A stretch of 64,000 nucleotides of DNA from Mumia sp. zg.B17 (lineage in GTDB: Bacteria; Actinomycetota; Actinomycetes; Propionibacteriales; Nocardioidaceae). A program made the translations under genes and the position numbers. The stretch spans positions 124,001 through 188,000 of the forward strand of contig NZ_JAHWCI010000009.1 in assembly GCF_019550915.1 (NCBI RefSeq), written 5' to 3'. Under the pieces are notes generated by a model, which saw only the letters and a list, made by a program, of their open reading frames with translations, did not search any database and was not told where the DNA came from. Each line of letters begins with the position of its first letter. Position 1 is the stretch's first letter. Shown here one piece after another: positions 1 to 64,000 of this stretch.

Positions 1-1475
1 TCGGCCTCGACGTGAGTGACACGCCATTGGTGATCTCGCCCCGCACGTGGGTCGTCGGCTACGTGGTGGGTCTGCTGGTGACGCTTGTCGCCGCCTACCT
101 GCCGGCCCGCCGGGCGTCGCGGGTCGCGCCGGTCGCGGCCATGCGTGACGACGTCGCGCTGCCGGAGTCGTCGATGCGTCTGCGGATGCTCGTCGGCGCG
201 GTTCTCGTCGTCATCGGCGCGGGCCTGGTGTGGCTCGGGCTCTCCGGGGTCGACAACGGCGCGTGGTACGTCGGGGGCGGCGTCCTCGCGATCCTCATCG
301 GCGTCTCGCTGATGAGCCCGCTGCTCAGCCATCCCGTCCTCGTTGCGCTCGGCGGCCTGTTCCGCCCGTTCGGTCTCGTGGGACGCATGGCGACCCAGAA
401 CGCGCTGCGCAACCCGCGCCGTACGGCCGCGACGGCCTCGGCGCTCATGATCGGGCTGACTCTCGTGACGACGATGAGCATCCTGGGCTCGTCGGTCAAC
501 AAGTCGGTCGACGTCGGTGTCACCAAGGAGTTCACGAGCGACTTCCTCCTCACCAACCCGGTCGGGGCTCCGTTCTCGACGTCGATCGCGGAGGAGATCC
601 GCGGCATCGACGGTGTCGGAGACGTGGTGGAGGCGCAGTTCGTGCCTGCCTCCGTCGAGGGCTCCTTCGCCGGCCTGACCGCGACCGATCCGGCCGAGCT
701 CTTCTCGATGTTCGAGCTCGACGCCACGGCGGACACGCTGGCCGCCGACGAGGTCGCGGTCCGGGAGGACACCGCAGAGGAGCGAGGCCTCGAGGTGGGG
801 GACACGATCGAGGTCACCACGCAGTCCGGTGACTACCCGATGACGGTGGCCGGCACGTTCCCCGAGTCCAACGTCGTCTCCAACTACGTCACGTCGTTCG
901 GCTTCGTGGACCGCGTCAAGCTCAGCCGCGAGGACTCCTTCGTGGCCGTCACCGCCGCGCCGGGGAGGTCGGGAGCCGACATCGAGGACCCCGTGCGTGA
1001 CGTCGTGGCCGACATCCCGACCGTGGTCGTCCAGACCCAGGACGAGTTCATCGAGTCCCAGCGCGACCAGATCAACACGATCCTCATGCTGATCAACGCG
1101 CTCCTCGGGCTGGCGATCGTGATCGCGGCCCTGGGCATCGTCAACACCCTCGCGCTGAGCGTGATCGAGCGGACGCGCGAGGTCGGGCTCCTCCGGGCGG
1201 TCGGGATGAGCCGACGGCAGCTGCGTCGGATGGTGCGGCTGGAGGCGGTGGCGATCGCGGTCCTGGGTGCGGTGCTCGGCATCGCGATGGGCCTGGTGTT
1301 CGGCGTGGTCCTGCAACGGGCGCTCGAGGACGAGGGGATCACCGAGCTCTCGATCCCGTACACGACCCTGGTCGTCTATGTCCTCATCGCGGCGGTGGTG
1401 GGCGTGCTCGCGGCGGTGTTCCCGGCACTGCGGGCCTCGCGCCTCAACGTGCTGCGGGCCATCGCGACCGAGTAG
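1..1475 (+). CDS. ABC transporter permease, FtsX/MacB type, 3' part
   Basis: The reading frame is open to the left edge of the window, so the start lies outside; about 490 residues are visible. Membrane segments lie near residues 15-35, 60-85 and 90-110. The second FtsX half begins at about 120 with an NPRRTAATASALMIG block, followed by a soluble extracytoplasmic domain (about 170-350). The last three helices carry the REVGLLRAVGMS motif typical of MacB/LolC-type permeases. Such proteins pair with an ATPase, which is presumably upstream and not visible. They couple ATP hydrolysis to export or to work on envelope molecules rather than forming a classic channel. The substrate cannot be told. 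The gene stops 31 bases before a decayed gene on the other strand. Confidence 0.9.
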   Translation, partial: GLDVSDTPLVISPRTWVVGYVVGLLVTLVAAYLPARRASRVAPVAAMRDDVALPESSMRLRMLVGAVLVVIGAGLVWLGLSGVDNGAWYVGGGVLAILIGVSLMSPLLSHPVLVALGGLFRPFGLVGRMATQNALRNPRRTAATASALMIGLTLVTTMSILGSSVNKSVDVGVTKEFTSDFLLTNPVGAPFSTSIAEEIRGIDGVGDVVEAQFVPASVEGSFAGLTATDPAELFSMFELDATADTLAADEVAVREDTAEERGLEVGDTIEVTTQSGDYPMTVAGTFPESNVVSNYVTSFGFVDRVKLSREDSFVAVTAAPGRSGADIEDPVRDVVADIPTVVVQTQDEFIESQRDQINTILMLINALLGLAIVIAALGIVNTLALSVIERTREVGLLRAVGMSRRQLRRMVRLEAVAIAVLGAVLGIAMGLVFGVVLQRALEDEGITELSIPYTTLVVYVLIAAVVGVLAAVFPALRASRLNVLRAIATE

Positions 1476-1506
1476 GCCACGTGCGGCGGGGCTGGGCCGC
1501 GCGTGA

Positions 1507-1946
1507 TCACGTCACGGCGGAGAGCCCCGCCGCCAGGGCGAACCCGATCACCGCGGCCAGCCCGGCCCTGTCCTGCACCTTCGCCCGGGCCTCCGGCACC
1601 ATCGCCCCGACCAGCATCACCAGCAGGGCGCCGGCGGCGAACCCGTCCACCACCCCTTCGAACCGGTCCGCGGTGACGCGCGAGGCGGCATACCCCAGGC
1701 CGCTCGCCGGCGGCACGCATGTCCGTCGCCGAACCCATCGCCTCCGGAAGGTTGGACACGAAGACCGCGACGAGGAGCACCGTGCTGACCTCACCCCGCC
1801 GATCCGCTGGACCCAGCGGTCGGCCACGAAGTACGCGACGGCTCCGAGCGTCAGCCCTGCGGTCAGCGCGACCGCACCTCCGAACTCCAGTGCCTGCGGG
1901 AACAGCTCGTACGAGGTGCTGGCGAAGAGCTCCTGACCATGCTGCC
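1507..1946 (-). pseudogene. Decayed ZIP-family metal transporter
   Basis: Read leftward, three pieces of one ZIP transporter can be joined only by changing frame twice. Piece one (about 1946-1800) holds an STSYELFPQALEFGG helix. Piece two (about 1793-1709, shifted frame) holds VFVSNLPEAMGSATDM, which matches the SNLPEA region of ZIP proteins. Piece three returns to the first frame with GFAAGALLVMLVGAMVPEA and a normal stop. The roughly 70-residue N-terminus usual for bacterial ZIP proteins is missing, and the remains stop where the rpsF promoter begins. Two compensating indels could be sequencing errors, but the missing 5' end argues for a true pseudogene. Confidence 0.65.
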
Positions 1947-1956
1947 GGTCGGCGAT

Positions 1957-1986
1957 TTGGGACCCGCGCGGGTGCCCGGATAGACT
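1957..1986 (+). promoter_or_regulatory. Candidate housekeeping promoter of the rpsF operon
   Basis: TTGGGA (1957-1962) and TAGACT (1981-1986) are separated by 18 bases and resemble -35 and -10 elements of the main sigma factor. Transcription would start near 1993, about 95 bases upstream of rpsF, leaving a structured leader. It is the only convincing promoter before the operon. Confidence 0.5.
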
Positions 1987-1991
1987 GAGAC

Positions 1992-2061
1992 GGTTGCCCG
2001 GCCACCACCCGGTGTGCTCGGGCAGCTCGATGCAACCCTCCTGTCACGGAAAGACCGTGAC
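1992..2061 (+). promoter_or_regulatory. Structured rpsF leader, candidate S6:S18 binding element
   Basis: The leader can form a stem TGCCCG/CGGGCA (1995-2000 with 2019-2024) enclosing CACC-ACCC-GGTG (2003-2014). A competing pairing GGTTGC/GCAACC (1992-1997 with 2032-2037) is also possible. A second hairpin, GTCACGG-AAAGA-CCGTGAC (2043-2061), ends just before the ribosome binding site. In many bacteria the S6:S18 complex binds a CCG-containing hairpin in the rpsF leader and represses the operon. The CCCGG in the first hairpin makes that plausible here; the assignment is inference. Confidence 0.4.
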
Positions 2062-2089
2062 CGTACAGACCGAAGGAGGTGGAGTTGCC

Positions 2090-2377
2090 TTGCGTCACTA
2101 CGAAGTCATGGTGATCCTCGATCCCGACCTCGACGAGCGCACGGTCGCCCCGAGCCTGGACACGTACCTCAACGTGGTGCGTCAGGACGGCGGTACCGTC
2201 GACAACGTCGACATCTGGGGCAAGCGTCGTTTTGCCTACGAGATCAACAAGCGGTCCGAGGGCATCTACGCCGTGGTCGACCTGACCGCGACGCCCGAGA
2301 CCGTCAAGGAGCTCGACCGTCAGCTCACGCTGAACGAGTCCGTCATGCGTACGAAGGTCATCCGGCCCGAGAAGTGA
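2090..2377 (+). CDS. rpsF: 30S ribosomal protein S6
   Basis: S6 is a small-subunit protein that sits with S18 on the platform of the 30S subunit. The 95-residue product has the usual length and the family pattern [18 protein letters not shown] at the N-terminus and [16 protein letters not shown] near the C-terminus. A TTG start at 2090 follows an excellent ribosome binding site (GAAGGAGGT, 2072-2080). The frame stays open further upstream, but that stretch has no S6 similarity and covers the leader. First gene of rpsF-ssb-rpsR-rplI, an order conserved across actinomycetes. Confidence 0.97.
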
Positions 2378-2410
2378 CGGACGCCCGACAGGTCGCCCCA
2401 GCAGGTCCGT

Positions 2411-2429
2411 CCCGGTGGTTTCCACCGGG
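2411..2429 (+). other. Intercistronic hairpin between rpsF and ssb
   Basis: CCCGGTGG-TTT-CCACCGGG is a perfect 8-bp stem with a three-base loop, in the 131-base gap between rpsF and ssb. No T-run follows, so it is more likely an RNA processing or stability element, or a weak attenuator, than a full terminator. Confidence 0.45.
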
Positions 2430-2508
2430 GGCGTGCAGGGGTCGCCTCTGTCGGAGTCTTGATGTTGACTGCTAGCCAGCAGACATCCCGCGAACGTTGG
2501 AGTGAGAC

Positions 2509-3057
2509 ATGGCAGGCGAGACCGTCATCACCGTCGTCGGCAACCTTGTGGACGAGCCCGAGCTGCGGTTCACGCCGTCCGGCGCAGCGGTTGCCAACTT
2601 CCGCATCGCCTCGACGCCGCGCACCTTCGACCGTCAGAGCGGCGAGTGGCGCGACGGCGACACGCTCTTCCTGGGCTGCGCCGTGTGGCGCCAGGCCGCG
2701 GAGAACGTGGCCGAGTCGCTGCAGAAGGGCATGCGTGTGATCGTGCAGGGACGCCTCAAGTCCCGGCAGTACGAGACCCGCGAGGGCGAGAAGCGCACCG
2801 TGTTCGAGATCGACGTCGACGAGGTCGGCCCGAGCCTGCGCAGTGCCACCGCCAAGGTCACCAAGGCCTCTCGCTCCGGTGGAGGTGGAGGCGGCGGCTA
2901 CCAGCAAGGTGGCGGCGGCCAGGGCGGGTTCAGCGGCGGAGGCCAGTCGGCCCCGGCCAACGACCCGTGGTCCTCTCCCGCCCCGCAAGGCGGCAACGCT
3001 GGCAACGATCCGTGGGCGAGCACGCCCTCCGGCTCGAACGACGAACCCCCGTTCTGA
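2509..3057 (+). CDS. ssb: Single-stranded DNA-binding protein
   Basis: SSB coats single-stranded DNA during replication, repair and recombination and recruits partner enzymes. The 182-residue product has an OB fold over residues 1-110 (starting [20 protein letters not shown]), a flexible Gly/Gln-rich linker (about 125-165), and the acidic tip DEPPF that binds SSB partners. The ATG start is preceded by a weak GGAGTGAG. The neighbouring S6 and S18 genes follow the usual actinobacterial arrangement. The glycine-rich linker is somewhat repetitive, as is common in this phylum. Confidence 0.97.
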
Positions 3058-3108
3058 GTCGTCGGATCTGAAGAACACTCAAGGCGGTCTCTCGACCGTC
3101 ACGTCATT

Positions 3109-3129
3109 CCGACCCGTCCTGCGGGTCGG
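3109..3129 (+). other. Intercistronic hairpin between ssb and rpsR
   Basis: CCGACCCG-TCCTG-CGGGTCGG makes a perfect 8-bp stem in the 95-base gap before rpsR. Like the hairpin before ssb it lacks a T-run. It could modulate expression of the S18 and L9 genes relative to ssb. Confidence 0.4.
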
Positions 3130-3152
3130 GCTCACCGGAAGGGAGCACCACA

Positions 3153-3392
3153 ATGGCTGCCAAGCCCCCCATTCGTAAGCCGAAGAAGAAGAGCAACCCG
3201 CTCAAGGCTGCGAAGATCACCTACATCGACTACAAGGACGCCACCCTCCTGCGGAAGTTCATCTCCGACCGCGGCAAGATTCGCGCTCGCCGCGTCACGG
3301 GTGTCTCCGTCCAGGAGCAGCGCAAGATCGCCACGGCGATCAAGAACGCCCGCGAGATGGCGCTGCTGCCTTACACCTCCACCGGTCGCTGA
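3153..3392 (+). CDS. rpsR: 30S ribosomal protein S18, cysteine-free form
   Basis: S18 partners S6 on the 30S platform. The 79-residue product carries the core [20 protein letters not shown] and ends in [10 protein letters not shown]. Zinc-binding S18 proteins have a CxxC near residue 15 and a further Cys in the GNC segment. Here those places read NPLK and GVS, so this is the C-minus, zinc-independent form even though it sits in the main operon. That form is also found in other actinomycete lineages, so it is not by itself a sign of transfer. Start ATG with GGAAGGGAG upstream. Confidence 0.96.
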
Positions 3393-3414
3393 TCGTCGGG
3401 GAAGGGACAACACC

Positions 3415-3858
3415 ATGAAGCTCATCCTCACGCACGAGGTCACCGGCCTCGGTGCCCCCGGCGACATCGTCGAGGTCAAGGGCGGCTACGGCCGCAACTA
3501 CCTCCTGCCCCGCAACTTCGCCATCCGTTGGACGAAGGGCGCGGAGAAGCAGGTCGAGTCGATCAAGAAGGCTCGTGACTCGCGTGCGATCCACGACCTG
3601 GACGGCGCGACGGCGCTCAAGCAGAAGCTCGAGTCCAACGCTGTCAGCGTCCCGGCTCGCGCCGGTGCCGAGGGCCGCCTGTTCGGTGCCATCACGGTGT
3701 CGGACGTCGCCACCGCGCTCGAGGGCGCCGGCGCCAACGTCGACAAGCGTCGGATCGAGATCGGCAACCCGATCAAGACGGTCGGCACGTACGACGTGCA
3801 GGTGCGCGTGCACCCCGAGGTCACCGCAAAGGTGACCATCAACGTGGTCGCCGCCTGA
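3415..3858 (+). CDS. rplI: 50S ribosomal protein L9
   Basis: L9 binds 23S rRNA near the L1 stalk and helps keep the reading frame. The 147-residue product has the L9 N-domain signature ([20 protein letters not shown], then [13 protein letters not shown]) joined by a Lys-rich helix to a C-terminal domain with [20 protein letters not shown]. It starts at an ATG 22 bases after rpsR, behind GGGGAAGGG. It is the last gene of the operon and is followed by a strong terminator. Confidence 0.97.
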
Positions 3859-3873
3859 CCCGCTGCTCACACA

Positions 3874-3913
3874 GACGAAGGGCCCGTCACCCTCGGGTGG
3901 CGGGTCCTTCGTC
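3874..3913 (+). terminator. Terminator of the rpsF operon
   Basis: A 19-bp inverted repeat (GACGAAGGGCCCGTCACCC at 3874-3892 with its near-perfect complement at 3895-3913, two G-T pairs) begins 15 bases after the rplI stop. There is no T-tract, as is usual for strong actinobacterial terminators. Confidence 0.8.
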
Positions 3914-3998
3914 GTCTGGCGTGACTCGAACGCTGACGGCAGCCCTGGTTACCCCCCATGATGGGGATTGCCCGATTCCACTCCCCCGGAAGGACATC

Positions 3999-4559
3999 AT
4001 GAACAAGACCATCGGCCGACCGTCTCGAGGAGGCGGCGTCCTCGCCGCTCGAGACCAGAACCAGGCGGTCAACACGAGCGTCTTCGCCCAGGCACTCGCG
4101 GCGATGCGGATCGCTTTCGGGCTCACGTTCCTGTGGGCCTTCCTCGACAAGCTGTTCGGCCTCGGATTCTCGACGCCCAGCGAGGGAGCGGTGATCAACG
4201 GCGGGAGCCCGACCGACGGCTACCTCTCCAACGTGCCCGACGGCCCGTTCGAGGACCTCTACCACTCGCTCGCCGGCGTGTGGCTGGTCGACGTCCTGTT
4301 CATGCTGGGACTGCTCGTCGTCGGCATCACGCTGACCCTCGGCATCGCGATCCGGATCGGCGCGCTCGTCGGTGTCCTGCTCTACGTGATGATGTGGACC
4401 GTCGTGCTTCCGCCGGAGAACCACCCGATCCTCGACGAGCACATCCTCGGCGCCCTCGGCGTCGCGGTCGTCGGTCTCGGTCTCGCCGGGGACACGTGGG
4501 GTCTCGGTCGCTGGTGGGGCGCGCAGAAGGCAGTGCGGAAGAACCCCGTCCTCAGGTGA
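3999..4559 (+). CDS. DoxX-like membrane protein
   Basis: The product is 186 residues with four predicted membrane helices: about 35-55 (LAAMRIAFGLTFLWAFLDK), 100-120, 123-145 and 150-170. This layout and the early RIAFGLTFLWAFLDKLFG segment match DoxX/DoxD-type proteins, a broad family of small quinone- or thiol-linked membrane proteins with mostly unknown roles. ATG 3999 is chosen because GGAAGGA lies just before it; an upstream in-frame extension would overlap the rplI terminator. It has its own terminator, so it is probably a single-gene unit. Confidence 0.75.
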   Translation: MNKTIGRPSRGGGVLAARDQNQAVNTSVFAQALAAMRIAFGLTFLWAFLDKLFGLGFSTPSEGAVINGGSPTDGYLSNVPDGPFEDLYHSLAGVWLVDVLFMLGLLVVGITLTLGIAIRIGALVGVLLYVMMWTVVLPPENHPILDEHILGALGVAVVGLGLAGDTWGLGRWWGAQKAVRKNPVLR

Positions 4560-4578
4560 CGTGAACGTGTCATGACAT

Positions 4579-4608
4579 GGGCCACCCGGTCGTCTGACCG
4601 GGTGGCCC
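4579..4608. terminator. Bidirectional terminator
   Basis: GGGCCACCCGGT (4579-4590) and ACCGGGTGGCCC (4597-4608) form a perfect 12-bp stem with a six-base loop, between two convergent genes that end at 4559 and 4617. It can serve both. Confidence 0.8.
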
Positions 4609-4616
4609 TGTCGCGT

Positions 4617-5705
4617 TCAGGAGTCCGGGTCGGTGCGCGCCGCGAGGTCGGTGACCACGGCCCGGAGATCCCCGGTGCTGCCGACGCGGCGTTGGTGGTC
4701 GGCGCCGTTGCCGTCGCGCAGGATCCGGTCGATCCCTGCACAGACCAGGTCGGTGTCATCCGTGGCCGCCAGCGCGTCGGCGACGTGCTCGACGAGACCT
4801 CCCAGCACCTCTGCAGCGGGGCGCTGCTGTCGCGAGCGAGGATCGAGCAGGGTGTCGGACAATCCATACCGTGCCGCCTGCCAGCGAGCACCGCGCAGGA
4901 GCTCGACGCGCCAGGGGTCGAGCGGCTTCCCGTCGGCCCAGGCACGCGCCTCGGTCTCGACCAGCGCGCGGCACAGCCCGGCGAGCAGCACACCGTCGCG
5001 GACGTCGGTGCACACGTCGGTGACGCGGAGCTCGACCGTCGGGTACGAGCGGGCGCGACGAACGTCGAAGTAGACCATGCCCTCGTCCAGAGCGGCGCCC
5101 GAGGTGATGAGCTCCTCCACGGCGACGTCGTACGTCGCGGCGTCGCCGAACGGCTCGACCGGTCCTGCCGTCGGCCACTCCGTCCACCGGCGCGATCGCC
5201 AGCTGGCGTGAGCGGTGTCGCGGCCGTCGTCGTACGGCGAGTTGGCGCTGAGCGCGAGCAGCACCGGCAGCCACGGGCGTACGCGGTCGATGACGCCGAC
5301 AGCCTCCTCGTCGTCGTGGATGTCGACGTGCACGTGCATCCCGCAGACGGCGGCGCTCTCGCCGATCGCCCCGAACTCGTCGAGCATCCGCTCGTACCGT
5401 GCCTTCGGGGTGACCTCGGACTCGCCGCTCGGCAACGGGGACGTGCCGGAGGCGATGGCCGCGGCTCCCGCGGCTCGTGCGGCCGCAACCGTCTGACGGC
5501 GTACGTCGTGAAGGTCGGTCGCCAGGTCGGTGAGCCGCGCGTGCGGTGAGGTCATGGTCTCGAGCTGTTCGAGGAACAGCTCGTGCTCCAGATCCGCGTC
5601 ACCGTCGTGGCGCCGTAGCGCGCGTTGAGAGACCGTCTTCGTGAGGCCCGTGGCCGGGTCGACGAGGAGCAGCTCTTCCTCGATTCCCATCTTTCGCATC
5701 GCCAA
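4617..5705 (-). CDS. Glutamate-cysteine ligase-like enzyme (GCS2/YbdK family)
   Basis: GCS2 enzymes join a carboxylate, typically the side chain of glutamate, to an amine using ATP. The 362-residue length is right for the YbdK branch. Seen: MGIEEELLLVDPATG at the N-terminus, with the Glu cluster that binds metal and ATP; CGMHVHVDI near residue 125; and ARSYPTVELRVTDVC near 240, all diagnostic of the family. The first of three close Met codons is taken as start. The product may make gamma-glutamylcysteine or a related compound. Actinomycetes use such enzymes in ergothioneine or other thiol routes, but no companion genes are next to it. Confidence 0.85.
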   Translation of the reverse strand: MAMRKMGIEEELLLVDPATGLTKTVSQRALRRHDGDADLEHELFLEQLETMTSPHARLTDLATDLHDVRRQTVAAARAAGAAAIASGTSPLPSGESEVTPKARYERMLDEFGAIGESAAVCGMHVHVDIHDDEEAVGVIDRVRPWLPVLLALSANSPYDDGRDTAHASWRSRRWTEWPTAGPVEPFGDAATYDVAVEELITSGAALDEGMVYFDVRRARSYPTVELRVTDVCTDVRDGVLLAGLCRALVETEARAWADGKPLDPWRVELLRGARWQAARYGLSDTLLDPRSRQQRPAAEVLGGLVEHVADALAATDDTDLVCAGIDRILRDGNGADHQRRVGSTGDLRAVVTDLAARTDPDS

Positions 5706-5736
5706 AGTGTCGCGGCTCGGGGCCGCGTGCGCAGAC

Positions 5737-6417
5737 TCAGCGGAGCAAGGGAGCGATCGGTGAGGAGTCGATCATCGCGTGCAGCACCGCGACGTCCTCG
5801 TACACCTCGACCGCGCCGGCGCCACGCAGCTCGCCCGGGCCACTCCCTCCGCTGCGGACGGCGAGGAACGGGACTCCGACCCGTTGCGCGGCGATGCCGT
5901 CCCACACGGCGTCGCCGACCATGACGGCGCGGCCGGCCTCCACGCCGACGGCGGCGAGCGCGACCTGGACGATGTCGGGCTCTGGCTTGGCCTCCGCGAC
6001 GTCGTCGGCGTTGGTGACCGCGTCCACCAGGTCGTCGCAGTCCAGTGCCTCACGCAGTCGCTCGAGCTCGTGGGGTGGGGCGGACGCCGCGAGGACGATC
6101 AGGGCGCCGCGGTCGCGGATCTCCCGCAGCAGCGGTCGCACCCCGTCGAATCGACGCAGCTCGCCGGCCAGCTCGGCGTACTGGGAGGCGTGAAGATCCT
6201 TCGCCGCCGCCCGGGCCGCGTCGTCCGCGTCACCGGCGAGGTCGTCGAGGAGGCGGCTGTTGTCCATGCCGATCGCGCGGTGGATCCGCCAGGTGTCGAC
6301 GGTGATCCCTGCCTGGCGGAACGCCGTCGTCCAGGCCCGCACGTGAAGGTAGTTCGAGTCCATGAGGGTCCCGTCGATGTCGAAGAGGACCGCGGTGCGT
6401 GCTCCGTCAGTGGTCAT
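5737..6417 (-). CDS. HAD-superfamily hydrolase, phosphoglycolate phosphatase-like
   Basis: The 226-residue protein has HAD motif I (LFDIDGTLMDSN, residues 10-21) with the nucleophile Asp and the acid/base Asp two residues on, motif II around VLAASAPP, and motif IV in AVMVGDAVWDGIAAQ. The helical cap inserted after motif I puts it in the beta-PGM/Gph subclass. It should dephosphorylate a small sugar phosphate or phosphoglycolate in the cytoplasm; the substrate cannot be read from sequence. It lies 31 bases before the GCS2 gene on the same strand and may share its transcript. Confidence 0.85.
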   Translation of the reverse strand: MTTDGARTAVLFDIDGTLMDSNYLHVRAWTTAFRQAGITVDTWRIHRAIGMDNSRLLDDLAGDADDAARAAAKDLHASQYAELAGELRRFDGVRPLLREIRDRGALIVLAASAPPHELERLREALDCDDLVDAVTNADDVAEAKPEPDIVQVALAAVGVEAGRAVMVGDAVWDGIAAQRVGVPFLAVRSGGSGPGELRGAGAVEVYEDVAVLHAMIDSSPIAPLLR

Positions 6418-6545
6418 GGTTCAAGAATCGAGCGGGACTAGGCTTTGCGCACACGATGACCGATGACTCGGCGCCATCGGGCCGGTCTCCCGATTGACAG
6501 CATGGACGTCGGCCGGTTCGCTGGGCCTACGAGAGAGGTGGAGCG

Positions 6546-7550
6546 ATGCGCGCGATGTGGAAGGGCACGATCTCGTTCGGCCTGGTCACGATCCCGGTCA
6601 AGATGTACGGCGCGACGTCCACGCACGACATCTCCTTCCGTCAGGTCCGACGGAGCGACGGGTCGCGCGTGAAGTACAAGCGTGTCGCCGAGGCGGACGG
6701 CGAGGTCGTCGACTACGGCGAGATCGCCAAGGGCTACGAGCTCCCCGACGGACGGATGGTCGTCCTGACCGACGACGACATGGAGGAGCTGCCGCTGCCC
6801 ACCAAGAAGGTGGTCGACGTCCTCGAGTTCGTCCCGCTGGAGCAGATCGACCCGATCTTCCACAACAAGAGCTATTACCTCGAGCCCGACACGAACGCCG
6901 GTCTCAAGCCGTACCTCCTGCTCCGTGAGGCGCTCGAGGCCTCCGACATGGTCGCGGTCGTGAAGGTGACGATCGGCACACGCGAGCAGCTGGCGACCAT
7001 CAGGGTGCGCGAGGACGTCCTCACGCTGAGCACGTTGATGTGGGCCGACGAGATCCGCAAGCCCGAGTTCTCCTTCCTCGGAGAGGACGTGCAGCTGCGA
7101 CCCCAGGAGATCAAGATGGCGCAGTCGTTGGTGGCCAGCATGGAGGCCGACTTCGACCCCGAGCAGTACCACGACGAGTACGAGGTCGCCCTCGACGAGC
7201 TGGTCGCGGCGAAGCTCGAGGGCAACGAGGTCGTGCAGCCGGCCGTCGGCGAGGGCGCGGAGCAGCCTGACAACGTCGTGGACCTGATGTCCGCTCTCCA
7301 GGCGTCGATCGACCGGGCGAAGAAGGGCGAGGGTGAGGCCGTCGCCGGGGTGGACGCCGACGAGAAGGACGAGGCCGACGGGGCCGACGAGAAGCCCGCC
7401 AAGAAGGCCGCGGCGAAGAAGGGCTCTACCAAGAAGGCCCCGGCGAAGAAGACGACCGAGAAGAAGACGGCGGCCAAGAAGACGACCGCCAAGAAGACCC
7501 CGGCGAAGAAGCCCGCAGCCAAGAAGACGGCCGCCAAGAAGGCTTCCTGA
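6546..7550 (+). CDS. ku: Non-homologous end-joining protein Ku
   Basis: Ku binds DNA double-strand ends as a ring-shaped dimer and recruits ligase D. Residues 1-250 match bacterial Ku (start MRAMWKGTISFGLVTIPVK, then FHNKSYYLEPD and TLMWADEIRKP). The last 65 residues are a long lysine/alanine tail of repeated AKK(T/A) units. Such tails are known in several actinomycete Ku proteins and increase DNA binding. Family length without the tail is about 270. ATG 6546 follows GAGAGAGGTGGAG. No ligD lies in the window, so the partner must be elsewhere. Confidence 0.95.
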   Translation: MRAMWKGTISFGLVTIPVKMYGATSTHDISFRQVRRSDGSRVKYKRVAEADGEVVDYGEIAKGYELPDGRMVVLTDDDMEELPLPTKKVVDVLEFVPLEQIDPIFHNKSYYLEPDTNAGLKPYLLLREALEASDMVAVVKVTIGTREQLATIRVREDVLTLSTLMWADEIRKPEFSFLGEDVQLRPQEIKMAQSLVASMEADFDPEQYHDEYEVALDELVAAKLEGNEVVQPAVGEGAEQPDNVVDLMSALQASIDRAKKGEGEAVAGVDADEKDEADGADEKPAKKAAAKKGSTKKAPAKKTTEKKTAAKKTTAKKTPAKKPAAKKTAAKKAS

Positions 7551-7658
7551 CGCGCTCAGGATGACACGCCGGGGCCGGCCGCTCGTTGATCGTGTCAGTG
7601 CCGAGAGGGACACTCGAAGCGTGGGGGATACCCCGTCCCGTACGAGAGGTGAGCACGC

Positions 7659-7856
7659 ATGATGTCCGAGATGGTCGCGATCTGCACCGACTGCGCTGCC
7701 GAGTTCGGCGTGGCGGACGGGTGGCTCGACCGGTGCGCAGAGTGCTGCGCTGTGCGCGACGACCACCTTTCCGGTCTCCACACGGCGTACGCGAAGGGCT
7801 GCACCGACTGCGATCGTGCCGACGACGCGCCTCGCGCGGGAGTGCACGCCGCCTGA
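7659..7856 (+). CDS. Small Cys-rich protein, probable zinc-ribbon type
   Basis: The product is 65 residues with three CxxC pairs: CTDC near residue 9, CAECC near 27 and CTDC near 48. The pattern suggests bound zinc or a redox role. The ATG has AGAGGTGAG directly upstream and the codons have the GC-rich third positions of real genes, which is why such a short frame is accepted. I do not recognise a named family. It lies 108 bases after ku and 13 bases before the convergent MATE gene. Confidence 0.6.
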   Translation: MMSEMVAICTDCAAEFGVADGWLDRCAECCAVRDDHLSGLHTAYAKGCTDCDRADDAPRAGVHAA

Positions 7857-7869
7857 CCGCCGAGTGCGC

Positions 7870-9183
7870 CTAGACCGCGCCGACCACCATCCAGCGGTCG
7901 GTCCGTTCACGTAGCACCAGCGTCACCATCCGCGCGAGCATGAAGCCCGCGTACGCCACCCAGAGCCACGTCAGCCCCGCGTCGAGCATCCACACCGCGA
8001 CGGCGAGCGGGGCGTACGCGATCAGGGTCACGACTCCGGCCCACGCGAGATAGGCGCCGTCGCCGGCTCCGATCAGCACGCCGTCGAGGACGAAGACCAC
8101 TCCGGACACCGGCTGCGTGAGCGCGATCACGACGAGCGCTCCGACGATCAGGTGCTGGACGTCGGGGTCGGAGGTGAAGAGCTTCGGCAGCCAGGGAACC
8201 GACGCCAGCAGCAGCACCGTGGCGACGACACCCGAGGCGACACCCCAGCCGATCATCCGGCGCGTGGTCGCTCGGGTCCCAGACACGTCGCCCGCCCCCA
8301 GCGAGCGGCCCGTCAGCGTCTGTCCGGCGATCGCGATCGCGTCCAGCGCGAACGCCAGGATCGAGACGATGGTCACCGCGACCTGGTGGGCGGCCAGCGC
8401 CGCCGAGCCCATCGTCGCCACGACCGCCGTCGCGATCAGGAGGGCGGCGCGCAGGGTGAGCGTCCGGACCACCAGCGCCACCCCTGCACGCGCGGCCTCA
8501 TGGATGCCCGCGCGGTGGGGCCGGACTGGTGCGCGCTGGGCCCGGACCGCACGGACCACGACATACCCGAGGAACAGTCCCGACCCGAGCTGGGCCACGG
8601 TGGTGCCGATCGCCGCCCCTCGGATCCCCATGTCGAGCCCGTAGACGAGGACGAGGTTGAGGATCACGTTGACCACGTTGGCCACGATCACGGTGTAGAG
8701 GGGCGTCTTGAGGTCTTGGAGGCCACGAAGCACCCCGGTCGCCGCGAGGACCACGAGCATGGCCGGGATGCCGGGAGCAGCCCACACCAGATAGGTGACG
8801 GCCTGGTCCGCGACCACGTCCGACGGTCCGAACGCGCCGACGATGATGGAGGCGCCTGCTCCGGCCAGCAGCGCGGCCAGGGCGCCGATGAGGACGGCGA
8901 GCCACAGACCGCTCATGCCCGACGCCATCGCCCCCCGCAGGTCGCCCGCGCCGATGTGGCGTCCGACCGAGGCGGTGGTGCCGTACGCGAGGAACACGCA
9001 GAGTCCGACGAAGGTCTGCAGGACCGTCGACGCGATCGCGAGCCCGGCGAGCGGGTCGGTCCCGAGGTGGCCGATGATCGCGGTGTCCGCGGCCAGCATG
9101 AGGGGCTCGGAGACGAGCGCTGCGAACGCGGGGACGGCGATCCGGAAGATCTCGCGGTCGCGTGCGTCCAGGTGCAGCCTCAC
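7870..9183 (-). CDS. MATE-family efflux transporter (DinF-like)
   Basis: MATE proteins export drugs or metabolites using a proton or sodium gradient. The 437-residue product has about 12 membrane helices in two six-helix halves. It carries the early PAFAALVSEPLMLAADTAIIG block, with the Asp typical of DinF-type MATE, and the second-half counterpart around LDAIAIAGQTLTGRSLGAGD. The start is GTG. The dinF branch sits beside lexA in some bacteria; that is not so here. The substrate is unknown. Confidence 0.9.
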   Translation of the reverse strand: MRLHLDARDREIFRIAVPAFAALVSEPLMLAADTAIIGHLGTDPLAGLAIASTVLQTFVGLCVFLAYGTTASVGRHIGAGDLRGAMASGMSGLWLAVLIGALAALLAGAGASIIVGAFGPSDVVADQAVTYLVWAAPGIPAMLVVLAATGVLRGLQDLKTPLYTVIVANVVNVILNLVLVYGLDMGIRGAAIGTTVAQLGSGLFLGYVVVRAVRAQRAPVRPHRAGIHEAARAGVALVVRTLTLRAALLIATAVVATMGSAALAAHQVAVTIVSILAFALDAIAIAGQTLTGRSLGAGDVSGTRATTRRMIGWGVASGVVATVLLLASVPWLPKLFTSDPDVQHLIVGALVVIALTQPVSGVVFVLDGVLIGAGDGAYLAWAGVVTLIAYAPLAVAVWMLDAGLTWLWVAYAGFMLARMVTLVLRERTDRWMVVGAV

Positions 9184-9243
9184 GCCGACCAGTCTGGCTC
9201 AATCGCGGCCGCGGTCGGCTCGGGGGACTCCCCGGTGCCCGCC

Positions 9244-10833
9244 TCAGTTCTGGACGTCACGCCGGCGGAACCCGACGAAGCCCGCCGTCGTCAGCGCGGC
9301 CGCCACCAGGGTGAGACACAGGATCGGCGCCCACGCCACGTCGTCGAGCGGGACGAGCGCGAGGTGGGAGAAGGGGGACAGATCCGTGATCCAGTCGGGA
9401 AACTTCAGCAGCGGTCCGAAGAACATCACGACAGCAGCGAAGCCGATGCCGAGCCAGCCCAGCGAGGCCAGACGCGGGACGAAGCCGACGAGGAGCACCG
9501 TGAGGCCGATCATCACCCAGATCGCGGGGGCATAGGTGAGGGCCGACCACGCGAGCTGGCCGACCCTGTCGTACGACCCCGAGACCACCCCGTACATCCA
9601 TCCGGTCGCCGCCCCCGCGAACACGACGCCCACCGTGGAGGCGATGACCGCGAGCGCGACGTGGCTCGCGAGGTACGTCCGGCGGCGCAGGGCCGTCGCC
9701 AGCACGGGTTCGGTCCTTCCGGCCGTCTCCTCGGCGCGGGCGCGGAGCGTCACCGCGACCCCGAACGCGGCGGTGATGATGGCGAGCATCAGCGTCGCGC
9801 TGCCGTAGAAGCCGTCGATCAGGGCCCTGCCGCCCGTCTCCCCACCCGTCAGCGACCCCGACAGGTCGCTGTCGCCGACGAGGTCGCCGACGTCGTCGCC
9901 GATGGTGCCGTACGCGGCGCCGCCGAAGGCCAGCCCGACCAGCCAACCGATGACGGCCGGGCGTTGGAGCCGCCACGCGAGCTCGTACGCCCCGCCTCGC
10001 CAGTCCTTCGACGCTGGACCGCGGCGGGGGGCGACGAGCCCCGCACCGAAGTCGCGGCGGTCGTGGAGGACATGAGCGACGGCGATCGACACGAACGTCG
10101 CCCCGAGCAGCAGGAGAGCCGGCCACCACCGTTCGTCGGCGAAGGCGCGCATCTGCTGGCCCCAGCCGATCGGTGAGAGCCACGTCGCCGCGTTGTCGCC
10201 GACGTCGCCGACGGCACGCAGTGCGTACGCCACGCCGATCGCGGCGCCGCTCAGCCCCCACGCGCCGCGACTCGTGCTGCTGACCTGGGCGAAGATCAGC
10301 GCCAGTCCCATGAACACCATCCCGGTGAGGCCGCAGGCGCATCCCAGCGCCCACGACCCCTCGGCGGGGAGCCCGGACGCGATGAGAAGGAGCGCGATCG
10401 CGGCGATGAGCGTGAGGTTCGCGGCCGTGGCGACGGTGACCGCTGCGGCGCTGGGGGCCGCGCGACCGACGGCGCCGGCACGGACGAGCTCGTCAGCGCC
10501 GTTCTCCTCGCCGGCGCGCGTCTGGCGCACGATCAAGAACGTGCTCATCAGGCCGGCGAGGACCGCGCCGAACGCCGAGGTCTGCCAGGCGGTCTGCCCA
10601 CCGATCGTGTCGAGGGCGTACTCGGGGCCGGCGATGGCGATGATCGCGGCGTTGCCCGAGAGGCTGGCGGCGAGCTGGTCGAGGTCCGCCTGCGTGGGGT
10701 AGGTGGCCTCGAGCGCGAGCGCCTGGACGGGGTAGAGCGAGGTGATGCCGAGGATCCACCACACGAGCGCCATCCGTGACCGGCGCAGCGCGAACCGCAC
10801 GAGGACTGTGGTCCCGGCGAGGGCGTCGCTCAC
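9244..10833 (-). CDS. ABC-2 type exporter permease
   Basis: This 529-residue integral membrane protein has about 12 predicted helices, beginning [18 protein letters not shown]. It belongs to the large ABC-2 permeases described as polyketide-antibiotic exporters: one chain carries two six-helix halves. The GTG start overlaps the stop of the ATPase gene by four bases, so the two are translationally coupled and form one exporter. The usual job is drug or lipid export and resistance; the substrate is unknown. Confidence 0.85.
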
Positions 10834-11759
10834 GATGACAGCTCTGTCGACGGCTCGGTGTCCTCCGACGGGTCGTCGCCGTAGTGGCGGAGAAACATCT
10901 CCTCGAGGGTCGGCGGGGAGCTGGAGAGTGCGGTGATGCCAAACGCGCCCAGCCGTGCGAGCACGTCACCGATCCGAGGGGTGTCGACGTCGAAGCGCGC
11001 TCGGGTCCCGTCGGCCTCGGTCACGAGATCGTGGATGCCGCTGAGCTGGGTGATCCCGTCGATCGGTCGCTCCGTGGAGACGTCGATCGACGTGCGCGTC
11101 AGGTGGCGCATCTGGACGAGCGTCCCGGACTCGACCGTGCGGCCCTCCCGGATGATCGTGACGCGGTCGCACAGCGCCTCGACCTCGCTGAGGATGTGGC
11201 TGGAGAGCAGGACGGTGCGTCCCTCCTCGCGGACCTCCTGGATGCACTCCCGGAAGACCTCCTCCATCACCGGGTCGAGTCCGGAGGTGGGCTCGTCGAG
11301 CAGCAGGAGCTCGGCGTCCGAGGCGAGACCGGCGACGAGTGCGACCTTCTGCCGGTTGCCCTTGGAGTAGGTGCGGCCGCGTTTGGTCGGGTCGAGCTGG
11401 AAGCGCTCGAGCAGCTCGTCGCGCCGTCCGCGGTCGACGCCGCCGCGCAGCCGCCCGAGGAGGTCGATGACCTCGCCGCCCGAGAGGTTGGGCCACAAGG
11501 TCACGTCTCCCGGCACGTAGGCGAGGCGCCGGTGCAGCGCCGTGGCCTCGGACCACGGGTCTCCGCCGAGGAGCAGAGCGGTGCCGGAGTCCTTGCGCAG
11601 GAGACCGAGGAGGATGCGGATGGCGGTGGACTTGCCTGCGCCGTTGGGGCCGAGGAAGCCGTGGACCTCGCCGGTGGCCACCGTGAGGTCGAGCCCGTCG
11701 AGGGCGTGCGTGGTGCCGAAGCTCTTGTGGAGCCCTGCGATCTCGATCGCCTGAGTCAC
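10830..11759 (-). CDS. ABC exporter ATP-binding protein
   Basis: The 309-residue ATPase has Walker A (GPNGAGKST, about residues 38-46), the Q-loop, a divergent signature segment (YSKGNRQKV), Walker B ([13 protein letters not shown]) and the switch His in LLSSHILSE. The roughly 90-residue C-terminal extension is typical of DrrA/CcmA-like exporters. It is coupled by overlap to the permease downstream and starts from a GTG 90 bases from a divergent regulator gene. It powers export by the pair. Confidence 0.92.
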
Positions 11760-11771
11760 CTCACGGACGTT

Positions 11772-11792
11772 ACAGATGATTCAGAAATCTGT
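11772..11792. promoter_or_regulatory. Candidate operator between the ABC operon and its regulator
   Basis: ACAGAT (11772-11777) and ATCTGT (11787-11792) form a perfect inverted repeat with nine bases between, in the 90-base gap shared by the divergent ABC operon and the MarR/GbsR-like gene. The stretch is much richer in A/T than its surroundings. A second, imperfect palindrome TTCAGAAATCTGTGAA overlaps it. Confidence 0.5.
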
Positions 11793-11849
11793 GAAGATAA
11801 ATACAGCGAACCTCGGAACCTCGAGTCGTACGAGCGGAGGTGGGATGCG

Positions 11850-12344
11850 ATGGCCAACGACACCTTGACGGACTTCGTCGACCAGTTCTCGACGATCTTG
11901 CGGGACTCCGGGGTGCCGCCGATGCCGGCGCGGACCTTCGCGTACGTCCTCGGGCTCGGGCGCCCCAGCTACACGGCCGCCGACCTCGCGGAAACGACCG
12001 GCGCGAGCCCCGCGGCGATCTCGGGTGCCGTCACCTACCTGATCGGGGTCGGCATGCTCGAGCGCCATGGTGGCGCCGACCGGCGCCACCACTACCGCCT
12101 GCCGCCCGGTGACCTGTGGGCCTCGATGATCAGGCGACGCGAGGCGATCCTCGTCCGCCGGTACGAGGCGCTCGCGCAGGCTGCGACGGACCTCGGTGGG
12201 CGGCACGACGAGCACGGTGCACCGCTAGAGCTGGGCGCGATGCTCTTCTCGTTCATGGCCGAGGACGTTCCCGCGATGCTCGCCCGGTGGGAGGCGTATC
12301 GCGACGCGAGGCTCGACGAGCTGAACCACCCACCGGCGCGGTGA
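11850..12344 (+). CDS. MarR/GbsR-like transcriptional regulator
   Basis: The product is 164 residues with a winged helix-turn-helix over about 25-95 (YTAADLAETTGASPAAISGA as recognition region, then the wing GGADRRHHYRL) and a helical C-terminal dimer region. This arrangement matches the GbsR branch of MarR-like regulators. The frame is open for 970 bases upstream, but ATG 11850, preceded by CGGAGGTGG, gives the family length. It faces the ABC exporter operon and probably represses it and itself through the palindrome between them; that is inference from position. Confidence 0.8.
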   Translation: MANDTLTDFVDQFSTILRDSGVPPMPARTFAYVLGLGRPSYTAADLAETTGASPAAISGAVTYLIGVGMLERHGGADRRHHYRLPPGDLWASMIRRREAILVRRYEALAQAATDLGGRHDEHGAPLELGAMLFSFMAEDVPAMLARWEAYRDARLDELNHPPAR

Positions 12345-12408
12345 CGGGAGAGGTTAGAAGGCTTCCCGCCTGTGTGCAACTTGGCGAGACACGCCCGTAC
12401 GCGAGTTT

Positions 12409-12547
12409 CGATCCACACGTGTGGGACATCATTTCCCCAGGTCAACCCACAGATGTGGACAGCGCGACAGGGCAATCCACACAGATACCCACAACCTGTG
12501 CACATGCATGAGCACCTTTATCCACATCAATGGATGAGTCGTCCACA
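12409..12547. promoter_or_regulatory. Cluster of DnaA-box-like sites upstream of dnaB
   Basis: In 139 bases there is one perfect box TTATCCACA (12518-12526) and several near matches: TCGTCCACA (12539-12547), TGTGGACAG on the other strand (12454-12462), CAATCCACA (12473-12481), CGATCCACA (12409-12417) and ATACCCACA (12485-12493). A 12-bp palindrome CCACACGTGTGG (12413-12424) joins two half-boxes back to back, and TGTGCACA lies at 12497-12504. The region from 12345 to 12775 has no gene. DnaA could bind here to regulate dnaB, to titrate DnaA or to load helicase. Confidence 0.6.
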
Positions 12548-12690
12548 GAGCCTGTGATGTGTGACTTCGCCGAGAGCCGTCCACGCGCGTAGGTTGCATC
12601 TCGTTCGGTGGTTCTCGAGAAGTCGTCTCGTCCGGGAGGTCGACGCGGGTTCTTCGAAGGTCCGTCGGTGGTCCCCCGTACGCTCGAGGT

Positions 12691-12710
12691 GAATGACATC
12701 CGTGTCATTC
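12691..12710. promoter_or_regulatory. Perfect inverted repeat upstream of dnaB
   Basis: GAATGACA-TCCG-TGTCATTC is a perfect 8-4-8 inverted repeat 66 bases before the chosen dnaB start. Its size suits a dimeric repressor; as RNA it would form a hairpin in the leader. No regulator gene is adjacent to suggest the protein. Confidence 0.45.
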
Positions 12711-12775
12711 CGTGCGGCGTCCGTGGGTCCGCGGTGTCCGTGACGGGGTTCGAGCGTATGAGGAGTGGACTCGCG

Positions 12776-14167
12776 TTGAGCGTTGCCGAGCTGGGAGCGG
12801 TGCCTGAGCCGCCGGACGACGACTACGGCTACGGAGGCAGCCAGGTCGACCGCACCCCACCTCAGGACAACAACGCCGAGCAGTCGGTCCTCGGCGCGAT
12901 GATGCTCTCCAAGGACGCCATCGCCGACGTCCTCGAGTCGGTCAAGTCGATCGACTTCTACCGACCGGCGCACGAGGAGATCTTCGACGCGATCCTCGAC
13001 CTCTACGGTCGTGGCGAGCCGGCCGACGCCGTGACGGTCGCGGCCGCGCTGCAGAAGCGTGGCGAGCTCGCGAAGGTCGGCGGCGCTCCCTACCTGCACA
13101 CACTCGTCGCCAACGTTCCGATCGCCGCCAACGCGGGCTACTACGCCGACATCGTGCGCGAGAAGGCGATCCTGCGGCGGCTCATCTCGGCCGGCACCAA
13201 GATCGCGCAGATGGGCTACGCCGGAGAGGGCGAGATCGACGACATCGTCGACACGGCCCAGTCGGAGGTCTTCGGGGTCACCGAGCAGCGCACGAGCGAG
13301 GACTACTCGGTCCTGAACGACCTCATGGAGGCCACGTTCGACGAGCTCGAGGCGATCGCCGCCCGCGACGGTCAGATGGCAGGTGTCCCCACCGGGTTCA
13401 CCGACCTCGACCGGCTCACCAACGGCTTCCACCCCGGCCAGATGATCGTCGTCGCCGCACGACCCGGTGTCGGCAAGTCCACCCTCGGCCTCGACGTCTG
13501 CCGCTCGGCGGCGATCAAGCACGGTCTGACGACCGCCATCTTCTCGCTGGAGATGAGCCGCATCGAGATCACGATGCGCCTGCTGTCCGCCGAGGCTCGG
13601 GTCGGCCTCCACGAGATGCGGTCCGGCTCGTTGAGCGACGACCAGTGGGCCAAGCTCGCGCGCCGGATGGGTGAGGTCTCGACCGCGCCGATGTTCATCG
13701 ACGACTCGCCCAACATGACGATGATGGAGATCCGCGCGAAGGCGCGGCGCCTCAAGCAGCGCCACGACCTCAAGATGATCGTCATCGACTACCTCCAGCT
13801 GATGACGTCGGGCAAGAAGGTCGAGAGCCGCCAGGTCGAGGTCTCGGAGTTCTCGCGTCAGATCAAGCTGCTCGCCAAGGAGCTCGAGGTGCCGATCATC
13901 GCGATCAGCCAGCTCAACCGTGGCTCCGAGCAGCGCACCGACAAGCGCCCGATGCTGTCAGATCTGCGTGAGTCCGGCTCGATCGAGCAGGACGCCGACA
14001 TCGTGGTGCTCCTGCACCGCCCCGACATGTACGAGCAGGAGTCGGAGCGCCTCGGCGAGGCCGACTTCATCGTCGCCAAGAACCGCTCCGGCCAGCCGGG
14101 TACGGCCACGGTGACGTTCCAGGGTCACTACTCTCGCTTCATCGACATGCCGAAGGAGTTCGGCTGA
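12776..14167 (+). CDS. dnaB: Replicative DNA helicase DnaB
   Basis: DnaB is the hexameric helicase that opens the fork and works with primase. The 463-residue length is normal. The N-terminal domain begins with RTPPQDNNAEQSVLGAMML. The RecA-like motor has Walker A (ARPGVGKSTLGLD), Walker B (MIVIDYLQLM) and SQLNRGSEQR. Neither common intein site is occupied. TTG 12776 is chosen because AGGAG lies ten bases before it and the product then starts like other DnaB proteins; ATG 12758 is the alternative. The long gap upstream holds DnaA-like boxes. Confidence 0.95.
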   Translation: MSVAELGAVPEPPDDDYGYGGSQVDRTPPQDNNAEQSVLGAMMLSKDAIADVLESVKSIDFYRPAHEEIFDAILDLYGRGEPADAVTVAAALQKRGELAKVGGAPYLHTLVANVPIAANAGYYADIVREKAILRRLISAGTKIAQMGYAGEGEIDDIVDTAQSEVFGVTEQRTSEDYSVLNDLMEATFDELEAIAARDGQMAGVPTGFTDLDRLTNGFHPGQMIVVAARPGVGKSTLGLDVCRSAAIKHGLTTAIFSLEMSRIEITMRLLSAEARVGLHEMRSGSLSDDQWAKLARRMGEVSTAPMFIDDSPNMTMMEIRAKARRLKQRHDLKMIVIDYLQLMTSGKKVESRQVEVSEFSRQIKLLAKELEVPIIAISQLNRGSEQRTDKRPMLSDLRESGSIEQDADIVVLLHRPDMYEQESERLGEADFIVAKNRSGQPGTATVTFQGHYSRFIDMPKEFG

Positions 14168-14269
14168 GCACTGGCGTGGCGTAGCGCGGCCTCCGGCGAC
14201 GTGGGCGTGGGACGGAGAAGCGCGCCTGCGGATGAAGCGCAGCAGCGGATGTCCCCGGGAGGAGGTCCA

Positions 14270-14998
14270 GTGGCCAAGCAGACCACTGACGACATGAACA
14301 CCGGACTGACAAGCCCGACCGCCGTCCCGCCTGCGAAGGAGCCGACGTGGCTTCGGCGTCGCTGGCGGCGACTGGTCCCGATCGGCATGCTCGCCGCCGC
14401 CGCAGCAGTTGCAGCTGCAGAGCTGACGCTCGGTGGCAGCTCAGCCTTCGCGTCATGGACGGTGAAGCCGGAACCCCTCACCGGTCCGGACACCGCCGCA
14501 GTCGCGGACACCTGCCGTACCAGGCTCGAGATGCCCGACGGTGACAACCAGACCCTGCTGGCCGAGCGACGCGGTGGCTGGACGTACGTCTTCATCTCCG
14601 CACCCATCGGTGAGGCAACCTGCCTGATGCGCAACGCGGCAGCCGGCCAGGACCCTGAGGGCCACGAGATCTTCGCCGACCTCGCCGAACCCACCCCGAC
14701 GGCAACGGTGGACCCTCGCCAGATCGTCGAGACCGGAAGCACCGGCGTCAGCACCGACGAGGGCTGGTTCCGCAGAGGATGGCTGACCTGGACCTACGGG
14801 TACGCAGGCAACGACGTCACCAGCGTGACGGTCCGAACTCCTCTCGGGACCGACGTCGAAGCGACGGTCAGGAACGGACGCTTCGCCGCATGGTGGCCCT
14901 CAGAACGGCCGAGCAGCAAGCACCCCGAAGTCATGGGCGCGTGGCACTACACCGTTACCCTGAGCGACGGCAGCACGCAAGGTCGGGGTCCGCACTAG
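14270..14998 (+). CDS. Hypothetical membrane-anchored protein
   Basis: This 242-residue protein is not recognised. After about 35 polar residues and a basic RRRWRRL stretch comes one helix (about 42-62, VPIGMLAAAAAVAAAELTLG). The rest, about 175 residues, should lie outside the membrane. It contains paired Cys residues near 80 and 118, and a C-terminal beta-rich part (WHYVTLSDGS-like, ending QGRGPH). GTG 14270 follows GGGAGGAGGT. The gene follows dnaB by about 100 bases on the same strand. Its stop shares the bases CTAG with the stop of the facing gene. Confidence 0.7.
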   Translation: MAKQTTDDMNTGLTSPTAVPPAKEPTWLRRRWRRLVPIGMLAAAAAVAAAELTLGGSSAFASWTVKPEPLTGPDTAAVADTCRTRLEMPDGDNQTLLAERRGGWTYVFISAPIGEATCLMRNAAAGQDPEGHEIFADLAEPTPTATVDPRQIVETGSTGVSTDEGWFRRGWLTWTYGYAGNDVTSVTVRTPLGTDVEATVRNGRFAAWWPSERPSSKHPEVMGAWHYTVTLSDGSTQGRGPH

Positions 14999-15348
14999 TG
15001 CGAGCGGCGACGTGGCGAGGTCAGGTGCTCGAGCGCGACGGCGGCGAGCGCCACGACCGCTGCGAAGGACAGCAGCGCTGCGAACGCGAATGTCCAGAGA
15101 AGGTAGTCGACGAAGACCTCGGCGTAGCGGTCAAGGGCGGGGCCCCGGCTCCACCCGTTGAGGCCGGGTACGAGCCACGCGGCGACGGCGCCGATCGCGG
15201 CGGCTCCCATCGCGATGGTCGCGCCGGCGAACACCCAGCGGACGACGACGTGGAGACTCGTGTACGCGGCCGCCGCGACCCCGAGCGGGATGCTCACCAT
15301 GACGGCGACGGGCAACACCCCGAAAAAGAGGTATCCACTCTCCGTCAT
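14995..15348 (-). CDS. Small integral membrane protein
   Basis: The 117-residue product has three predicted helices (about 7-30, 42-62 and 83-108) and a short basic C-terminal tail, TSPRRRSH. No family is recognised. ATG 15348 (TESGYLFFG) is preferred to an ATG nine codons upstream. The stop codon is formed from the same CTAG that ends the convergent gene, so the two genes overlap by four bases. Confidence 0.55.
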   Translation of the reverse strand: MTESGYLFFGVLPVAVMVSIPLGVAAAAYTSLHVVVRWVFAGATIAMGAAAIGAVAAWLVPGLNGWSRGPALDRYAEVFVDYLLWTFAFAALLSFAAVVALAAVALEHLTSPRRRSH

Positions 15349-15442
15349 CGCGCGAGTCTGCCAGACCGGCGACACCGAGCCCGCGGGCGCCTACCGCATC
15401 GCCACCGCTCCGTGTCCTGGCCGACCACTAGGTTGTGTGAGC

Positions 15443-15835
15443 ATGAACGCCAACGAGCTGCTGACGCGGCTGTGCCAGGCCATCGACGCGCACGCGTGGG
15501 ACGAGTTGGCCCCGCTGCTCCACGAGGACTTCGTCTGCCGATATGTGCACACGGGTGAGACCTTCGACCGAGACTCGTGGGTACGCCTCAACGCCGACTA
15601 CCCAGGGTTCGAGCACCTCGTCATCGACGACCTCGTGGCGTCCGGAGACAGGGCTGTGGCCCGCTGCCACGTGACCGCCCGGGCTGACGGCGAGCTCGTG
15701 CACTTCGAGGTCGCGACGTTCATCACCGCAACCGACAGCCAGATTTCGTCGATGACCGAGGTGTGGACGGACGTCGACGCCGTGCCGCCGACGGCGACGC
15801 GCCCGGTGTCGAGCCTCCCGTCGCCACTCAGGTAG
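15443..15835 (+). CDS. SnoaL/NTF2-like fold protein
   Basis: The 130-residue product has the cone-shaped NTF2 layout: an N-terminal helix pair (NANELLTRLCQAIDAHAWDELAPLL), then HEDFVCRYVHTGETF and a curved sheet including VARCHVTARADGE and FEVATFITAT. Such proteins are isomerases, cyclases or simple ligand binders, often orphan; no function can be given. Its last eight bases overlap the end of the convergent hipA-like gene. Confidence 0.7.
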   Translation: MNANELLTRLCQAIDAHAWDELAPLLHEDFVCRYVHTGETFDRDSWVRLNADYPGFEHLVIDDLVASGDRAVARCHVTARADGELVHFEVATFITATDSQISSMTEVWTDVDAVPPTATRPVSSLPSPLR

Positions 15836-17090
15836 GTGCGCCGAACCCGAACCCGAACGCGTTGCGCACGTTCGCGTCGAGAGACGAGAACGACTCCTCG
15901 TACCTCTCGATCTCGCGGCCGGTCGCGCCGTTGCTCTCGGCGACCTGCCGCCACCGACGGACCACCTCGGCGACCTCGGCGACGACGCGTCGCGCCTGCG
16001 CTGGGTCGAGGCCGCAGTATGGCGCGAACGCCATCAGACCCCGTCCGGTGTCCCTCGGCTGGTACGACCCCGCGATGCTCGTCGCGCGGGAGGCGCCCGC
16101 GTCCGGATTCGGGTTGAGGTCGAAGGCGGGAGCGAGCCGCCACCCGGCGCCTTCACGGAGGAAGCCGTGGTTGCGCAGGTGGTTGTCGGTGTTGTGGATG
16201 AGGGCACCGACCGCGACGAGGCGATAGAGCACCACCAGGTCGTCACGAGGCGCGACGCCCTCGAAACGCAGGGCGTCGGCGACGTCCTCGTACTCGGCGG
16301 TGCCGCCGTCGCCGTGCTCCTGCGCGAGGGTCCGCGCGCTGATGTAGGGGACTCGATCCTCACCGCGCCGGTCGAAGCGCTCGACCAGGAGGACGCCTCG
16401 TCCCGCGACGGTCACGATCCGCCGCCGCGGCGTCGGCACGCCGGCGGCCTCGGCAAGGTCGAGCGCCGTCTTCTCCCAGACAGCGCGGTCGACGCGGTCA
16501 CCCAGCATCGGGAACTTCGCAAGGCACAGCCGGCCGTCGTCGACGACCGCCGCCTTGGGGAGCGCGCCGCCGAGCGCGCCGGTCCCAGCATCGAGCATCG
16601 TCTTGACCGCTTCGCGCCAACCCGTCGGGGACTCCTCGACGATCACGTCTGCGGCGTGCAGGAGCACGTCGAGCTCGAGCATCTTCGGGACGCCGACCGA
16701 CTCCTGCAGGAACGGCCCGTCGCCGACACGGAACCGGAGCGCTCCCTGACGGGTGACATCACTGACACCCAGGAGGAAGTCGAGGGCGTTCAGCTCCGAC
16801 GGGAGATCGGCGCCGGCCAGGTTGTCGGCCCGCCGCTGCATCGTCAGGAGGTTCTTGCCCCAGTGGTCCGGCGAGGAGTCCTGCAGCGAGAGGGGGAGCC
16901 CGTCCCGTACGAGGTGCGCCGCGTCGTCGAGCGGCATGGCCGGCTCGAGCGCGTAGGCGTCGGTGCGGGAGAGGTAGTCGTAGGAGTAGCGGAAGGTCGA
17001 GGACAGCACGCGACCCTCGGTGACGGTGAGTGTCCCGACCTCGACGTCCTCGCCACCCAGTCGCGTGACCACGTCGATCTGTCGGTTCAT
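15828..17090 (-). CDS. hipA: HipA-family serine/threonine kinase toxin
   Basis: HipA kinases phosphorylate cytosolic targets (glutamyl-tRNA synthetase in E. coli) and slow growth until neutralised by HipB. The 420-residue product has the N-terminal coupling subdomain (GTLTVTEGRVLSSTFRY) and the HipA core. It has LCLAKFPM with the ATP-binding Lys, the catalytic-loop motif NTDNHLRNHG and the metal-binding LAPAFDLNPNP, so the active site looks intact. The ATG overlaps the stop of the HTH gene by four bases (ATGA), the usual antitoxin-first order. Confidence 0.9.
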   Translation of the reverse strand: MNRQIDVVTRLGGEDVEVGTLTVTEGRVLSSTFRYSYDYLSRTDAYALEPAMPLDDAAHLVRDGLPLSLQDSSPDHWGKNLLTMQRRADNLAGADLPSELNALDFLLGVSDVTRQGALRFRVGDGPFLQESVGVPKMLELDVLLHAADVIVEESPTGWREAVKTMLDAGTGALGGALPKAAVVDDGRLCLAKFPMLGDRVDRAVWEKTALDLAEAAGVPTPRRRIVTVAGRGVLLVERFDRRGEDRVPYISARTLAQEHGDGGTAEYEDVADALRFEGVAPRDDLVVLYRLVAVGALIHNTDNHLRNHGFLREGAGWRLAPAFDLNPNPDAGASRATSIAGSYQPRDTGRGLMAFAPYCGLDPAQARRVVAEVAEVVRRWRQVAESNGATGREIERYEESFSSLDANVRNAFGFGFGAPT

Positions 17091-17401
17091 CGGCGGACTC
17101 GCTGAGGGAGCTGCTGATCGGCTCGTGCACGGCCCAGGTCGGTTCGCATCGGATCGAGCGCCTCGATCACATCATCGGCGAGCCGTGTCACCGTCAGGAC
17201 TCGCATCAGCACATCGAGCGTGACCCCGGGGTCGCCCTTCTCCAGACGTGCGTACGCGCCGCGCGAGACGCCGGCCCGCTGAGCGAGCTGATCCTGGGTC
17301 AGCCCCATGAGCTTGCGCCAGGTTGAGATCCGGTCGGCGAGGTCGCGCCGATTGCGGTCTGCTCGCGCATTGGGAGGTCGTACGTCCCGCTTCGCCATCA
17401 T
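17087..17401 (-). CDS. hipB: HipB-like XRE-family antitoxin/repressor
   Basis: The 104-residue product carries a Cro/C1 helix-turn-helix (about 30-75: KLMGLTQDQLAQRAGVSRGA, then YARLEKGDPGVTLDVLMRVL). It should bind the kinase and repress the operon. ATG 17401 is chosen over an upstream Met because a promoter lies so close that the transcript would begin at this codon; ATG 17398 is a near alternative. The C-terminal tail (ALDPMRTDLGRARADQQLP) may contact HipA. Confidence 0.85.
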   Translation of the reverse strand: MMAKRDVRPPNARADRNRRDLADRISTWRKLMGLTQDQLAQRAGVSRGAYARLEKGDPGVTLDVLMRVLTVTRLADDVIEALDPMRTDLGRARADQQLPQRVRR

Positions 17402-17407
17402 GCCATC

Positions 17408-17455
17408 ATAATGCGCTGTGTACGATACGCAAAGCAAGATAAAGCCTTATGTACG
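17408..17455 (-). promoter_or_regulatory. hipBA promoter with candidate operator
   Basis: On the lower strand TTGCTT (17437-17432) and CATTAT (17413-17408) are spaced 18 bases apart. The expected transcription start falls on the A of ATG 17401, so the mRNA would be leaderless. GTAC half-sites at both ends of an A/T-rich stretch (17420-17454) form an imperfect inverted repeat over the -35 region, a suitable HipB site. Confidence 0.5.
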
Positions 17456-17467
17456 GAACACTATGGA

Positions 17468-17827
17468 TCACCCTGGCCCGTGAGGGTGGATCAGGTCGTA
17501 GGCGCGCGACACCTTCTGAGGGACGACCATGCGCCACGCGTCGACGACGAGCTCGCGAGCCTCTCGAGGGTCCAGCGCCGCGAGATCGGCATGGACCCAG
17601 CTGAAGCGCATGTCCGATTCCGAGGGCAGGTGGAACGTGTTCGGCGCGCTCGCGACGAGTCCGGCCCGCTCCTCCTTGGGGAAGCCGAAGCCCATCACGC
17701 GCTCGTCGAGCGAGAACGCCACATAGACGATCTGCTTGACACGGAACTTCAGCCTTCCGCGCACGTACACCTCGTACGAGCGCTCCAGCTCGGAGCCCAG
17801 GGACCGGACGTCGTCAATCACCGCCAT
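17468..17827 (-). CDS. MmcQ/YjbR-family DNA-binding-fold protein
   Basis: The 119-residue product has the YjbR fold seen in small CyaY-like proteins: VYVAFSLDERVMGFGFPKEER, then SDMRFSWVHADLAALDPREA and a C-terminal helix in RELVVDAWRMVVPQKV. YjbR proteins are proposed to bind DNA but lack an established role. It lies 66 bases upstream of the hipB start on the same strand but is separated from it by the hipBA promoter. Confidence 0.8.
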   Translation of the reverse strand: MAVIDDVRSLGSELERSYEVYVRGRLKFRVKQIVYVAFSLDERVMGFGFPKEERAGLVASAPNTFHLPSESDMRFSWVHADLAALDPREARELVVDAWRMVVPQKVSRAYDLIHPHGPG

Positions 17828-17930
17828 GCTGAGCCGACTGCGTCACCGAGCCGGACTCATCGGTGCCGCCGGCCGGACTCCTCCTCGTCGGGGTGGTGCC
17901 CCTGCATCCGGGTGGGCCAGGATCGTTTCC

Positions 17931-18407
17931 ATGACGAGCAGAACCGCGCCGCCAGGTTCGTCGAGGCAGCGAGACGTGCGAGCGAGTGTGAGGACGCTGT
18001 TCGGCACGATTCTTCTGGCGGTTGGGAGCATCGCGGTGTCTGCGTGTACGTGTGCGTTTGATGAGTGCGTCACGGGACCCACGGGCCCCTTTGTTGCGTC
18101 GTACACCGCACCTCTCGGCGACCGGAAGCCGTCTACCCTCAGAGGGCGCCTCGAGCTCGACGGAGATTGCGTCTACCTGATCGAGAGCCGGTCGGAGGGT
18201 CCAGCACGGAAATGGGTCATCGCGTTTCCCGAGGGCGAGACGAGAACCGATGAGGACACGGTCTCGCATGATGGCACGGCCTACAGGTACGGGACACTGC
18301 TCGAGGTCACCGGGACGCCCGCCAGGTTCGACCTCGACGGACTCTCTGCGCCCGCAGGGTGCAAGGGCCCCCGCGTGTGGCTCGGCACGAGTGCCACGGC
18401 CGCCTAG
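17931..18407 (+). CDS. Putative lipoprotein
   Basis: The 158-residue product has a basic N-terminus and hydrophobic segment (about 22-38, TLFGTILLAVGSIAVSA), then a lipobox-like VSAC with Cys39 as the likely lipid-bearing residue. The mature part has further Cys at 41, 46, about 80 and about 145. It should sit on the outer face of the membrane. No family is recognised. ATG 17931 has no strong ribosome binding site; the frame continues upstream, but that part looks non-coding. Confidence 0.6.
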   Translation: MTSRTAPPGSSRQRDVRASVRTLFGTILLAVGSIAVSACTCAFDECVTGPTGPFVASYTAPLGDRKPSTLRGRLELDGDCVYLIESRSEGPARKWVIAFPEGETRTDEDTVSHDGTAYRYGTLLEVTGTPARFDLDGLSAPAGCKGPRVWLGTSATAA

Positions 18408-18417
18408 GGTGGCGGAC

Positions 18418-19545
18418 ATGAGCGAGGAGCGAAGGGCCCTGGAGCGGTGGTCGCCGGATCGCTGGGAGGGGATCCCGACACCGTTCCTCGCCGTCGACCG
18501 TCCCACGCTGGAACGCAACATCACCCGCACCCAGGCGTTCTGCGACGACGCAGGGCTACGGCTCCGCCCGCACGTGAAGACTCACAAGATGCCAGAGGTG
18601 GCGCGGCTCCAGGTCGAGGCGGGAGCCCGGGGACTGACCCTGGCGACCGTCGGTGAGGCCGAGTGCTTCGCGGACGCGGGCTTCGACGACCTGCTGATCG
18701 CGTACCCGCTCTGGACGACGGCTGCCGTCGCCGAGCGCCTGCGACGGTTGCTCCACAAGGCGACCGTCGTCCTCGGGATCGACTCGCGGGAGGGCGTCGA
18801 CGCCCTCGTGCGTCACGGCCTGGCCGCTCACCCACGCCTCTCGCTCCTCGTCGAGGTCGAGTGCGGCCTGCGTCGTACGGGGGTTGTCCCCGAGGACGCC
18901 GGCGCCCTCGCCGCGTACGCGGTCGGTGAAGGCATCACGGTCGACGGCGCCTTCACATTCCCGGGACATGGTTATGCCGTCGGCGCGTCAACCGCTGCGG
19001 CGGCGGCCGAGGCACGTGCGCTCACCAGCGCCGTGGAGTCCTTCGCCGCCGCGGGTCTGCGCTGTGACGTGGTCAGCGGTGGGGCCACTCCCACGTACGA
19101 GGCGACCGACACGACGATCGTCACCGAGACGCGCCCGGGCGTGTACGCGTTCGGGGACGCGCAGCAGGTCGCGCTCGGTACGGCGGGCGTCGACGACGTG
19201 GCTCTCGCGGTGGTCGCCACGGTCGTGAGCGCCCCCGCTCGCGACCGGATCGTCCTCGACGCGGGCAGCAAGACGCTCGCCGCGGACCGGCCGCCGTACG
19301 TCGACGGACACGGGCTCCTCGTCGGGGTGCCGAGCGCGCGCATCGACCGGATCTGGGAGCACCACGGCGTGGTCGACGTGAGCGCTGCCGACCCAGCGGT
19401 GGTCCCGCGGGTCGGAGACCGCGTCGCCGTGCTGCCGAACCACGTCTGCACCGCCATCAACCTCGCCGACCGCGTCCACGTCCACGTCCACGACGGAGGG
19501 GAGAGGGAGATGTGGTCGGTGGCGGCCCGCGGTCTGAACGCGTGA
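18418..19545 (+). CDS. D-threonine aldolase/D-serine dehydratase-like PLP enzyme
   Basis: Fold-type III PLP enzymes of this group cleave D-threonine to glycine and acetaldehyde or dehydrate D-serine. The 375-residue product has the alanine-racemase-like barrel with the PLP Lys in [12 protein letters not shown] (about 45-56), and the C-terminal beta domain with the metal-binding pair in [10 protein letters not shown] (His and Cys, about 341-343). GGGVC-like PLP-phosphate binding is seen in [11 protein letters not shown]. Start ATG lies ten bases after the lipoprotein stop; an operon is possible. Confidence 0.85.
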
Positions 19546-19630
19546 TCGGTCACGATCGGAGAAGCGCGGTGGGAGATGGTGCGGGCATCGTGGTGAGCGA
19601 CAACCAGCGGTGACCGATGAGGAGGGCCCG

Positions 19631-20104
19631 ATGCCCAGAAGCAAGAAGACCGCCGACGAGACCACCGATCAGGCCGACGCGGCAGGAGGCTTCAGCGACG
19701 TCGAGCGCGCCGCGATGAAGGAGCGTGCCGCGGAGCTGAGGTCGAGCGGGCGCGGCGGCAAGAAGAAGGCCGACGATCTCGCCAACGTGCTCGCGAAGAT
19801 CGCCGAGATGCCGCAGCCGGACCGTGGGATGGCCGAGCGGATCCACACGATCGTCACCGCCGTCGCGCCGCACCTCGATCCCAAGACCTGGTACGGGATG
19901 CCGGCGTACGCCGACGAGAACGGCAAGGTCGTCTGCTTCTTCAAGGGCGCGGACAAGTACGACTCGCGCTACGCCACGCTCGGTTTCGAGGAGGCGGCCC
20001 GGCTCGACGACGGCAGCATGTGGTCCACCTCGTACGCGCTGAGCGACCTGACGGACGCCGACGCGACGAAGATCGAGGCCCTCGTCGCGCGGGCCGTGAG
20101 CTGA
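19631..20104 (+). CDS. DUF1801-family protein
   Basis: The 157-residue product has a charged N-terminus rich in Lys (about 1-60) and a C-terminal DUF1801 fold with [40 protein letters not shown] and a YATLGFEE strand. These proteins resemble YdhG/frataxin-like folds and have no settled role. ATG 19631 is preferred to an ATG 21 bases upstream because GAGGAGGG precedes it at the right distance. It is followed after six bases by the pentapeptide-repeat gene. Confidence 0.75.
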
Positions 20105-20110
20105 GGTCAC

Positions 20111-20773
20111 GTGGGAAGACCTCGAACCACGACCCGTCGCCCTCAGCTCGACCCGCTCGCAGTGGAGGGCTTCGACGAGGGCGTCGCCGACGACCTCGTT
20201 CCGTCCGCCGACCTCGAGGGTGCGGCTTTCCGCGACCTGACTGCCGACTCGCTCAGCCTTGCGGGCGCACGGCTGCGTGAGGCACTGCTCGATCGCGTCA
20301 ACGTCGCTGTCCTGCGAGCGCCGCGGGTGAGGCTGCGCGACGTCCGCATCGAGGGCAGCAGGATCGGGTCGGCCGACCTCTACGACAGCGAGTGGGACTC
20401 TGTGCTCGTCTCCGGCTGCAAGCTGTCCTTCGTCAATCTGCGTGGGACGAGGTTGCGCGACGTCGTCTTCTCCGACTGCGTCATCGACGAGCTCGACCTC
20501 GTCGAGGCGACCGTCCTCCGGGTCAGCTTCGTCAGGTGCACGATTGCCCGGCTCGACCTGCAGCACGCGTCGGCGTCGCATCTGGACCTGCGAGGAGCCG
20601 AGCTCCGCGAGATCGTCGGGGTGACGGCACTGCGTGGCGTGACGATCAGTCCGCTCCAGCTCTCGCTCCTCGCGCCGATCATCGCGGACAGCCTCGGCAT
20701 CGTGGTCGAGGACGAGCCGACCGGTCCCGACTGGTCAGGAGTCGAGAAGCCTCGGCGGCCGCCCGGACCCTAG
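20111..20773 (+). CDS. Pentapeptide-repeat protein
   Basis: The product is 220 residues. From about 35 to 170 it shows the A(D/N)LxX-type five-residue periodicity: ADLEGAAF, LSLAGARL, ADLYDSEW, VNLRGTRL, LDLQHASA, LDLRGAEL. This builds a right-handed four-sided beta-helix. Some relatives (MfpA, Qnr) mimic DNA and protect gyrase; most have no known role. The GTG start has GAGGT overlapping the upstream stop, so it is likely co-translated with the DUF1801 gene. Confidence 0.8.
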   Translation: MGRPRTTTRRPQLDPLAVEGFDEGVADDLVPSADLEGAAFRDLTADSLSLAGARLREALLDRVNVAVLRAPRVRLRDVRIEGSRIGSADLYDSEWDSVLVSGCKLSFVNLRGTRLRDVVFSDCVIDELDLVEATVLRVSFVRCTIARLDLQHASASHLDLRGAELREIVGVTALRGVTISPLQLSLLAPIIADSLGIVVEDEPTGPDWSGVEKPRRPPGP

Positions 20774-20843
20774 CGTCACGGCTGTCAGCCTGCGCTACCG
20801 GCAGCTCGTCACGGCCTACGACGCCGAGCGTGCCGCCGCGGTC

Positions 20844-21821
20844 CTACCGCCGCTGTCGTCGCCGTCGCAGTCGCGCCCGCTGGGCCGACACCCGCGACCA
20901 GACCGACTGCTGGAGAGCGAGGGTCGCCCAGCCCGCGAGCGCCATCCCGGCGATGTTGATCAGAAGCTGCAGCGAACTGCCGCGCACCTCGCTCCAGCTG
21001 CCGAAGGCGAGGCCGAGTGCGACGTTCCCGGCCGCGGGGATCGTGGTGACCGAGATGAAGACGCCCGAGAGCCCGCCGATCCGTGCGGAGGTGAGCGACA
21101 GGGCGCCTGCCGCTGCGGCGATGACCGCCACGATGAACGACCACTTGTCGGGGGAGTAGATGAACGCCGTGTCGGGACGTGGAGCGGCGAGGGTGTCTGG
21201 CGTGATCCACCCGAGCGCGCGGGCGAGCAGGACGAGGCAGGTCGTGATCAGGATCGCGGTGACGAATCCCAAGACGAGCGTGCGCGACGCGGCCAGCAGC
21301 AGGTGGGAGCGTCGGCGTACGAGCGCGACGCCGAGCGCGGCGACCGCGCCGAACTCCGGCCCCAGCACCATCGCGCCGATGACCAGGATCTGGGAGTCGA
21401 CCACGATCGCGATCGCGGCCAACGTGGTCGCCAGGACCATGAACGACATGAACGTCCAGTTGGCCTCGGAGTCCTCGTACGCCTGCTCCGTCACCGACGC
21501 CCAGACGACCGAGTCGGCGCTGCTCCCGGGCGCGCGCGAGTCCGCGACGTAGCCGGCCTGGGACAGCCACGTCCCGACGGGCTCGATCTGCACCGTCCCG
21601 CGACGGTGGACTCCGAGGTCGTGGAGACCGTCGATGATCTCGTTGGCCGCCTCGCGGGCGACGTCGGCGTCGATGACGTCACCCGCCGGCTTGACGGCGG
21701 CGCCGTGCACCACGGTGACGCTGCTCACCGCCTCGTCCGCAGTGAGCAGTCGCGTCACGTCGTCGGTCAGGTCCGACGGAGCCACGATGCGAAGGTGGAG
21801 CACGCTCGCAGTCTTGCGCAT
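20844..21821 (-). CDS. DUF389-family membrane protein
   Basis: The 325-residue product has an N-terminal alpha/beta domain (1-115) that looks like an ACT- or RND-type sensory fold, then six membrane helices between about 125 and 300. It has the family motifs [20 protein letters not shown] and [15 protein letters not shown]. The C-terminus is Arg-rich ([11 protein letters not shown]). Members are widespread, and no transport substrate is proven. Head-to-head with the CHAD gene, 35 bases apart. Confidence 0.85.
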
Positions 21822-21856
21822 CCCCGCGCACCGACGTGGCGGAGTACCGTCCGAGC

Positions 21857-22717
21857 ATGGGCGAAGGCGCGGGCCGACCTGTCGACGCAGGTGACGCAGT
21901 GGTCAGGGCGCTGGAGGCTGTGGCCGCGGAGCTCGACGCGACCCTCGGGCCGGCGCTGCTCGACCAGCCTGACGGTGTGCACCGCCACCGCAAGGCCGTA
22001 CGGCGCCTTCGGAGCACGCTGTCGGCCTACCGGCCGTTCTTCGACGACGAGGCCGTCCGGCACCTGCACCGCGTCTACCGCGACTGGGGCAGACAGCTCG
22101 GCGAGGTGCGTGACGCCGAGGTGCGGATCGCGGTCACCCGCCGGTTCCTCGACGTGGACGAAGGATCGTCGGCCGATCACCGCAGGCTCGCGGACCTGCA
22201 GCGTGACCACCGATCTGCCGAGCGACGGGTGGCCAGGCGCGGGACGAGCCTCGTGGCGGTGCGGAGGCGATCGGATCTGGCGGACTTCCTCGCCGCGCCA
22301 CCGCGTACGGAGAAGGCACGCCGTCCCGCCGTGCGCAGCCTGCGCCGCAGGCTCGTCAAGGAAGGCGAGCGGGTGCTGCGGCGGGCCGAGACGGCGGCTG
22401 CCGAGCCCGCCTCGCTCCCGGCGTTGCACGAGCTGCGCAAGGCGGCTCGGCGGTTGCGCTATGCGACCGAGGCGGTCACGCGGCCCCCGGTGGGCTTGTT
22501 CGGCGCGAAGGCACCGGCTCTGGCGGACTCGGCCGAGCGCATCCACGACCTGCTGGGCGACCACCGGGACGCGATCGCCTTCGCGGAGTCGTACGCGTCC
22601 GTCGACCGTCCCGCCGACTCCCCTGCGGTGCGCGCACGAGCTGTCGCCGCGGCTCGGCTGAGCGCCCTTCCGCGCGCGGTCGAGGAGCTGCGGGACGCAC
22701 TCGCACGCTTCCGTTGA
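21857..22717 (+). CDS. CHAD-domain protein
   Basis: CHAD domains are helical bundles with conserved histidines that bind inorganic polyphosphate. The 286-residue product has paired repeats: [20 protein letters not shown] (about 38-57) and [18 protein letters not shown] (about 190-210), each with the H-x(3)-R pattern. It is strongly basic. No fused CYTH triphosphatase domain is present. ATG 21857 is chosen over an upstream GTG; neither has a clear ribosome binding site. Confidence 0.85.
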
Positions 22718-22724
22718 GACATGC

Positions 22725-23189
22725 TCAGCTGCCGGCCGACCTGCCTGGCGCGTCGACGTCGAGCGCGCGCGGCTCCGGTGGTGAAGGGAGCGGCGGCCGC
22801 ACTCTGACCAGTCGTTGCGCGGCCAACGCTGCCGCGAGAGCCGCTCCCACGACCACTGTCGTCGTCACGGCGTCACGCCACCACGGCGGCCCCGGTTGGT
22901 CGGCGTTGCCGACGCAGTCGTGCATCGGGTGGGGCGCGTCGGTGCCGAACAACGTGGTGCGGCTCGCCGACACGTACGCGGTGACCGCGCTCGGATCCCA
23001 GCCGGCGGGGTTGAGGAGCCGGTACCAAGCGCCGTTGCGGCGGCTGATGCGGCACGTGACGTTGGTGGCTGCGGAGTGGAAGTGGTCGTCCGGCCCGAGA
23101 TGGGCGATCACCCGCCTGCCGTCATAGATCGGAACGCTGTCGGCGGGGTTGCTCACCCGCGCGGCAGGATAGTCGGCATCGAGTCCCAT
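22725..23189 (-). CDS. Hypothetical membrane-anchored protein
   Basis: The 154-residue protein appears to have an SH3-like beta-barrel near the N-terminus (YDGRRVIAHLGPDDHF, then NGAWYRLLNPAGW and TAYVSASRTTLFG). One helix follows (about 112-132, TVVVGAALAAALAAQRLV) and a Pro-rich tail. With the barrel first and helix last it would be a C-terminally anchored protein; no signal peptide is seen. ATG 23189 is chosen because the upstream continuation is low-complexity and overlaps the esterase start. Family unknown. Confidence 0.5.
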   Translation of the reverse strand: MGLDADYPAARVSNPADSVPIYDGRRVIAHLGPDDHFHSAATNVTCRISRRNGAWYRLLNPAGWDPSAVTAYVSASRTTLFGTDAPHPMHDCVGNADQPGPPWWRDAVTTTVVVGAALAAALAAQRLVRVRPPLPSPPEPRALDVDAPGRSAGS

Positions 23190-23352
23190 CGAGACACCGT
23201 ACGAAGCCAGTCGTTCGCCCGGGTCCCGTTTGCCTCCCGGGCTGGGACGCGGTCTCACGTTGGTCGGTGCTCCTGGCGGCACCGTGGGCTCCTGACTAGC
23301 GTCCGGAGAGCGGCTCCGTGAGGACCGCGTCGCCGACCCTCGGGAGGTTCTC

Positions 23353-24942
23353 GTGCCTGTCACGCGTCCCCATCACGTCCTCGTCCGTCCCGTCGTGCGG
23401 GTTGCCGTCTCGGCGCTCGCGATCGCGGGACTGGCGGCCGCCGCCCTGGTCGCCCCAGCGGAGGCGAAGCCGCCGGGCCACCGGGACGACACCGTCGTAC
23501 GGGTCGCGGACGGCGCGGTGCGAGGCATGGCCGCGGAGGGTTATCGGACGTTCCAGGGCATCCCGTACGCCGCGCCTCCGGTCGGTGACCTCCGCTTCCG
23601 GGCGCCCAAGCCCGTGAGCCGGTGGCGCGGCGTCCTGGACGCGACCGCGCCGCGACCACAGTGCGCCCAGCTCTCCAACGGGACGGGCAACCCCCAGACG
23701 TACGGGGAGGACTGCCTCTATCTGAACGTGACCACGCCCGCCGGGCGGTCTGCGCGGCCGGCCGGACTGCCGGTGATGGTGTGGATCCACGGCGGCTCGT
23801 TCCTGACCGGCAGCGGAGCCGACTACGACGCCTCCAAGCTCGCCACGCAGGGTGACGTGGTCGTGGTGACCATCAACTACCGGCTGGGGCCGTTCGGATT
23901 CCTCGCGCACCCGAGCCTCCGCTCGAGCAATGCAGCGCTCCTGGACCAGCAGGCAGCGTTGCGCTGGGTCCAGCGCAACGCACGCGCCTTCGGCGGCAAC
24001 CCCCGCAACGTCACCGTCTTCGGCGAGTCCGCGGGGAGCGCGTCGGTGTGCGCCAACGTCGCCTCACCCCGAGCGCGAGGACTCTTCCGTCGCGCGATCG
24101 CGCAGAGCTATTCGTGCACCTCCGACTTCGCGACGCTCGCGAGTGCGCAGGCGGCGGGGGAGGCGTACGCCGAGGCGGTCGGCTGCGGGGCCGCGGCCGA
24201 CGTGCCCGCGTGCCTGCGCCAGCGCGACCCCGAGACACTGCTGCGTGCGTGGACGGGCGGTGCGTTCGCCGTCGGTGGCACCGCGCTGCCCCGACAGCCC
24301 GGGGACGCCCTCGCCACGGGGACCGCCAACCGTGTCGACCTGATGCACGGGAACACCCTCGACGAGAACCGGCTCTTCGTCCCGCTCCAGTACGGCACCA
24401 CCCTCACCGCGGCGCAGTACACCGCGGCGATCCGTGCCCGGTTCGGCGCGGCGGCCGACGCCGTGCTCGCGAGATATCCCGTCGAGTCGTACGGCTCGCC
24501 GATCATCGCGCTGTCGACCGTGTTCAGCGACTACGGCACCGCGCTCTCGACCTGCTCCCACGTCGACGCGTACGAGGTGGCGTCCGAGCGGCGTGGCGCG
24601 CGGGTCTACGCCTACCAGTTCCAGGACCGAACCGCGGACCCGCTGGTCCCGATCCTCGGGACGCAGAACGGCGCCTCCCACGCGACCGAGCTGCCGTTCC
24701 TCTTCCCGGGCCTCTTCGGTGACGGTCTCAGCGCCGAGCAGGAGACGCTGTCCGACGCGATGGTGGCGTACTGGACGAGCTTCGCGGCCCGCGGTCGTCC
24801 GTCCGGCCGCGGCCTGCCCCGGTGGCCGGAGTACGACCGACCGGGTGACGTGATGGCGCTGGACCTCCCAGCGGCCGGAGGGATCGGTGTCGAGGACGTC
24901 GCCGCGGCGGCCCAGTGCGGCTTCTGGTCGCAGCTGGGGTGA
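23353..24942 (+). CDS. Secreted carboxylesterase type B
   Basis: The 529-residue product has a Sec signal peptide (about 1-38, ending APAEA) and the whole type-B esterase fold. It has the oxyanion-hole segment VMVWIHGGSF, the nucleophile Ser226 in GESAGS, EDCLYLNV near 119, and the catalytic His region in NGASHATELPFLF. It hydrolyses carboxylic esters outside the cell; p-nitrobenzyl esterases and acetylcholinesterase are relatives. GTG 23353 is preceded by GGGAGG. The substrate is unknown. Confidence 0.92.
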   Translation: MPVTRPHHVLVRPVVRVAVSALAIAGLAAAALVAPAEAKPPGHRDDTVVRVADGAVRGMAAEGYRTFQGIPYAAPPVGDLRFRAPKPVSRWRGVLDATAPRPQCAQLSNGTGNPQTYGEDCLYLNVTTPAGRSARPAGLPVMVWIHGGSFLTGSGADYDASKLATQGDVVVVTINYRLGPFGFLAHPSLRSSNAALLDQQAALRWVQRNARAFGGNPRNVTVFGESAGSASVCANVASPRARGLFRRAIAQSYSCTSDFATLASAQAAGEAYAEAVGCGAAADVPACLRQRDPETLLRAWTGGAFAVGGTALPRQPGDALATGTANRVDLMHGNTLDENRLFVPLQYGTTLTAAQYTAAIRARFGAAADAVLARYPVESYGSPIIALSTVFSDYGTALSTCSHVDAYEVASERRGARVYAYQFQDRTADPLVPILGTQNGASHATELPFLFPGLFGDGLSAEQETLSDAMVAYWTSFAARGRPSGRGLPRWPEYDRPGDVMALDLPAAGGIGVEDVAAAAQCGFWSQLG

Positions 24943-24946
24943 CCGA

Positions 24947-25534
24947 TCAGCCGGGTCCGGCCTCGAGCAGCGCGCGCTGGAGCGTGACGGCGAGCTCGAG
25001 GTCGGGCTCGCGGTCCGCGAGCAGGTCGGCGTAGATCACCGACTCCCCGATCCGGACCCACATGTAGGCCACCCGACCAGGGTCGGCGCGCAGCCGGAGC
25101 TCGCCGGCGGCCGCGGCCTCAGCAAGGACCCGGCGCCACCCCTCGACCGCCCGGGCATGGACGCGGGCCGCCGGCATGAAGAGGACGCGGAAGGCCGTCT
25201 CCGGCTCGGCGGTCGCGAACGTGCGGAGCGGGCCGAAGCCGACGATGGCCTGGTTCATCAGGGTGGCTGCCCCGACGATACGCTCCACACCCGGCGCAAG
25301 CCCCGCCCTCACCGCGGTGGCGACCGATGCGGCGAGCGTCGCCTGACCGAGCGAGTCGACGACGTCCCCGAGCAGCCGGTCCCTGCTGCCGACGACCCGA
25401 TAGAGCGTCGCCCGACCGACCGCCAGCACGGTGGCGAGCTCACGCATGTCGACGGCACGTCCCTCCAGGAACCAGGAGCGCGCGACGGCGACGGCGTCGT
25501 GCGGCTCGATCACCCGGGTCGGCATGGCGGTCAT
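24947..25534 (-). CDS. TetR-like regulator, QsdR type
   Basis: The 195-residue product has an atypical TetR helix-turn-helix near the N-terminus: GRAVDMRELATVLAVGRATL, then YRVVGSRDRLLGDVVDSL. The helical C-terminal domain resembles the QsdR regulators. ATG 25534 is chosen; the frame runs on for 69 codons that are low-complexity and cross the facing gene. The TspO-like gene starts divergently 80 bases away and is the likeliest target. Confidence 0.75.
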   Translation of the reverse strand: MTAMPTRVIEPHDAVAVARSWFLEGRAVDMRELATVLAVGRATLYRVVGSRDRLLGDVVDSLGQATLAASVATAVRAGLAPGVERIVGAATLMNQAIVGFGPLRTFATAEPETAFRVLFMPAARVHARAVEGWRRVLAEAAAAGELRLRADPGRVAYMWVRIGESVIYADLLADREPDLELAVTLQRALLEAGPG

Positions 25535-25614
25535 CGGACCATGCCGACCCGGACGTCGGCAAGGCTCGGCGCGTTGTCTGTGCGCTCGGCCGTACGTCGC
25601 TAGCGTGGAGAGCG

Positions 25615-26424
25615 ATGACCACTTCGACGAAGACGAACGCCACGACCACGCCGTCCCGTGCTCTCGCATGGGCGGCCCTCGCCGCCGCCGCGGTCCAGAT
25701 CCTGGTCCCCGCCGTCCAGTCGCTGGGCGGTCTCGGCGCACCGCCGAGCAGCCAGGGCGAGGACCTGCTGATCACCCCGGCCGGCTACACGTTCTCGATC
25801 TGGAGCCTGATCTACCTGCTGACGGTGGTCTTCGCCGTCGTGGTCCTCGTGAAGCGGTCGACCGGGACGCGGCAACCGGACCGTCTGCTGCGCGACCTCG
25901 TGCTCCTGTACGCGGGTGCGGCGTTGTGGATCGTCGTCTCGGCGCTGGAGTGGACGTGGGTGACCGCCGCCGTTCTCGTCGCGATGGTCGTCGTCGCGGT
26001 CGACGCCGCGACGGTCGCGAAGAGGCGTGTCTCCTCCGACGTCGGTGCGCCGACCTGGCTGACCCTTCTGGCGCGGGTGACGACGGGCGTGTACGCCGGG
26101 TGGGTCACCGCGGCCGGCATCGTCAACGTCTGCTCGGCCATGGTGGAGTCGGGATGGCTCGACGGGGATGAGGTCGCCTGGCAGCTGGGTGCCCTGGTCG
26201 TGCTCGCCCTCGTCGCGCTGGCCATCAGCGTGCTCCTCGGCGGCTCCTGGGCGTACGCCGCCACGCTGGTGTGGGCGCTGATCGGCGTGATGGTCGCGGT
26301 CCGCGACACCTCGGACGCGCTCGTCCTCACCGCAGCCGCCGCTGCGGTGGTGATCGTGACCGTCAACGCAGTGCTGATCCTTCGCCGTCGCTCGAGCTCG
26401 TCCAGGGTCGTGAGCGCCACCTAG
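25615..26424 (+). CDS. TspO/MBR-like tryptophan-rich sensory protein
   Basis: The 269-residue product has about seven or eight membrane helices. ITPAGYTFSIWSLIYLLTVV near residue 45 matches the first conserved block of TspO-like tryptophan-rich sensory proteins. True TspO is about 160 residues, so this is the larger relative, with extra C-terminal helices. Porphyrin or stress-related roles are known for TspO but cannot be carried over with confidence. The next gene begins ten bases later, so the TetR downstream may share its transcript. Confidence 0.65.
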   Translation: MTTSTKTNATTTPSRALAWAALAAAAVQILVPAVQSLGGLGAPPSSQGEDLLITPAGYTFSIWSLIYLLTVVFAVVVLVKRSTGTRQPDRLLRDLVLLYAGAALWIVVSALEWTWVTAAVLVAMVVVAVDAATVAKRRVSSDVGAPTWLTLLARVTTGVYAGWVTAAGIVNVCSAMVESGWLDGDEVAWQLGALVVLALVALAISVLLGGSWAYAATLVWALIGVMVAVRDTSDALVLTAAAAAVVIVTVNAVLILRRRSSSSRVVSAT

Positions 26425-26433
26425 ACTCGCGTC

Positions 26434-27021
26434 ATGACCGCGACCACCGACGGACGTCGAGCGCGCGGTGACGCGTCTCGTCAGAAGGTCGCCCGCTGCG
26501 CCGCGGACGTGGCGACGCTGCACGGGCTCGACTCTGTCTCCGTCGGTCGGCTCGCGACCGCGACCGGGGTCAGCAAGAGCGGCATCCTGACCGTCTTCGA
26601 GAACCGGGAGGCGATCCAGCTCGCGGCGATCGCCGAGGCCCGCCGCGTCTTCATCGCCGAGGTGATCGCGCCCGTGTGGTCGGCCGGGTCGGGATCGCGC
26701 CGGTTGACGGCGCTCGTCGAGAGCTGGGCCGCCTACGTCCGCCGCCGTGTCTTCCCCGGTGGGTGCTTCCTGGTGACGACCTCGGCAGAGTACGGCGCGC
26801 AGCACGGCGCGGTCGCCGACGCGGTGCGTCGTCTCGAGCGAGAGTGGCTCGACCTCTTGGCAGCCGACGCGGAGGCTGCGGGCGGGGACGGACGCACGGT
26901 CGCCTTCCAGCTCGACGCGTTCCTTTCCGCGGGCAGTGTCCGCTACGCCCTGTTCGAGGACGACGAGGAGCTCGGGCTGGCCGTCGGCTGTGCCCTCGAC
27001 GTGATCGGTGCGCTCGGCTAG
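26434..27021 (+). CDS. TetR/AcrR-family regulator
   Basis: The 195-residue product has a TetR DNA-binding domain: SRQKVARCAADVATLHGLDS, VSVGRLATATGVSKSGILTV, FENREAIQLAAIAEA. The C-terminal domain (TLTSAEYGAQHG-like helices, GGCFLVTTSAEYG) matches the TetR_C_33-like group. Two facts make it a candidate for the perfect palindrome at 27495-27520: proximity, and the ACCGATCGGT-type core common for TetR sites. It ends four bases before the convergent thioesterase. Confidence 0.85.
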   Translation: MTATTDGRRARGDASRQKVARCAADVATLHGLDSVSVGRLATATGVSKSGILTVFENREAIQLAAIAEARRVFIAEVIAPVWSAGSGSRRLTALVESWAAYVRRRVFPGGCFLVTTSAEYGAQHGAVADAVRRLEREWLDLLAADAEAAGGDGRTVAFQLDAFLSAGSVRYALFEDDEELGLAVGCALDVIGALG

Positions 27022-27024
27022 CAG

Positions 27025-27486
27025 CTAGGTGGTGCGCCGGACGTCGCCGCGGAGCAGTGGCGCCGCGTACTCCCACTGCTCGTCGGTCAACGGCGTCGGC
27101 CGCAACGTCGCCGGGTCGAGGTTGATGAGCCGCCGCGTGCCCTCGGCGTGCAGGGTCTCGTGATCGCTGGACAGGATCCGGAAGTGGTAGTTGACGCTTG
27201 TCCTGCCGACCTCCTCGACCCACAGGTGCACGGCCACGTCGCCGACGGCGGTCACGGGCTGGTGGAACGTCAGGTGGAGGTCGCGGATGACCTGGACCGA
27301 CGTCGACGGGTCGAGGACCCAGCCGGCCCCGGTCCAGAAGTCGATGACCGCGTGGTCGAAGAGCCGTGCGTACTCGACGTGGTTGAGCATCCCGAAGCCG
27401 TCGAGGTCGTCGAGGTAGACCCGGACCGGGACCACCACCCCGTACGGTGGCTCGTCCGTGGTCGTCCTGCCGTCAGTGAGCGTCAT
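27025..27486 (-). CDS. Acyl-CoA thioesterase, 4HBT hot-dog fold
   Basis: The 153-residue product has the hot-dog motif VRVYLDDLDGFGMLNHVEYA with the catalytic Asp, then LFDHAVIDFW and LHLTFHQPVTAVGDVAVHLW. Such enzymes cleave CoA thioesters such as 4-hydroxybenzoyl-CoA or medium-chain acyl-CoAs. ATG 27486 is chosen over ATG 27498, which lies inside a perfect 26-bp palindrome. A repressor at that site would block this gene directly. Confidence 0.85.
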   Translation of the reverse strand: MTLTDGRTTTDEPPYGVVVPVRVYLDDLDGFGMLNHVEYARLFDHAVIDFWTGAGWVLDPSTSVQVIRDLHLTFHQPVTAVGDVAVHLWVEEVGRTSVNYHFRILSSDHETLHAEGTRRLINLDPATLRPTPLTDEQWEYAAPLLRGDVRRTT

Positions 27487-27494
27487 GCGACCAA

Positions 27495-27520
27495 ACATTA
27501 CGACCGATCGGTCGTAATGT
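27495..27520. promoter_or_regulatory. Perfect 26-bp palindrome, TetR-type operator
   Basis: The half-site ACATTACGACCGA (27495-27507) is followed directly by its exact reverse complement (27508-27520). The ACCGATCGGT core is common in TetR-family operators. It lies between the divergent thioesterase and PCD-VOC genes, nine bases from the thioesterase ATG. Confidence 0.7.
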
Positions 27521-27579
27521 CACGGGGTTTGCTGCGCGTCGACCTGTGCGCCAGGCCGCCCTGACGCCAGCATGGGTCC

Positions 27580-28245
27580 ATGAGCATCGAAACCTTGACC
27601 GGCCAGAGGGTCGCCGACGAGAAGCTGGACGGCTGGGTCTACCTCCTCGGTGGGCTCCAGACGCGGATACGCGTCCCCGACTTCGCCGCAGCGCTCCGTG
27701 TCGCGAACGCGATCGGCGCGGCCGCGGGGTCGACCCACCACGACCCCGACCTCGACCTGCGACCCACCCACGTCGACGTCCGTCTGACGCACCACGCGGC
27801 GGGAGGCGTCACCCGCGTCGACGTCGACCTCGCGCGCCGGATCAGCGCCGTCGTCGCGGACGCGGACGACGACGTCTCTCTCGAGCCGGCGACCGTCTCC
27901 CGGATCGAGCTCGCTCTGGACAGTCCGGCGCACGGCGAGGTGCTGCCGTTCTGGCGAGCCGCCCTGGCGATGGAGGAGTCACCCGTGCCGGAGGTCGACG
28001 ACGAGATCCGCGACCAGCATCGTGCCCTGCCGACCGTCTGGTTCCAGCCGTCCGGCAGCGAGGAGCCACGCCAGCGGTGGCACCTCGACGTGTGGGTGCC
28101 GCCCGACCAGGTCCAGTCGCGGATCGACGCCGCCCTCGCCGCGGGGGGCACCGTCGCCAGCGACGACGAGGCGCCCAGCTTCTGGGTGCTCGCAGATCCC
28201 GAGGGCAACAAGGTCTGCCTCTGCACCTGGCAGGACCGCGACTGA
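27580..28245 (+). CDS. Pterin-carbinolamine-dehydratase/VOC fusion protein
   Basis: The 221-residue product has two domains. Residues 1-100 match 4a-hydroxytetrahydrobiopterin dehydratase: LTGQRVADEKLDGWVYLLGG, then STHHDPDLDLRPTHVDVRLT with the catalytic His cluster, and LARRISAVVADA. Residues 105-221 form a glyoxalase-like (VOC) domain, ending DPEGNKVCLCTW. Carbinolamine dehydratase recycles the pterin cofactor of aromatic hydroxylases; the VOC part may bind a metal or small ligand. No aromatic hydroxylase is nearby. Confidence 0.8.
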   Translation: MSIETLTGQRVADEKLDGWVYLLGGLQTRIRVPDFAAALRVANAIGAAAGSTHHDPDLDLRPTHVDVRLTHHAAGGVTRVDVDLARRISAVVADADDDVSLEPATVSRIELALDSPAHGEVLPFWRAALAMEESPVPEVDDEIRDQHRALPTVWFQPSGSEEPRQRWHLDVWVPPDQVQSRIDAALAAGGTVASDDEAPSFWVLADPEGNKVCLCTWQDRD

Positions 28246-29055
28246 CTAACCCTCGTCGTCGAAGAGGGCGGCGATGGCCCGAGACGCGTTGCGCCGATAG
28301 AGGTCCCGGTCGGTCTCGATGCCGTAGGCGAGGTCCTCGAGCGCGCGGATCCGGGCGTGGAAGATCGCCCGAGTCCGAAGGTCGTCGACCTCGGGCTCGC
28401 CGTCGTCCGCGTCGAGTGCACGGTCGAACGCGCCGACGCCGAGGTCTCGCAGCACCAGTCCCAGGTCCAGCGCGGGATCGGTCAGCGCGGCGTCCGACCA
28501 GTCGATGACCCCGGTGATGACCTGGGCGTCCTCGTCGACGAAGACGTGCTCCGCGCCCAGGTCATTGTGGGAGAGCACCCGTCGCGCGGACGGCCGCGGT
28601 GCGGGCGACTCGAGGAAGCGTTCGACGGCGCGGTGACGGCCCACGGGGATCGCGCCGGCACACGCCCCGAGGAGCTCGACTCCCTCGGCGAGCAGATCGG
28701 CCGGTGCGGTGTCGTCGACGGGGACGAGCCCGGAGACGGAGGCCACGGGGATGCCGTGCAGCGCGGAGAGGAAGGCGCCCAGGTCGGCGCCGAGTCGATC
28801 TCGCGTCGGCTGGTCCAGCTCGGCGAGCCTGGTGAGCAGCGGACCGCCCGGGACGAGAGCCATCTCCATCACGTCGTCGTCCCGTCTGACATCGAGCACC
28901 TGGGGGACGGGCAAGGGCGAGACCGCCGCGACGAGCCGAAGCAGGGCCGCCTCGTCCCACGAGGTCAGGCAGTCGGCGCCTGGGAGGCGGCGCCGTACGA
29001 GCGTGCCGCGCTCGCTGCGCCGAACCTCGTGGTCGTGGCCGTCGGACAGCGGCAT
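28246..29055 (-). CDS. Aminoglycoside-phosphotransferase-like kinase
   Basis: The 269-residue product has the APH fold: N-lobe with GTLVRRRLPGADCL and MEMALVPGGPLLTRL, catalytic loop VLSHNDLGAEHVFV (Asp in HND) and the metal-binding DWSDAALTDPALDLG. APH-like kinases phosphorylate antibiotics, choline, macrolides or homoserine; sequence alone does not say which. ATG 29055 overlaps the stop of the alpha/beta hydrolase (TGATG), so the two are coupled. Its stop is directly next to that of the convergent gene. Confidence 0.85.
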   Translation of the reverse strand: MPLSDGHDHEVRRSERGTLVRRRLPGADCLTSWDEAALLRLVAAVSPLPVPQVLDVRRDDDVMEMALVPGGPLLTRLAELDQPTRDRLGADLGAFLSALHGIPVASVSGLVPVDDTAPADLLAEGVELLGACAGAIPVGRHRAVERFLESPAPRPSARRVLSHNDLGAEHVFVDEDAQVITGVIDWSDAALTDPALDLGLVLRDLGVGAFDRALDADDGEPEVDDLRTRAIFHARIRALEDLAYGIETDRDLYRRNASRAIAALFDDEG

Positions 29056-29897
29056 CACGTGTCGGTGACGGGCGCCGTACGGGACGTCGTGCCGGCATGC
29101 TCGAGGGACCACTCGAGCGCGTGGTCGGCGACGGCCTCCCAGCCCGGAGCGGCACACGTCCAGTGGTCGCGCCCCTCGAACTCGTGGTAGTCGGTGAGTG
29201 CGGCGGACCTCTTGTAGTGCTTGGCGTTCGCCCTGTTGACCGACGGCGGCATGATGTGGTCCTCGCCGCCCGCGATGAACAGCAACGGCGCCCGGTCGTC
29301 GTTGTCGTAGTCGACCCACGTCTCCTGGTGGCCCGGCTTGATGTTTGCGAGCAGCCCGTACTCCCAGACCCAGCTGCCCGGCGCGGGGACCTGGTAGCGC
29401 TCCCACGCCTGGTCGGACTCCGCCCTGGACAGGGTGTTGGCGAACGAGTAGTGGAACTCCTCCGGAGTGAATCCGACCGCCTTGGTCCGGGTGGCCGGGT
29501 TCTTGAGGATGGGAAAGAGCGATCTCACCTGTGACGGCGGGGTGACGTGGACCCCCTCGGTCGGTGCCGAGTCGATCACGACACCCGCAGCGCCGAGGCC
29601 GCGTGCAAGGAGAAGCTGGGTGAGCGTGCCGCCGAAGGAGTGGCCCATGATGACCGGCGGCGAGTCGAGACCCTCGATGACAGAAGCGAGGTGGCCGACG
29701 GTGTCAGGGACGGTGAGGCGGGCGATCACGTCGGTGTTCTCGCGCAGCGCCTCCACTTCGATCTCGAAGCCGGGGTAGCCGGGCGTCAGGACGCTGAATC
29801 CCTTGGCGCCGTAGTAGTCCACCCAGCCTTCCCAGCTGCGGGGGGTCATCCAGAGTCCGTGCACGAGCACGATCGTGTCGGGGCGGGTGTCGGTCAT
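29055..29897 (-). CDS. Alpha/beta hydrolase
   Basis: The 280-residue enzyme has IVLVHGLWMTPRSWEGWV (oxyanion HG), the nucleophile elbow GHSFGG with the Ser near residue 88, an Asp around LLFIAGGEDHIMP and the His in EFEGRDHW. No signal peptide is present, so it is cytoplasmic. It is first in a two-gene operon with the phosphotransferase and faces a TetR gene across a promoter region with repeated CTTGAC/GTCAAG sites, so it is probably induced by its own substrate. Confidence 0.88.
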   Translation of the reverse strand: MTDTRPDTIVLVHGLWMTPRSWEGWVDYYGAKGFSVLTPGYPGFEIEVEALRENTDVIARLTVPDTVGHLASVIEGLDSPPVIMGHSFGGTLTQLLLARGLGAAGVVIDSAPTEGVHVTPPSQVRSLFPILKNPATRTKAVGFTPEEFHYSFANTLSRAESDQAWERYQVPAPGSWVWEYGLLANIKPGHQETWVDYDNDDRAPLLFIAGGEDHIMPPSVNRANAKHYKRSAALTDYHEFEGRDHWTCAAPGWEAVADHALEWSLEHAGTTSRTAPVTDT

Positions 29898-30030
29898 GTC
29901 GCGTCCTGTCGCTCAGCGGTCACCTGGTCGCCAGTGCGGGGACGCGTGAGGGGCCCGGTGCCGCCCCCGCCGGCCCGAGCCCCTTCATCCGCCTGGTACG
30001 AGACCGAACGGATATGAATAGATAAACAGA

Positions 30031-30072
30031 CATCTTGACGGTTGACAAGATTTTCGTATACATCTGTCAAGA
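30031..30072. promoter_or_regulatory. Divergent promoters and repeated operator half-sites
   Basis: Rightward: TTGACG (30035-30040) and TATACA (30057-30062), 16 bases apart. Leftward, TTGTCA and TATCTA, 18 apart, lie on the other strand around 30048-30019. ATCTTG-N8-CAAGAT (30032-30051) is an inverted repeat, and a third half-site TGTCAAGAT follows at 30065-30073. A/T content is far above the average of the window. These sites would let the adjacent TetR control both directions. Confidence 0.6.
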
Positions 30073-30096
30073 TTCTTTTTTTGCACGAGGGAGTCG

Positions 30097-30765
30097 GTGA
30101 CTTTCGACCGGCGTATCGTGGGGCCCGTGAGTACCGCGGGGGGACGCGCCACGCGCCGGCAGGCGCGAGCCGGTCGTGCCTCGGACGACAAGTTCGAGCA
30201 ACGGCGAGCCGAGCTGGCCAGCTCGGCTCTCTCCACCCTGGCCGATCGGGGCTTCGCCAACACGAGCCTGCGTGACATCGCCCAGAACTCTCCGTACTCG
30301 CACGGTGTCGTCCACTACTACTTCAGCGACAAGCTCGACCTGATGCAGCACTGCGTGCGGCAGTACAAGCGAGACTGCGTCAAGCACTACGACTCCATCA
30401 TCGAGTCCGCGACCACGGCGAGGGAGCTCCGGGACGGTTACTCCGACGCCATGGTCGCCACGCTCCGTGACGAGACCGACCTGCACCGCATGTGGTACGA
30501 CCTGCGCAACCAGAGCATGTACACGCCCGAGCTCGAGGGCGTCATCGAGGAGATCGACCTCCTCCTCGAGCAGATGGTGTGGCGTGTCGTCTGCCGCTAC
30601 GCCGACCTCGCCGACAGCCCTCCCCGGGTCTCGTCACCCGTCGCATACGCCCTCTACGACGGGCTCTTCCTCCGAGCGCTGATCGACCTGCTGGCCGGGC
30701 GTACCGATGCCGCCGACACGCTGCGGCGCGAGTGTGCGGCACTCCTGCAGATGCTTTGCCCATAG
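30097..30765 (+). CDS. TetR-family regulator
   Basis: The 222-residue product has a TetR HTH after about 30 basic residues: ELASSALSTLADRGFANTSL, RDIAQNSPYSHGVVHYYFSD, KLDLMQHCVRQYKRDC. The ligand domain is larger than average. GTG 30097 is chosen because CGAGGGAG lies just before it; GTG 30127 is an alternative that would shorten the basic arm. Divergent from the hydrolase-phosphotransferase operon, which it likely represses. Confidence 0.88.
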   Translation: MTFDRRIVGPVSTAGGRATRRQARAGRASDDKFEQRRAELASSALSTLADRGFANTSLRDIAQNSPYSHGVVHYYFSDKLDLMQHCVRQYKRDCVKHYDSIIESATTARELRDGYSDAMVATLRDETDLHRMWYDLRNQSMYTPELEGVIEEIDLLLEQMVWRVVCRYADLADSPPRVSSPVAYALYDGLFLRALIDLLAGRTDAADTLRRECAALLQMLCP

Positions 30766-30775
30766 CCTGAGGTCC

Positions 30776-31198
30776 ATGCCCGACACCTCACCGCCACCGC
30801 TCTCGACGCCCCGTACGATCGGACGGTGGGCGCTCGGCGCCTTCCTCCTCTTCGCCGGCATCAGCCACCTCACCTTCGCGCGCCGCGAGTTCCTCGCCCA
30901 GGTCCCGGACTGGGTCCCGGTCGGCGCCGACACGGTGGTCATCGCGTCCGGCTTCGTGGAGGTCGGGCTCGGCGGCGCCCTGATCGGCCTTCCCGGCAGG
31001 CGCGTCCCGGTCGGATGGCTCACGGCGGCGTTCTTCGTGGCGATCTTCCCCGGCAACATCTCGCAGTACGTCACGCACACCGACGCGTTCGGTCTCAACG
31101 ACGACAGGGCTCGGGCCGTCAGGCTGCTGTTCCAGCCGTTGCTCGTCCTGTGGGCGCTGTGGGCCACCGGAGCCTGGCGCGACCGTCGCCGCGGCTGA
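30776..31198 (+). CDS. DoxX-like membrane protein
   Basis: The 140-residue product has four predicted helices with RWALGAFLLFAGISHLTFAR as the first, then VVIASGFVEVGLGGALIGL, a third near 85-100 and a C-terminal one. GISHLTF and a conserved Asn-Ile-Ser region fit DoxX-like proteins (DUF4267/DoxX). It starts ten bases after the TetR stop and is probably co-transcribed with it. Role unknown. Confidence 0.75.
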   Translation: MPDTSPPPLSTPRTIGRWALGAFLLFAGISHLTFARREFLAQVPDWVPVGADTVVIASGFVEVGLGGALIGLPGRRVPVGWLTAAFFVAIFPGNISQYVTHTDAFGLNDDRARAVRLLFQPLLVLWALWATGAWRDRRRG

Positions 31199-31292
31199 CC
31201 GGTCGACCGGGGCACGGTGGTCTGCGCCCTCTTGCGCGGGAGTGTGACGTGGACGACAGTGAGGAACCGACGGTTCGTCTCCGGAGGTCGCC

Positions 31293-33401
31293 ATGCGCCG
31301 CACGTTCCCTGCCCTCGTCTCGGTCTTCTCCGCCCTCGCTCTCGGTGCCGCCCTGCTCGGCGGGCCAGCGAGCGCTCATGATCGGCCCCACTTCACCCCG
31401 GGGGCCGCGGGCATCGGCGACCCGTACTTCCCGACCGACGGCAACGGCGGCTACGACGCGATCCACTACACGCTCGACGTCCGGTACGACCCGGCCACGG
31501 ACCGGCTGGCCGGACAGGCTCGCATGCGTGCCCGTGCCACCCAGAACCTGTCTCGGTTCAACCTCGACCTCGAGGGACTGACCGTCCGTTCCGTGCGGGT
31601 GAACGGGCGCCGTGCGACCTGGCGGCACACCGGCGGTGAGCTGACGATCACCCCGCCGCGCGGCCTCCGCAAGCGCACCACCTTCGTCACCGACATCCGG
31701 TACGACGGGGTCCCGCAGACTCTCGAGGACGGCTCGGGCTTCATCCACACCGACGACGGGGCGCTCGTCGTCGGTCAGCCCCACGTCGCCGACACCTGGT
31801 ATCCGGTCAACGACCACCCGAGCGACAAGGCGTCGTACTCGTTCAAGATCACCGCGCCGAAGGGCCTGCGGGCCGTCGCCAACGGGGTCCCGCGTGGTCA
31901 GTCGACCTCGCGAGGGTGGACCACCTGGCTGTGGGAGGCACGCGAGCCGATGGCGTCGTACCTCACGACCGCGACCATCAGCGACTTCCGGGTGAAGGAC
32001 TACCGCTATGACGGGATCCGGATGATCGAGGCGATCGACCCCAAGCTGTACGAGCGGGTGCCGGCGCGCACCGGCGACCAGTACGCCATCTCGCAGGCCG
32101 CCAGCCTGTCCTACAAGCGGCTGACCCGCACGGTCGAGGTCCCGGCGGCCGGTGGGCAGCTGAGGTTCTGGGTGGACCGGTCGACCGAGGAGGACTGGGA
32201 CTACTTCTTCGTGGAGGCGCGGACGCCGGGCGGTGACGACTGGACGACGCTGCCCGACCTCGGCGGAGCGACCAGCACCGAGGTCGGCAACTCCTGCCCG
32301 TACTGGCTGACGCTGCACCCGTTCCTCGAGCACTACCAGACGGCGCAGGGCGACGACACGTGCGCAGCGACGGGCTCGAGCGGGTCCTGGAACGCCGCCA
32401 CCGGCCAGTCCGACGGTTACGAGCAGTGGCGCGTCGACCTGGGTGCCTGGACGGGCCGGTCGGTGGAGCTGTCCCTGACGTATGCGAGCGACGACGTGGT
32501 CCAGGCCGGCGGCGTCTTCGTCGACGACATCACCACCCCGACCGGAGCAGGCAGCACGTCGTTCGAGGCCGACGGCGACGAGCTGGACGGCTGGACCGTC
32601 AGCGGCGCTCCCGCAGGGAGCGAGCCCAACCCCAACGACTGGATCGCCGGCACGCCGGACGAAGGCCCCGCGACCGTCGGCGACAAGGCGGAGGCGGCGT
32701 TCGCCAAGCACCCGCGGATCCTCGACTTCTTGCAGGACACCTTCGGGCGCTACCCGTTCTCCTCGTCCGGTGGCATCGTCGATGCGTACCCCAACCTCGG
32801 GTTCGCCCTGGAGAACCAGACGCGGCCGATCTACTCGCAGGAGCAGATCGGTGGAAGCGAACAGGCCGCCGAGGCCGTGGTCGTGCACGAGCTCGCCCAT
32901 CAGTGGTACGGGGACAGTCTCGCGGTCGAGCGGTGGAGAGACATCTGGCTCAACGAAGGCTTCGCGTCGTACGCCGAGTGGCTCTGGTGGGAGGACAAGG
33001 GCGAGGCCACGGCCCAGGAGATCTTCGACGACACCTACGCGGCCTACCCGGCCGAGGACCCGTTCTGGGACCTCACGATCGGCGACCCGGGACCGGACGG
33101 CCTGTTCGCGAACGCGGTGTACGACCGCGGTGCGATGACGTTGCACCAGCTGCGGCTCGCCGTCGGAGACGACGACTTCTTCGCGATCCTGCGCGGCTGG
33201 GCACGGCGCAACGCGGGCGGCAACGTCACGACCCCGCAGTTCATCGCCTACGCCGAGCGTGTCTCGGGGCAACAGCTCGACGACCTCTTCGACACGTGGC
33301 TCTACACGGCCAGCCGTCCGGAGGTCACCGGCACCTTCCTCCGGAGGTCGCCGGTGACGGGTCTGCCGCCGTTTGCGAGGGAGTGGCGCGCTCGGCGCTG
33401 A
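31293..33401 (+). CDS. Secreted M1-family metallopeptidase with inserted beta-sandwich
   Basis: M1 enzymes remove N-terminal residues from peptides with one zinc ion. The 702-residue product has a signal peptide (1-28, ending ASA), an M1 N-terminal saddle (about 45-265), and the catalytic domain with GFALEN (about 503-508), HELAH (532-536) and Glu555 exactly 18 residues later. Between them, residues about 268-452, lies a beta-sandwich like that of immune inhibitor A, with FFVEARTPGGDDWTTLPD and GVFVDDI. GGAGG precedes the ATG. The same sandwich occurs in the M14 peptidase at 50.7 kb. Confidence 0.93.
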   Translation: MRRTFPALVSVFSALALGAALLGGPASAHDRPHFTPGAAGIGDPYFPTDGNGGYDAIHYTLDVRYDPATDRLAGQARMRARATQNLSRFNLDLEGLTVRSVRVNGRRATWRHTGGELTITPPRGLRKRTTFVTDIRYDGVPQTLEDGSGFIHTDDGALVVGQPHVADTWYPVNDHPSDKASYSFKITAPKGLRAVANGVPRGQSTSRGWTTWLWEAREPMASYLTTATISDFRVKDYRYDGIRMIEAIDPKLYERVPARTGDQYAISQAASLSYKRLTRTVEVPAAGGQLRFWVDRSTEEDWDYFFVEARTPGGDDWTTLPDLGGATSTEVGNSCPYWLTLHPFLEHYQTAQGDDTCAATGSSGSWNAATGQSDGYEQWRVDLGAWTGRSVELSLTYASDDVVQAGGVFVDDITTPTGAGSTSFEADGDELDGWTVSGAPAGSEPNPNDWIAGTPDEGPATVGDKAEAAFAKHPRILDFLQDTFGRYPFSSSGGIVDAYPNLGFALENQTRPIYSQEQIGGSEQAAEAVVVHELAHQWYGDSLAVERWRDIWLNEGFASYAEWLWWEDKGEATAQEIFDDTYAAYPAEDPFWDLTIGDPGPDGLFANAVYDRGAMTLHQLRLAVGDDDFFAILRGWARRNAGGNVTTPQFIAYAERVSGQQLDDLFDTWLYTASRPEVTGTFLRRSPVTGLPPFAREWRARR

Positions 33402-33414
33402 CTCGAGGTCGTCG

Positions 33415-33897
33415 TCACAGCCCTTCCCACGGATAGCCGTGGCGTTGGAACGCGGCGGCGACTGCCTTGCGACTCGCCTCCACCTCCTGCTCGAAGAGGC
33501 GACGACCGTCGTGGCCGTCGATGACGACCTTCTTGCCGTCGCGATAGACCGCCACGACCTGCGTACGGTCGATGCGGCGGCGGTCGTCGCCGTGGTGCAC
33601 CACCACGGCGTCGTCGTCGACCTCCAACCGGTAGGCGCCCCAGATCTCGGAGGCAGCGAGGGCGAGGCCGAGGAGCAGACCGACGGTAGGACGCGCCACC
33701 CACGCCCACGGCTGGTCGAACGACGCCACCCACTCCAGCGGGCCCTTGAACGGGACGACAGGGACGTCGGCCAACCATGCCGCCAGGACGGGGGCGAGCA
33801 GGAAGAGGAGGAGCCCGCCGACACCGAAGACGACGGCGGTGCCGATCGCGTCCGAGCGCGTGTAGCCGAGCGTCGTGGTGGGAGGTTCGACGGTCAT
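33415..33897 (-). CDS. YqeB-like membrane protein with PH-type domain
   Basis: The 160-residue product has two membrane helices (about 20-42 and 68-88), followed by a pleckstrin-like C-terminal part: YRLEVDDDAVVVHHGDDRRR, IDRTQVVAVYRDGKKVVIDG, then a helix, EVEASRKAVAAAFQRHG. This layout matches YqeB-type proteins, whose role is unknown. ATG 33897 (MTVEPPTTTLGYTRSDAIG) is preferred; the frame is open 22 codons further. Confidence 0.7.
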   Translation of the reverse strand: MTVEPPTTTLGYTRSDAIGTAVVFGVGGLLLFLLAPVLAAWLADVPVVPFKGPLEWVASFDQPWAWVARPTVGLLLGLALAASEIWGAYRLEVDDDAVVVHHGDDRRRIDRTQVVAVYRDGKKVVIDGHDGRRLFEQEVEASRKAVAAAFQRHGYPWEGL

Positions 33898-34011
33898 GGC
33901 CCGACCGTACGAACGGTGCGGGCCACCCGGCATCGTCCGAAGGACTAGCCCGGCCTCGACCAAAGGCGATCCGCCCGTCCCGATCCGCAGACGAGAGGGA
34001 CGCCGCCGCCC

Positions 34012-35049
34012 TCATTCTCGGCTCGGCTCCTCCGACCGCCGGGGGTAGACCGTCTTGCGGCCCAGGAAGACGGCGAGGAAGCCGATCGCGACCCCGGCCA
34101 CGTCGTCGGCGACGTAGTGCCAGCCGAGGTAGAACGTCGCCACGATCGTGGCGAGGACGAAGACGCCGAGGACGTGGCCCAGGCGCCGGAGCCCGTAGTA
34201 GCGCGCCATCAACCAGACCAGCGTGGTGAACGCGACGTGCAGGCTCGCGAACGCGGAGATCTGGGCGAACGCGTCCGGCGCCTCCGGATGGGCCAGCAGC
34301 TGCTCGCGACCAGCGATGTCCTTCTCCCACATGTCCTGGATGACCGTGCGGGGAAGATCGGCGTAGTCCTCCGGCAGCCGCCAGAACGGTCCCAGCGACG
34401 GGATCAGGTAGTACGAGCCGACCCCGAGGATCCATCCCCACATGCCCGCCACGAGCATCACGAACCCGTGCCGGATGCGCGCCGTGAACACCAACGAGCC
34501 GAGCAGCATCGCCGTCACGACGGGCGTGAAAGCGGTGTAGACGACCGAGAGGATCGACATCGCGACCCCCTCGCCCAGCAGGTCGTGCAGCGCCTCGCCC
34601 GGAGTGCTGCCGAAGAACAGCCACCGGTCCCAGCTCAGGAGCAGGTCGTCGCGGGGGTCGAGCAGGACGTCCCAGCTCTTGAGGTTGTGGTAGCAGAGAT
34701 AGACGAGGTAGTAGGCGACGAGCCCGCTCACCGCGGCGGCGGTCCTCCGTGCCGTCCACCTCGCGCGGAGAGCGCCCAGGGTCGTACGCACCGTCCGTGG
34801 GTGGGCTCGCCAGCAGGCGTCGACGACGGCGAGCACCAGCAGTCCGGGCAGCGCGATCGCCAGCCGTGAGAGGAAGAAGGCGTTGCCCGGGTCGCGGATC
34901 GGGATGCCGGCGACAGATGCGCCGACCAGCGTGACGACGGCGAACGCACCGACCACGAGCCACGTACGCCAGTACCAGCCCTGTCCCGAGCGGATCCGCC
35001 ACCGGGCGCTCGACCCGGTGACACCGTCGGAGCGGGTGGTTGGCCCCAC
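34012..35049 (-). CDS. PAP2-superfamily integral membrane phosphatase
   Basis: The 345-residue product has eight or nine helices. PAP2 motifs C2 (FASLHVAFTT, His acting as acid) and C3 (LGWHYVADDVAG, with the nucleophile His) lie near 270 and 320. Such enzymes dephosphorylate lipid phosphates or transfer phospho-head groups, as in inositol-phosphoceramide or mycobacterial PAP2 proteins. The frame continues upstream for 325 codons, but that part is the mirror of the M15 gene. GTG 35049 is the last start before the hydrophobic core. Confidence 0.8.
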   Translation of the reverse strand: MGPTTRSDGVTGSSARWRIRSGQGWYWRTWLVVGAFAVVTLVGASVAGIPIRDPGNAFFLSRLAIALPGLLVLAVVDACWRAHPRTVRTTLGALRARWTARRTAAAVSGLVAYYLVYLCYHNLKSWDVLLDPRDDLLLSWDRWLFFGSTPGEALHDLLGEGVAMSILSVVYTAFTPVVTAMLLGSLVFTARIRHGFVMLVAGMWGWILGVGSYYLIPSLGPFWRLPEDYADLPRTVIQDMWEKDIAGREQLLAHPEAPDAFAQISAFASLHVAFTTLVWLMARYYGLRRLGHVLGVFVLATIVATFYLGWHYVADDVAGVAIGFLAVFLGRKTVYPRRSEEPSRE

Positions 35050-35124
35050 GGTCGCAGCGTACGCCGGGGCGAGTGCCTCGTTCGTTCGGCGGCGCCGACA
35101 ACATCGGGTTCTAGACTCGGAAGG

Positions 35125-36048
35125 ATGCAGCGCCGCCGCGTACGCACCTCGCTCCCCGTTCTCGGGATCGCGCTGGCCGTCGTGCTCGCGGGCTGCAACG
35201 GTGACCCGGACGCGCAGCCGACGACCGGCTCCGAGAGCACCCTGGCATCGGCGTCGCCGAGCGCGAGCCCACCGACGACCGCGCCCTCCGCGACGACACC
35301 GCCCGCGGCCACGCCGACGCCCTCGTCGAGGCCCGCCCCGGGCACGGTGCCTCCGGCGTGGTTGGGCAGGCGGGTGCTCCCCGTCACCACGGACGGCTTC
35401 GGTGAGGTCCGCCCGACCCCTCCGGCACTGCGGAACCGTCGGTTCACCCTCCCGGACCAGCTGCCGGCGTTGCCCGGGGCGGGTTTTGCCAGCCGGATCG
35501 TGTCGCCACCGCCGGACAGCGTCATCGACCGCTCCACCTGGCGGCCCGGGTGCCCGGTCGCGCGGTCCGACCTCGCCTGGATCCGCCTGACGTTCTGGGG
35601 CTTCGACGACGCCCGCCACACCGGCGAGCTCCTGGTCAACAAGACGGTCGCCCGCAAGGTCGTCCGCGCCTTCCGGGCGATGTACACCGCCCGCTTCCCG
35701 ATCGAGGAGATGCGCATCACCCGCGCGGCGGAGCTGTCGGCACCGCCGACCGGTGACGGCAACAACACCGGTGCCTTCAACTGCCGGCCCACCCGCGGCA
35801 CGACCACGTTCTCCGAGCACGCCTATGGTCTGGCGGTCGACATCAACCCGTTCCAGAACCCGTACGTCAAGGGCGACGTGGTCCTGCCTGAGCTGGCGAC
35901 CGCCTATGTCGACCGCAACCGCGTCCGGCCCGGGATGATCCTCGCCGGCGGACCGGTCGTCCGGGCGTTCGAGACGATCGGCTGGGGATGGGGCGGGGCG
36001 TGGAGGACGCTCAAGGACTACCAGCACTTCAGCCGCGACGACCGCTGA
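35125..36048 (+). CDS. M15-family D-Ala-D-Ala carboxypeptidase-like lipoprotein
   Basis: This family trims the peptide side chains of peptidoglycan. The 307-residue product has a lipobox VLAGC with Cys24 as lipid anchor, then a Pro/Ser/Thr linker (30-75). The M15/VanY-type domain has STWRPGCPV and SEHAYGLAVDINP (His232 and Asp239 as zinc ligands) and the third ligand His in DYQHFS near 302. It is expected outside the membrane. ATG with AAGGATG upstream. Confidence 0.85.
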   Translation: MQRRRVRTSLPVLGIALAVVLAGCNGDPDAQPTTGSESTLASASPSASPPTTAPSATTPPAATPTPSSRPAPGTVPPAWLGRRVLPVTTDGFGEVRPTPPALRNRRFTLPDQLPALPGAGFASRIVSPPPDSVIDRSTWRPGCPVARSDLAWIRLTFWGFDDARHTGELLVNKTVARKVVRAFRAMYTARFPIEEMRITRAAELSAPPTGDGNNTGAFNCRPTRGTTTFSEHAYGLAVDINPFQNPYVKGDVVLPELATAYVDRNRVRPGMILAGGPVVRAFETIGWGWGGAWRTLKDYQHFSRDDR

Positions 36049-36115
36049 GCCGGCCGCCGAGCAGCCCCGTCGCGCGACTGGACCCGACCCCCGGGGGAAC
36101 CGCTAGTCTCCACGG

Positions 36116-36979
36116 GTGACGACACGAGACCGAAGGGTGGCCGCGCCCGTCGTGGTCCTGGCGCTGACGTTCCTCCTCGTGCTGGTCGGGGGCGCCCCCG
36201 CCCTCGCTGGGTCCGACGCCGACACGATCGGTGCACGCGCGAACGCTGCCCGCGCGGCGCAGGGCCTCGCACCGCTGACCCGCAACGCCAGCCTCGACGC
36301 GGTCGCGCTCGCCTGGGCACACCGGATGGCCGATGCCCGGCGCATGTCGCACAACCCCGACGTCGCCGACCAGATCCCGAGCGGGTGGCGTCGGGTGGGT
36401 GAGAACGTCGCGATGGGCTATCCGAGCGGTGCCGCCATGCACGGCGGCTGGATGGACTCCTCGGGACACCGTGCGAACATCCTCGGCGACTACACCGACA
36501 TCGGGATCGCCTTCATCAGGGCGGGCGGCAGCACCTGGGGCGTACAGGTGTTCGCGAACTATCCCGGCTCCGGCTCGCGACCGGCTCCCGCGGCCCCCAC
36601 GACTCCCTCGGCCACCCCGACACCGAAGCCGAGCGCGGCACCCGCGAAGCCGAAGGCCGCGCGGACGTCGCCGCGACCGACAACCGCTCCGACCCAGGCG
36701 CCGAAGCCTCCTCGGGCGACACCGACGCCGAGCGTGACGCCCAGCCCGAGCACGGCCCCGACCCCGGCGACGGCGGAGACCTCCGCGCCCGTCGCCGGCG
36801 CACTCGCGGAGCCGGGTGGTCCGTCGGACCGCGCCCGCCCTGTCGCCTCCGATTCGCTCGACGGAGTCGGTCGTACGACCTCGGCTGCCGTGGTCGCGGG
36901 CGTCGGCGCGGTCGCGCTGGCCGTGCTGGCTCTCGGCCTTCGCCGGCGTACGGCTGCCTCCGGCCGCCACCGCAACTGA
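36116..36979 (+). CDS. CAP/SCP-domain protein with membrane anchor
   Basis: The 287-residue product has a signal peptide (about 1-32), a CAP domain (about 35-160) with RANAARAAQGLAPLTRNASL, ALAWAHRMADARRMSHNPD and WMDSSGHRANILGDYTDIGI, a Pro/Thr-rich stalk (165-230), and a C-terminal helix followed by RRRTAASGRHRN. The final arrangement is an anchor with basic tail rather than a classical LPXTG site. CAP domains bind lipids or act as secreted factors. The start is GTG; a spacer of 67 bases separates it from the M15 gene. Confidence 0.85.
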   Translation: MTTRDRRVAAPVVVLALTFLLVLVGGAPALAGSDADTIGARANAARAAQGLAPLTRNASLDAVALAWAHRMADARRMSHNPDVADQIPSGWRRVGENVAMGYPSGAAMHGGWMDSSGHRANILGDYTDIGIAFIRAGGSTWGVQVFANYPGSGSRPAPAAPTTPSATPTPKPSAAPAKPKAARTSPRPTTAPTQAPKPPRATPTPSVTPSPSTAPTPATAETSAPVAGALAEPGGPSDRARPVASDSLDGVGRTTSAAVVAGVGAVALAVLALGLRRRTAASGRHRN

Positions 36980-37024
36980 CGACCCTCGCGGGGCGCCGAC
37001 CGATCCGGGCGCGGGCGCGACGAA

Positions 37025-37047
37025 GGCAGGAAGCCATGCTCCCTGCC
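37025..37047 (+). terminator. Candidate terminator after the CAP gene
   Basis: GGCAGG-A-AGC-CAT-GCT-C-CCTGCC forms a stem of nine pairs with one A-C mismatch, 45 bases after the CAP-domain gene. Confidence 0.5.
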
Positions 37048-37136
37048 CTCCTCAACGTATAGCGCACCCCTGGGCTTGCGGCAAGCCCCCGTCGCTGCCC
37101 CAGACTGCTCGGTGCCGAGCGAACAGGAGGGCTGAG

Positions 37137-38594
37137 ATGAACGACGTGGTCGTCGTAGGAAGCGGGCCAACGGGGCTGATGCTCGCGGGAGAGCTGGCCT
37201 TGGCAGGAGTGGAGGTCACGGTCGTCGAGCGGCGACCGACACCGGAGCTCGCGGGCTCCCGGGCGGGTGGGTTCCACGCGCGCACGATCGAGGTGCTCGA
37301 CCAGCGGGGGATCGCCGACAGGTTCCTGGCCGAGGGGCAGACGGTCCAGGTGGTCAGCTTCGGCAGCACGATGCTGGACCTGAGCGACTTCCCCACCCGG
37401 CACCCGTACTCGCTGGGGTTGTGGCAGAACCACATCGAGCGCATCCTGCTCGGCTGGGTGGAGGAGCTGGGGGTGCCCATCCGTCGCGGCCTCGAGGTGA
37501 CGGGTGTCGCCCAGGACGAGACCGGGGTCGTCCTCCGTCTTGCGGACGGGTCACCGCTCCGGGCGCCGTACGTCGTCGGTGCCGACGGCGGACGCAGCAT
37601 CGTCCGCAAGGAGGCCGGCATCGCGTTCGAGGGCTCGGACGCGACGCGCAGCCACCTGATCGCCGAGGTGCAGGTGAGGGAAGACATCCCGGACGGGATC
37701 CGTCTCGACGCGACGGGCATCCACGGGTTGGGCGTCATGGACGACGGGCGCACCGTCCGGGCCGTGGTGACCGAGCAGCGGCTCGGCCCCGCCACCGATC
37801 CCACGCTCGACGACCTCGGTGAGGCGTTGAAGGACGTGTACGGCACGGACTTCGGCGTCCACGACCCGACGTGGGTCTCACGGTTCACCGACGCGACCCG
37901 GCAGGCCGCCGCCTATCGGGCAGGACGGGTGCTCGTCGCCGGCGACGCCGCCCACGTCCATCACCCGGCGGGTGGGCAGGGGATCGGTCTCGGCGTGCAG
38001 GACGCGGTGAACCTGGGCTGGAAGCTGGCGCAGGTGGTCAAGGGCACCTCGCCCGTCGAGCTCCTGGACACCTACCAGGCGGAGCGGCACCCGGCCACCG
38101 CCCGCGTGCTCGAGTACACGATGGCGCAGTCGATGCTCCAGCGAGGTGATGCCCGGACCGCGGCGCTGAGCCGCACGATCGCCCAGATGGTGGGGTTCGA
38201 CGGACCTCGCACCCTGATGGCGGGTCTCGCCTCGGGGCTGGACACCGCCTACGACCTCGGCGAGGGCCATGCCCTGCTCGGTCGTCGCATGCCCGACCTC
38301 GACCTGGTCGCGCCCGACGGCGACCGTCGTGTCTACTCCCTGCTGCACGGTGCCGGCCCCGTCCTCCTCGACCTCGGGACGACCGAGCATCTCGGCGCCG
38401 AGCCGTGGGCGGACCGCGTCCAGCACGTACGGGCGCAGGTCGCAGGAGCGTGGGAGCTGCCCGTGCTGGGCGAGGTCGCCGCTCCGAGCGCCGTGCTCGT
38501 CCGGCCCGACGGTCATGTCGCCTGGGTGGGGGACGGAACGCCGGCGGGACTCAGGGAGGCCCTCATGACGTGGTTCGGGCCGGCTCGGTCCTAG
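37137..38594 (+). CDS. FAD-dependent aromatic-type monooxygenase
   Basis: The 485-residue product matches PheA/TfdB-like flavin hydroxylases. It has the Rossmann dinucleotide motif VVGSGPTGLMLAGELA at the N-terminus, the GADGGRSIVRK (DG) motif near 150-160, and VLVAGDAAHVHHPAGGQGIG (GD motif) near 270. A C-terminal thioredoxin-like domain is typical of this size. These enzymes add hydroxyl groups to phenols, polyketides or antibiotics (as in rifampicin or tetracycline inactivation); the substrate is unknown. AGGAGGG precedes the ATG. Its stop shares CTAG with the convergent hydrolase. Confidence 0.9.
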   Translation: MNDVVVVGSGPTGLMLAGELALAGVEVTVVERRPTPELAGSRAGGFHARTIEVLDQRGIADRFLAEGQTVQVVSFGSTMLDLSDFPTRHPYSLGLWQNHIERILLGWVEELGVPIRRGLEVTGVAQDETGVVLRLADGSPLRAPYVVGADGGRSIVRKEAGIAFEGSDATRSHLIAEVQVREDIPDGIRLDATGIHGLGVMDDGRTVRAVVTEQRLGPATDPTLDDLGEALKDVYGTDFGVHDPTWVSRFTDATRQAAAYRAGRVLVAGDAAHVHHPAGGQGIGLGVQDAVNLGWKLAQVVKGTSPVELLDTYQAERHPATARVLEYTMAQSMLQRGDARTAALSRTIAQMVGFDGPRTLMAGLASGLDTAYDLGEGHALLGRRMPDLDLVAPDGDRRVYSLLHGAGPVLLDLGTTEHLGAEPWADRVQHVRAQVAGAWELPVLGEVAAPSAVLVRPDGHVAWVGDGTPAGLREALMTWFGPARS

Positions 38595-39415
38595 CGCTGC
38601 CGACCGACCACCTCGCGTGCCGCGCGGTCCGCCGTCCCGAAGAAGTCCGAGAGCGCGAGGGCCAGGGCCTCCTGGTCAACGCCGTGCCACCCGCCCGGCA
38701 GACTCCGGTGGCTGCCGTAGGGAAGGGCGCGGGACGCCGCGGAGGCCCAGCCCGTGAGGTCGTCGGTGCTGCCGCTGCTGTCGAGGACGAGCGCAGGGAC
38801 GTCGACGCGCTCCAGGAGACGGTGCGACGACTCGTCCGAGAGTCGCGCGTCATAGGCCAGGGTCGGCGCGACCGAGACCATCGCCTCCCACGCTGGGGTG
38901 TCACGCGTGCCGTCGGTGATCTCGTCGGGGACCCCGATCGACCGGTGGAAGTACGCGGTCGCCTCGTCGTGACGGCCCGCCGCGAGCAGCGACTCCAGCG
39001 TGGCCGTGAATGCGCTGTCACCCTCTGCCGGCTCGGCCTGGAGCGGGGGTTCGAGGAGGGCGAGCGCGCGCAGGTCGACGCCGGCGGCAGCGGCGTGCAG
39101 GGCTACGAGTGCCCCGCTGGAGAAGCCGTACGCGAAGGCGGGAGCCCCGGCGGCGGCGACGACCGCGGCCAGGTCCTCGACCTCGCGGCTCACGGCGTAC
39201 GGCGGGGTGTCCGCGCTCAGGCCGCGCCCGCGCCGGTCGTACTGGTAGACGCGGAAGTCAGAGGCGAGGCGCTCGGCGAGTCCGTCGAAGGCGCTGAAGC
39301 CGCGGAAGTGGGCTGCCGGCTCGACGAGCACGAGCGGTGGCCCGGCCCCCCGGCGGTCGTAGGCGATCACCGTGCCGTCCGCGGACGTCGTGGTGTGGTC
39401 GTGGATGGACAGCAT
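38591..39415 (-). CDS. Alpha/beta hydrolase
   Basis: The 274-residue product has the early VIAYDRRGAGPPLVLVEPAA strand and YQYDRRGRGLS. The nucleophile elbow reads AYGFSSGALVA (G-F-S-S-G), and the His is in GGWHGVD. Elbow and fold are intact, so it is likely a functional esterase or lyase. GGAGGAACC lies before ATG 39415, 15 codons inside the longest frame. It starts 107 bases from the divergent ArsR gene. The genes around suggest a small-molecule response unit. Confidence 0.85.
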   Translation of the reverse strand: MLSIHDHTTTSADGTVIAYDRRGAGPPLVLVEPAAHFRGFSAFDGLAERLASDFRVYQYDRRGRGLSADTPPYAVSREVEDLAAVVAAAGAPAFAYGFSSGALVALHAAAAGVDLRALALLEPPLQAEPAEGDSAFTATLESLLAAGRHDEATAYFHRSIGVPDEITDGTRDTPAWEAMVSVAPTLAYDARLSDESSHRLLERVDVPALVLDSSGSTDDLTGWASAASRALPYGSHRSLPGGWHGVDQEALALALSDFFGTADRAAREVVGRQR

Positions 39416-39487
39416 GGTTCCTCCTGCATGGTTCTTGGGGCAGACCGCCGGTGTCGGCACAACTCATCGCCGACGGGGCACCGGGTC

Positions 39488-39515
39488 TTGACAATAGGTA
39501 ACGCCTCAGTTACCA
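39488..39515 (+). promoter_or_regulatory. arsR-type promoter with overlapping operator
   Basis: TTGACA (39488-39493) and TTACCA (39510-39515) are spaced 16 bases. GGTAAC-GCCTCA-GTTACC (39497-39514) is a perfect inverted repeat that lies within this promoter. Transcription would start near 39523, the A of the ArsR ATG, making a leaderless mRNA. Repressor binding here would exclude RNA polymerase. Confidence 0.65.
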
Positions 39516-39522
39516 ATGAGCG

Positions 39523-39900
39523 ATGGAGGTTTTCGAGGCGGTGGCGGACCCGGTACGCCGCGATCTGCTGACCCGACTGCTCGACGGGCCGAGCCGGGTT
39601 GTCGACCTCGCGGCTGCGCACCCCATCAGCAGGCCTGCGATCAGCAGACACCTCAAGGTGCTCGCTGACGTCGGGCTCGTCGAGGCGGAGACCGTCGGGC
39701 GCGAACGCCGCTACCGGGTCCGGCTCGAGGGCCTCGAGCCCTTGAGTGTCTGGCTCGACGAGATGCGCCCTCCGACGTCCCGCTTCAGCGAGCGTGCTCT
39801 CGACGGCCTCGACCTCGAGGTCCGCCGTACGGTCCGGGAGCGGGCAGCAGGGCGACCCGCGACCGAGCACGACCACCCCCACCACGAGGAGACCGCATGA
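39523..39900 (+). CDS. ArsR-family winged-helix regulator
   Basis: The 125-residue product has the ArsR HTH: FEAVADPVRRDLLTRLLDGP, SRVVDLAAAHPISRPAISRH, LKVLADVGLVEAETVGRERR. It lacks metal-binding Cys (ELCVCDL-type) residues, and the tail is His-rich (TEHDHPHHEE). It is followed, with a four-base overlap, by an SRPBCC gene. ArsR-SRPBCC pairs are common in actinomycetes, and the partner may bind a hydrophobic ligand. It probably represses its own operon through the palindrome in its promoter. Confidence 0.9.
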   Translation: MEVFEAVADPVRRDLLTRLLDGPSRVVDLAAAHPISRPAISRHLKVLADVGLVEAETVGRERRYRVRLEGLEPLSVWLDEMRPPTSRFSERALDGLDLEVRRTVRERAAGRPATEHDHPHHEETA

Positions 39901-40409
39901 CCATCGCACCGACCGGACGCCGCGAGAGCCGCAACGGCACCGAGTACGTCGTCTTCCACCGCCGGTTCGCCGCTCCGGTCGAGGACGTGTGGGCGGCCGT
40001 CACCGAGCCTGAGCGGCTCGAGCGCTGGATCGGCACGTGGACCGGTGACCCCGCGACCGGGGAGGTCACCTTCACGATGACGGCCGAGGGCCCGGACACG
40101 CCCGAGGAGCGCTACGTGGTCGAGGAGTGCGCGCCGCCGCGGCGCCTCGTCGTCCGGTTCGCGGATCCGTCCGAAGGCTCGGGACCGGACTGGGTGCTCG
40201 AGCTCGACCTGGACGACGCCGAAGGTTTCACGACGCTGGCGTTCGCGCAGGCGATGCCCGACGCCGAGACCGCCTCGACCGTCGGCCCCGGCTGGGACTA
40301 CTACCTCGACCGGCTGGTCGTCGCCGAGCGGGGGGACGACCCGGGCGAGCTCGACTACGAGCAGTACGCCGCGGACCAGTCCGAGTACTACCGCTCGGCG
40401 TTCTCCTGA
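39897..40409 (+). CDS. SRPBCC/AHSA1-like ligand-binding protein
   Basis: The 170-residue product has the START-like fold typical of AHSA1 relatives: EYVVFHRRFAAPVEDVWAAV, TEPERLERWIGTWTGDPATG, then RRLVVRFADPSEG and WDYYLDRLVVAERG. The ATG overlaps the ArsR stop (ATGA), so the two are co-translated. Such proteins hold lipophilic molecules in a deep cavity; the natural ligand is unknown. Confidence 0.88.
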   Translation: MTIAPTGRRESRNGTEYVVFHRRFAAPVEDVWAAVTEPERLERWIGTWTGDPATGEVTFTMTAEGPDTPEERYVVEECAPPRRLVVRFADPSEGSGPDWVLELDLDDAEGFTTLAFAQAMPDAETASTVGPGWDYYLDRLVVAERGDDPGELDYEQYAADQSEYYRSAFS

Positions 40410-40418
40410 GCGCAGCGG

Positions 40419-41165
40419 TCAGCGTCCGTCACGCGGGCCGAAGGCATGCACGGCCACCGCGTCGCTGTGGCGTGCGCGCACGTACTCGTCGGCCCACTCC
40501 GCACGGCGCCCGTACGCCGATCGCCGGACGACCTCCGCGACCACGGCGTCGACCTCGATCGAGGTGTGACGCAGGCTGACCTGACCGTCTCGCAGCAGCG
40601 CCCACGAGCCTCCCGGTCGTCCGTACGGCATGCCGATGCTGCCGGAGTTGACCACCAGACGCCGGTCGACGAGCCGTACGAACGGCATGTGGGTGTGGCC
40701 GCAGACCACGGTGCGGACCTCGTCGCCGAGGTCGGCGAACACCTCGGCCCACCGCTCGAGCCGGGTGTCGACGAGCACGACCTCGCCGTCGTCGCGGGGT
40801 GTCCCGTGGCAGAAGACCACCGGACCGAACCCGTCGACGTCGAGGCGCACCGGGTGCGGGAGCGCGTCGAGGAGCGCGACCTGGTCAGGCCGCAGCTGCC
40901 GTCCCGCCCACAGCGACTCGGGGTGCTCCGACGTCCCCCCTCGAGCCACCACCACGAGCTCGCGGTCGGCGTTGCCGCGGACGAGGACCGCGCGGTCGCC
41001 CAGCGACACGAGGCGGTCGAGCACCTCCACGGGCATCGGGCCCGCAGCATGGTCACCGGTGACGACGATCCGGTCGGCGCGGGCGACGTCGGGCTCGGCG
41101 AGGACCGCGTCGAGCACGGGGAGCACACCGTGGACGTCGGAGAGGACGGCGATCGAGGAGACCAC
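40419..41165 (-). CDS. Metallophosphoesterase, YfcE-like
   Basis: The 248-residue product has the calcineurin-like motifs in order: AVLSDVHGVLPVLDAVL (D-x-H), VVTGDHAAG (GD), VRGNADRE (GN-D), CHGTPRDD (H) and VCGHTHMPFVRLVDRRLVVN (GHTH). It should hydrolyse phosphodiesters or phosphomonoesters with a dinuclear metal site. GTG 41165 is chosen because the protein then begins SSIAVLSD; the frame is open far upstream but mirrors other genes. Confidence 0.85.
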   Translation of the reverse strand: MVSSIAVLSDVHGVLPVLDAVLAEPDVARADRIVVTGDHAAGPMPVEVLDRLVSLGDRAVLVRGNADRELVVVARGGTSEHPESLWAGRQLRPDQVALLDALPHPVRLDVDGFGPVVFCHGTPRDDGEVVLVDTRLERWAEVFADLGDEVRTVVCGHTHMPFVRLVDRRLVVNSGSIGMPYGRPGGSWALLRDGQVSLRHTSIEVDAVVAEVVRRSAYGRRAEWADEYVRARHSDAVAVHAFGPRDGR

Positions 41166-41234
41166 GGGCCGAACGTAGCGCGGAAGCGAGAATCCGGGTG
41201 CGCTCGGCCACGGTGTCGTCGTACGGTCACCGGC

Positions 41235-41603
41235 ATGCGCATCGACCAGCACGGGGACCTCCGCGTCCTCTCGCTCGACCCCGACGGGCCGCCGATCGCC
41301 ACCCCGGCCGACGGCGCCCAGCTCGTCGGCGACGCCTGGGCGCACGACGCGCAGATGGTCGTGGTGCCCGCTTCCCGGCTCGATCCGGAGTTCTTCCGGC
41401 TCCGCTCGGGGTTGGCGGGGGAGATCCTCCAGAAGCTGGTGAACTACCGCATCCGGCTCGCCGTGCTGGGCGACATCACGGCGTACGTCGAGGCGAGCGA
41501 CGCGCTGCGTGATCTCGTACGCGAGTCCAACAAGGGGAGCCAGGCGTGGTTCGTCCCGGACGAGGACGCCCTCGCCGCCCGCCTCTCCTCCGCGATTCGG
41601 TGA
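41235..41603 (+). CDS. DUF4180-family protein
   Basis: The 122-residue product is recognised as DUF4180 by PADGAQLVGDAWAHDAQMVV, VPASRLDPEFFRLRSGLAGE and LQKLVNYRIRLAVLGDI, plus SNKGSQAWFV near the end. The family function is unknown. The ATG 41235 has weak upstream signal. Its last three residues (AIR) and stop are encoded by the left arm of an inverted-repeat element, described separately. Confidence 0.85.
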   Translation: MRIDQHGDLRVLSLDPDGPPIATPADGAQLVGDAWAHDAQMVVVPASRLDPEFFRLRSGLAGEILQKLVNYRIRLAVLGDITAYVEASDALRDLVRESNKGSQAWFVPDEDALAARLSSAIR

Positions 41604-41654
41604 GGAGATCGAGCCTGCTCCGCCGGGTGCACCCGATTTCCTCACCGAATCGCG
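41591..41654. repeat. Inverted-repeat element, copy A
   Basis: A 21-bp arm (41591-41611, core GCGATTCGGTGAGGAGATCG) and its complement (41634-41654, one mismatch) enclose 22 bases. The TGA inside the left arm is the stop of the DUF4180 gene. A second copy, with nearly the same arms, lies at 42282-42343. The two share little in the loop. Confidence 0.85.
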
Positions 41655-41665
41655 CGCTGGCGTGG

Positions 41666-41677
41666 CCCGAATTCGGG
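41666..41677. promoter_or_regulatory. 12-bp palindrome before the RibD-like gene
   Basis: CCCGAATTCGGG is a perfect palindrome between element copy A and the ATG at 41712. It may be an operator for that gene. Confidence 0.35.
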
Positions 41678-41711
41678 TGACGTCCTCCGCCTGCGTGGTT
41701 GTGTCGGCGCT

Positions 41712-42293
41712 ATGCGAGCGATGACCTACTACATCGGCCTCACCCTCGACGGCTTCATCGCCGGACCGGACGACGAGGTCGACTTCTTCCCGATGTCCGA
41801 CGACTTCATGGGCTTCATGGCGACCGAGTGCGCTGATGCCCTCCCGGTCCAGGCGCGCGAGGCGCTCGGCGTTGCTGACACGCCGTTGACCACGTACGAC
41901 ACGGTCGTGATGGGACGGCGCACGTACGACCCGGGCCTGGCGCTCGGGCTCACCGACCCGTACGCCCATCTCCGCACGGTGGTCTTCAGCCGCTCGCTCG
42001 CAGAGTCGCCCGACCCCAAGGTCGAGGTCACCACCGCCGACCCGGTGACACGGGTGCGCGAACTCAAGGCGGAGGAGTCGCCCCTGGGGATCTATCTCGC
42101 CGGCGGTGGTGTGCTCGCCGGTCAGCTGCTCGACGAGATCGACCGGATGGTCGTCAAGAAGTACCCGGTCGTCGCCGGCACGGGCGTCCCCGCGTTCACG
42201 GCGGCGTTCCGGCCCACAGCGTTCGCGCTCGACGACGTGGCGACGTTCGACAACGGCTGCGCCGTCCTCACCTACCACCGAGCGATTCGGTGA
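41712..42293 (+). CDS. RibD C-terminal/DHFR-like reductase
   Basis: The 193-residue product has the dihydrofolate-reductase-like fold of the RibD_C family: MTYYIGLTLDGFIAGPDDEV, TVVMGRRTYDPGLAL and GIYLAGGGVLAGQLLDEIDR, the last a likely NADPH-binding loop. Members of this group reduce pterin-like or other small substrates; stand-alone copies are rarely characterised. ATG 41712 or 41721 could be the start. Its C-terminal AIR and stop come from copy B of the repeat element, and copy A lies 58 bases before its start. Confidence 0.82.
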   Translation: MRAMTYYIGLTLDGFIAGPDDEVDFFPMSDDFMGFMATECADALPVQAREALGVADTPLTTYDTVVMGRRTYDPGLALGLTDPYAHLRTVVFSRSLAESPDPKVEVTTADPVTRVRELKAEESPLGIYLAGGGVLAGQLLDEIDRMVVKKYPVVAGTGVPAFTAAFRPTAFALDDVATFDNGCAVLTYHRAIR

Positions 42294-42343
42294 CGAGATC
42301 GGGCGAGTCCGAGCCGGGACCCCCGATCTCCTCACCGAATCGC
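42282..42343. repeat. Inverted-repeat element, copy B
   Basis: Left arm 42282-42303 (GCGATTCGGTGACGAGATCG plus GG) and right arm 42322-42343 pair over 22 bases with one mismatch, loop 18 bases. The left arm supplies the last codons and TGA of the RibD-like gene, exactly as copy A does for DUF4180. The left arms of A and B differ at one base over 20. Confidence 0.85.
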
Positions 42344-42367
42344 GGGGGTGAGGGCGGGGGCGCGCGC

Positions 42368-43123
42368 GTGCGCGGGGGCGTGCCGCGGTGGGTCACGGCG
42401 TTCATCGACCAGCCCGCCGACTCGGCCAGCAGCGCACTGGCGTTCTGGGAGGGGGTCACCGGCACGCAGGCGTCGCCGCCTCGGGGGGAGAACGACGAGT
42501 TCCGCACGTTGCTGCCGCCGCACGGGGATGCCTACCTCCGCCTCCAGGTCGTCCCGGACGGTCTTCCACGGGTCCACCTGGACCTGCACGTGGACGACCT
42601 GGCAGCGGGGCGGGAAGCCGCGGTGCGCGAGGGCGCCACGATTACGGCCGAGCCCGGCACCCACGTCGTCCTCAGCTCACCGGGTGGCATGCCGTACTGC
42701 CTCGTGCCGTACGAGGGTGAGCACGAGGTGCCCGCACCGATCGCGTGGGAGAGCGGTGCGCGAAGCGTCCTCGACCAGGTGTGCCTCGACATCCCGCCGG
42801 CGTCGTACGCCGACGAGTGCCGGTTCTGGGCCGGGCTCACCGGGTGGACGTTCCGTGACGAGGACACTCCGGAGTTCGCACGGCTCGTGCGGCCGGAGGG
42901 GATGCCGTTGGGCATCCTGCTCCAACGCCTGGAGGACCCGCCTGCGCACGGCGCGGTGACCGCTCACCTCGACCTCGCCGGTGGCCGGGACGGAACCGAT
43001 GCGGTGGCCGACCGCCACAAGGCGCTCGGTGCCGACGAGCGGTGGAGGTCGCAGGGGTGGATCACCCTGCGCGACCCGTCTGGCCGCAACTACTGCGTCA
43101 CCCGGCGAGAGCCTCCGCGATGA
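42368..43123 (+). CDS. Two-domain VOC/glyoxalase-like protein
   Basis: The 251-residue product has two VOC modules, about 1-120 (FIDQPADSASSALAFWEGVT, then LRLQVVPDGLPRVHLDLHVD and TYCLVPYE-like end) and 125-251 (QVCLDIPPASYADECRFWAG, then HLDLAGG and DPSGRNYCV). The paired modules suggest a complete metal or ligand pocket, but the catalytic residues of glyoxalase I are not all evident. GTG 42368 has GAGGGCGGGGG upstream; GTG 42380 is an alternative. The frame also runs back through repeat copy B. Confidence 0.75.
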   Translation: MRGGVPRWVTAFIDQPADSASSALAFWEGVTGTQASPPRGENDEFRTLLPPHGDAYLRLQVVPDGLPRVHLDLHVDDLAAGREAAVREGATITAEPGTHVVLSSPGGMPYCLVPYEGEHEVPAPIAWESGARSVLDQVCLDIPPASYADECRFWAGLTGWTFRDEDTPEFARLVRPEGMPLGILLQRLEDPPAHGAVTAHLDLAGGRDGTDAVADRHKALGADERWRSQGWITLRDPSGRNYCVTRREPPR

Positions 43124-43181
43124 GTTCGCGGTCGGGTCGCGGTCTGTCGAGAGACCGACACCAACCAACGAGGAGCTCGCC

Positions 43182-43469
43182 ATGGATCGTGCCCTGCCGC
43201 AACCGCTCGACCACACGTTCACCGCGCCGATCGAGAAGGACGGCGCCTTCGCCACCTATCTCACCGTTCCCGGTTCTGCTGAGCTGCTGGGGACGCGCCG
43301 CGCGGTGAAGGTCACCGGGACCATGGACGGACACCCGTTCGCGGCCACGCTGATGCCGTCCGGACAGGGACCCCACTGGCTTCCCGTCCGTAGGGACCTC
43401 TGTCGAGCGATCGGCAAGGACGCCGCGGGCGAGCCGGTCGACGTCCGCCTCGAGCAGCGGCTGAGCTGA
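43182..43469 (+). CDS. DUF1905-family protein
   Basis: The 95-residue product has the small barrel of DUF1905: FTAPIEKDGAFATYLTVPGS, AELLGTRRAVKVTGTMDGHP, ATLMPSGQGPHWLPVRRDLC and AIGKDAAGEPVDVRLEQR. The family often accompanies bacteriocin-protection (YdeI) domains; the role is unknown. ACGAGGAG precedes the ATG. It faces the XRE gene with a one-base gap between stops. Confidence 0.85.
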   Translation: MDRALPQPLDHTFTAPIEKDGAFATYLTVPGSAELLGTRRAVKVTGTMDGHPFAATLMPSGQGPHWLPVRRDLCRAIGKDAAGEPVDVRLEQRLS

Positions 43470-43470
43470 C

Positions 43471-43758
43471 CTACGCGCCGTCGCCGGCGACAGGTGCCGA
43501 GAGTCGCGCGCGACCGGACTGGTTGATCTCGGCCCAGACGACGTCCAGGGAGAGGTCGAGAGCATCGGCGAGCGCGGCAATGGTCGTGAAGGCCGGGGTC
43601 GCGACGCGGCCCGCCTCGATCTTGCGGAGGGTCTCCGGCGAGACGCGGGCGTCGAGCGCGATGTCGAGCATCGAGCGGTCACCCCTCGCGCGACGCAGCA
43701 GGGTGCCGAGGCGCCGTCCTCGCTCCACCTCGGCCGCCGTGTGCGGCAACCTGACCAT
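43471..43758 (-). CDS. XRE-family HTH regulator
   Basis: The 95-residue product has a helix-turn-helix over about 18-75: RRLGTLLRRARGDRSMLDIA, LDARVSPETLRKIEAGRVAT, then PAFTTIAALADALDLSLDVV. Short single-domain XRE proteins act as local repressors. Its start is 62 bases from the divergent methionine aminopeptidase gene, with a direct repeat in between that may be its binding site. Confidence 0.88.
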   Translation of the reverse strand: MVRLPHTAAEVERGRRLGTLLRRARGDRSMLDIALDARVSPETLRKIEAGRVATPAFTTIAALADALDLSLDVVWAEINQSGRARLSAPVAGDGA

Positions 43759-43770
43759 GCGGCGATTCTA

Positions 43771-43794
43771 GACCGGGATAACCTGACCGGGATA
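43771..43794. promoter_or_regulatory. Direct repeat between XRE and map genes
   Basis: GACCGGGATA occurs twice (43771-43780 and 43785-43794) with four bases between. ATAAC and GTTAT also make an inverted pair across the second copy (43777-43781 with 43795-43799). It suits a small XRE repressor and lies between the two divergent starts. Confidence 0.45.
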
Positions 43795-43819
43795 GTTATT
43801 GGTACGAGGAAGGCGCCGC

Positions 43820-44626
43820 ATGATCGAGATCCTGACCCCCGCCCGGCTGCCCCGAGCGAGGGAGACCGGAGCACTGGTCGCCGACATCCTGCACACGCTC
43901 AAGGGTCGCGCCGCGGTCGGGACGAACCTCCTCGACATCGACCGGTGGGCCCAGACGATGATCGTCGAGGCGGGGGCGCAGTCCTGCTACGTGGACTATG
44001 CGCCGTCCTTCGGTCGCGGGCCGTTCGGGCACTACATCTGCACGTCCGTCAACGATGCCGTGCTCCACGGCCTGCCCCACGACTACACGCTCGTCGACGG
44101 TGACCTGGTGTCGCTCGACCTGGCCGTCTCCCTGGGTGGTGTGGTCGCCGACTCGGCGATCAGCTTCGTGGTGGGCGACTCGCCGGCCCCGGAGGACGTC
44201 GCGCTGATCGACGTGACCGAGCGCGCCCTGGCGGCCGGGATCGCCGTGGCCGGGCCGGACGCTCGCGTCGGTGACGTCGCCCATGCCATCGGGACGGTGC
44301 TCAGCGAGGCGGGATATCCGATCAACACCGAGTTCGGCGGCCACGGTGTCGGGTCGACGATGCACCAGGACCCGCACATCCCCAACACCGGGCGGCCCGG
44401 CCGTGGTTATCGGTTGCGGCCCGGGCTGCTGCTGGCGCTGGAGCCCTGGGTCATGGCCGACACCGATCGGCTCGTCACCGATGCCGACGGGTGGACGCTG
44501 CGCAGCGCGACCGGCTCCCGTACGGCGCACAGCGAGCACACGGTCGCCATCACTGCCGACGGGGCCGAGATCCTGACCCTGCCCAGGCCGGCGCGCGGAC
44601 AGGCCGGCGCCGACCCGTCGAGCTAG
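43820..44626 (+). CDS. map: Methionine aminopeptidase, type I-like
   Basis: This enzyme removes the initiator Met from new proteins. The 268-residue product has the pita-bread fold with the metal ligands in LSLDLAVSLGGVVADSAISF (two Asp), FGGHGVGSTMHQDPHIPN (His), LLALEPW (Glu) and a last Glu in SEHTVAI. Actinomycetes carry two or more map genes, and this one stands away from the secY-adk-map cluster, so it is probably the accessory copy. GAGGAAGG precedes ATG 43820. Its stop shares CTAG with the facing gene. Confidence 0.88.
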   Translation: MIEILTPARLPRARETGALVADILHTLKGRAAVGTNLLDIDRWAQTMIVEAGAQSCYVDYAPSFGRGPFGHYICTSVNDAVLHGLPHDYTLVDGDLVSLDLAVSLGGVVADSAISFVVGDSPAPEDVALIDVTERALAAGIAVAGPDARVGDVAHAIGTVLSEAGYPINTEFGGHGVGSTMHQDPHIPNTGRPGRGYRLRPGLLLALEPWVMADTDRLVTDADGWTLRSATGSRTAHSEHTVAITADGAEILTLPRPARGQAGADPSS

Positions 44627-45702
44627 GCCGTACGCAGCTGCGCGGCCAGCGGGCAGTCGAACGGGTCGCGCGCTCGCAGGCCGACGTTGTTGAGGTAGTC
44701 GACGACGATCCGGTACGACCGGAGCAGCCCGACCTCGGTGTACGGGACGCCGTGCCGCTCGCAGAACCGGCGGACGATCGGCTGCGCCCGCCGCAGGTTG
44801 ACGCGCGGCATGCTGGGGAAGAGGTGGTGCTCGATCTGATAGTTCAGGCCGCCCATCATCAGGTCGGTGAACGGACCACCGCGAACGTTGCGCGAGACGA
44901 GGACCTGACGCCGCAGGAAGTCGAGGCGCATCGCCTCCGGCACGATCGGCATGCCCTTGTGGTTGGGTGCGAACGACATGCCCAGGAGCACGCCGAACAC
45001 CGCCATCTGCACCGCGAAGAACGCCACGGCCATACCGAGCGGGAGCGCGACCAGGAGGATCACCACGAACGCGAGGAGGCGGAGCGACACGACGGTCAGC
45101 TCGAGTCGCCGCCACGGAAGGCCCGAGGAGCGGTCCATCGTCGTCCGGACGCTCGCATAGTGCAGGTTCAGGCCCTCGAGGGTGAGCAGGGGGAAGAAAA
45201 ACCAGCCCTGGTTGGCGGCGAACCAGCGACCGAACGCCGTCCGGCGCTGCTGCACGATCTCGGGGGTGAAGGCGAGAGCACCGGGGGCGATGTCGGGGTC
45301 GACGACCTCCTGGTTGGGGCCCTTGTGGTGCTTGTTGTGCTTGGCGCGCCACCAGCCGTAGCTGAGACCGGCGAACCCGCAGGCGAGGACGCGGGCGGCC
45401 CATGCGTTGGCCGCTCCCGAGCGGAAGATCTGCCGGTGCGCGGCGTCGTGGCCGAGGAAGCCGAACTGTGTCATGACGAAGCCGAGCGCTGCTGCGACCG
45501 CCAGCTGCCACCACGAGTCGCCGATCAGGAAGAAGGCCACCCAGAGTGCGAAGAACGCACCGATGGTCGCGGTGATGCGCACGGCGTACCAGCCGTGCCG
45601 GCGCTCGAGCAGACCGTGGTCGCGGACCTCGTTGAGCAGCTCGGAGAAGCGTGCCGTCGTCGGATGGGCGGACGGGCGGGTGGGTTCGGCCTGGAGGGTC
45701 AT
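44623..45702 (-). CDS. Membrane fatty acid desaturase
   Basis: The 359-residue product has four helices in two pairs and the three His boxes of di-iron acyl desaturases: HDAAHRQ (about 88-94), HNKHH (about 123-127) and QIEHHLF (about 290). It introduces a double bond into membrane acyl chains using oxygen. Relatives (DesA3-like) act on acyl-CoA or phospholipid. ATG 45702 is chosen over 39 upstream codons. A palindrome lies 101-118 bases before the start. Confidence 0.92.
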   Translation of the reverse strand: MTLQAEPTRPSAHPTTARFSELLNEVRDHGLLERRHGWYAVRITATIGAFFALWVAFFLIGDSWWQLAVAAALGFVMTQFGFLGHDAAHRQIFRSGAANAWAARVLACGFAGLSYGWWRAKHNKHHKGPNQEVVDPDIAPGALAFTPEIVQQRRTAFGRWFAANQGWFFFPLLTLEGLNLHYASVRTTMDRSSGLPWRRLELTVVSLRLLAFVVILLVALPLGMAVAFFAVQMAVFGVLLGMSFAPNHKGMPIVPEAMRLDFLRRQVLVSRNVRGGPFTDLMMGGLNYQIEHHLFPSMPRVNLRRAQPIVRRFCERHGVPYTEVGLLRSYRIVVDYLNNVGLRARDPFDCPLAAQLRTA

Positions 45703-45802
45703 GGGACCTCGAATCGTTCGTCGGCGAGCGCGCGTTCCGCGCTCGTGTCTCGACGCTAGGATTCGGGATCCGCTCTCGCAAGGGGCCCACGGCCAGGTCG
45801 TC

Positions 45803-45820
45803 GGTGGTGCTAGTACCACC
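45803..45820. promoter_or_regulatory. Palindrome upstream of the desaturase gene
   Basis: GGTGGTGCTAGTACCACC is palindromic at 16 of 18 positions. It is in the 122-base gap before the desaturase. Sites of the form TGGT-N-ACCA are bound by FadR- or TetR-like lipid regulators; which protein uses it is unknown. Confidence 0.5.
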
Positions 45821-45824
45821 TAGC

Positions 45825-46373
45825 CTACGGGCTCGCGGCGGCGGGTGGTTGTGGCGAGGATGCCGGTGGCGAGTCGTCGCCGATCCGACGTTGCATCCAG
45901 GCCACGTCCTGCCACGCTCCGTGCTTCCAGCCGATCTCCCGCAGCGTCCCCACCGGCGAGAACCCGAGCGCGGCGTGGAGCCCGATGCTCGCAGGGTTCG
46001 GCAGGGCGATGCCGGCGACGAGGGTCCTGAACCCGCGCTCCTCGAGCCGCGTGAACAGCGCGTCGTAGAGAGCTCGGCCCGCGCCGCTGCGGCGCGGTGC
46101 GGTCTCACCCAGATACACGCTGACCTCGCACGACCAGGCGTACGCCGGTCGCGTCTTGAACGGTGCTCCGTACGCGTAGCCGCACACCCGGTCGCCGTCG
46201 ACGAGGACGACCCAGGCGTGGGACTCGTGCGCCGCGGCGATCCGCTGCGCCATCTCGTCCGGCGTCGGAGGCACCGACTCGAAGGTGACCGCGGTCCGCT
46301 CGACGTACGGCGTGTAGATCGCCGCGCACGCCGAAGCGTCCTCGGTGGTCGCGTCGCGTGTCGCGAAGGTCAT
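45825..46373 (-). CDS. GNAT acetyltransferase, phosphinothricin-type
   Basis: The 182-residue product matches the phosphinothricin/methionine-sulfoximine N-acetyltransferase group. It has CAAIYTPYVERTAVTFESVP, RPAYAWSCEVSVYLGETAPR, then the acetyl-CoA loop RRSGAGRALYDAL and LHAALGFSPVGTLREIGWKH. It would acetylate the amino group of glutamine-analogue toxins or amino acid derivatives. Divergent from the PrmC-ASCH gene, starts 65 bases apart. Confidence 0.85.
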   Translation of the reverse strand: MTFATRDATTEDASACAAIYTPYVERTAVTFESVPPTPDEMAQRIAAAHESHAWVVLVDGDRVCGYAYGAPFKTRPAYAWSCEVSVYLGETAPRRSGAGRALYDALFTRLEERGFRTLVAGIALPNPASIGLHAALGFSPVGTLREIGWKHGAWQDVAWMQRRIGDDSPPASSPQPPAAASP

Positions 46374-46438
46374 GCACAGACGGTACTCACCCCTGGGTCC
46401 CTCGCCGCGTGACCCAGGACGACTGCAAGGATTCACCT

Positions 46439-47647
46439 GTGAACACTTCCGAGGACGGACTCGTCGCGCGTCTGCGCGCGTCCGGGTCCGTCTTCGCCGA
46501 GGACGAGGCGCGGGTTCTCCGCGAGTCGGCGACCTCCTCCGACGAGCTCGAGGCGATGACGGCACGCCGTCTCGCCGGCGAGCCGTTGGAGCACGTGGTC
46601 GGGTGGGCCGACTTCGGTCACCTCCGGGTGCACGTCGCGCCGGGCGTCTTCGTCCCGCGCCGGAGGACGGAGCTGCTCGCCCGGGCGGCGGTCGACGCTG
46701 CGCCCCACGACGGGACGGTGGTCGACCTCTGCTGCGGCTCGGGCGCCGTGGGTGCCTTCGTGGAGGACGAGCGCCCCGACGTCCACGTGATCGCCGCCGA
46801 CATCGACCCGCTCGCGGTCCGGTGCGCGACGCAGAACCTCGTCCACGGGACGGTGTACGAGGGAGACCTCTTCGACGCACTCCCCGAAGGGCTGCTGGGA
46901 GAGGTGGACGTCGTCGCTGTCAACGCGCCGTACGTCCCGACCGACGCCATCGCCCTCATGCCGCCCGAGGCGCGGGACCACGAGCCGCGGGCCGCGCTCG
47001 ACGGCGGGCCCGACGGTGTCGACGTGCACCGCCGTGTGGCCGCGGACGTGGCCACCTGGCTCGCTCCGCACGGCCAGGTCCTGATCGAGACGAGCCGTAT
47101 GCAGGTGCCGTGGACGGCGTTGGCGCTCGCGCAGCGCGGTCTTCGCGCCCGCCTGGCCAGCTGGGACGCCGAGATCGGCACCGCGGTCGTCTGCGGGAGA
47201 CCGGTCGAGCCCGACCTCGCCGTCGAGGAGCTGCCGCCGCTCGAGTTCGCGTTCGCCGGTCCGGTGCGCGACCGGCTCGTGGGCCTCGTGCTGGACGGTG
47301 TGAAGACGACCACCTCGTCGCTGGTGCGGGAGCTCCTGGTCACCGGCGGGGAGGACGACGAGGGCATGCCGGCCGTGGGTGAGCGGTGGCGGATCGTGGA
47401 CTCCACCGGGTCAGAGGTCTGCGTCGTGGAGACGGTGGAGGTCCGGGTGTCCCGGGTCGCCGACGTCGACCTTCAGCACGTCCTCGACGAGGGCGAGGGT
47501 GACCGTACCGTGGCGCAGTGGCGCGAGAACCGCACGCGGTTCTGGGAGGGAGACGAGATGCGGACGTTCCTGGGTGCGCCGGCGTTCACCGTCGACGACG
47601 ACACCAATGTCGTCCTGCAGCGGTTGAGGGTCGTCAAGAGCCTCTAG
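46439..47647 (+). CDS. PrmC-like methyltransferase fused to ASCH domain
   Basis: The 402-residue product has two clear parts. Residues 1-255 match the putative protein N5-glutamine methyltransferase group: LAGEPLEHVVGWADFG, the SAM loop VDLCCGSGAVG (95-105) and NAPYVPT (162-168) in place of the NPPY of PrmC/HemK. Residues 265-402 form an ASCH domain: VLDGVKTTTSSL, VGERWRIVDSTGSEVCVVET and WRENRTRFWEGD. PrmC relatives methylate release factor Gln; ASCH binds RNA or nucleosides. The stretch is one open frame with no weak junction. GTG 46439 is the start. Confidence 0.85.
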   Translation: MNTSEDGLVARLRASGSVFAEDEARVLRESATSSDELEAMTARRLAGEPLEHVVGWADFGHLRVHVAPGVFVPRRRTELLARAAVDAAPHDGTVVDLCCGSGAVGAFVEDERPDVHVIAADIDPLAVRCATQNLVHGTVYEGDLFDALPEGLLGEVDVVAVNAPYVPTDAIALMPPEARDHEPRAALDGGPDGVDVHRRVAADVATWLAPHGQVLIETSRMQVPWTALALAQRGLRARLASWDAEIGTAVVCGRPVEPDLAVEELPPLEFAFAGPVRDRLVGLVLDGVKTTTSSLVRELLVTGGEDDEGMPAVGERWRIVDSTGSEVCVVETVEVRVSRVADVDLQHVLDEGEGDRTVAQWRENRTRFWEGDEMRTFLGAPAFTVDDDTNVVLQRLRVVKSL

Positions 47648-47665
47648 GCCATCGAGCGAGCGCGG

Positions 47666-48244
47666 TCACTTCTCGTAGAAGTAGGCATCGCGCGCGACCA
47701 GCGACCCCATCCCCATGCCGCCGGTGACGCGGACGAGCACGCCGTCGGGTCCCGGGGTGCCGCTGCGTCGGTTCTTGACCGCACCCCAGCCCGTACGGAG
47801 GCCGTCGACGTCGACGGCCCATCCGTCGGGAAGGATCAGCACGAGGTTGCCGGCGCCGCCGTTGACGTCGATCTCGACGAGTCGGTGGGGGCAGTCGGCG
47901 CGACGGAAGTCGAGCTTCACGTTGCCCATGGACGGCCAGACGCGCAGGCGTGCCGGGACGGCCCACGTGCCGCTGCGCCGGACGTCGCTGATGCCTGCCC
48001 TCAGCTCGAGCGTCTCGGTGCGGTCCACGGGGGCGAGCGGCGCTCTGGTCGCCGGGTCGTCGGGGAGGTCGGCGACGACGGCCTGGAGGTCGCGGTACGT
48101 CTTGGCGGCGTAGGCGCGTCCGAGCCGGTCGTCGAGCTCGTCCAGGTCGATGCGACCGTCACCGGCGGCGCGGCGCAGCACCTCGGCGGTGCGCTCCCGA
48201 TCGGGATCACCGGCACGCATGTCGAGCGGGTCGAGGCGGTCCAT
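47666..48244 (-). CDS. DUF1707 domain protein (SHOCT-like)
   Basis: The 192-residue product starts with the DUF1707 block: MRAGDPDRERTAEVLRRAAG, DGRIDLDELDDRLGRAYAAK and TYRDLQAVVADLP. The rest is a repeated beta-rich domain (LELRAGISDVRRSGTWAVPA, then MGNVKLDFRRADCPHRLVEI and NGGAGNLVLILP) like bactofilin-type or LiaF C-terminal folds. No helix for membrane insertion is seen. It belongs to a family common in actinomycetes; a paralogue lies at 61.0 kb. Confidence 0.85.
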   Translation of the reverse strand: MDRLDPLDMRAGDPDRERTAEVLRRAAGDGRIDLDELDDRLGRAYAAKTYRDLQAVVADLPDDPATRAPLAPVDRTETLELRAGISDVRRSGTWAVPARLRVWPSMGNVKLDFRRADCPHRLVEIDVNGGAGNLVLILPDGWAVDVDGLRTGWGAVKNRRSGTPGPDGVLVRVTGGMGMGSLVARDAYFYEK

Positions 48245-48283
48245 GGCGTCACCGTACCGGCCGTCTGCACCTAGGCTCGGCAC

Positions 48284-48799
48284 GTGCCCATCCCTCCGTA
48301 CGTCTCCGCCCTCCGACGCAAGATCGGGACCGATCTGCTCTGGTTGCCGGGGGTGACGGCGCTCGTCCTCGACGACTCCGGACAGCGGGTGCTGCTCGGT
48401 CGACGTGTCGACTCGGGCCAGTGGGCGCTGATCAGCGGCATCCTCGAGCCTGGCGAGGAGCCGGCGGTCGGCATCGTGCGCGAGGTACGGGAGGAGACCG
48501 GGGTCGTCGTCACCGTGGAGGCTCTCGCGGCGGTCAGCGTCAGCGAGCCGGTCCACTACCCGAACGGTGACGTCTCGCAGTACCTCGACCTCTGCTTCGT
48601 CTGCCGACCCGTGGACGCTGCTGCGGCCGAGCATCCGTACGCCGCGGACGACGAGTCGCTCGAGGTGGGCTGGTTCGCGCGAGACGACCTCCCTGACGAC
48701 CTGGCGAGCACGAGCATCGCCGCCCTGCGCCGTAGCGATGACTTCCTCCTCAGGCCGGAGGCAGGCCCCTCGTTCGTGACCGGTACGCGGTCGGACTGA
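48284..48799 (+). CDS. NUDIX hydrolase
   Basis: The 171-residue product has the full Nudix box GILEPGEEPAVGIVREVREE (residues about 50-69), followed by TG. It hydrolyses a nucleoside diphosphate linked to another moiety; the substrate is unknown. The GTG start is 39 bases from the divergent DUF1707 gene. Its last 50 bases overlap the end of the convergent AraC gene. Confidence 0.9.
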   Translation: MPIPPYVSALRRKIGTDLLWLPGVTALVLDDSGQRVLLGRRVDSGQWALISGILEPGEEPAVGIVREVREETGVVVTVEALAAVSVSEPVHYPNGDVSQYLDLCFVCRPVDAAAAEHPYAADDESLEVGWFARDDLPDDLASTSIAALRRSDDFLLRPEAGPSFVTGTRSD

Positions 48800-49700
48800 C
48801 CCCGCGCTCGCGTGAGAACGCCGCGCTCAGCGCGAACGGGCTCGCGTAGCCGACCTCGTGCGCGATCGACGTGAGGGTGCGGTCGGTGCGCTCGAGGAGG
48901 TCGGCGGCCAGGGCGAGCCGGAGGCTGGTGAGGTAGGCCATCGGCGGCTCTCCCACGACGGAGGCGAACCGGCGCGCGAGGACGGCGCGTGACACCTGCA
49001 CCTCGGCGGCGAGCGTCCCGACCGTCCACGGGTCGGCGACCCGCAGGTGGAGCGCCTGCAGCGCCGGGCCGACGACCGGATCGGTCGCCGCGCGGTACCA
49101 CCCCGGCGCGGCGTCCTCCTGGTCGTTGAGCCACGTGCGCACCGCCGAGAGGACGACGAGGTCGAGCAGACGGTCGAGGAAGACCTCCTGACCAGGCACG
49201 TCGCGCTGCATCTCGGTGCACAGCAGCGTGACGAGGTCGGAGCTCCACGCGTCACCGCGGAGCACGACCGTCTCCGGCAGCGCTCGCAGCAGGCGCTCGC
49301 TCACCGCGGACGCGCGCTCGTACGTGCCGGTGACCATCGTGGTCGCGCCGTCGGTCGCGTTGCCCCAGGTGCGCAGGCCGAGCATCATCTCCGCCGAGAG
49401 CGAGCGCCCGCTCGCGTCGGTGCAGACCTGGCCGGGCTCGACGAAGACCTGCGGGGGCGTCTGTGGATCGTCGGCCACCGTGTACGGGGCGGGGCCGCGG
49501 ACGAGGACGAGGTCGCCCCGGTCGAGACGGACCGGGTCGCCTTCTGTCGGGACGACCCACGCCCTGCCGCGTGCGATCACGACCACCGAGAGCGGTGCGC
49601 GGTCGCGGATCCGCAAGGACCATGGCGGCTCGAACACCGAGCGCAGAAGGAACGCCCCGTCGGCCCGGGGTCCGTCGAGGAGCCCGCTGAGGATGTCCAT
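48750..49700 (-). CDS. AraC-family regulator
   Basis: The 316-residue product has a cupin-like N-terminal half (about 20-190) and an AraC double HTH at 215-310: DPWTVGTLAAEVQVSRAVLA, RRFASVVGEPPMAYLTSLRL, then DRTLTSIAHEVGYASPFALS and AAFSRERGVSPTAYR. The N-terminal domain fits the AraC_binding_2/cupin_6 group that controls nearby reductases. It is divergent from the NmrA-like gene and most likely controls it. ATG 49700 is chosen; upstream codons are low-quality. Confidence 0.9.
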   Translation of the reverse strand: MDILSGLLDGPRADGAFLLRSVFEPPWSLRIRDRAPLSVVVIARGRAWVVPTEGDPVRLDRGDLVLVRGPAPYTVADDPQTPPQVFVEPGQVCTDASGRSLSAEMMLGLRTWGNATDGATTMVTGTYERASAVSERLLRALPETVVLRGDAWSSDLVTLLCTEMQRDVPGQEVFLDRLLDLVVLSAVRTWLNDQEDAAPGWYRAATDPVVGPALQALHLRVADPWTVGTLAAEVQVSRAVLARRFASVVGEPPMAYLTSLRLALAADLLERTDRTLTSIAHEVGYASPFALSAAFSRERGVSPTAYRSRTRGLPPA

Positions 49701-49720
49701 GCCACCACAGCCTAGTGAGT

Positions 49721-49770
49721 GCGAGACGGATGCGTATGGGATCGGCGCTATCAGCCATGGATCGTCTCGC
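49721..49770. promoter_or_regulatory. Distant inverted half-sites between AraC and NmrA-like genes
   Basis: GCGAGACG (49721-49728) and its complement CGTCTCGC (49763-49770) have centres 42 bases apart, about four helical turns. They lie between the divergent starts. This spacing is compatible with two AraC dimers on one face of DNA. Confidence 0.35.
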
Positions 49771-49822
49771 CATGCTCGGGTGGGATGGAGTCCTCGTCCC
49801 GCAACACCCAACAGGAGGAACC

Positions 49823-50656
49823 ATGTCCATCTCGTACGACGCTCCCGTCCTCGTCGTCGGCGGAGCCGGCAAGACGGCCCGTCGCGTCACCGCACGCCTC
49901 GAAGCCCTCGGTCTGCCGGTCCGGCCGGCGTCCCGCACCACGGCCGTGCCATTCGACTGGTCGCACGCGTCGACGTGGGGCGCGGCGCTCGACGGCGTCT
50001 CCGCGGCCTACCTCTCGTTCGCGCCCGATCTCGCCTTCCCCGGCGCCTCCGACCAGGTGGCGGCGCTCGCGGGTCGACTCGCCGAGCGAGGCGTCGAGCG
50101 TGTCGTCCTCCTGTCAGGCCGCGGGGAGGCTGGCGCGCGGGACTCGGAGCTCGCACTGCTGGACGCCGTCCCGACCGCGAGCGTCGTGCGCTGCTCGTTC
50201 TTCGCCCAGAACTTCACCGAGGGGATGTTCGCCGACGACGTCCGCGCCGGTGAGCTGGCGATCCCGGTCCCGCCGGACGTGCCGGAGCCGTTCGTCGACC
50301 TCGACGACGTGGCCGATGTGGCGGTCGCGGCACTGCGCGACGACGCCTACGCCGGCTCGGTGCTCGAGCTGACGGGGCCGCAGGCGCTCACCTTCGGCGA
50401 GGCCGTCGCGGCGATCGGTGACGCCCTCGGGAGCCCGGTCTCGTTCCGATCGGCCTCGGTCGAGGAGTTCGTCACCGCCGTGGTCGCAGCCGGGGAGCCG
50501 GCCGAGCTCGCGTACGGGTTGGTCGAGCTCTTCGCCGAGGTCATGGACGGTCGCAACGTCGCGACGACCGACACGATCGAGCGCGTGCTCGCCCGGCCGG
50601 CGACGTCGCTGGCCGACGTCGTCCGTCCGGTGGCCGGGCACACGAACGGGCGGTGA
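49823..50656 (+). CDS. NmrA-like NAD(P)-binding protein
   Basis: The 277-residue product has the Rossmann motif VLVVGGAGKTARRVTARLEA at its N-terminus and lacks the Tyr-x-x-x-Lys active site of classical short-chain dehydrogenases, which fits the atypical NmrA/ergot-alkaloid type. VVLLSGRGEAGARDSE and FVDLDDVADVAVAAL are typical. These proteins sense NADP or act as reductases. ACAGGAGGAACC precedes the ATG. Expression is likely controlled by the divergent AraC protein. Confidence 0.82.
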   Translation: MSISYDAPVLVVGGAGKTARRVTARLEALGLPVRPASRTTAVPFDWSHASTWGAALDGVSAAYLSFAPDLAFPGASDQVAALAGRLAERGVERVVLLSGRGEAGARDSELALLDAVPTASVVRCSFFAQNFTEGMFADDVRAGELAIPVPPDVPEPFVDLDDVADVAVAALRDDAYAGSVLELTGPQALTFGEAVAAIGDALGSPVSFRSASVEEFVTAVVAAGEPAELAYGLVELFAEVMDGRNVATTDTIERVLARPATSLADVVRPVAGHTNGR

Positions 50657-50660
50657 GCCT

Positions 50661-50689
50661 GCCGTCACCGGAGGTGATCCGGTGACGGC
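50661..50689 (+). terminator. Terminator after the NmrA-like gene
   Basis: GCCGTCACCGGA (50661-50672) pairs perfectly with TCCGGTGACGGC (50678-50689) across a five-base loop, four bases after the stop. It may also serve the leftward carboxypeptidase gene. Confidence 0.8.
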
Positions 50690-50725
50690 CGACCCACCGC
50701 CCGTCAGTCGTGCTGCTGTGTGTGG

Positions 50726-53700
50726 CTAGTCGTCGAGCAGCGTGTCCAACGACCGCGACAGGAGGTCCTGGCGCTTCGCCGCGTCGAGGCCTTCCAACCC
50801 GAAGCCGAACAGCACCGAGTCGGGCGTCATGACCGCGGCGCCCTCGTCGACGGACTGCTGGCCGCGCTCCCAGTCGTTGGGGTTGACCCCTGAGCCGGCG
50901 GGCGCACCGGGCACCGTCCAGGCGCCGAGATCGGCCTCGAACGACGTCTCGGTCGCCGTCGCCCCGCCGACCGTGGTCTTCGCGTCGTCGATCCACACGC
51001 CCAGGCCCGTGGTGCCCCAGTCGGTGGCATAGACGATCGCGACCTCGACCTGCTGACCGGCGTACGCCGACAGGTCTGCACTCCAGTCCTGCCAGCCTCC
51101 GGAGTTGCCGCTGAAGGCGTTCCACTCGCCCGTCGTGCCCGTGGGCTGGCAGGTCGCGTCGACATAGTGGGTCAGCTGCGGATGGAGGGTGATCGCCCAT
51201 CCTGACGTGCAGCTTTCTCCGGTGGCCTGCGTCGTGTTGCCGTTGGCGTCGGGGAGGGTCGTCCAGTCGTCGGTGCCGACCGGCCTCGCCTCCACGAACA
51301 CCGCATCCCAGCCGGCCTCGACGTCGGCGCTGAACTTGAAGTCCAGCGATCCCGACGTCGCCCCTGTCAGGTCCACGGTCGTCGCGAGCCGCTTGTAGGC
51401 CTGGTCGGCCGAGCCCGAGGTCATGAACCAGTCGCCGGTGAACGGCGCGTAGGGGTCCCCGGAGCCGCGCAGCCACGACAGCGGGGCACTCGACTCGAAC
51501 TGCGGGAACTCCTCGACCGGCAGGAACGACGACGTCGACACGAACGCGCCGGTGTGGTCCTGCGAGCCGTCGAGCTGTGCCGCGAAGCCCTCGAACGGAC
51601 CGTCCTCGTCACCCTGGAGCGGGAAGGTCGTGCCGTCCTCACGGGTGCCGCCGTCGTCGACGTACTGGTACGACCCCAGCCAGTACTGGAGGAAGTCGTT
51701 GCCCAGCGGCAGGCACGGGTAGGCCCCCGGAGTCGTGCAGGACCCGGCCGTCTCCTCGTCGGGGTGGTAGTAGTAGCTGCCGTCAGCCGCCTGCGCGTAG
51801 AGCGCGTACTTGCCGGCGACCAGCACCTTGCCGCCCTCGTTGAGGTAGTCGCGGACGCGCAGCTCGGTGTCGTACGCCCACTTGGCCGCCGTGCCTCCGA
51901 TCTGCCCGGTGTTCCTCGGGATGAGGTCGTCGCCGGTCTCCCAGACGACGGCGTCGTAGTGCGACAGGACTCCGAGGTCGTGCGGAGCCGTGCGGCCGGC
52001 GGCGTCGACGTCGTACACGTCGGTGCTGTAGCCGGCGGCGTTGAGCGCGTCGGCGTAGGCCGAGACGTACTTCGGCGAGCTGACAGCTTGTGCCGGTGAC
52101 AGCCCGGTGTAGTCCTCGGCCGCGAGGATCAGCACGTCACCGCCGATGTCGTCGGCGACGGTGTACGAGAACGACTCGCGTGAGCCGCGCAACGGCTTCA
52201 CGTTGAGCCCTGTGAAGGTCACCGTCACCCTGTCGCCGGGCTTCTGGCCCTTCACCTCCGCGCGGTACTCGTCGTAGTACTTGTCGTTCTCGTTGCCGTA
52301 CTTCTCGCCGCCTCGCCACTCCTTCATCCGTGTGACGCCGCGGACGCGACCGTTGATGCGGGTGGTCATCAGCAGGCCCTTGAGCTTGCGCTTCGCGGTC
52401 ACCGCGACGGTCTGCTTGCGGCCGTAGGAGGTGGTGAAGACGTCAGGACGGATGTCCTTCACCGTGATGCCGACCGACGACTTCGGGTCGTCCGGGTCGT
52501 GTGCGGACTCCGCGAGGGAGAGCGCGAACGGGATGTTCTTCTCGAACTCGGCCTGGACGAGCTCCTCGTCGTCGGGGAACGAGAAGATGCTCACGCATGC
52601 CGCCGGGTCCCACTCGTCGTCGGGGTCGGAGGCGCTGGCCGTCTGGCAGGTCGCCATCTCCGGCGTGTACGCGAGCGTGCCCTGCTCCTCGTGGACGTGC
52701 CCGTTCGTGTCGCCGTTGGTGGTGTAGAGCTCTGCCGAGAGGTCGGGGTCGTAGCCGGGGACCGCCGAGTTGGCGTCGTTGCCGGCGAGTGCGGCGTAGA
52801 TCTCGTCGTCGGGTGTCGGCGTCTCGACCTGCCAGCCGGTGCCGTAGAGAAGCAGCTCGGCAGCGGAGTGGTAGTTGACGAAGAACTCGAACCCGACCTT
52901 GTCGACCAGACCGATCGTGGCGCGGGTCTCCGGCTCCGAGGCCGGCGCGGGTCCGCGGTAGGTCTCGCTGAAGGGCTGCGGCGAGCTGCCCTCGTTGTCG
53001 TACCCCCACTTGAAGGGGAAGTTCCGGTTCATGTCGACGCCGTCCCCGGCGGTGACCTGCCCGTCGCCGTTGTTGTCGCGCACGGTCTTGCGCCACAGAC
53101 GGTTGCCCTCGGTAAACGTGAAGTCGTAGCCGTCCGGGTTCTGCACCGGCAGGAACCACAGCTCCGTCGTGTCGAGGATCTTGGTGATCCGACGGTCCTT
53201 GCCGTAACGGTCGAGCATGTAGTGCATCAGGCGCTGGACCATCTCGGGCGTGATCCACTCGCGCGCGTGCTGGGTGCCCCCATACAGGACGGCGGGCTTG
53301 CTGCCGTCCCGGGACTTGCTGGCGTTCTTGCCGACCTTCACGGCGAGGATGTCCTGCCCGGTGCCCGACTTGCCGGCCTTCACGAGCTTGGTGAGCCTCG
53401 GGTAGCGTTTGGTCGCCGCCACCATGTCGTCCCGGATGCCGCCGGCCTCGCTGTAGGAGGTGAAGACGTCGTAGCCGGCCGCCGACTGGCGTGCGGAGAG
53501 CGTGCTCGCCTTGACGCCGTCGATCTTCTTGACCTTGAGGTCCACGCCTTCCTCACGGAGCTTGCGCGCCTGGCTCGGTGGCAGCACCACCTCCACCTCG
53601 GCCTTGCCCCCCTTGGAGCTGACGACGTCGTGGCTCCGGTCGACGCCGGCCTCGGCGAGGAGGTCGAGTCCCTTCGCGTCGACGGTGGCGCTGTAGATCT

Positions 53701-53818
53701 CGAGGTCGACAGGTGGTGAGTCGGTCGGGGCCTTGGGGGGTGCCGCGGTCGCCGGGAGCACTCCGAGGAGTCCTCCGACGAGGGCGGTGGTGAACACGAT
53801 CGCAGCAGGTCGTCGCAT
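50726..53818 (-). CDS. Secreted multidomain M14 zinc carboxypeptidase
   Basis: The 1030-residue product is far larger than a simple M14 enzyme. Order: signal peptide (1-26), propeptide-like part (35-115), and the M14 catalytic domain (about 110-440) with His184 and Glu187 in GGTQHAREW, NPDGYDF, DMNRNFP, zinc His317 in VNYHS and a likely catalytic Glu387. A fold like a glutamine-amidotransferase/ThuA domain follows (about 560-720, GDVLILAAEDYTG), and a beta-sandwich (about 780-960) with VFVEARPVGTDDWTTLPD and GVWIDDAK. That sandwich matches the insert in the M1 peptidase at 31.3 kb. It digests peptides outside the cell. Confidence 0.92.
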   Translation of the reverse strand: MRRPAAIVFTTALVGGLLGVLPATAAPPKAPTDSPPVDLEIYSATVDAKGLDLLAEAGVDRSHDVVSSKGGKAEVEVVLPPSQARKLREEGVDLKVKKIDGVKASTLSARQSAAGYDVFTSYSEAGGIRDDMVAATKRYPRLTKLVKAGKSGTGQDILAVKVGKNASKSRDGSKPAVLYGGTQHAREWITPEMVQRLMHYMLDRYGKDRRITKILDTTELWFLPVQNPDGYDFTFTEGNRLWRKTVRDNNGDGQVTAGDGVDMNRNFPFKWGYDNEGSSPQPFSETYRGPAPASEPETRATIGLVDKVGFEFFVNYHSAAELLLYGTGWQVETPTPDDEIYAALAGNDANSAVPGYDPDLSAELYTTNGDTNGHVHEEQGTLAYTPEMATCQTASASDPDDEWDPAACVSIFSFPDDEELVQAEFEKNIPFALSLAESAHDPDDPKSSVGITVKDIRPDVFTTSYGRKQTVAVTAKRKLKGLLMTTRINGRVRGVTRMKEWRGGEKYGNENDKYYDEYRAEVKGQKPGDRVTVTFTGLNVKPLRGSRESFSYTVADDIGGDVLILAAEDYTGLSPAQAVSSPKYVSAYADALNAAGYSTDVYDVDAAGRTAPHDLGVLSHYDAVVWETGDDLIPRNTGQIGGTAAKWAYDTELRVRDYLNEGGKVLVAGKYALYAQAADGSYYYHPDEETAGSCTTPGAYPCLPLGNDFLQYWLGSYQYVDDGGTREDGTTFPLQGDEDGPFEGFAAQLDGSQDHTGAFVSTSSFLPVEEFPQFESSAPLSWLRGSGDPYAPFTGDWFMTSGSADQAYKRLATTVDLTGATSGSLDFKFSADVEAGWDAVFVEARPVGTDDWTTLPDANGNTTQATGESCTSGWAITLHPQLTHYVDATCQPTGTTGEWNAFSGNSGGWQDWSADLSAYAGQQVEVAIVYATDWGTTGLGVWIDDAKTTVGGATATETSFEADLGAWTVPGAPAGSGVNPNDWERGQQSVDEGAAVMTPDSVLFGFGLEGLDAAKRQDLLSRSLDTLLDD

Positions 53819-53905
53819 GCTGGTCCTCCGCAGGATGAGGTCGTGCCATCGAAGACACGTAATGCCGGAAATCTTCCAGCGTCCGTCGCTTGTGTCAACG
53901 GTTGT

Positions 53906-54562
53906 TCAAGGCAACCGTCCGTGCGGGACCAGGCCGGACTCGTACGCGATCACGACCGCCTGCGTCCGGTCCCGCGCACCGAGCTTGGCGAGCACGTTCG
54001 CCACGTGGGTGCGGACCGTCTCCACTCCGAGGACGAGCTCGCCGGCGATCTCCGGATTGGACATCCCGCGCGCCGCCAGCGCCAGCACCTCCGACTCCCT
54101 CGGAGTCAGGGCGGGACCGGCGTATGTCGGCTGCGCCGGCGCGTGCCGTACCGCGAGCCGGCGCACCGACTCAGGGAAGAGAAGGCTCTCGCCGGCCGCG
54201 ACCGCACGCACCGCCGTCACCACCTGGTCGGCGTCGGCCCGCTTGAGCAGGAAGCCCGAGGCGCCGGCGCGCAGGGCCTCGAAGACGTACTCGTCGCTCT
54301 CGAACGTCGTCACGACCAGCACCCGCGGCGCCGGGTCCAGCGCGAGGAGCAGCTCCGTGGCGCGGATGCCGTCGACGCCCGGCATCCGCACGTCCATGCA
54401 CACGACGTCGGGCGAGAGCGACCGCGTCGACGTCAGCGCCGCCGCGCCGTCGGCCGCCTCCCCGACGACCTCGATCCCCGGGTCGCTCTCCAGGATCGCG
54501 CGCAGGCCGCGCCGTACGAGCGGCTCGTCGTCGACGAGGAGCACACGGATGGGGGCGCTCAT
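53906..54562 (-). CDS. LuxR-family (NarL-type) response regulator
   Basis: The 218-residue product has a receiver domain with the acidic pocket VLLVDDEP, the phosphoacceptor Asp57 in CMDVRMPG, Thr/Lys at TTFES and LLKRADAD. A LuxR HTH follows (about 150-215): LTPRESEVLALAARGMSNPE, then IAGELVLGVETVRTHVANVL. It overlaps the kinase gene by four bases, making a coupled pair. The likely target is the neighbouring membrane protein or ABC genes. Confidence 0.93.
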   Translation of the reverse strand: MSAPIRVLLVDDEPLVRRGLRAILESDPGIEVVGEAADGAAALTSTRSLSPDVVCMDVRMPGVDGIRATELLLALDPAPRVLVVTTFESDEYVFEALRAGASGFLLKRADADQVVTAVRAVAAGESLLFPESVRRLAVRHAPAQPTYAGPALTPRESEVLALAARGMSNPEIAGELVLGVETVRTHVANVLAKLGARDRTQAVVIAYESGLVPHGRLP

Positions 54563-55737
54563 CGCGCTGCTTCCCGCCGGTCGGCCGGAGGTAGCGGCAG
54601 CCGGGCGACGAGGTGCCACGTCCCGTCGGCCTGCCGTACGTCCAGGTCACCACCGAGCAGGGCGACCCGCTCCCGCAGGCCGTCGAGGCCACGCCCGGAG
54701 GTCCGCGCGGCGCGACCACCGGCACCGGAGCGAGGGACACCGTTGCGTACGGCGACGACCACCGCCTCGCCGACCTGCGTCTCGAGGTGGATCGCCGTGC
54801 CGTCACCGTGCTCGTAGGCGTTGGTGAGCCCTTCCTGCACGATCCGGAACGCCTCCCGCGACACGAGGTCCGGGATCCCGACGGGATCGGCGAGGTCTGC
54901 CCGGACGTCGGCGCCGCCGGCGACGTAGGAGGCGACGAGGACCGAGATGTCGTCCAGGCCGTGCGCCGGCGCGCGATCGGCCGGGCCGGGCTCGTCCCGC
55001 AGGAGGCCGAGGGCGTGGTCCAGCTCGTCGAGGGCCCGTCTCGCGGTGTCGGCGATGATGCCGAGCGACTCCTCGGCATGGTCGACGTCACGACGCACCA
55101 GCTGCCGGCCGGCGGCCGCCTGCAACGAGATCACGCTGAGGGCGTGCCCGATTCCGTCGTGGAGGTCACGGGCGAGAGCGCGTTGTGCCTGCTCCCGGCC
55201 GATGCGCTGCTGCGCCACGGCGAGCCGGTCGGCGTCGGTCGGCCCGAGGCAGACGACGGAGAGCCAGGCGAGACCGGCGCCGAGGGCGACGACCAGAGCG
55301 AGGATCGCGCCGGTAGCGCTCACCGCGACCCACCACGGCAGCTCGGAGAACGCGAAGGGGATCCCGATCACGAGCGTGACGCCCGCGGCACCTCCGGCCA
55401 GCACGTGGGCGAGCACGAACCAGGTGGTCCGCCACCGGTGGTGGCGGCGGTCCACCGGCTCGTCGACGAGCTCACCCGGAGGATCGAGCAGGATGCGGGC
55501 GCCGGCGACCTCCATGTCTCGCACCGCGGGGAACAGCGAGACCGCGACGAGCAGCGCTGCCACCAGGACCGCCCCGGTCACCGCCACTCCGGTGTTGGCA
55601 GTCTCGCGTCCGGTCGCCGCGACACTGAGGCCGAGCAGGCCGAAGGCCAGGAACAGCGCCGTCCCGATGAGGACGAACACCGTGCGCAGGAGCGCCGTAC
55701 GCAGAAGCGCCGTCCTCGCCTCGGCTCGTGCGCTCAT
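54559..55737 (-). CDS. HisKA_3-type sensor histidine kinase
   Basis: The 392-residue product has four membrane helices (20-38, 48-70, 105-130, 138-165), a short sensor region and the HisKA_3 dimerisation domain with phospho-His193 in RALARDLHDGIGHALSVIS. A HATPase_c domain with FRIVQEGLTNAYEHGDG (N-box) and SGRGLDGLRERVALLGG (G-box) follows. It belongs to the NarL/DesK class. Overlapping genes on both sides show one operon with the regulator and a multi-helix protein. Confidence 0.93.
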   Translation of the reverse strand: MSARAEARTALLRTALLRTVFVLIGTALFLAFGLLGLSVAATGRETANTGVAVTGAVLVAALLVAVSLFPAVRDMEVAGARILLDPPGELVDEPVDRRHHRWRTTWFVLAHVLAGGAAGVTLVIGIPFAFSELPWWVAVSATGAILALVVALGAGLAWLSVVCLGPTDADRLAVAQQRIGREQAQRALARDLHDGIGHALSVISLQAAAGRQLVRRDVDHAEESLGIIADTARRALDELDHALGLLRDEPGPADRAPAHGLDDISVLVASYVAGGADVRADLADPVGIPDLVSREAFRIVQEGLTNAYEHGDGTAIHLETQVGEAVVVAVRNGVPRSGAGGRAARTSGRGLDGLRERVALLGGDLDVRQADGTWHLVARLPLPPADRREAAR

Positions 55738-56894
55738 GCCGCCATCTTGCCCGTCTCGCGGGTCGGTCGCGTCGTCTGCGCGCCCGCCGCCCGCCGGCTC
55801 CGGACGTAGCCCCACACGGCGACGGCCAGTGCCGGGCCCCACGCCCAGAAGGGCAGGACGCCCAGCATCCACAGGGCCGCGGTGTCGCCGTCGGCCGCCT
55901 GCTCGATCGACAGGAGCACGATCGAGGGCGCCGTCGCGGTGAGGACGAAGGCGACCGCATAACCGGGGACCGCGGCCGCCGCGACAGGGACGGTGCGACC
56001 ACGGAGGGAGGGCATCCATGCGGGGAAGACCCGGCCCCACGGGCGGAGCAGCCCGACGGTGAGGATCGATCCGCCGAGTGCCGCGGCACCGAGCAGGAGA
56101 CCCCACAGCCGCATGGCGGGGTCGAGGTCGGCCGGGGTGAGCGGCCCGGTGAACAGCGCGTCCGGGAACAGCCACGTCGATCGCAGGAGCACGTACGGGA
56201 GGGGGCAGACGGCGGCGACCACGGTGGCGATGGTCGTGATCCGGTCGAGCCTGGTCGACGGCTGCTGCAGGCGCGCGGTGTACGGCGCGGCCCACGCCAG
56301 CGACGCCGACATCCACTGGACGGTCAGCGCGGCGAGCCCGAGGAGGATCCACGGGCGGAAACCGACCCGTGCGTACCCCTCACCGAGGGTGCGGACCAGC
56401 TCGCCGATCGTGTCGGGAGCGAAGGAGCCCGAGCCGATGCCCCACCAGGTGACGAGCCCGGTCGCCACGAGGGCAGTCGCACGCGCGGCCATCGAGCGGC
56501 GGAGCGCCGCCACCAGGAGCACCACCGCGATCACCGGGATCGTCATCGCGCAGAAGTAGCCGATGAACGCGATCAGCTGCGAGTCCATGCAGAAGACCGA
56601 CAGTACGAGGGCGACCGTGGCCGCGGCGGCGATGAGGCCTCGGCGGCCGACCGGTGATCGTGAGGCGGTCGCCAGCGCGACCGAGGTCGCGAGGCCCAGG
56701 ACCCCGCCGAGGAGCACGAGGACCGGCGCCACGACGTCGGGAAGCAGGGAGAGCAGGGACACCGCTCCGTCCGTGTCCTCGTACGGACTGCTGCTGGGCT
56801 CCAGGAGCCACAGCGCTCCCAGCGCGAGGGCGAGCACCGAGGTGGCCCCGAGCGCGAGCGGAGTGCGGGCGCGGAGGGCGAGATCGTGGACCAT
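55734..56894 (-). CDS. Polytopic membrane protein of a two-component operon
   Basis: The 386-residue product has about ten helices. No family name is recognised; similar unnamed proteins lie beside LuxR-type two-component systems in actinomycetes. It ends with a basic stretch. GAAGGAGAA is perfectly placed before ATG 56894. The stop overlaps the kinase start (ATGA), so it is made together with the kinase and may be part of its sensing system or its target. Confidence 0.7.
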   Translation of the reverse strand: MVHDLALRARTPLALGATSVLALALGALWLLEPSSSPYEDTDGAVSLLSLLPDVVAPVLVLLGGVLGLATSVALATASRSPVGRRGLIAAAATVALVLSVFCMDSQLIAFIGYFCAMTIPVIAVVLLVAALRRSMAARATALVATGLVTWWGIGSGSFAPDTIGELVRTLGEGYARVGFRPWILLGLAALTVQWMSASLAWAAPYTARLQQPSTRLDRITTIATVVAAVCPLPYVLLRSTWLFPDALFTGPLTPADLDPAMRLWGLLLGAAALGGSILTVGLLRPWGRVFPAWMPSLRGRTVPVAAAAVPGYAVAFVLTATAPSIVLLSIEQAADGDTAALWMLGVLPFWAWGPALAVAVWGYVRSRRAAGAQTTRPTRETGKMAA

Positions 56895-57019
56895 GAGTTC
56901 TCCTTCGTGAGGAAGTGGACTCCTCCACATTCGTCACCTGCACTGCCGCGCGGTTCCCCCGTACGGGGGAGCTCCGGCGGCCGCCGGGGGAGGTCCGTAC
57001 GGTCGCCCCGTCGCGGCGC

Positions 57020-58378
57020 TCAGGCCACCGTCCGTGCCACCCTGCGGGACGTCGCGGCGCCGGCGAGGACCAGACCCGAGGCCACGACGACGCACAGCAG
57101 GTACTGGGCGATGACCGAGGGCTGGGCCACCGGTTGAAGGCCGACGACCGGCACCAGCACCATCAGCGCGGTCGCCGTGGCGACGCCGACACTGGCCACG
57201 AGCGGGATGATCGTCTCCCTCGTCCGAGCGCGGTCGAGCGTGCGGTGGTCGGTCCCGGCCAGGACGAGCGCCCGGTGCTCCTCGCGCTGCTCGATCACCC
57301 GACCTGCCTGCATCACTCCGGTGGAGACGGCCGCCAGCGCCCCGGCGATCGCCAGCGTCAAGAAGCCGCCGGTCTTGAGGTCGGCGATGAACGCCGCCTC
57401 GTCGGGACGGCCGACGGTGTTGGGATCGAGCAGCGAGAACGTCGCCGTGAGACCGGCGATGAAGGTCGCGAGCGCGACACCACCCACGGAGCGCCATGCC
57501 GTCCTGGGCGAGTCGACGATCCGTCGTCCGGCGAGGAGGGTCGGCACCGAGCGCGCCGCCGCAGCCGTGACGCGACCGACGACCCCGATCACGAAGGGGC
57601 CGACGAGGTTGAGCGTCGCGAACGTGAGCACGAGCAGGGTCACGAGGACGGCGAGGGCGACGCCCACCGATCCGCCGAGGACCTGGGGTGCGACGACGAG
57701 CGCGAGGCAGCCACCCACGGTCGCGAGCAGCCGAACTCTCCGCAGGCCCGGAGGAGTGACTCTGTTGGCGACGCCCAGCGGGGTGATCGCGACCCGCCGA
57801 AGGCTCGCCGCCGCCGAGAGCACCGCGATCGCGAGCACGGCCGCGACAGCGAGAACCACGACCGGCACCCCCACCCAGAGCTCGGAGAAGGCGAACCGAC
57901 GACCCTGGAACCGCACCTGAGCAACCAGCGGGACGAGCAGCGCGTACCCGATGAGCCCGGCGATTGCGCCCACGGCCGCCTGTGCGGTCGCGTCGAGGAC
58001 GGTCAGCCCGGCGACCTGGCTGCGCGTCGCTCCGCACAGTCGCAGCGCGGCGAGCCGGGCATCCCGCCGTTCGGCCGCCAACCTGGCGGCGGCGGCACCG
58101 AGCGTGCCGAGCGGGACGAGGATCAGGAGGACGGCGATACCGGCGAGGAACGGGTACTGGATGGCGTACGGCGTCTCCGGGGCGTCGAGACCGGCGCGGA
58201 TGCCGGGGGCACCTCCCGCCCGGTCCCAGAAGGCCTGGAACCCGCCGATCACCAGGAGGAGGACGGCTGTCGTCGTCGCGAACGCGACGACCGCGAGCAC
58301 CTCGGTGAGGCGCTGCGGGTCGCGGCGCCCGGAGCCGTGCGAGCGGAGCAGGGCCCACAGGGAGATCGTGGTCCTCAT
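57020..58378 (-). CDS. FtsX-family ABC permease
   Basis: The 452-residue product has ten or so helices in two FtsX-like halves and an intervening stretch; the N-terminal half carries LAAERRDARLAALRLCGATR and the second HRALVLAGTDHRTLDRART, both versions of the RxxEhxxLRxxGA motif. It pairs with the LolD-type ATPase before it, as shown by a four-base overlap. Together with the two-component genes 125 bases downstream this resembles envelope-stress or peptide-resistance modules; no typical Bce loop is seen. Confidence 0.85.
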   Translation of the reverse strand: MRTTISLWALLRSHGSGRRDPQRLTEVLAVVAFATTTAVLLLVIGGFQAFWDRAGGAPGIRAGLDAPETPYAIQYPFLAGIAVLLILVPLGTLGAAAARLAAERRDARLAALRLCGATRSQVAGLTVLDATAQAAVGAIAGLIGYALLVPLVAQVRFQGRRFAFSELWVGVPVVVLAVAAVLAIAVLSAAASLRRVAITPLGVANRVTPPGLRRVRLLATVGGCLALVVAPQVLGGSVGVALAVLVTLLVLTFATLNLVGPFVIGVVGRVTAAAARSVPTLLAGRRIVDSPRTAWRSVGGVALATFIAGLTATFSLLDPNTVGRPDEAAFIADLKTGGFLTLAIAGALAAVSTGVMQAGRVIEQREEHRALVLAGTDHRTLDRARTRETIIPLVASVGVATATALMVLVPVVGLQPVAQPSVIAQYLLCVVVASGLVLAGAATSRRVARTVA

Positions 58379-59076
58379 CGTGCGGCCTCCTCGTGCACGT
58401 ACTCGCCCGTGACCCGGCCGTCGCGCATGGTGATCATGCGTGAGCAGTGACGAGCGACAGCCTCGTCGTGGGTGACGACCACGAGGGCGGCTCCGGTCGA
58501 CCGCGTGGCGGAGGTGAGGACGCTCAGCACGTCCGCGCCGGTCGCCTGGTCCAGCGCGCCGGTCGGTTCGTCGGCGAAGACCACGCCCGGTGATCCGGCG
58601 AGCGCACGCGCGATGGCGACTCGCTGCGACTGTCCCCCGGAGAGCTCACCGGGGCGCCGTTGCTCCAACCCCGCCAGCCCGAGGTGGGCGAGCCAGGCGG
58701 CAGCGACCCGCGTCGCCTCGGTCCGTGACGTCCCCGCGAGCATGAGCGGCAGTGCGGCGTTCTCCACCGCGGGAAGCTCGGGCAGGAGCTGCCCGGACTG
58801 GAACACGAAGCCGAAGTCGGTGCGTCGCAGCGCCGTACGTCGTCGGTCGGACAGGCTTGCGAGGTCGGCTCCCTTCCACACGACCGAGCCCGAGGTCGGC
58901 GCGAGGACTCCCGCGAGACAGTGCAGCAGCGTGGTCTTGCCCGATCCGGACGGGCCCATGATCGCGAGGGACTCACCCGGCGCGACCGAGAGACTGACGC
59001 CGGCGAGGGCGTGCGTGGCGTTCGACCCCTCGCCGTAGGTCTGGACGAGGTCGGTGGCGACGAGTGGGGAGTTCAT
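58375..59076 (-). CDS. LolD/MacB-type ABC ATPase
   Basis: The 233-residue product has Walker A GPSGSGKTTLLHCLAG (about 42-57), Q-loop FVFQSGQLLPEL, signature ELSGGQSQRVAIARALA, Walker B GVVFADEPTGALD and the His switch VVTHDEAVAR. This is the MacB/LolD/FtsE branch, which works with FtsX-like permeases such as the one overlapping it. ATG 59076 has no strong ribosome binding site. It starts the leftward block that runs to 53.9 kb. Confidence 0.93.
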   Translation of the reverse strand: MNSPLVATDLVQTYGEGSNATHALAGVSLSVAPGESLAIMGPSGSGKTTLLHCLAGVLAPTSGSVVWKGADLASLSDRRRTALRRTDFGFVFQSGQLLPELPAVENAALPLMLAGTSRTEATRVAAAWLAHLGLAGLEQRRPGELSGGQSQRVAIARALAGSPGVVFADEPTGALDQATGADVLSVLTSATRSTGAALVVVTHDEAVARHCSRMITMRDGRVTGEYVHEEAAR

Positions 59077-59178
59077 GCCACCACGCTAGGAATCGCGACG
59101 GTGTCGGTGCGTCGGTCTGCGGGACGGGCTCGCCGCGGCCACGTCATACTCCGGTCGGAGAGCGAAGAAGCCAGACGA

Positions 59179-60861
59179 TCACCCCGTCGTGCCGAGCGGC
59201 AGCGTCGCGCCGTCCCAGCGGGCCCGCCACCAGCGGTCGTGTGTCACCAGGACGACGGGCACGCGTGAGCTGACCAGAGCGTCCTGGAGCTCGTCCACGA
59301 GAGCGACCGAGAGGTGGTTGGTGGGCTCGTCGAGCAGGAGCAGCTGCGGCGCTCCGCTCACGACCCGGGCGAGGGAGAGCCGCCGCTGCTGCCCGACGGA
59401 CAGGTCGCCCACCGCCGTGTCGAGGTCGCGGGGGTGCAGCAGGCCCGTCCGGCGAAGAGCGTCCCGCCACTCCTCGACCGGACCGTCCCGCCCGTCCGCG
59501 AACACCGTGAGCGCGCTCGCGCGGGGGTCGGCGTACGCATCCTCCTGCGGCAGGTAGCCGATCCGCAGCCGTCGCTGCCGGCGCACGGTGCCCGCCTCGG
59601 GCTCGATCGCACCGGCGAGGACGCCGAGCAGCGTCGACTTGCCCGCACCGTTGGGGCCGACGACCAGCAGGCGGCTGTCGGCGGTGACGTCGAGCGCGGC
59701 GAGGCGGAGCCTTCCACGCACCTCCACATCGCGGACCGAGACCAGCACACCGTCAGCAGGAGAGACCCCGACGAGGCCGGCGAACGCCCTCCTCTCGGGC
59801 GGTGGCGGGACAGGACTGGCCACCAGCCGCTCCAGCCGCGCCTCGGCGTCACGCACCCGCCGCGACACCGCCGCGTCCTTGCGCTCACCGAGGAAGTGGC
59901 CGATGAACTTGTCGTTGTCGCGGGGCGCTCGGCAGCCGTGCCCGATCTGACGGCTGCCGGTGCTGAGCACCGCCTTCGCGTCGTCGTACGCGTCCTCCCA
60001 GGCGTCGCGCGCCTGCGCCCAGCGCACGAGCGCGGACGCCTTCGCGTCGAGGTACGCCGTGTAGTCACCGGTGTAGCGCGCAGGCCCGGTGGAGGTCGTA
60101 CCGTCCGGTGCCACGTGCAGCGTCGCGTCGAGGTCCAGGATCGCCGTGCAGGTCGCGTCGAGGAACGCCCGATCGTGCGAGACCACGACGACGACACCGC
60201 GCTGGTCCTTGAGCGAGCGCTCCAGATAGCCCACGGCGGCATCGTCGAGGTGGTTGGTCGGCTCGTCCAGCAGCATCAGGTCGGCCGACGTCACCAGCGC
60301 CAGCGCGAGGGCGAGCCGAGAGCGTTGGCCCCCCGAGAGCGTCCCGAGAGGGCGGTCGTCGCCGACGTCGCCGAGCCCGAGCCCGGCGATCGCGCGCGCC
60401 GCCCGAGAGTCTGCCGACCAGCCGTCGCGCCGCTCGTACTCGTCGAGCGCGTCGCCGTACGCCTCGAGCGCCACGGCGTCAGGATCGCCGTCGGCCATCG
60501 CGTCCTCGAGGGTCCTCATCTCGCTCTCGAGACCACGGAAGTCGGCGAGCGCACCGTCGATTGCGTCCCGCACCCGGCCGGAGTCGGGGAGGTCGGGGAC
60601 CTGGCCGAGGTAGGTCACGCGCGTCGGCCGGCTGACGGTGCCGTCGTCGGGCGCCTGGAGCCCGGCCAGGACGCGGAGCAGCGTGGACTTGCCCACGCCG
60701 TTCTCCCCGACCAGGCCGAGGCGCTCGCCGGGGGACGCGGTGACGTCGAGGTCGTCGAGGACGGGACGCATCCCGTACTCGACCGTGATGCCGCGGGCGA
60801 CGAGAGCACGGCTGGTCGCGGCGGCTTCCGTCGTGGAGGACGGGCTGAAGGGGAGAGACAC
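59179..60861 (-). CDS. ABC-F family ATPase
   Basis: ABC-F proteins have two ATPase domains and no membrane part; they act on ribosomes, and some protect them from antibiotics. The 560-residue product has Walker A GENGVGKST and GPNGAGKST, signatures LSGGQRSRLALAL and LSVGQQRRLSLAR, and two Walker B LLLDEPTNHL. The linker between domains is about 90 residues, rather long, with basic DNDKFIGHFLGERKDAAVSR. GTG 60861 is chosen for its AGG ribosome binding site; the open frame continues to 60960. Confidence 0.9.
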   Translation of the reverse strand: MSLPFSPSSTTEAAATSRALVARGITVEYGMRPVLDDLDVTASPGERLGLVGENGVGKSTLLRVLAGLQAPDDGTVSRPTRVTYLGQVPDLPDSGRVRDAIDGALADFRGLESEMRTLEDAMADGDPDAVALEAYGDALDEYERRDGWSADSRAARAIAGLGLGDVGDDRPLGTLSGGQRSRLALALALVTSADLMLLDEPTNHLDDAAVGYLERSLKDQRGVVVVVSHDRAFLDATCTAILDLDATLHVAPDGTTSTGPARYTGDYTAYLDAKASALVRWAQARDAWEDAYDDAKAVLSTGSRQIGHGCRAPRDNDKFIGHFLGERKDAAVSRRVRDAEARLERLVASPVPPPPERRAFAGLVGVSPADGVLVSVRDVEVRGRLRLAALDVTADSRLLVVGPNGAGKSTLLGVLAGAIEPEAGTVRRQRRLRIGYLPQEDAYADPRASALTVFADGRDGPVEEWRDALRRTGLLHPRDLDTAVGDLSVGQQRRLSLARVVSGAPQLLLLDEPTNHLSVALVDELQDALVSSRVPVVLVTHDRWWRARWDGATLPLGTTG

Positions 60862-61004
60862 CGATGACCTCACAGGGTCAGAAGGGGCTCGCCGGGCAAG
60901 GGGCGCCGCGGACGCGAGCGGGATCGGTGTCAGATCTTCATAGCCCGTCCATCGTGGCACGGGAGGTCAAGCGGTTAAGCCGGGCACACCGCCACGGCGC
61001 GCAC

Positions 61005-61607
61005 TCAGTCCAGGGGTCGGCGGACGACACCGACGCCGCCCCACAGCGCGAAGCCCCGGACCCGCACGGTGGGAGCACCGGGCGCGACCTCGCTGTCGTC
61101 GCGGGGCCCGCTGAAGCCACCCATGATGCCGATGCCCTCGACGACGACACGCGTCGTCGGGTTCACGGTGATCTGCGCGCCGCCCATGATCGCGTTGACG
61201 GTGATGACCACCTCGGGAGCGCTGAAGCGGGCGCGGCGCACGTCGATGTCGGCCCCGCCCATCACGGCGGTGACCGTCAGCTCGGACGGCACCAGCCAGT
61301 CGCCGCTGCGCTCGAAGCCGCTCATGATCGCGACGCCGCGCTGGTGGGTGGGCTCGCCGACCGGGGTGACGGGCGAGACGTGGCGCGCCGGAACCGGCTG
61401 CGCGTACGGCGGAGTGGCGGGAAGATCGTCGGTCAGGGGGACCAGGTCGGCCACGGTCTTGGCGTCGTACGCCGCCTCCAGCCGTTCGTCGAGCTCGTCG
61501 GTGTCGATCCGTCCCTCACCGGCCGCGCTGCGCAGGATCTCGGCGACCTGCTCGCGGTCGGCGTCGGAGACCCGCATCCGGCGTGCGGGCTCATCGGGAA
61601 GCTGCAT
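61005..61607 (-). CDS. DUF1707 domain protein
   Basis: The 200-residue product has an N-terminal DUF1707 block: MRVSDADREQVAEILRSAAG, EGRIDTDELDERLEAAYDAK, TVADLVPLTDDLP. The C-terminal part has three glycine-rich strand repeats (TAVMGGADIDVRRARF, NAIMGGAQITVNPTTRVVVE and GIGIMGGFSG) like the LiaF/DUF2154 family. Similar proteins regulate or report on cell-envelope stress. A paralogue is at 47.7 kb. The ATG 61607 starts four residues before the basic PARRMRVS. Confidence 0.88.
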   Translation of the reverse strand: MQLPDEPARRMRVSDADREQVAEILRSAAGEGRIDTDELDERLEAAYDAKTVADLVPLTDDLPATPPYAQPVPARHVSPVTPVGEPTHQRGVAIMSGFERSGDWLVPSELTVTAVMGGADIDVRRARFSAPEVVITVNAIMGGAQITVNPTTRVVVEGIGIMGGFSGPRDDSEVAPGAPTVRVRGFALWGGVGVVRRPLD

Positions 61608-61676
61608 GTCGGCCAGGCTACGGGAGCGGCCGGAGCGGGCGCGGGACCGACCGAGACAGGCCCCGCGCCCACGGGG

Positions 61677-62156
61677 TCAGTCGCCGACCTTCTCCGCGCC
61701 GGCCTTGGTGGCCTTCGCCGCGTTGCCGGCGGTCTTGCGGGCCGACGTGGCGGCGCCCTTGGCGGCCGACTTCGTCGACGCGGTGGACTTCTTGGCGGTG
61801 GTGGTCGTCGCCTTCACCTTCGCCTCGGTGGACTTGGCCGACTTCTTGACGTCGGCGGTCGCCTGCTGCTTGCGGATGCGGCCGACGAGGGTCTCGCCAC
61901 GCTCGGCCAGTCCGGCGTACGTGGTCTCCAGGTCCTTGAGCGCCTCGAGAGCAGCGGCCTGAGCCTTCTCGGGGAACACCTTGAGCTGCTCCGGCACGGT
62001 CTTGAGCTGCTCGGGCAGGCCCTTGAGGTCGTTGATGACGCCGTCGACGTCATCGGACGACGGGACCGACGCGCGGACCTTCTCGACGACGATGTCGCCG
62101 GCGCCGACGACGGCGAGGAACGGTGTGGACGTCGTGAGCTGTTCCTTGATGGCCAT
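61677..62156 (-). CDS. HBHA-like protein (heparin-binding haemagglutinin homologue)
   Basis: The 159-residue product has a TPFLAVVGAGDIVVEKVRAS start, an amphipathic coiled coil (LPEQLKTVPEQLKVFPEKAQ, then TTYAGLAERGETLVGRIRKQ), and a C-terminal third rich in Lys, Ala and Thr. Mycobacterial HBHA has the same plan and binds host glycans with its Lys-rich tail. In a free-living actinomycete it more likely works on the envelope, DNA or intracellular lipid bodies. ATG 62156 with GGGAGAAGC upstream. Confidence 0.75.
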   Translation of the reverse strand: MAIKEQLTTSTPFLAVVGAGDIVVEKVRASVPSSDDVDGVINDLKGLPEQLKTVPEQLKVFPEKAQAAALEALKDLETTYAGLAERGETLVGRIRKQQATADVKKSAKSTEAKVKATTTTAKKSTASTKSAAKGAATSARKTAGNAAKATKAGAEKVGD

Positions 62157-62226
62157 GATTGCTTCTCCCTCGGTCGTGCGGGCCGCGCCAGGTGGCGTGG
62201 ACTCCGCCTTCAGTCTTCGTGGCGCT

Positions 62227-62242
62227 GCTTGCATTTGCAAGC
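62227..62242. promoter_or_regulatory. Palindrome before the HBHA-like gene
   Basis: GCTTGC-ATTT-GCAAGC is a perfect 6-4-6 inverted repeat 71 bases before the HBHA-like ATG. A related TTGCTAGC follows at 62246-62253. It may be an operator. Confidence 0.4.
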
Positions 62243-62272
62243 GTTTGCTAGCAGGCGAGAGCGTGAGCCCCG

Positions 62273-62974
62273 TCACAGGAGCCCGCCGACGCCCTGCAGC
62301 GCCACGAGGACACCGACGATTCCGACCGTCCACGCGGTCGCGCTGCCGGCGCGCTGCCCGGCCCACGAGCCGAGTCGTTCGAGCGGTCGATCGACCCAGC
62401 GTGCGGCGACGAGCCGCAGCGCGAGGATCAGCAGCGCGGGGAGAATCATCACGAGGCAGTAGACGGCCAACGTTGCGGTGGTGGCCGCCATCCCGATGTC
62501 CGCCGCGGTCAGGGCGCCGATCGCGGCCAGATAGGGCAGCATGCTCGCCGCCTCGATCCCACCGGCGACCACGGCCAGGCCGACCATTCCGCCCGGCGTG
62601 GACAGCGCCCCGGTGATGCGTTCCTGCCACCGTCGTGACGACTCGGCGGGGTCGTGGCCGCGCTTGGCCCGATACTTGGGGTCGATCCGATAGCTCAGCC
62701 AGACGAGCCCGACACCGACCACCACCATCACCACGCGACCCGGCCTCGAGGTGACGATGTCACCCAGCACCGGGACCAGTGCTTGGGCACCGGCGGCGAG
62801 CGCGATCCCGAGCACGAGGTAGAAGGCCGCGATCGTCAGGAGGTAGATCACGACCCGTCCCTGATGGCCCCGTCGCGTCGCCAGGACGAGCCACACCGGG
62901 ATGATCAGCGTCCCGATGCTGGTGCTGTCGACCAGAGCCATGGCCACGAGAAATCCGGCGAGTGCGAGCGTCAT
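62273..62974 (-). CDS. GAP-family (Sap-like) membrane protein
   Basis: The 233-residue product has six helices. It starts with LAGFLVAMALVDSTSIGTLI and IPVWLVLATRRGHQGRVVIY, then IAAFYLVLGIALAAGAQAL. The layout matches the Sap/GAP proteins, which move lipids in mycobacteria (sulfolipid or glycopeptidolipid addressing), and are distant LysE relatives. Adjacent to HBHA-like and DUF1707 genes, all of which concern the cell envelope. The exported lipid is unknown. Confidence 0.8.
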   Translation of the reverse strand: MTLALAGFLVAMALVDSTSIGTLIIPVWLVLATRRGHQGRVVIYLLTIAAFYLVLGIALAAGAQALVPVLGDIVTSRPGRVVMVVVGVGLVWLSYRIDPKYRAKRGHDPAESSRRWQERITGALSTPGGMVGLAVVAGGIEAASMLPYLAAIGALTAADIGMAATTATLAVYCLVMILPALLILALRLVAARWVDRPLERLGSWAGQRAGSATAWTVGIVGVLVALQGVGGLL

Positions 62975-63048
62975 CTCTCGATCATCGCCATCCAGAACGC
63001 CCCGGGCGTCGGTCTGAGGTCCAACGCCCGCTCCACCTTTGGTAGGGG

Positions 63049-63394
63049 GTGGTCGCTGGTGCGTCGTTCGTGCTCGGCGGCGCGCTCGCCCTCGCCTACG
63101 AGCTGATCGACGAGGCGGGACGACAGGCAGGACGGCACACCGTGGTCGCGGTCGGCATGCTCGGCGGCGTCGCCCTGGCGTGCGGGTTCCTCGTGGGGCC
63201 GGGCGGTCTGCGTCGCTCGTTCACCGCAGCCGGCGACGAGGTGCCGTACGCGCACCACCGGCTCGCGACGCTGATGCTCTCGGTCGCCGCGGTGAGCTAT
63301 CTCGTGATCGCCACCGACCGGCCGAACCTCGTCGCCGCCGTCCTCTCGGTCGCGGGTGGCGTCGGCGTTCCCGGTGGTGGCGGGGGTCGGCTGA
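63049..63394 (+). pseudogene. Frameshifted small membrane protein gene
   Basis: From GTG 63049 a coding-like frame gives GASFVLGGALALAYELIDEA, VVAVGMLGGVALACGFLVG and LATLMLSVAAVSYLVIATD, with GC-rich third positions. Near 63345 the pattern jumps: the next 15 codons look coding only in another frame, ending VASAFPVVAGVG at the TGA of 63392-63394. A single base gain or loss in the G-rich stretch explains it. YELIDEA recalls ZIP transporters, but I do not claim the family. Sequencing error is possible. Confidence 0.4.
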
Positions 63395-63457
63395 GCGCAG
63401 TCGGGCGAGTTCGCGATCGCAGGAGAGAATGGGCTGACCTGGCCGAAAGGGGTGCGC

Positions 63458-64000
63458 GTGGACTTCCTTCTCGTCGGCATCGCCGGGATCGTGTGCATCG
63501 TCGCGGTCACGGTGCTCTCACCCCGGGTCGGTGTCGCGGCGCCGCTGCTCCTCGTGCTGATCGGCGTCACGATCAGCCTGCTCCCGGCTGTGCCCGCGAT
63601 CGAGATCGAGCCGGAGCTGGTCCTCGCAGGGGTGCTGCCGCCGCTGCTGTACTCCACTGCCGTGTCGATGCCCGCGATGGACTTCCGTCGGGACTTCACC
63701 GCGATCAGCGGACTCTCCGTCCTCCTCGTCATCCTCAGTGCTCTCCTGCTGGGGCTGTACTTCCGTGCAGTGATCCCTGGCATCGAGCTCTCGACGGGCA
63801 TCGCGCTCGGGGCGATCGTGAGCCCGACGGACGCGGTCGCGACCTCGATCGTGCGCAGGCTCGGGGTGTCGCCGCGGGTCGTCACCGTGCTGGAGGGCGA
63901 GAGTCTCCTCAACGACGCCTCCGCCCTCGTGCTGCTCCGCTCGGCGATCGCGGCGACGGCGGCGTCGGTGTCGCTGTGGGGTGTGGCCGGCGACTTCGTG
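63458..64000 (+). CDS. Na+/H+ antiporter, CPA1/NhaP type, 5' part
   Basis: The reading frame begins at GTG 63458 behind GAAAGGGG and remains open to the window end (181 residues). It begins DFLLVGIAGIVCIVAVTVLS and shows helices 1-6 of the CPA1 fold: LLLVLIGVTISLLPAVPAIE, LPPLLYSTAVSMPAMDFRRD, then GAIVSPTDAVATSIVRRLGV with the conserved SPTDAVA and GESLLNDASALVL with the ND motif. It exchanges Na+ (or K+) for H+ across the membrane. Confidence 0.92.
   Translation, partial: MDFLLVGIAGIVCIVAVTVLSPRVGVAAPLLLVLIGVTISLLPAVPAIEIEPELVLAGVLPPLLYSTAVSMPAMDFRRDFTAISGLSVLLVILSALLLGLYFRAVIPGIELSTGIALGAIVSPTDAVATSIVRRLGVSPRVVTVLEGESLLNDASALVLLRSAIAATAASVSLWGVAGDFV

Follow-up and report, generated by a model that had tools for sequence, protein, structure and literature searches.

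The two palindromes that end successive genes in the 64,000-nt stretch of the Mumia sp. zg.B17 genome analysed here (the window) are, as judged by sequence comparison, one "dialect" of a wider class of palindromes in related bacteria. In the reading that we favour, at a rough probability of 0.45, they are fixed-length, two-way gene-end (termination or boundary) elements, the arms of which would be held to a genome-specific sequence by a trans-acting partner. Such an element would lie directly 3' of genes, in most cases in the gap of a convergent pair or behind the first gene of a tandem pair, and would bound transcription from either side, resembling a hairpin or terminator as RNA and being symmetric as DNA. 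The arm would often also give the stop codon, TGA in this genus and TAG in others, the C-terminal AIR being the arm's spelling in one frame. A sequence-specific partner, probably a DNA-binding protein that recognizes each half-site, would keep the copies of a genome to one spelling, and this spelling would shift from species to species.

Table 1. Palindromic elements and associated genes in the window (positions within the 64,000-nt stretch).
Feature	Position	Strand	Details
Palindromic element, copy A	41591..41654	.	arms 41592-41613 and 41632-41653; loop ~18 nt
Palindromic element, copy B	42282..42343	.	arms 42282-42303 and 42322-42343; loop ~18 nt
TGA stop, DUF4180 gene	41601..41603	+	within left arm of A; protein end ..SSAIR*
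TGA stop, RibD_C-type reductase gene	42291..42293	+	within left arm of B; protein end ..YHRAIR*
DUF4180 gene	41235..41603	+	PF13788, E 1.2e-38; 3' end in A
RibD_C-type reductase gene	41712..42293	+	PF01872, 24.1 bits, equal to the Pfam cut-off; bracketed by A and B
Glyoxalase_6 gene	42368..43123	+	PF18029; after B; neighbour, outside the element

The near-identical 22-nt arms of copies A and B follow the consensus GCGATTCGGTGAGGAGATCGGG and its complement with few changes, and their loops are unrelated. An earlier note, made from the sequence alone, had reported these positions, arms and loops, and had remarked that each left arm holds the codons for AIR and the TGA stop of a gene and that the two copies bracket the reductase gene; re-reading of the sequence bore out all of this. 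A 20-mer of the arm matched the window four times with up to three mismatches, against 0.04 matches expected from shuffled sequences, and both copies were predicted to fold far more strongly than their shuffles (z of -6.3 for A and -7.9 for B). No Rfam model matched the window at its gathering score, and a consensus terminator scan, which considers loops of 3-8 nt only and is thus blind to loops of 18 nt, reported neither copy.

Across the entire 3.86-Mb genome, the arm was matched 17 times at up to three mismatches and its reversed pattern, serving as the control, not at all. The matches comprise eight two-armed copies on six contigs and one lone arm, the latter recognized by a covariance model built from the eight copies as a decayed two-armed copy (C11:44941-45001; C11b). 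The earlier note's dispersed palindromic repeat is thereby supported. The model recovered all eight intact copies; of 2809 first-look candidates, 150 were scored, and these yielded no further copy at E ≤ 1. Fold z values ranged from -3.2 to -8.7 for the intact copies, and the value for the decayed one was -1.4. Two-sided changes were seen at only one of the 22 arm pairs among the eight copies; pairs that co-vary so little point either to conservation of the sequence itself or to recent copies. By hand reading, each of the nine copies overlaps, or lies within approximately 90 nt of, the 3' end of a gene or tRNA. Copies C5 and C11a lie between convergent genes; C7, C11b, C11c, C9, A and B lie 3' of a gene in a tandem pair, that before C9 being a weak 57-aa call; and C12 lies downstream of a tRNA-Ser gene. 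The decayed copy also ends a gene, encoding an amidase (PF01425) with the terminus PAIR*. A second, ordinary-looking hairpin was seen by eye close to both C9 and C12, so these two copies may be dispensable as terminators. The coding role that had been suggested for the element found no support, as most copies lie outside genes and a gene entering an arm just stops at its TGA or TAG. An exact 19-mer of the arm found 11 stretches in a collection of named genomes, with one match in each, nearly all from distant bacteria and one from Amycolatopsis marina.

Comparison with congeners indicates that the AIR ends of the DUF4180 protein and the reductase derive from the element in this genome, because the orthologues in four of the five congeners (G002-G005; the fifth, G001, gave a weak match only) end otherwise and are not followed by the palindrome. 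The reductase orthologues end in LTYAR plus A, R or P and those of the DUF4180 protein in ..SASA, ..VDAS, ..LSPA or ..LASA, and inspection by eye of the 117 nt downstream of these genes found no such palindrome. A covariance-model search of G001-G005 gave no matches at E ≤ 0.01. DNA similarity to G002-G005 ends at or just before each element, at positions 41584-41593 and 42275 of the window. The proposal that the element had become the C-terminus of both proteins was supported by the comparison of orthologues that had been named beforehand. In G002 and G005, the DUF4180 match and the reductase match are about 650 nt apart, compared to 93 unaligned nt here (41585-41677, which includes copy A); the neighbourhood of A has therefore changed too, and the rearrangement coincides with the element. 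No clean empty site for A, B or C5 was seen in the congeners, which have other neighbours at A and B, and no direct repeats indicative of target-site duplication were noticed by eye around the copies. Weak same-genus matches to the covariance model (E 0.002-0.8) were rejected, appearing by eye to be ordinary hairpins or repeats within genes.

Palindromes of the same layout occur in other genomes. Two members of another genus, G184 and G236, carry 19 and 23 palindromes, respectively, of the GGGRTAGTCCGGGGCGSAAATCAG type, all 42 of the same length, and this arm has 0-2 matches (up to three mismatches) per genome in the remaining 292 of the sample. A gapped pattern anchored on GATTCG found 16 copies in G001, seven of the eight own copies and a single one in G158; the 291 remaining genomes, congeners G002-G005 among them, had no copy. 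The gapped pattern GGGRTAGTC found 1-27 copies in 86 of 294 genomes, from two of 26 genera, both of them other members of the family, and its reversed control matched one genome (G148); genomes matched by neither gapped pattern may carry dialects outside their reach. What links the own-genus class to the GGGRTAGTCC class is their size, their layout and a single flanking gene in common, which adjoins an assembly gap in G167, and not a likeness of the arms; this weakens the case for one class. Among 13 element-bearing loci, Rfam identified only four tRNAs and a guanidine-III riboswitch.

The dialects were compared using 106 copies from 33 of the 86 carrier genomes in two genera, these being the first places in each genome, with the other 24 copies of G239 outside the sample. 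The length was 67 nt in 94 copies, 66 in nine, 68 in two and 61 in one, and 82% of the arm positions outside the search pattern were paired, compared to 28% after shuffling. With the nine genomes represented by at least four copies each, two of which (G184 and G236) share a dialect, the arms were 0.86 identical within and 0.48 between genomes, and the loops 0.46 and 0.34, respectively. In G167, the copies have arms 0.99 identical and unrelated loops. Between genomes, the outer anchor and the size are common, and the spelling differs in the middle of the arm. In the loops, a core, TACY-N3/4-RGTA, was found in 15 of 18 copies of G184, four of 22 of G236, all five of G249, and none of the 37 in six other genomes; its presence in both G184 and G249 indicates that at least these two dialects probably share an ancestor. 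Whole elements fold strongly in each of 12 genomes (mean z -6.1 to -12.8, mononucleotide shuffles) whereas half-elements fold weakly in nine of them (+0.16 to -0.80), those of G262, G249 and G032 being partly self-folding (-1.5 to -1.9). Together, the dialects suggest a shared gene-end signal with a sequence that would drift from species to species.

The position of the copies relative to genes is one ground for proposing a boundary function. A simple gene caller placed 39 of 83 copies from other genera between convergent genes, 39 between tandem genes and five between divergent genes, compared to 12, 60 and 57, respectively, of the intergenic stretches in the fetched loci that were 60 nt or longer and free of elements (Fisher 4e-10). 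The counts became 25, 31 and 4 (Fisher 5e-8) once G236, with its sites in common with G184, and G239, for which the site had been selected, were set aside. This caller wrongly called A and B divergent and may err elsewhere too; the own copies were placed by hand and stand outside the 83. With G001, 14 copies from 13 fetched loci were divided between nine convergent, three tandem and two divergent gene pairs. The copies between divergent genes, 5/83 and 2/14, count against the boundary reading. Of the gene ends facing an element, 100 of 117 lie at -7 to 60 nt from it (median of these, 9 nt). The stop codon was provided by the TAG of the arm for 31 of the 117 (20 of 81 without G236 and G239), and both arms supply a stop for seven convergent pairs at four distinct loci; a gene running into an arm stops at TGA in the own genus and at TAG in the other genera. 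A boundary role is further suggested by the convergent C5 site, where the element's place is taken by ordinary short-loop hairpins in congeners G003 and G004.

At the same C5 site, the palindrome of G001 is equal in size and has a different arm. Counting only sites at which both flanking genes match, two further cases were found where homologous neighbours enclose different arms: G184/G236 compared with G239, a site found by inspecting that locus, and G167 compared with G236. In addition, two copies in G236 flank a gene whose relative in G142, 45% identical, is likewise bracketed. Within one dialect, 16 of the 19 G184 sites are common to G236 (at 12 of them the gene caller matched the genes on both flanks), so in this one species pair the copies appear to be mostly old. 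At these 16 sites, the arms are 93%, the loops 57% and the flanks 79-87% identical, which indicates that the arm is constrained and the loop nearly free; between copies of a single genome, arm identity is 94% and 90%. The earlier note had offered, as one option, a terminator that spreads: its terminator half comes near to the present reading, and its spreading half is at odds with the sites shared by this species pair.

It is a credible possibility, at clearly less than even odds, that the palindromes are instead REP/MITE-like, non-autonomous mobile elements with a transposase that was lost or went unrecognised, best tolerated just 3' to genes, with decay that proceeds outward from the loop. 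Such mobility would account for arms that are alike within a genome and for copies that are paired more closely than chance (P 3e-4 in the own genome; 0.013 and 0.028 in G184 and G236, which share sites). Pairs lying 0.7-2 kb apart around one or two genes recur across dialects (L155/L177, L164/L191, L295, L268, L327, A-B in the window, and L049), and pairing within 1-2 kb is better explained by local copying than by the boundary reading. At locus L153, the one site followed in 30 fetched genomes, the element was found in only three; 14 of the 17 carriers of the GGGRTAGTC pattern lack it there, including G128 with 16 copies, and G033 and G189 (11). Sharing between dialects is thus real but sparse, given these absences and the few two-flank sites. 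In addition, C11b has decayed, and a neighbouring ORF (L049:3825-4883) reads without a break, in another frame, through the whole of the C11a palindrome to overlap its convergent neighbour; its product has a weak match to REase_MTES_1575 (24.3 bits, below the cut-off of 38.2). Rickettsia palindromic elements, as mentioned in PMC3733652, are readable as protein, whereas the palindromes here, C11a excepted, contribute at most a C-terminal tail of few residues.

The GTAG-REPs are palindromic families, some of them species-specific, that lie 3' of genes and often supply a TAG stop, are found between convergent or unidirectional ORFs, and have units that are often oppositely oriented (Di Nocera 2013, PMC3733652). 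The elements here resemble them in lying at gene 3' ends and giving a TAG stop to neighbours, a point in favour of mobility. They differ in that a GTAG or ATAG is paired within the stem, in their fixed length of about 67 nt and their 1-27 copies per genome; REP units of 20-40 bp are themselves palindromic with an unpaired GTAG/CGTC tag (PMC3733652), whereas most half-elements here do not fold alone, a weakness that mobility leaves unexplained. The main text of PMC3733652 contains no mention of Nocardioides, Mycobacterium, Streptomyces or "actinobact-". A REP-associated tyrosine transposase (RAYT), which the earlier note had suggested looking for, was not found: the Y1_Tnp profile (PF01797) is absent from the own genome and was positive in five of 14 control genomes. 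Moreover, each of the 17 arm matches in the own genome belongs to a palindrome, intact or decayed, and hence no resident element carries these ends. Also unlike copies made whole are the unrelated loops between near-identical arms (0.99 in G167) at near-constant length, and the age of the 16 of 19 sites shared by G184 and G236 speaks against mobility as well.

It is distinctly unlikely that the palindromes are plain intrinsic terminators, duplicated per lineage, of which the hairpin alone counts with no trans-acting partner. The 3' position, the strong hairpins of the eight intact own copies and the ordinary hairpins in congeners all agree with such a role, as does an A-tract/GC-stem/T-tract layout inside several dialects, e.g., that of G167. 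However, where dialects have a T-tract it is inside the stem only; no T run follows the element, T making up 13% of the 12 nt that come after it in 33 tandem copies from other genera. This lack counts against the gene-end reading too. Arm sequence is also kept beyond pairing. At position 13, the two sides read CC in 12 of the 42 G184/G236 copies, GC in nine, CG in eight, GG in seven and others in six; the position is thus paired in about half of the copies, although either side mostly has C or G, and position 14 of G001 shows similar half-site variation. On the RNA strand, G-U and A-C pairs number 24 and 20 (33 of 39 tandem copies, with a gene end within 130 nt), compared to 9 and 2 in a control of 13 ordinary hairpins, a difference that is not significant (Fisher 0.17) with 11 mixed pairs in the control, some from one hairpin. 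Since selection on RNA should favour G-U, the 24:20 ratio and the independence of the halves are a hint that the half-sites may matter as double-stranded DNA.

TRIT, reportedly described by Gardner in 2011 with RNIE, is said to be a conserved terminator family of M. tuberculosis and thus an actinobacterial, sequence-conserved hairpin repeated at gene ends. We know of no species dialects or independent half-site degeneracy in TRIT. By its description it is the motif of one lineage, which sets the palindromes here apart from it. Nevertheless, TRIT, which is named in PMC3526491, is the nearest actinobacterial kind, and GTAG-REPs and TRIT terminators are the closest known kinds overall. The structured repeats Myt-1 and Myt-8 of M. 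tuberculosis are likewise actinobacterial stem-loops of similar size (Myt-1 is 72 nt with 75 copies), a likeness of size and stem-loop form (table rows of PMC2267715). Literature searches among open papers found no title or abstract opening that describes these palindromes.

The partner in the gene-end reading preferred here is proposed from three features together, viz. arms that are uniform while loops are free, a length that is fixed, and half-sites that vary independently. A more specific version of it, in which a genome-specific DNA-binding factor would read two half-sites of about 26 nt at fixed spacing and mark the 3' ends of some 10-30 genes per genome, with the sites respelled in place when specificity shifts and some loci kept (in-place concerted evolution), is rather doubtful. 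The ending of transcripts in actinomycetes without T-rich terminators is poorly settled. A gene-end palindrome with arms that are uniform in each genome and respelled between species, with a few sites in common, amounts to a natural experiment: the dialects predict a factor that could be traced by its co-evolution with the sites, and they offer paired sites for testing termination, insulation of convergent genes and REP-like spread.

That the palindromes are uptake words or integron attC-like recombination sites around gene cassettes would be most surprising. Pairs do bracket single genes in the own genome (A-B and C11a-C11b), G001, G142 and G184/G236, and the variable loop with a stop inside the arm recalls attC. 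Likewise, the dialects recall those of DNA uptake sequences (DUS), which differ between related species (PMC3630211), and inverted pairs of one genome-specific uptake word form gene-end hairpins in Neisseria and Pasteurellaceae (PMC1852404). Uptake words, however, are approximately 9-11 nt long and number at least a thousand per genome, whereas the arms here number a few dozen per genome (17 in the 3.86 Mb of the own one) and form inverted pairs of fixed length. The copies are scattered over several contigs and not arrayed. The attC core motif is GTTRRRY/RYYYAAC, and no such core was seen by eye. An integron cassette was set aside for the bracketed reductase, the copies being dispersed inverted pairs.

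A number of minor observations were made. In the window, a tandem repeat with units of 15, 30 and 45 nt (GCCAAGAAGACCGCG) at 7396-7541 possibly encodes a Lys/Ala-rich protein tail. Short direct repeats of the form acccgcgacgcccc run up to the palindrome on the left flank of C7 (L048), and a palindrome reading CCAGGGTGAGGAAAACGCGGAC.. lies next to short tandem repeats of the GGGGCTGG type at L074/L194 (G216:C23:293387-293445). The single copy found by pattern in G158, of another genus (L267, G158:C240:14822-14877), is a near-perfect 56-nt palindrome that starts GATTCG..GAGTTC as in the G001 dialect. With G236, 18 of the 23 copies are within the first 1.92 Mb of the 4.28-Mb contig C1. The guanidine-III riboswitch is located at L047:6576-6635 (G000:C5), with an Rfam score of 38.9 bits against a cut-off of 36. 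It lies some 2.5 kb from copy C5 and just upstream of a gene for a 104-aa membrane-protein-like product, which resembles a small guanidine/multidrug exporter.
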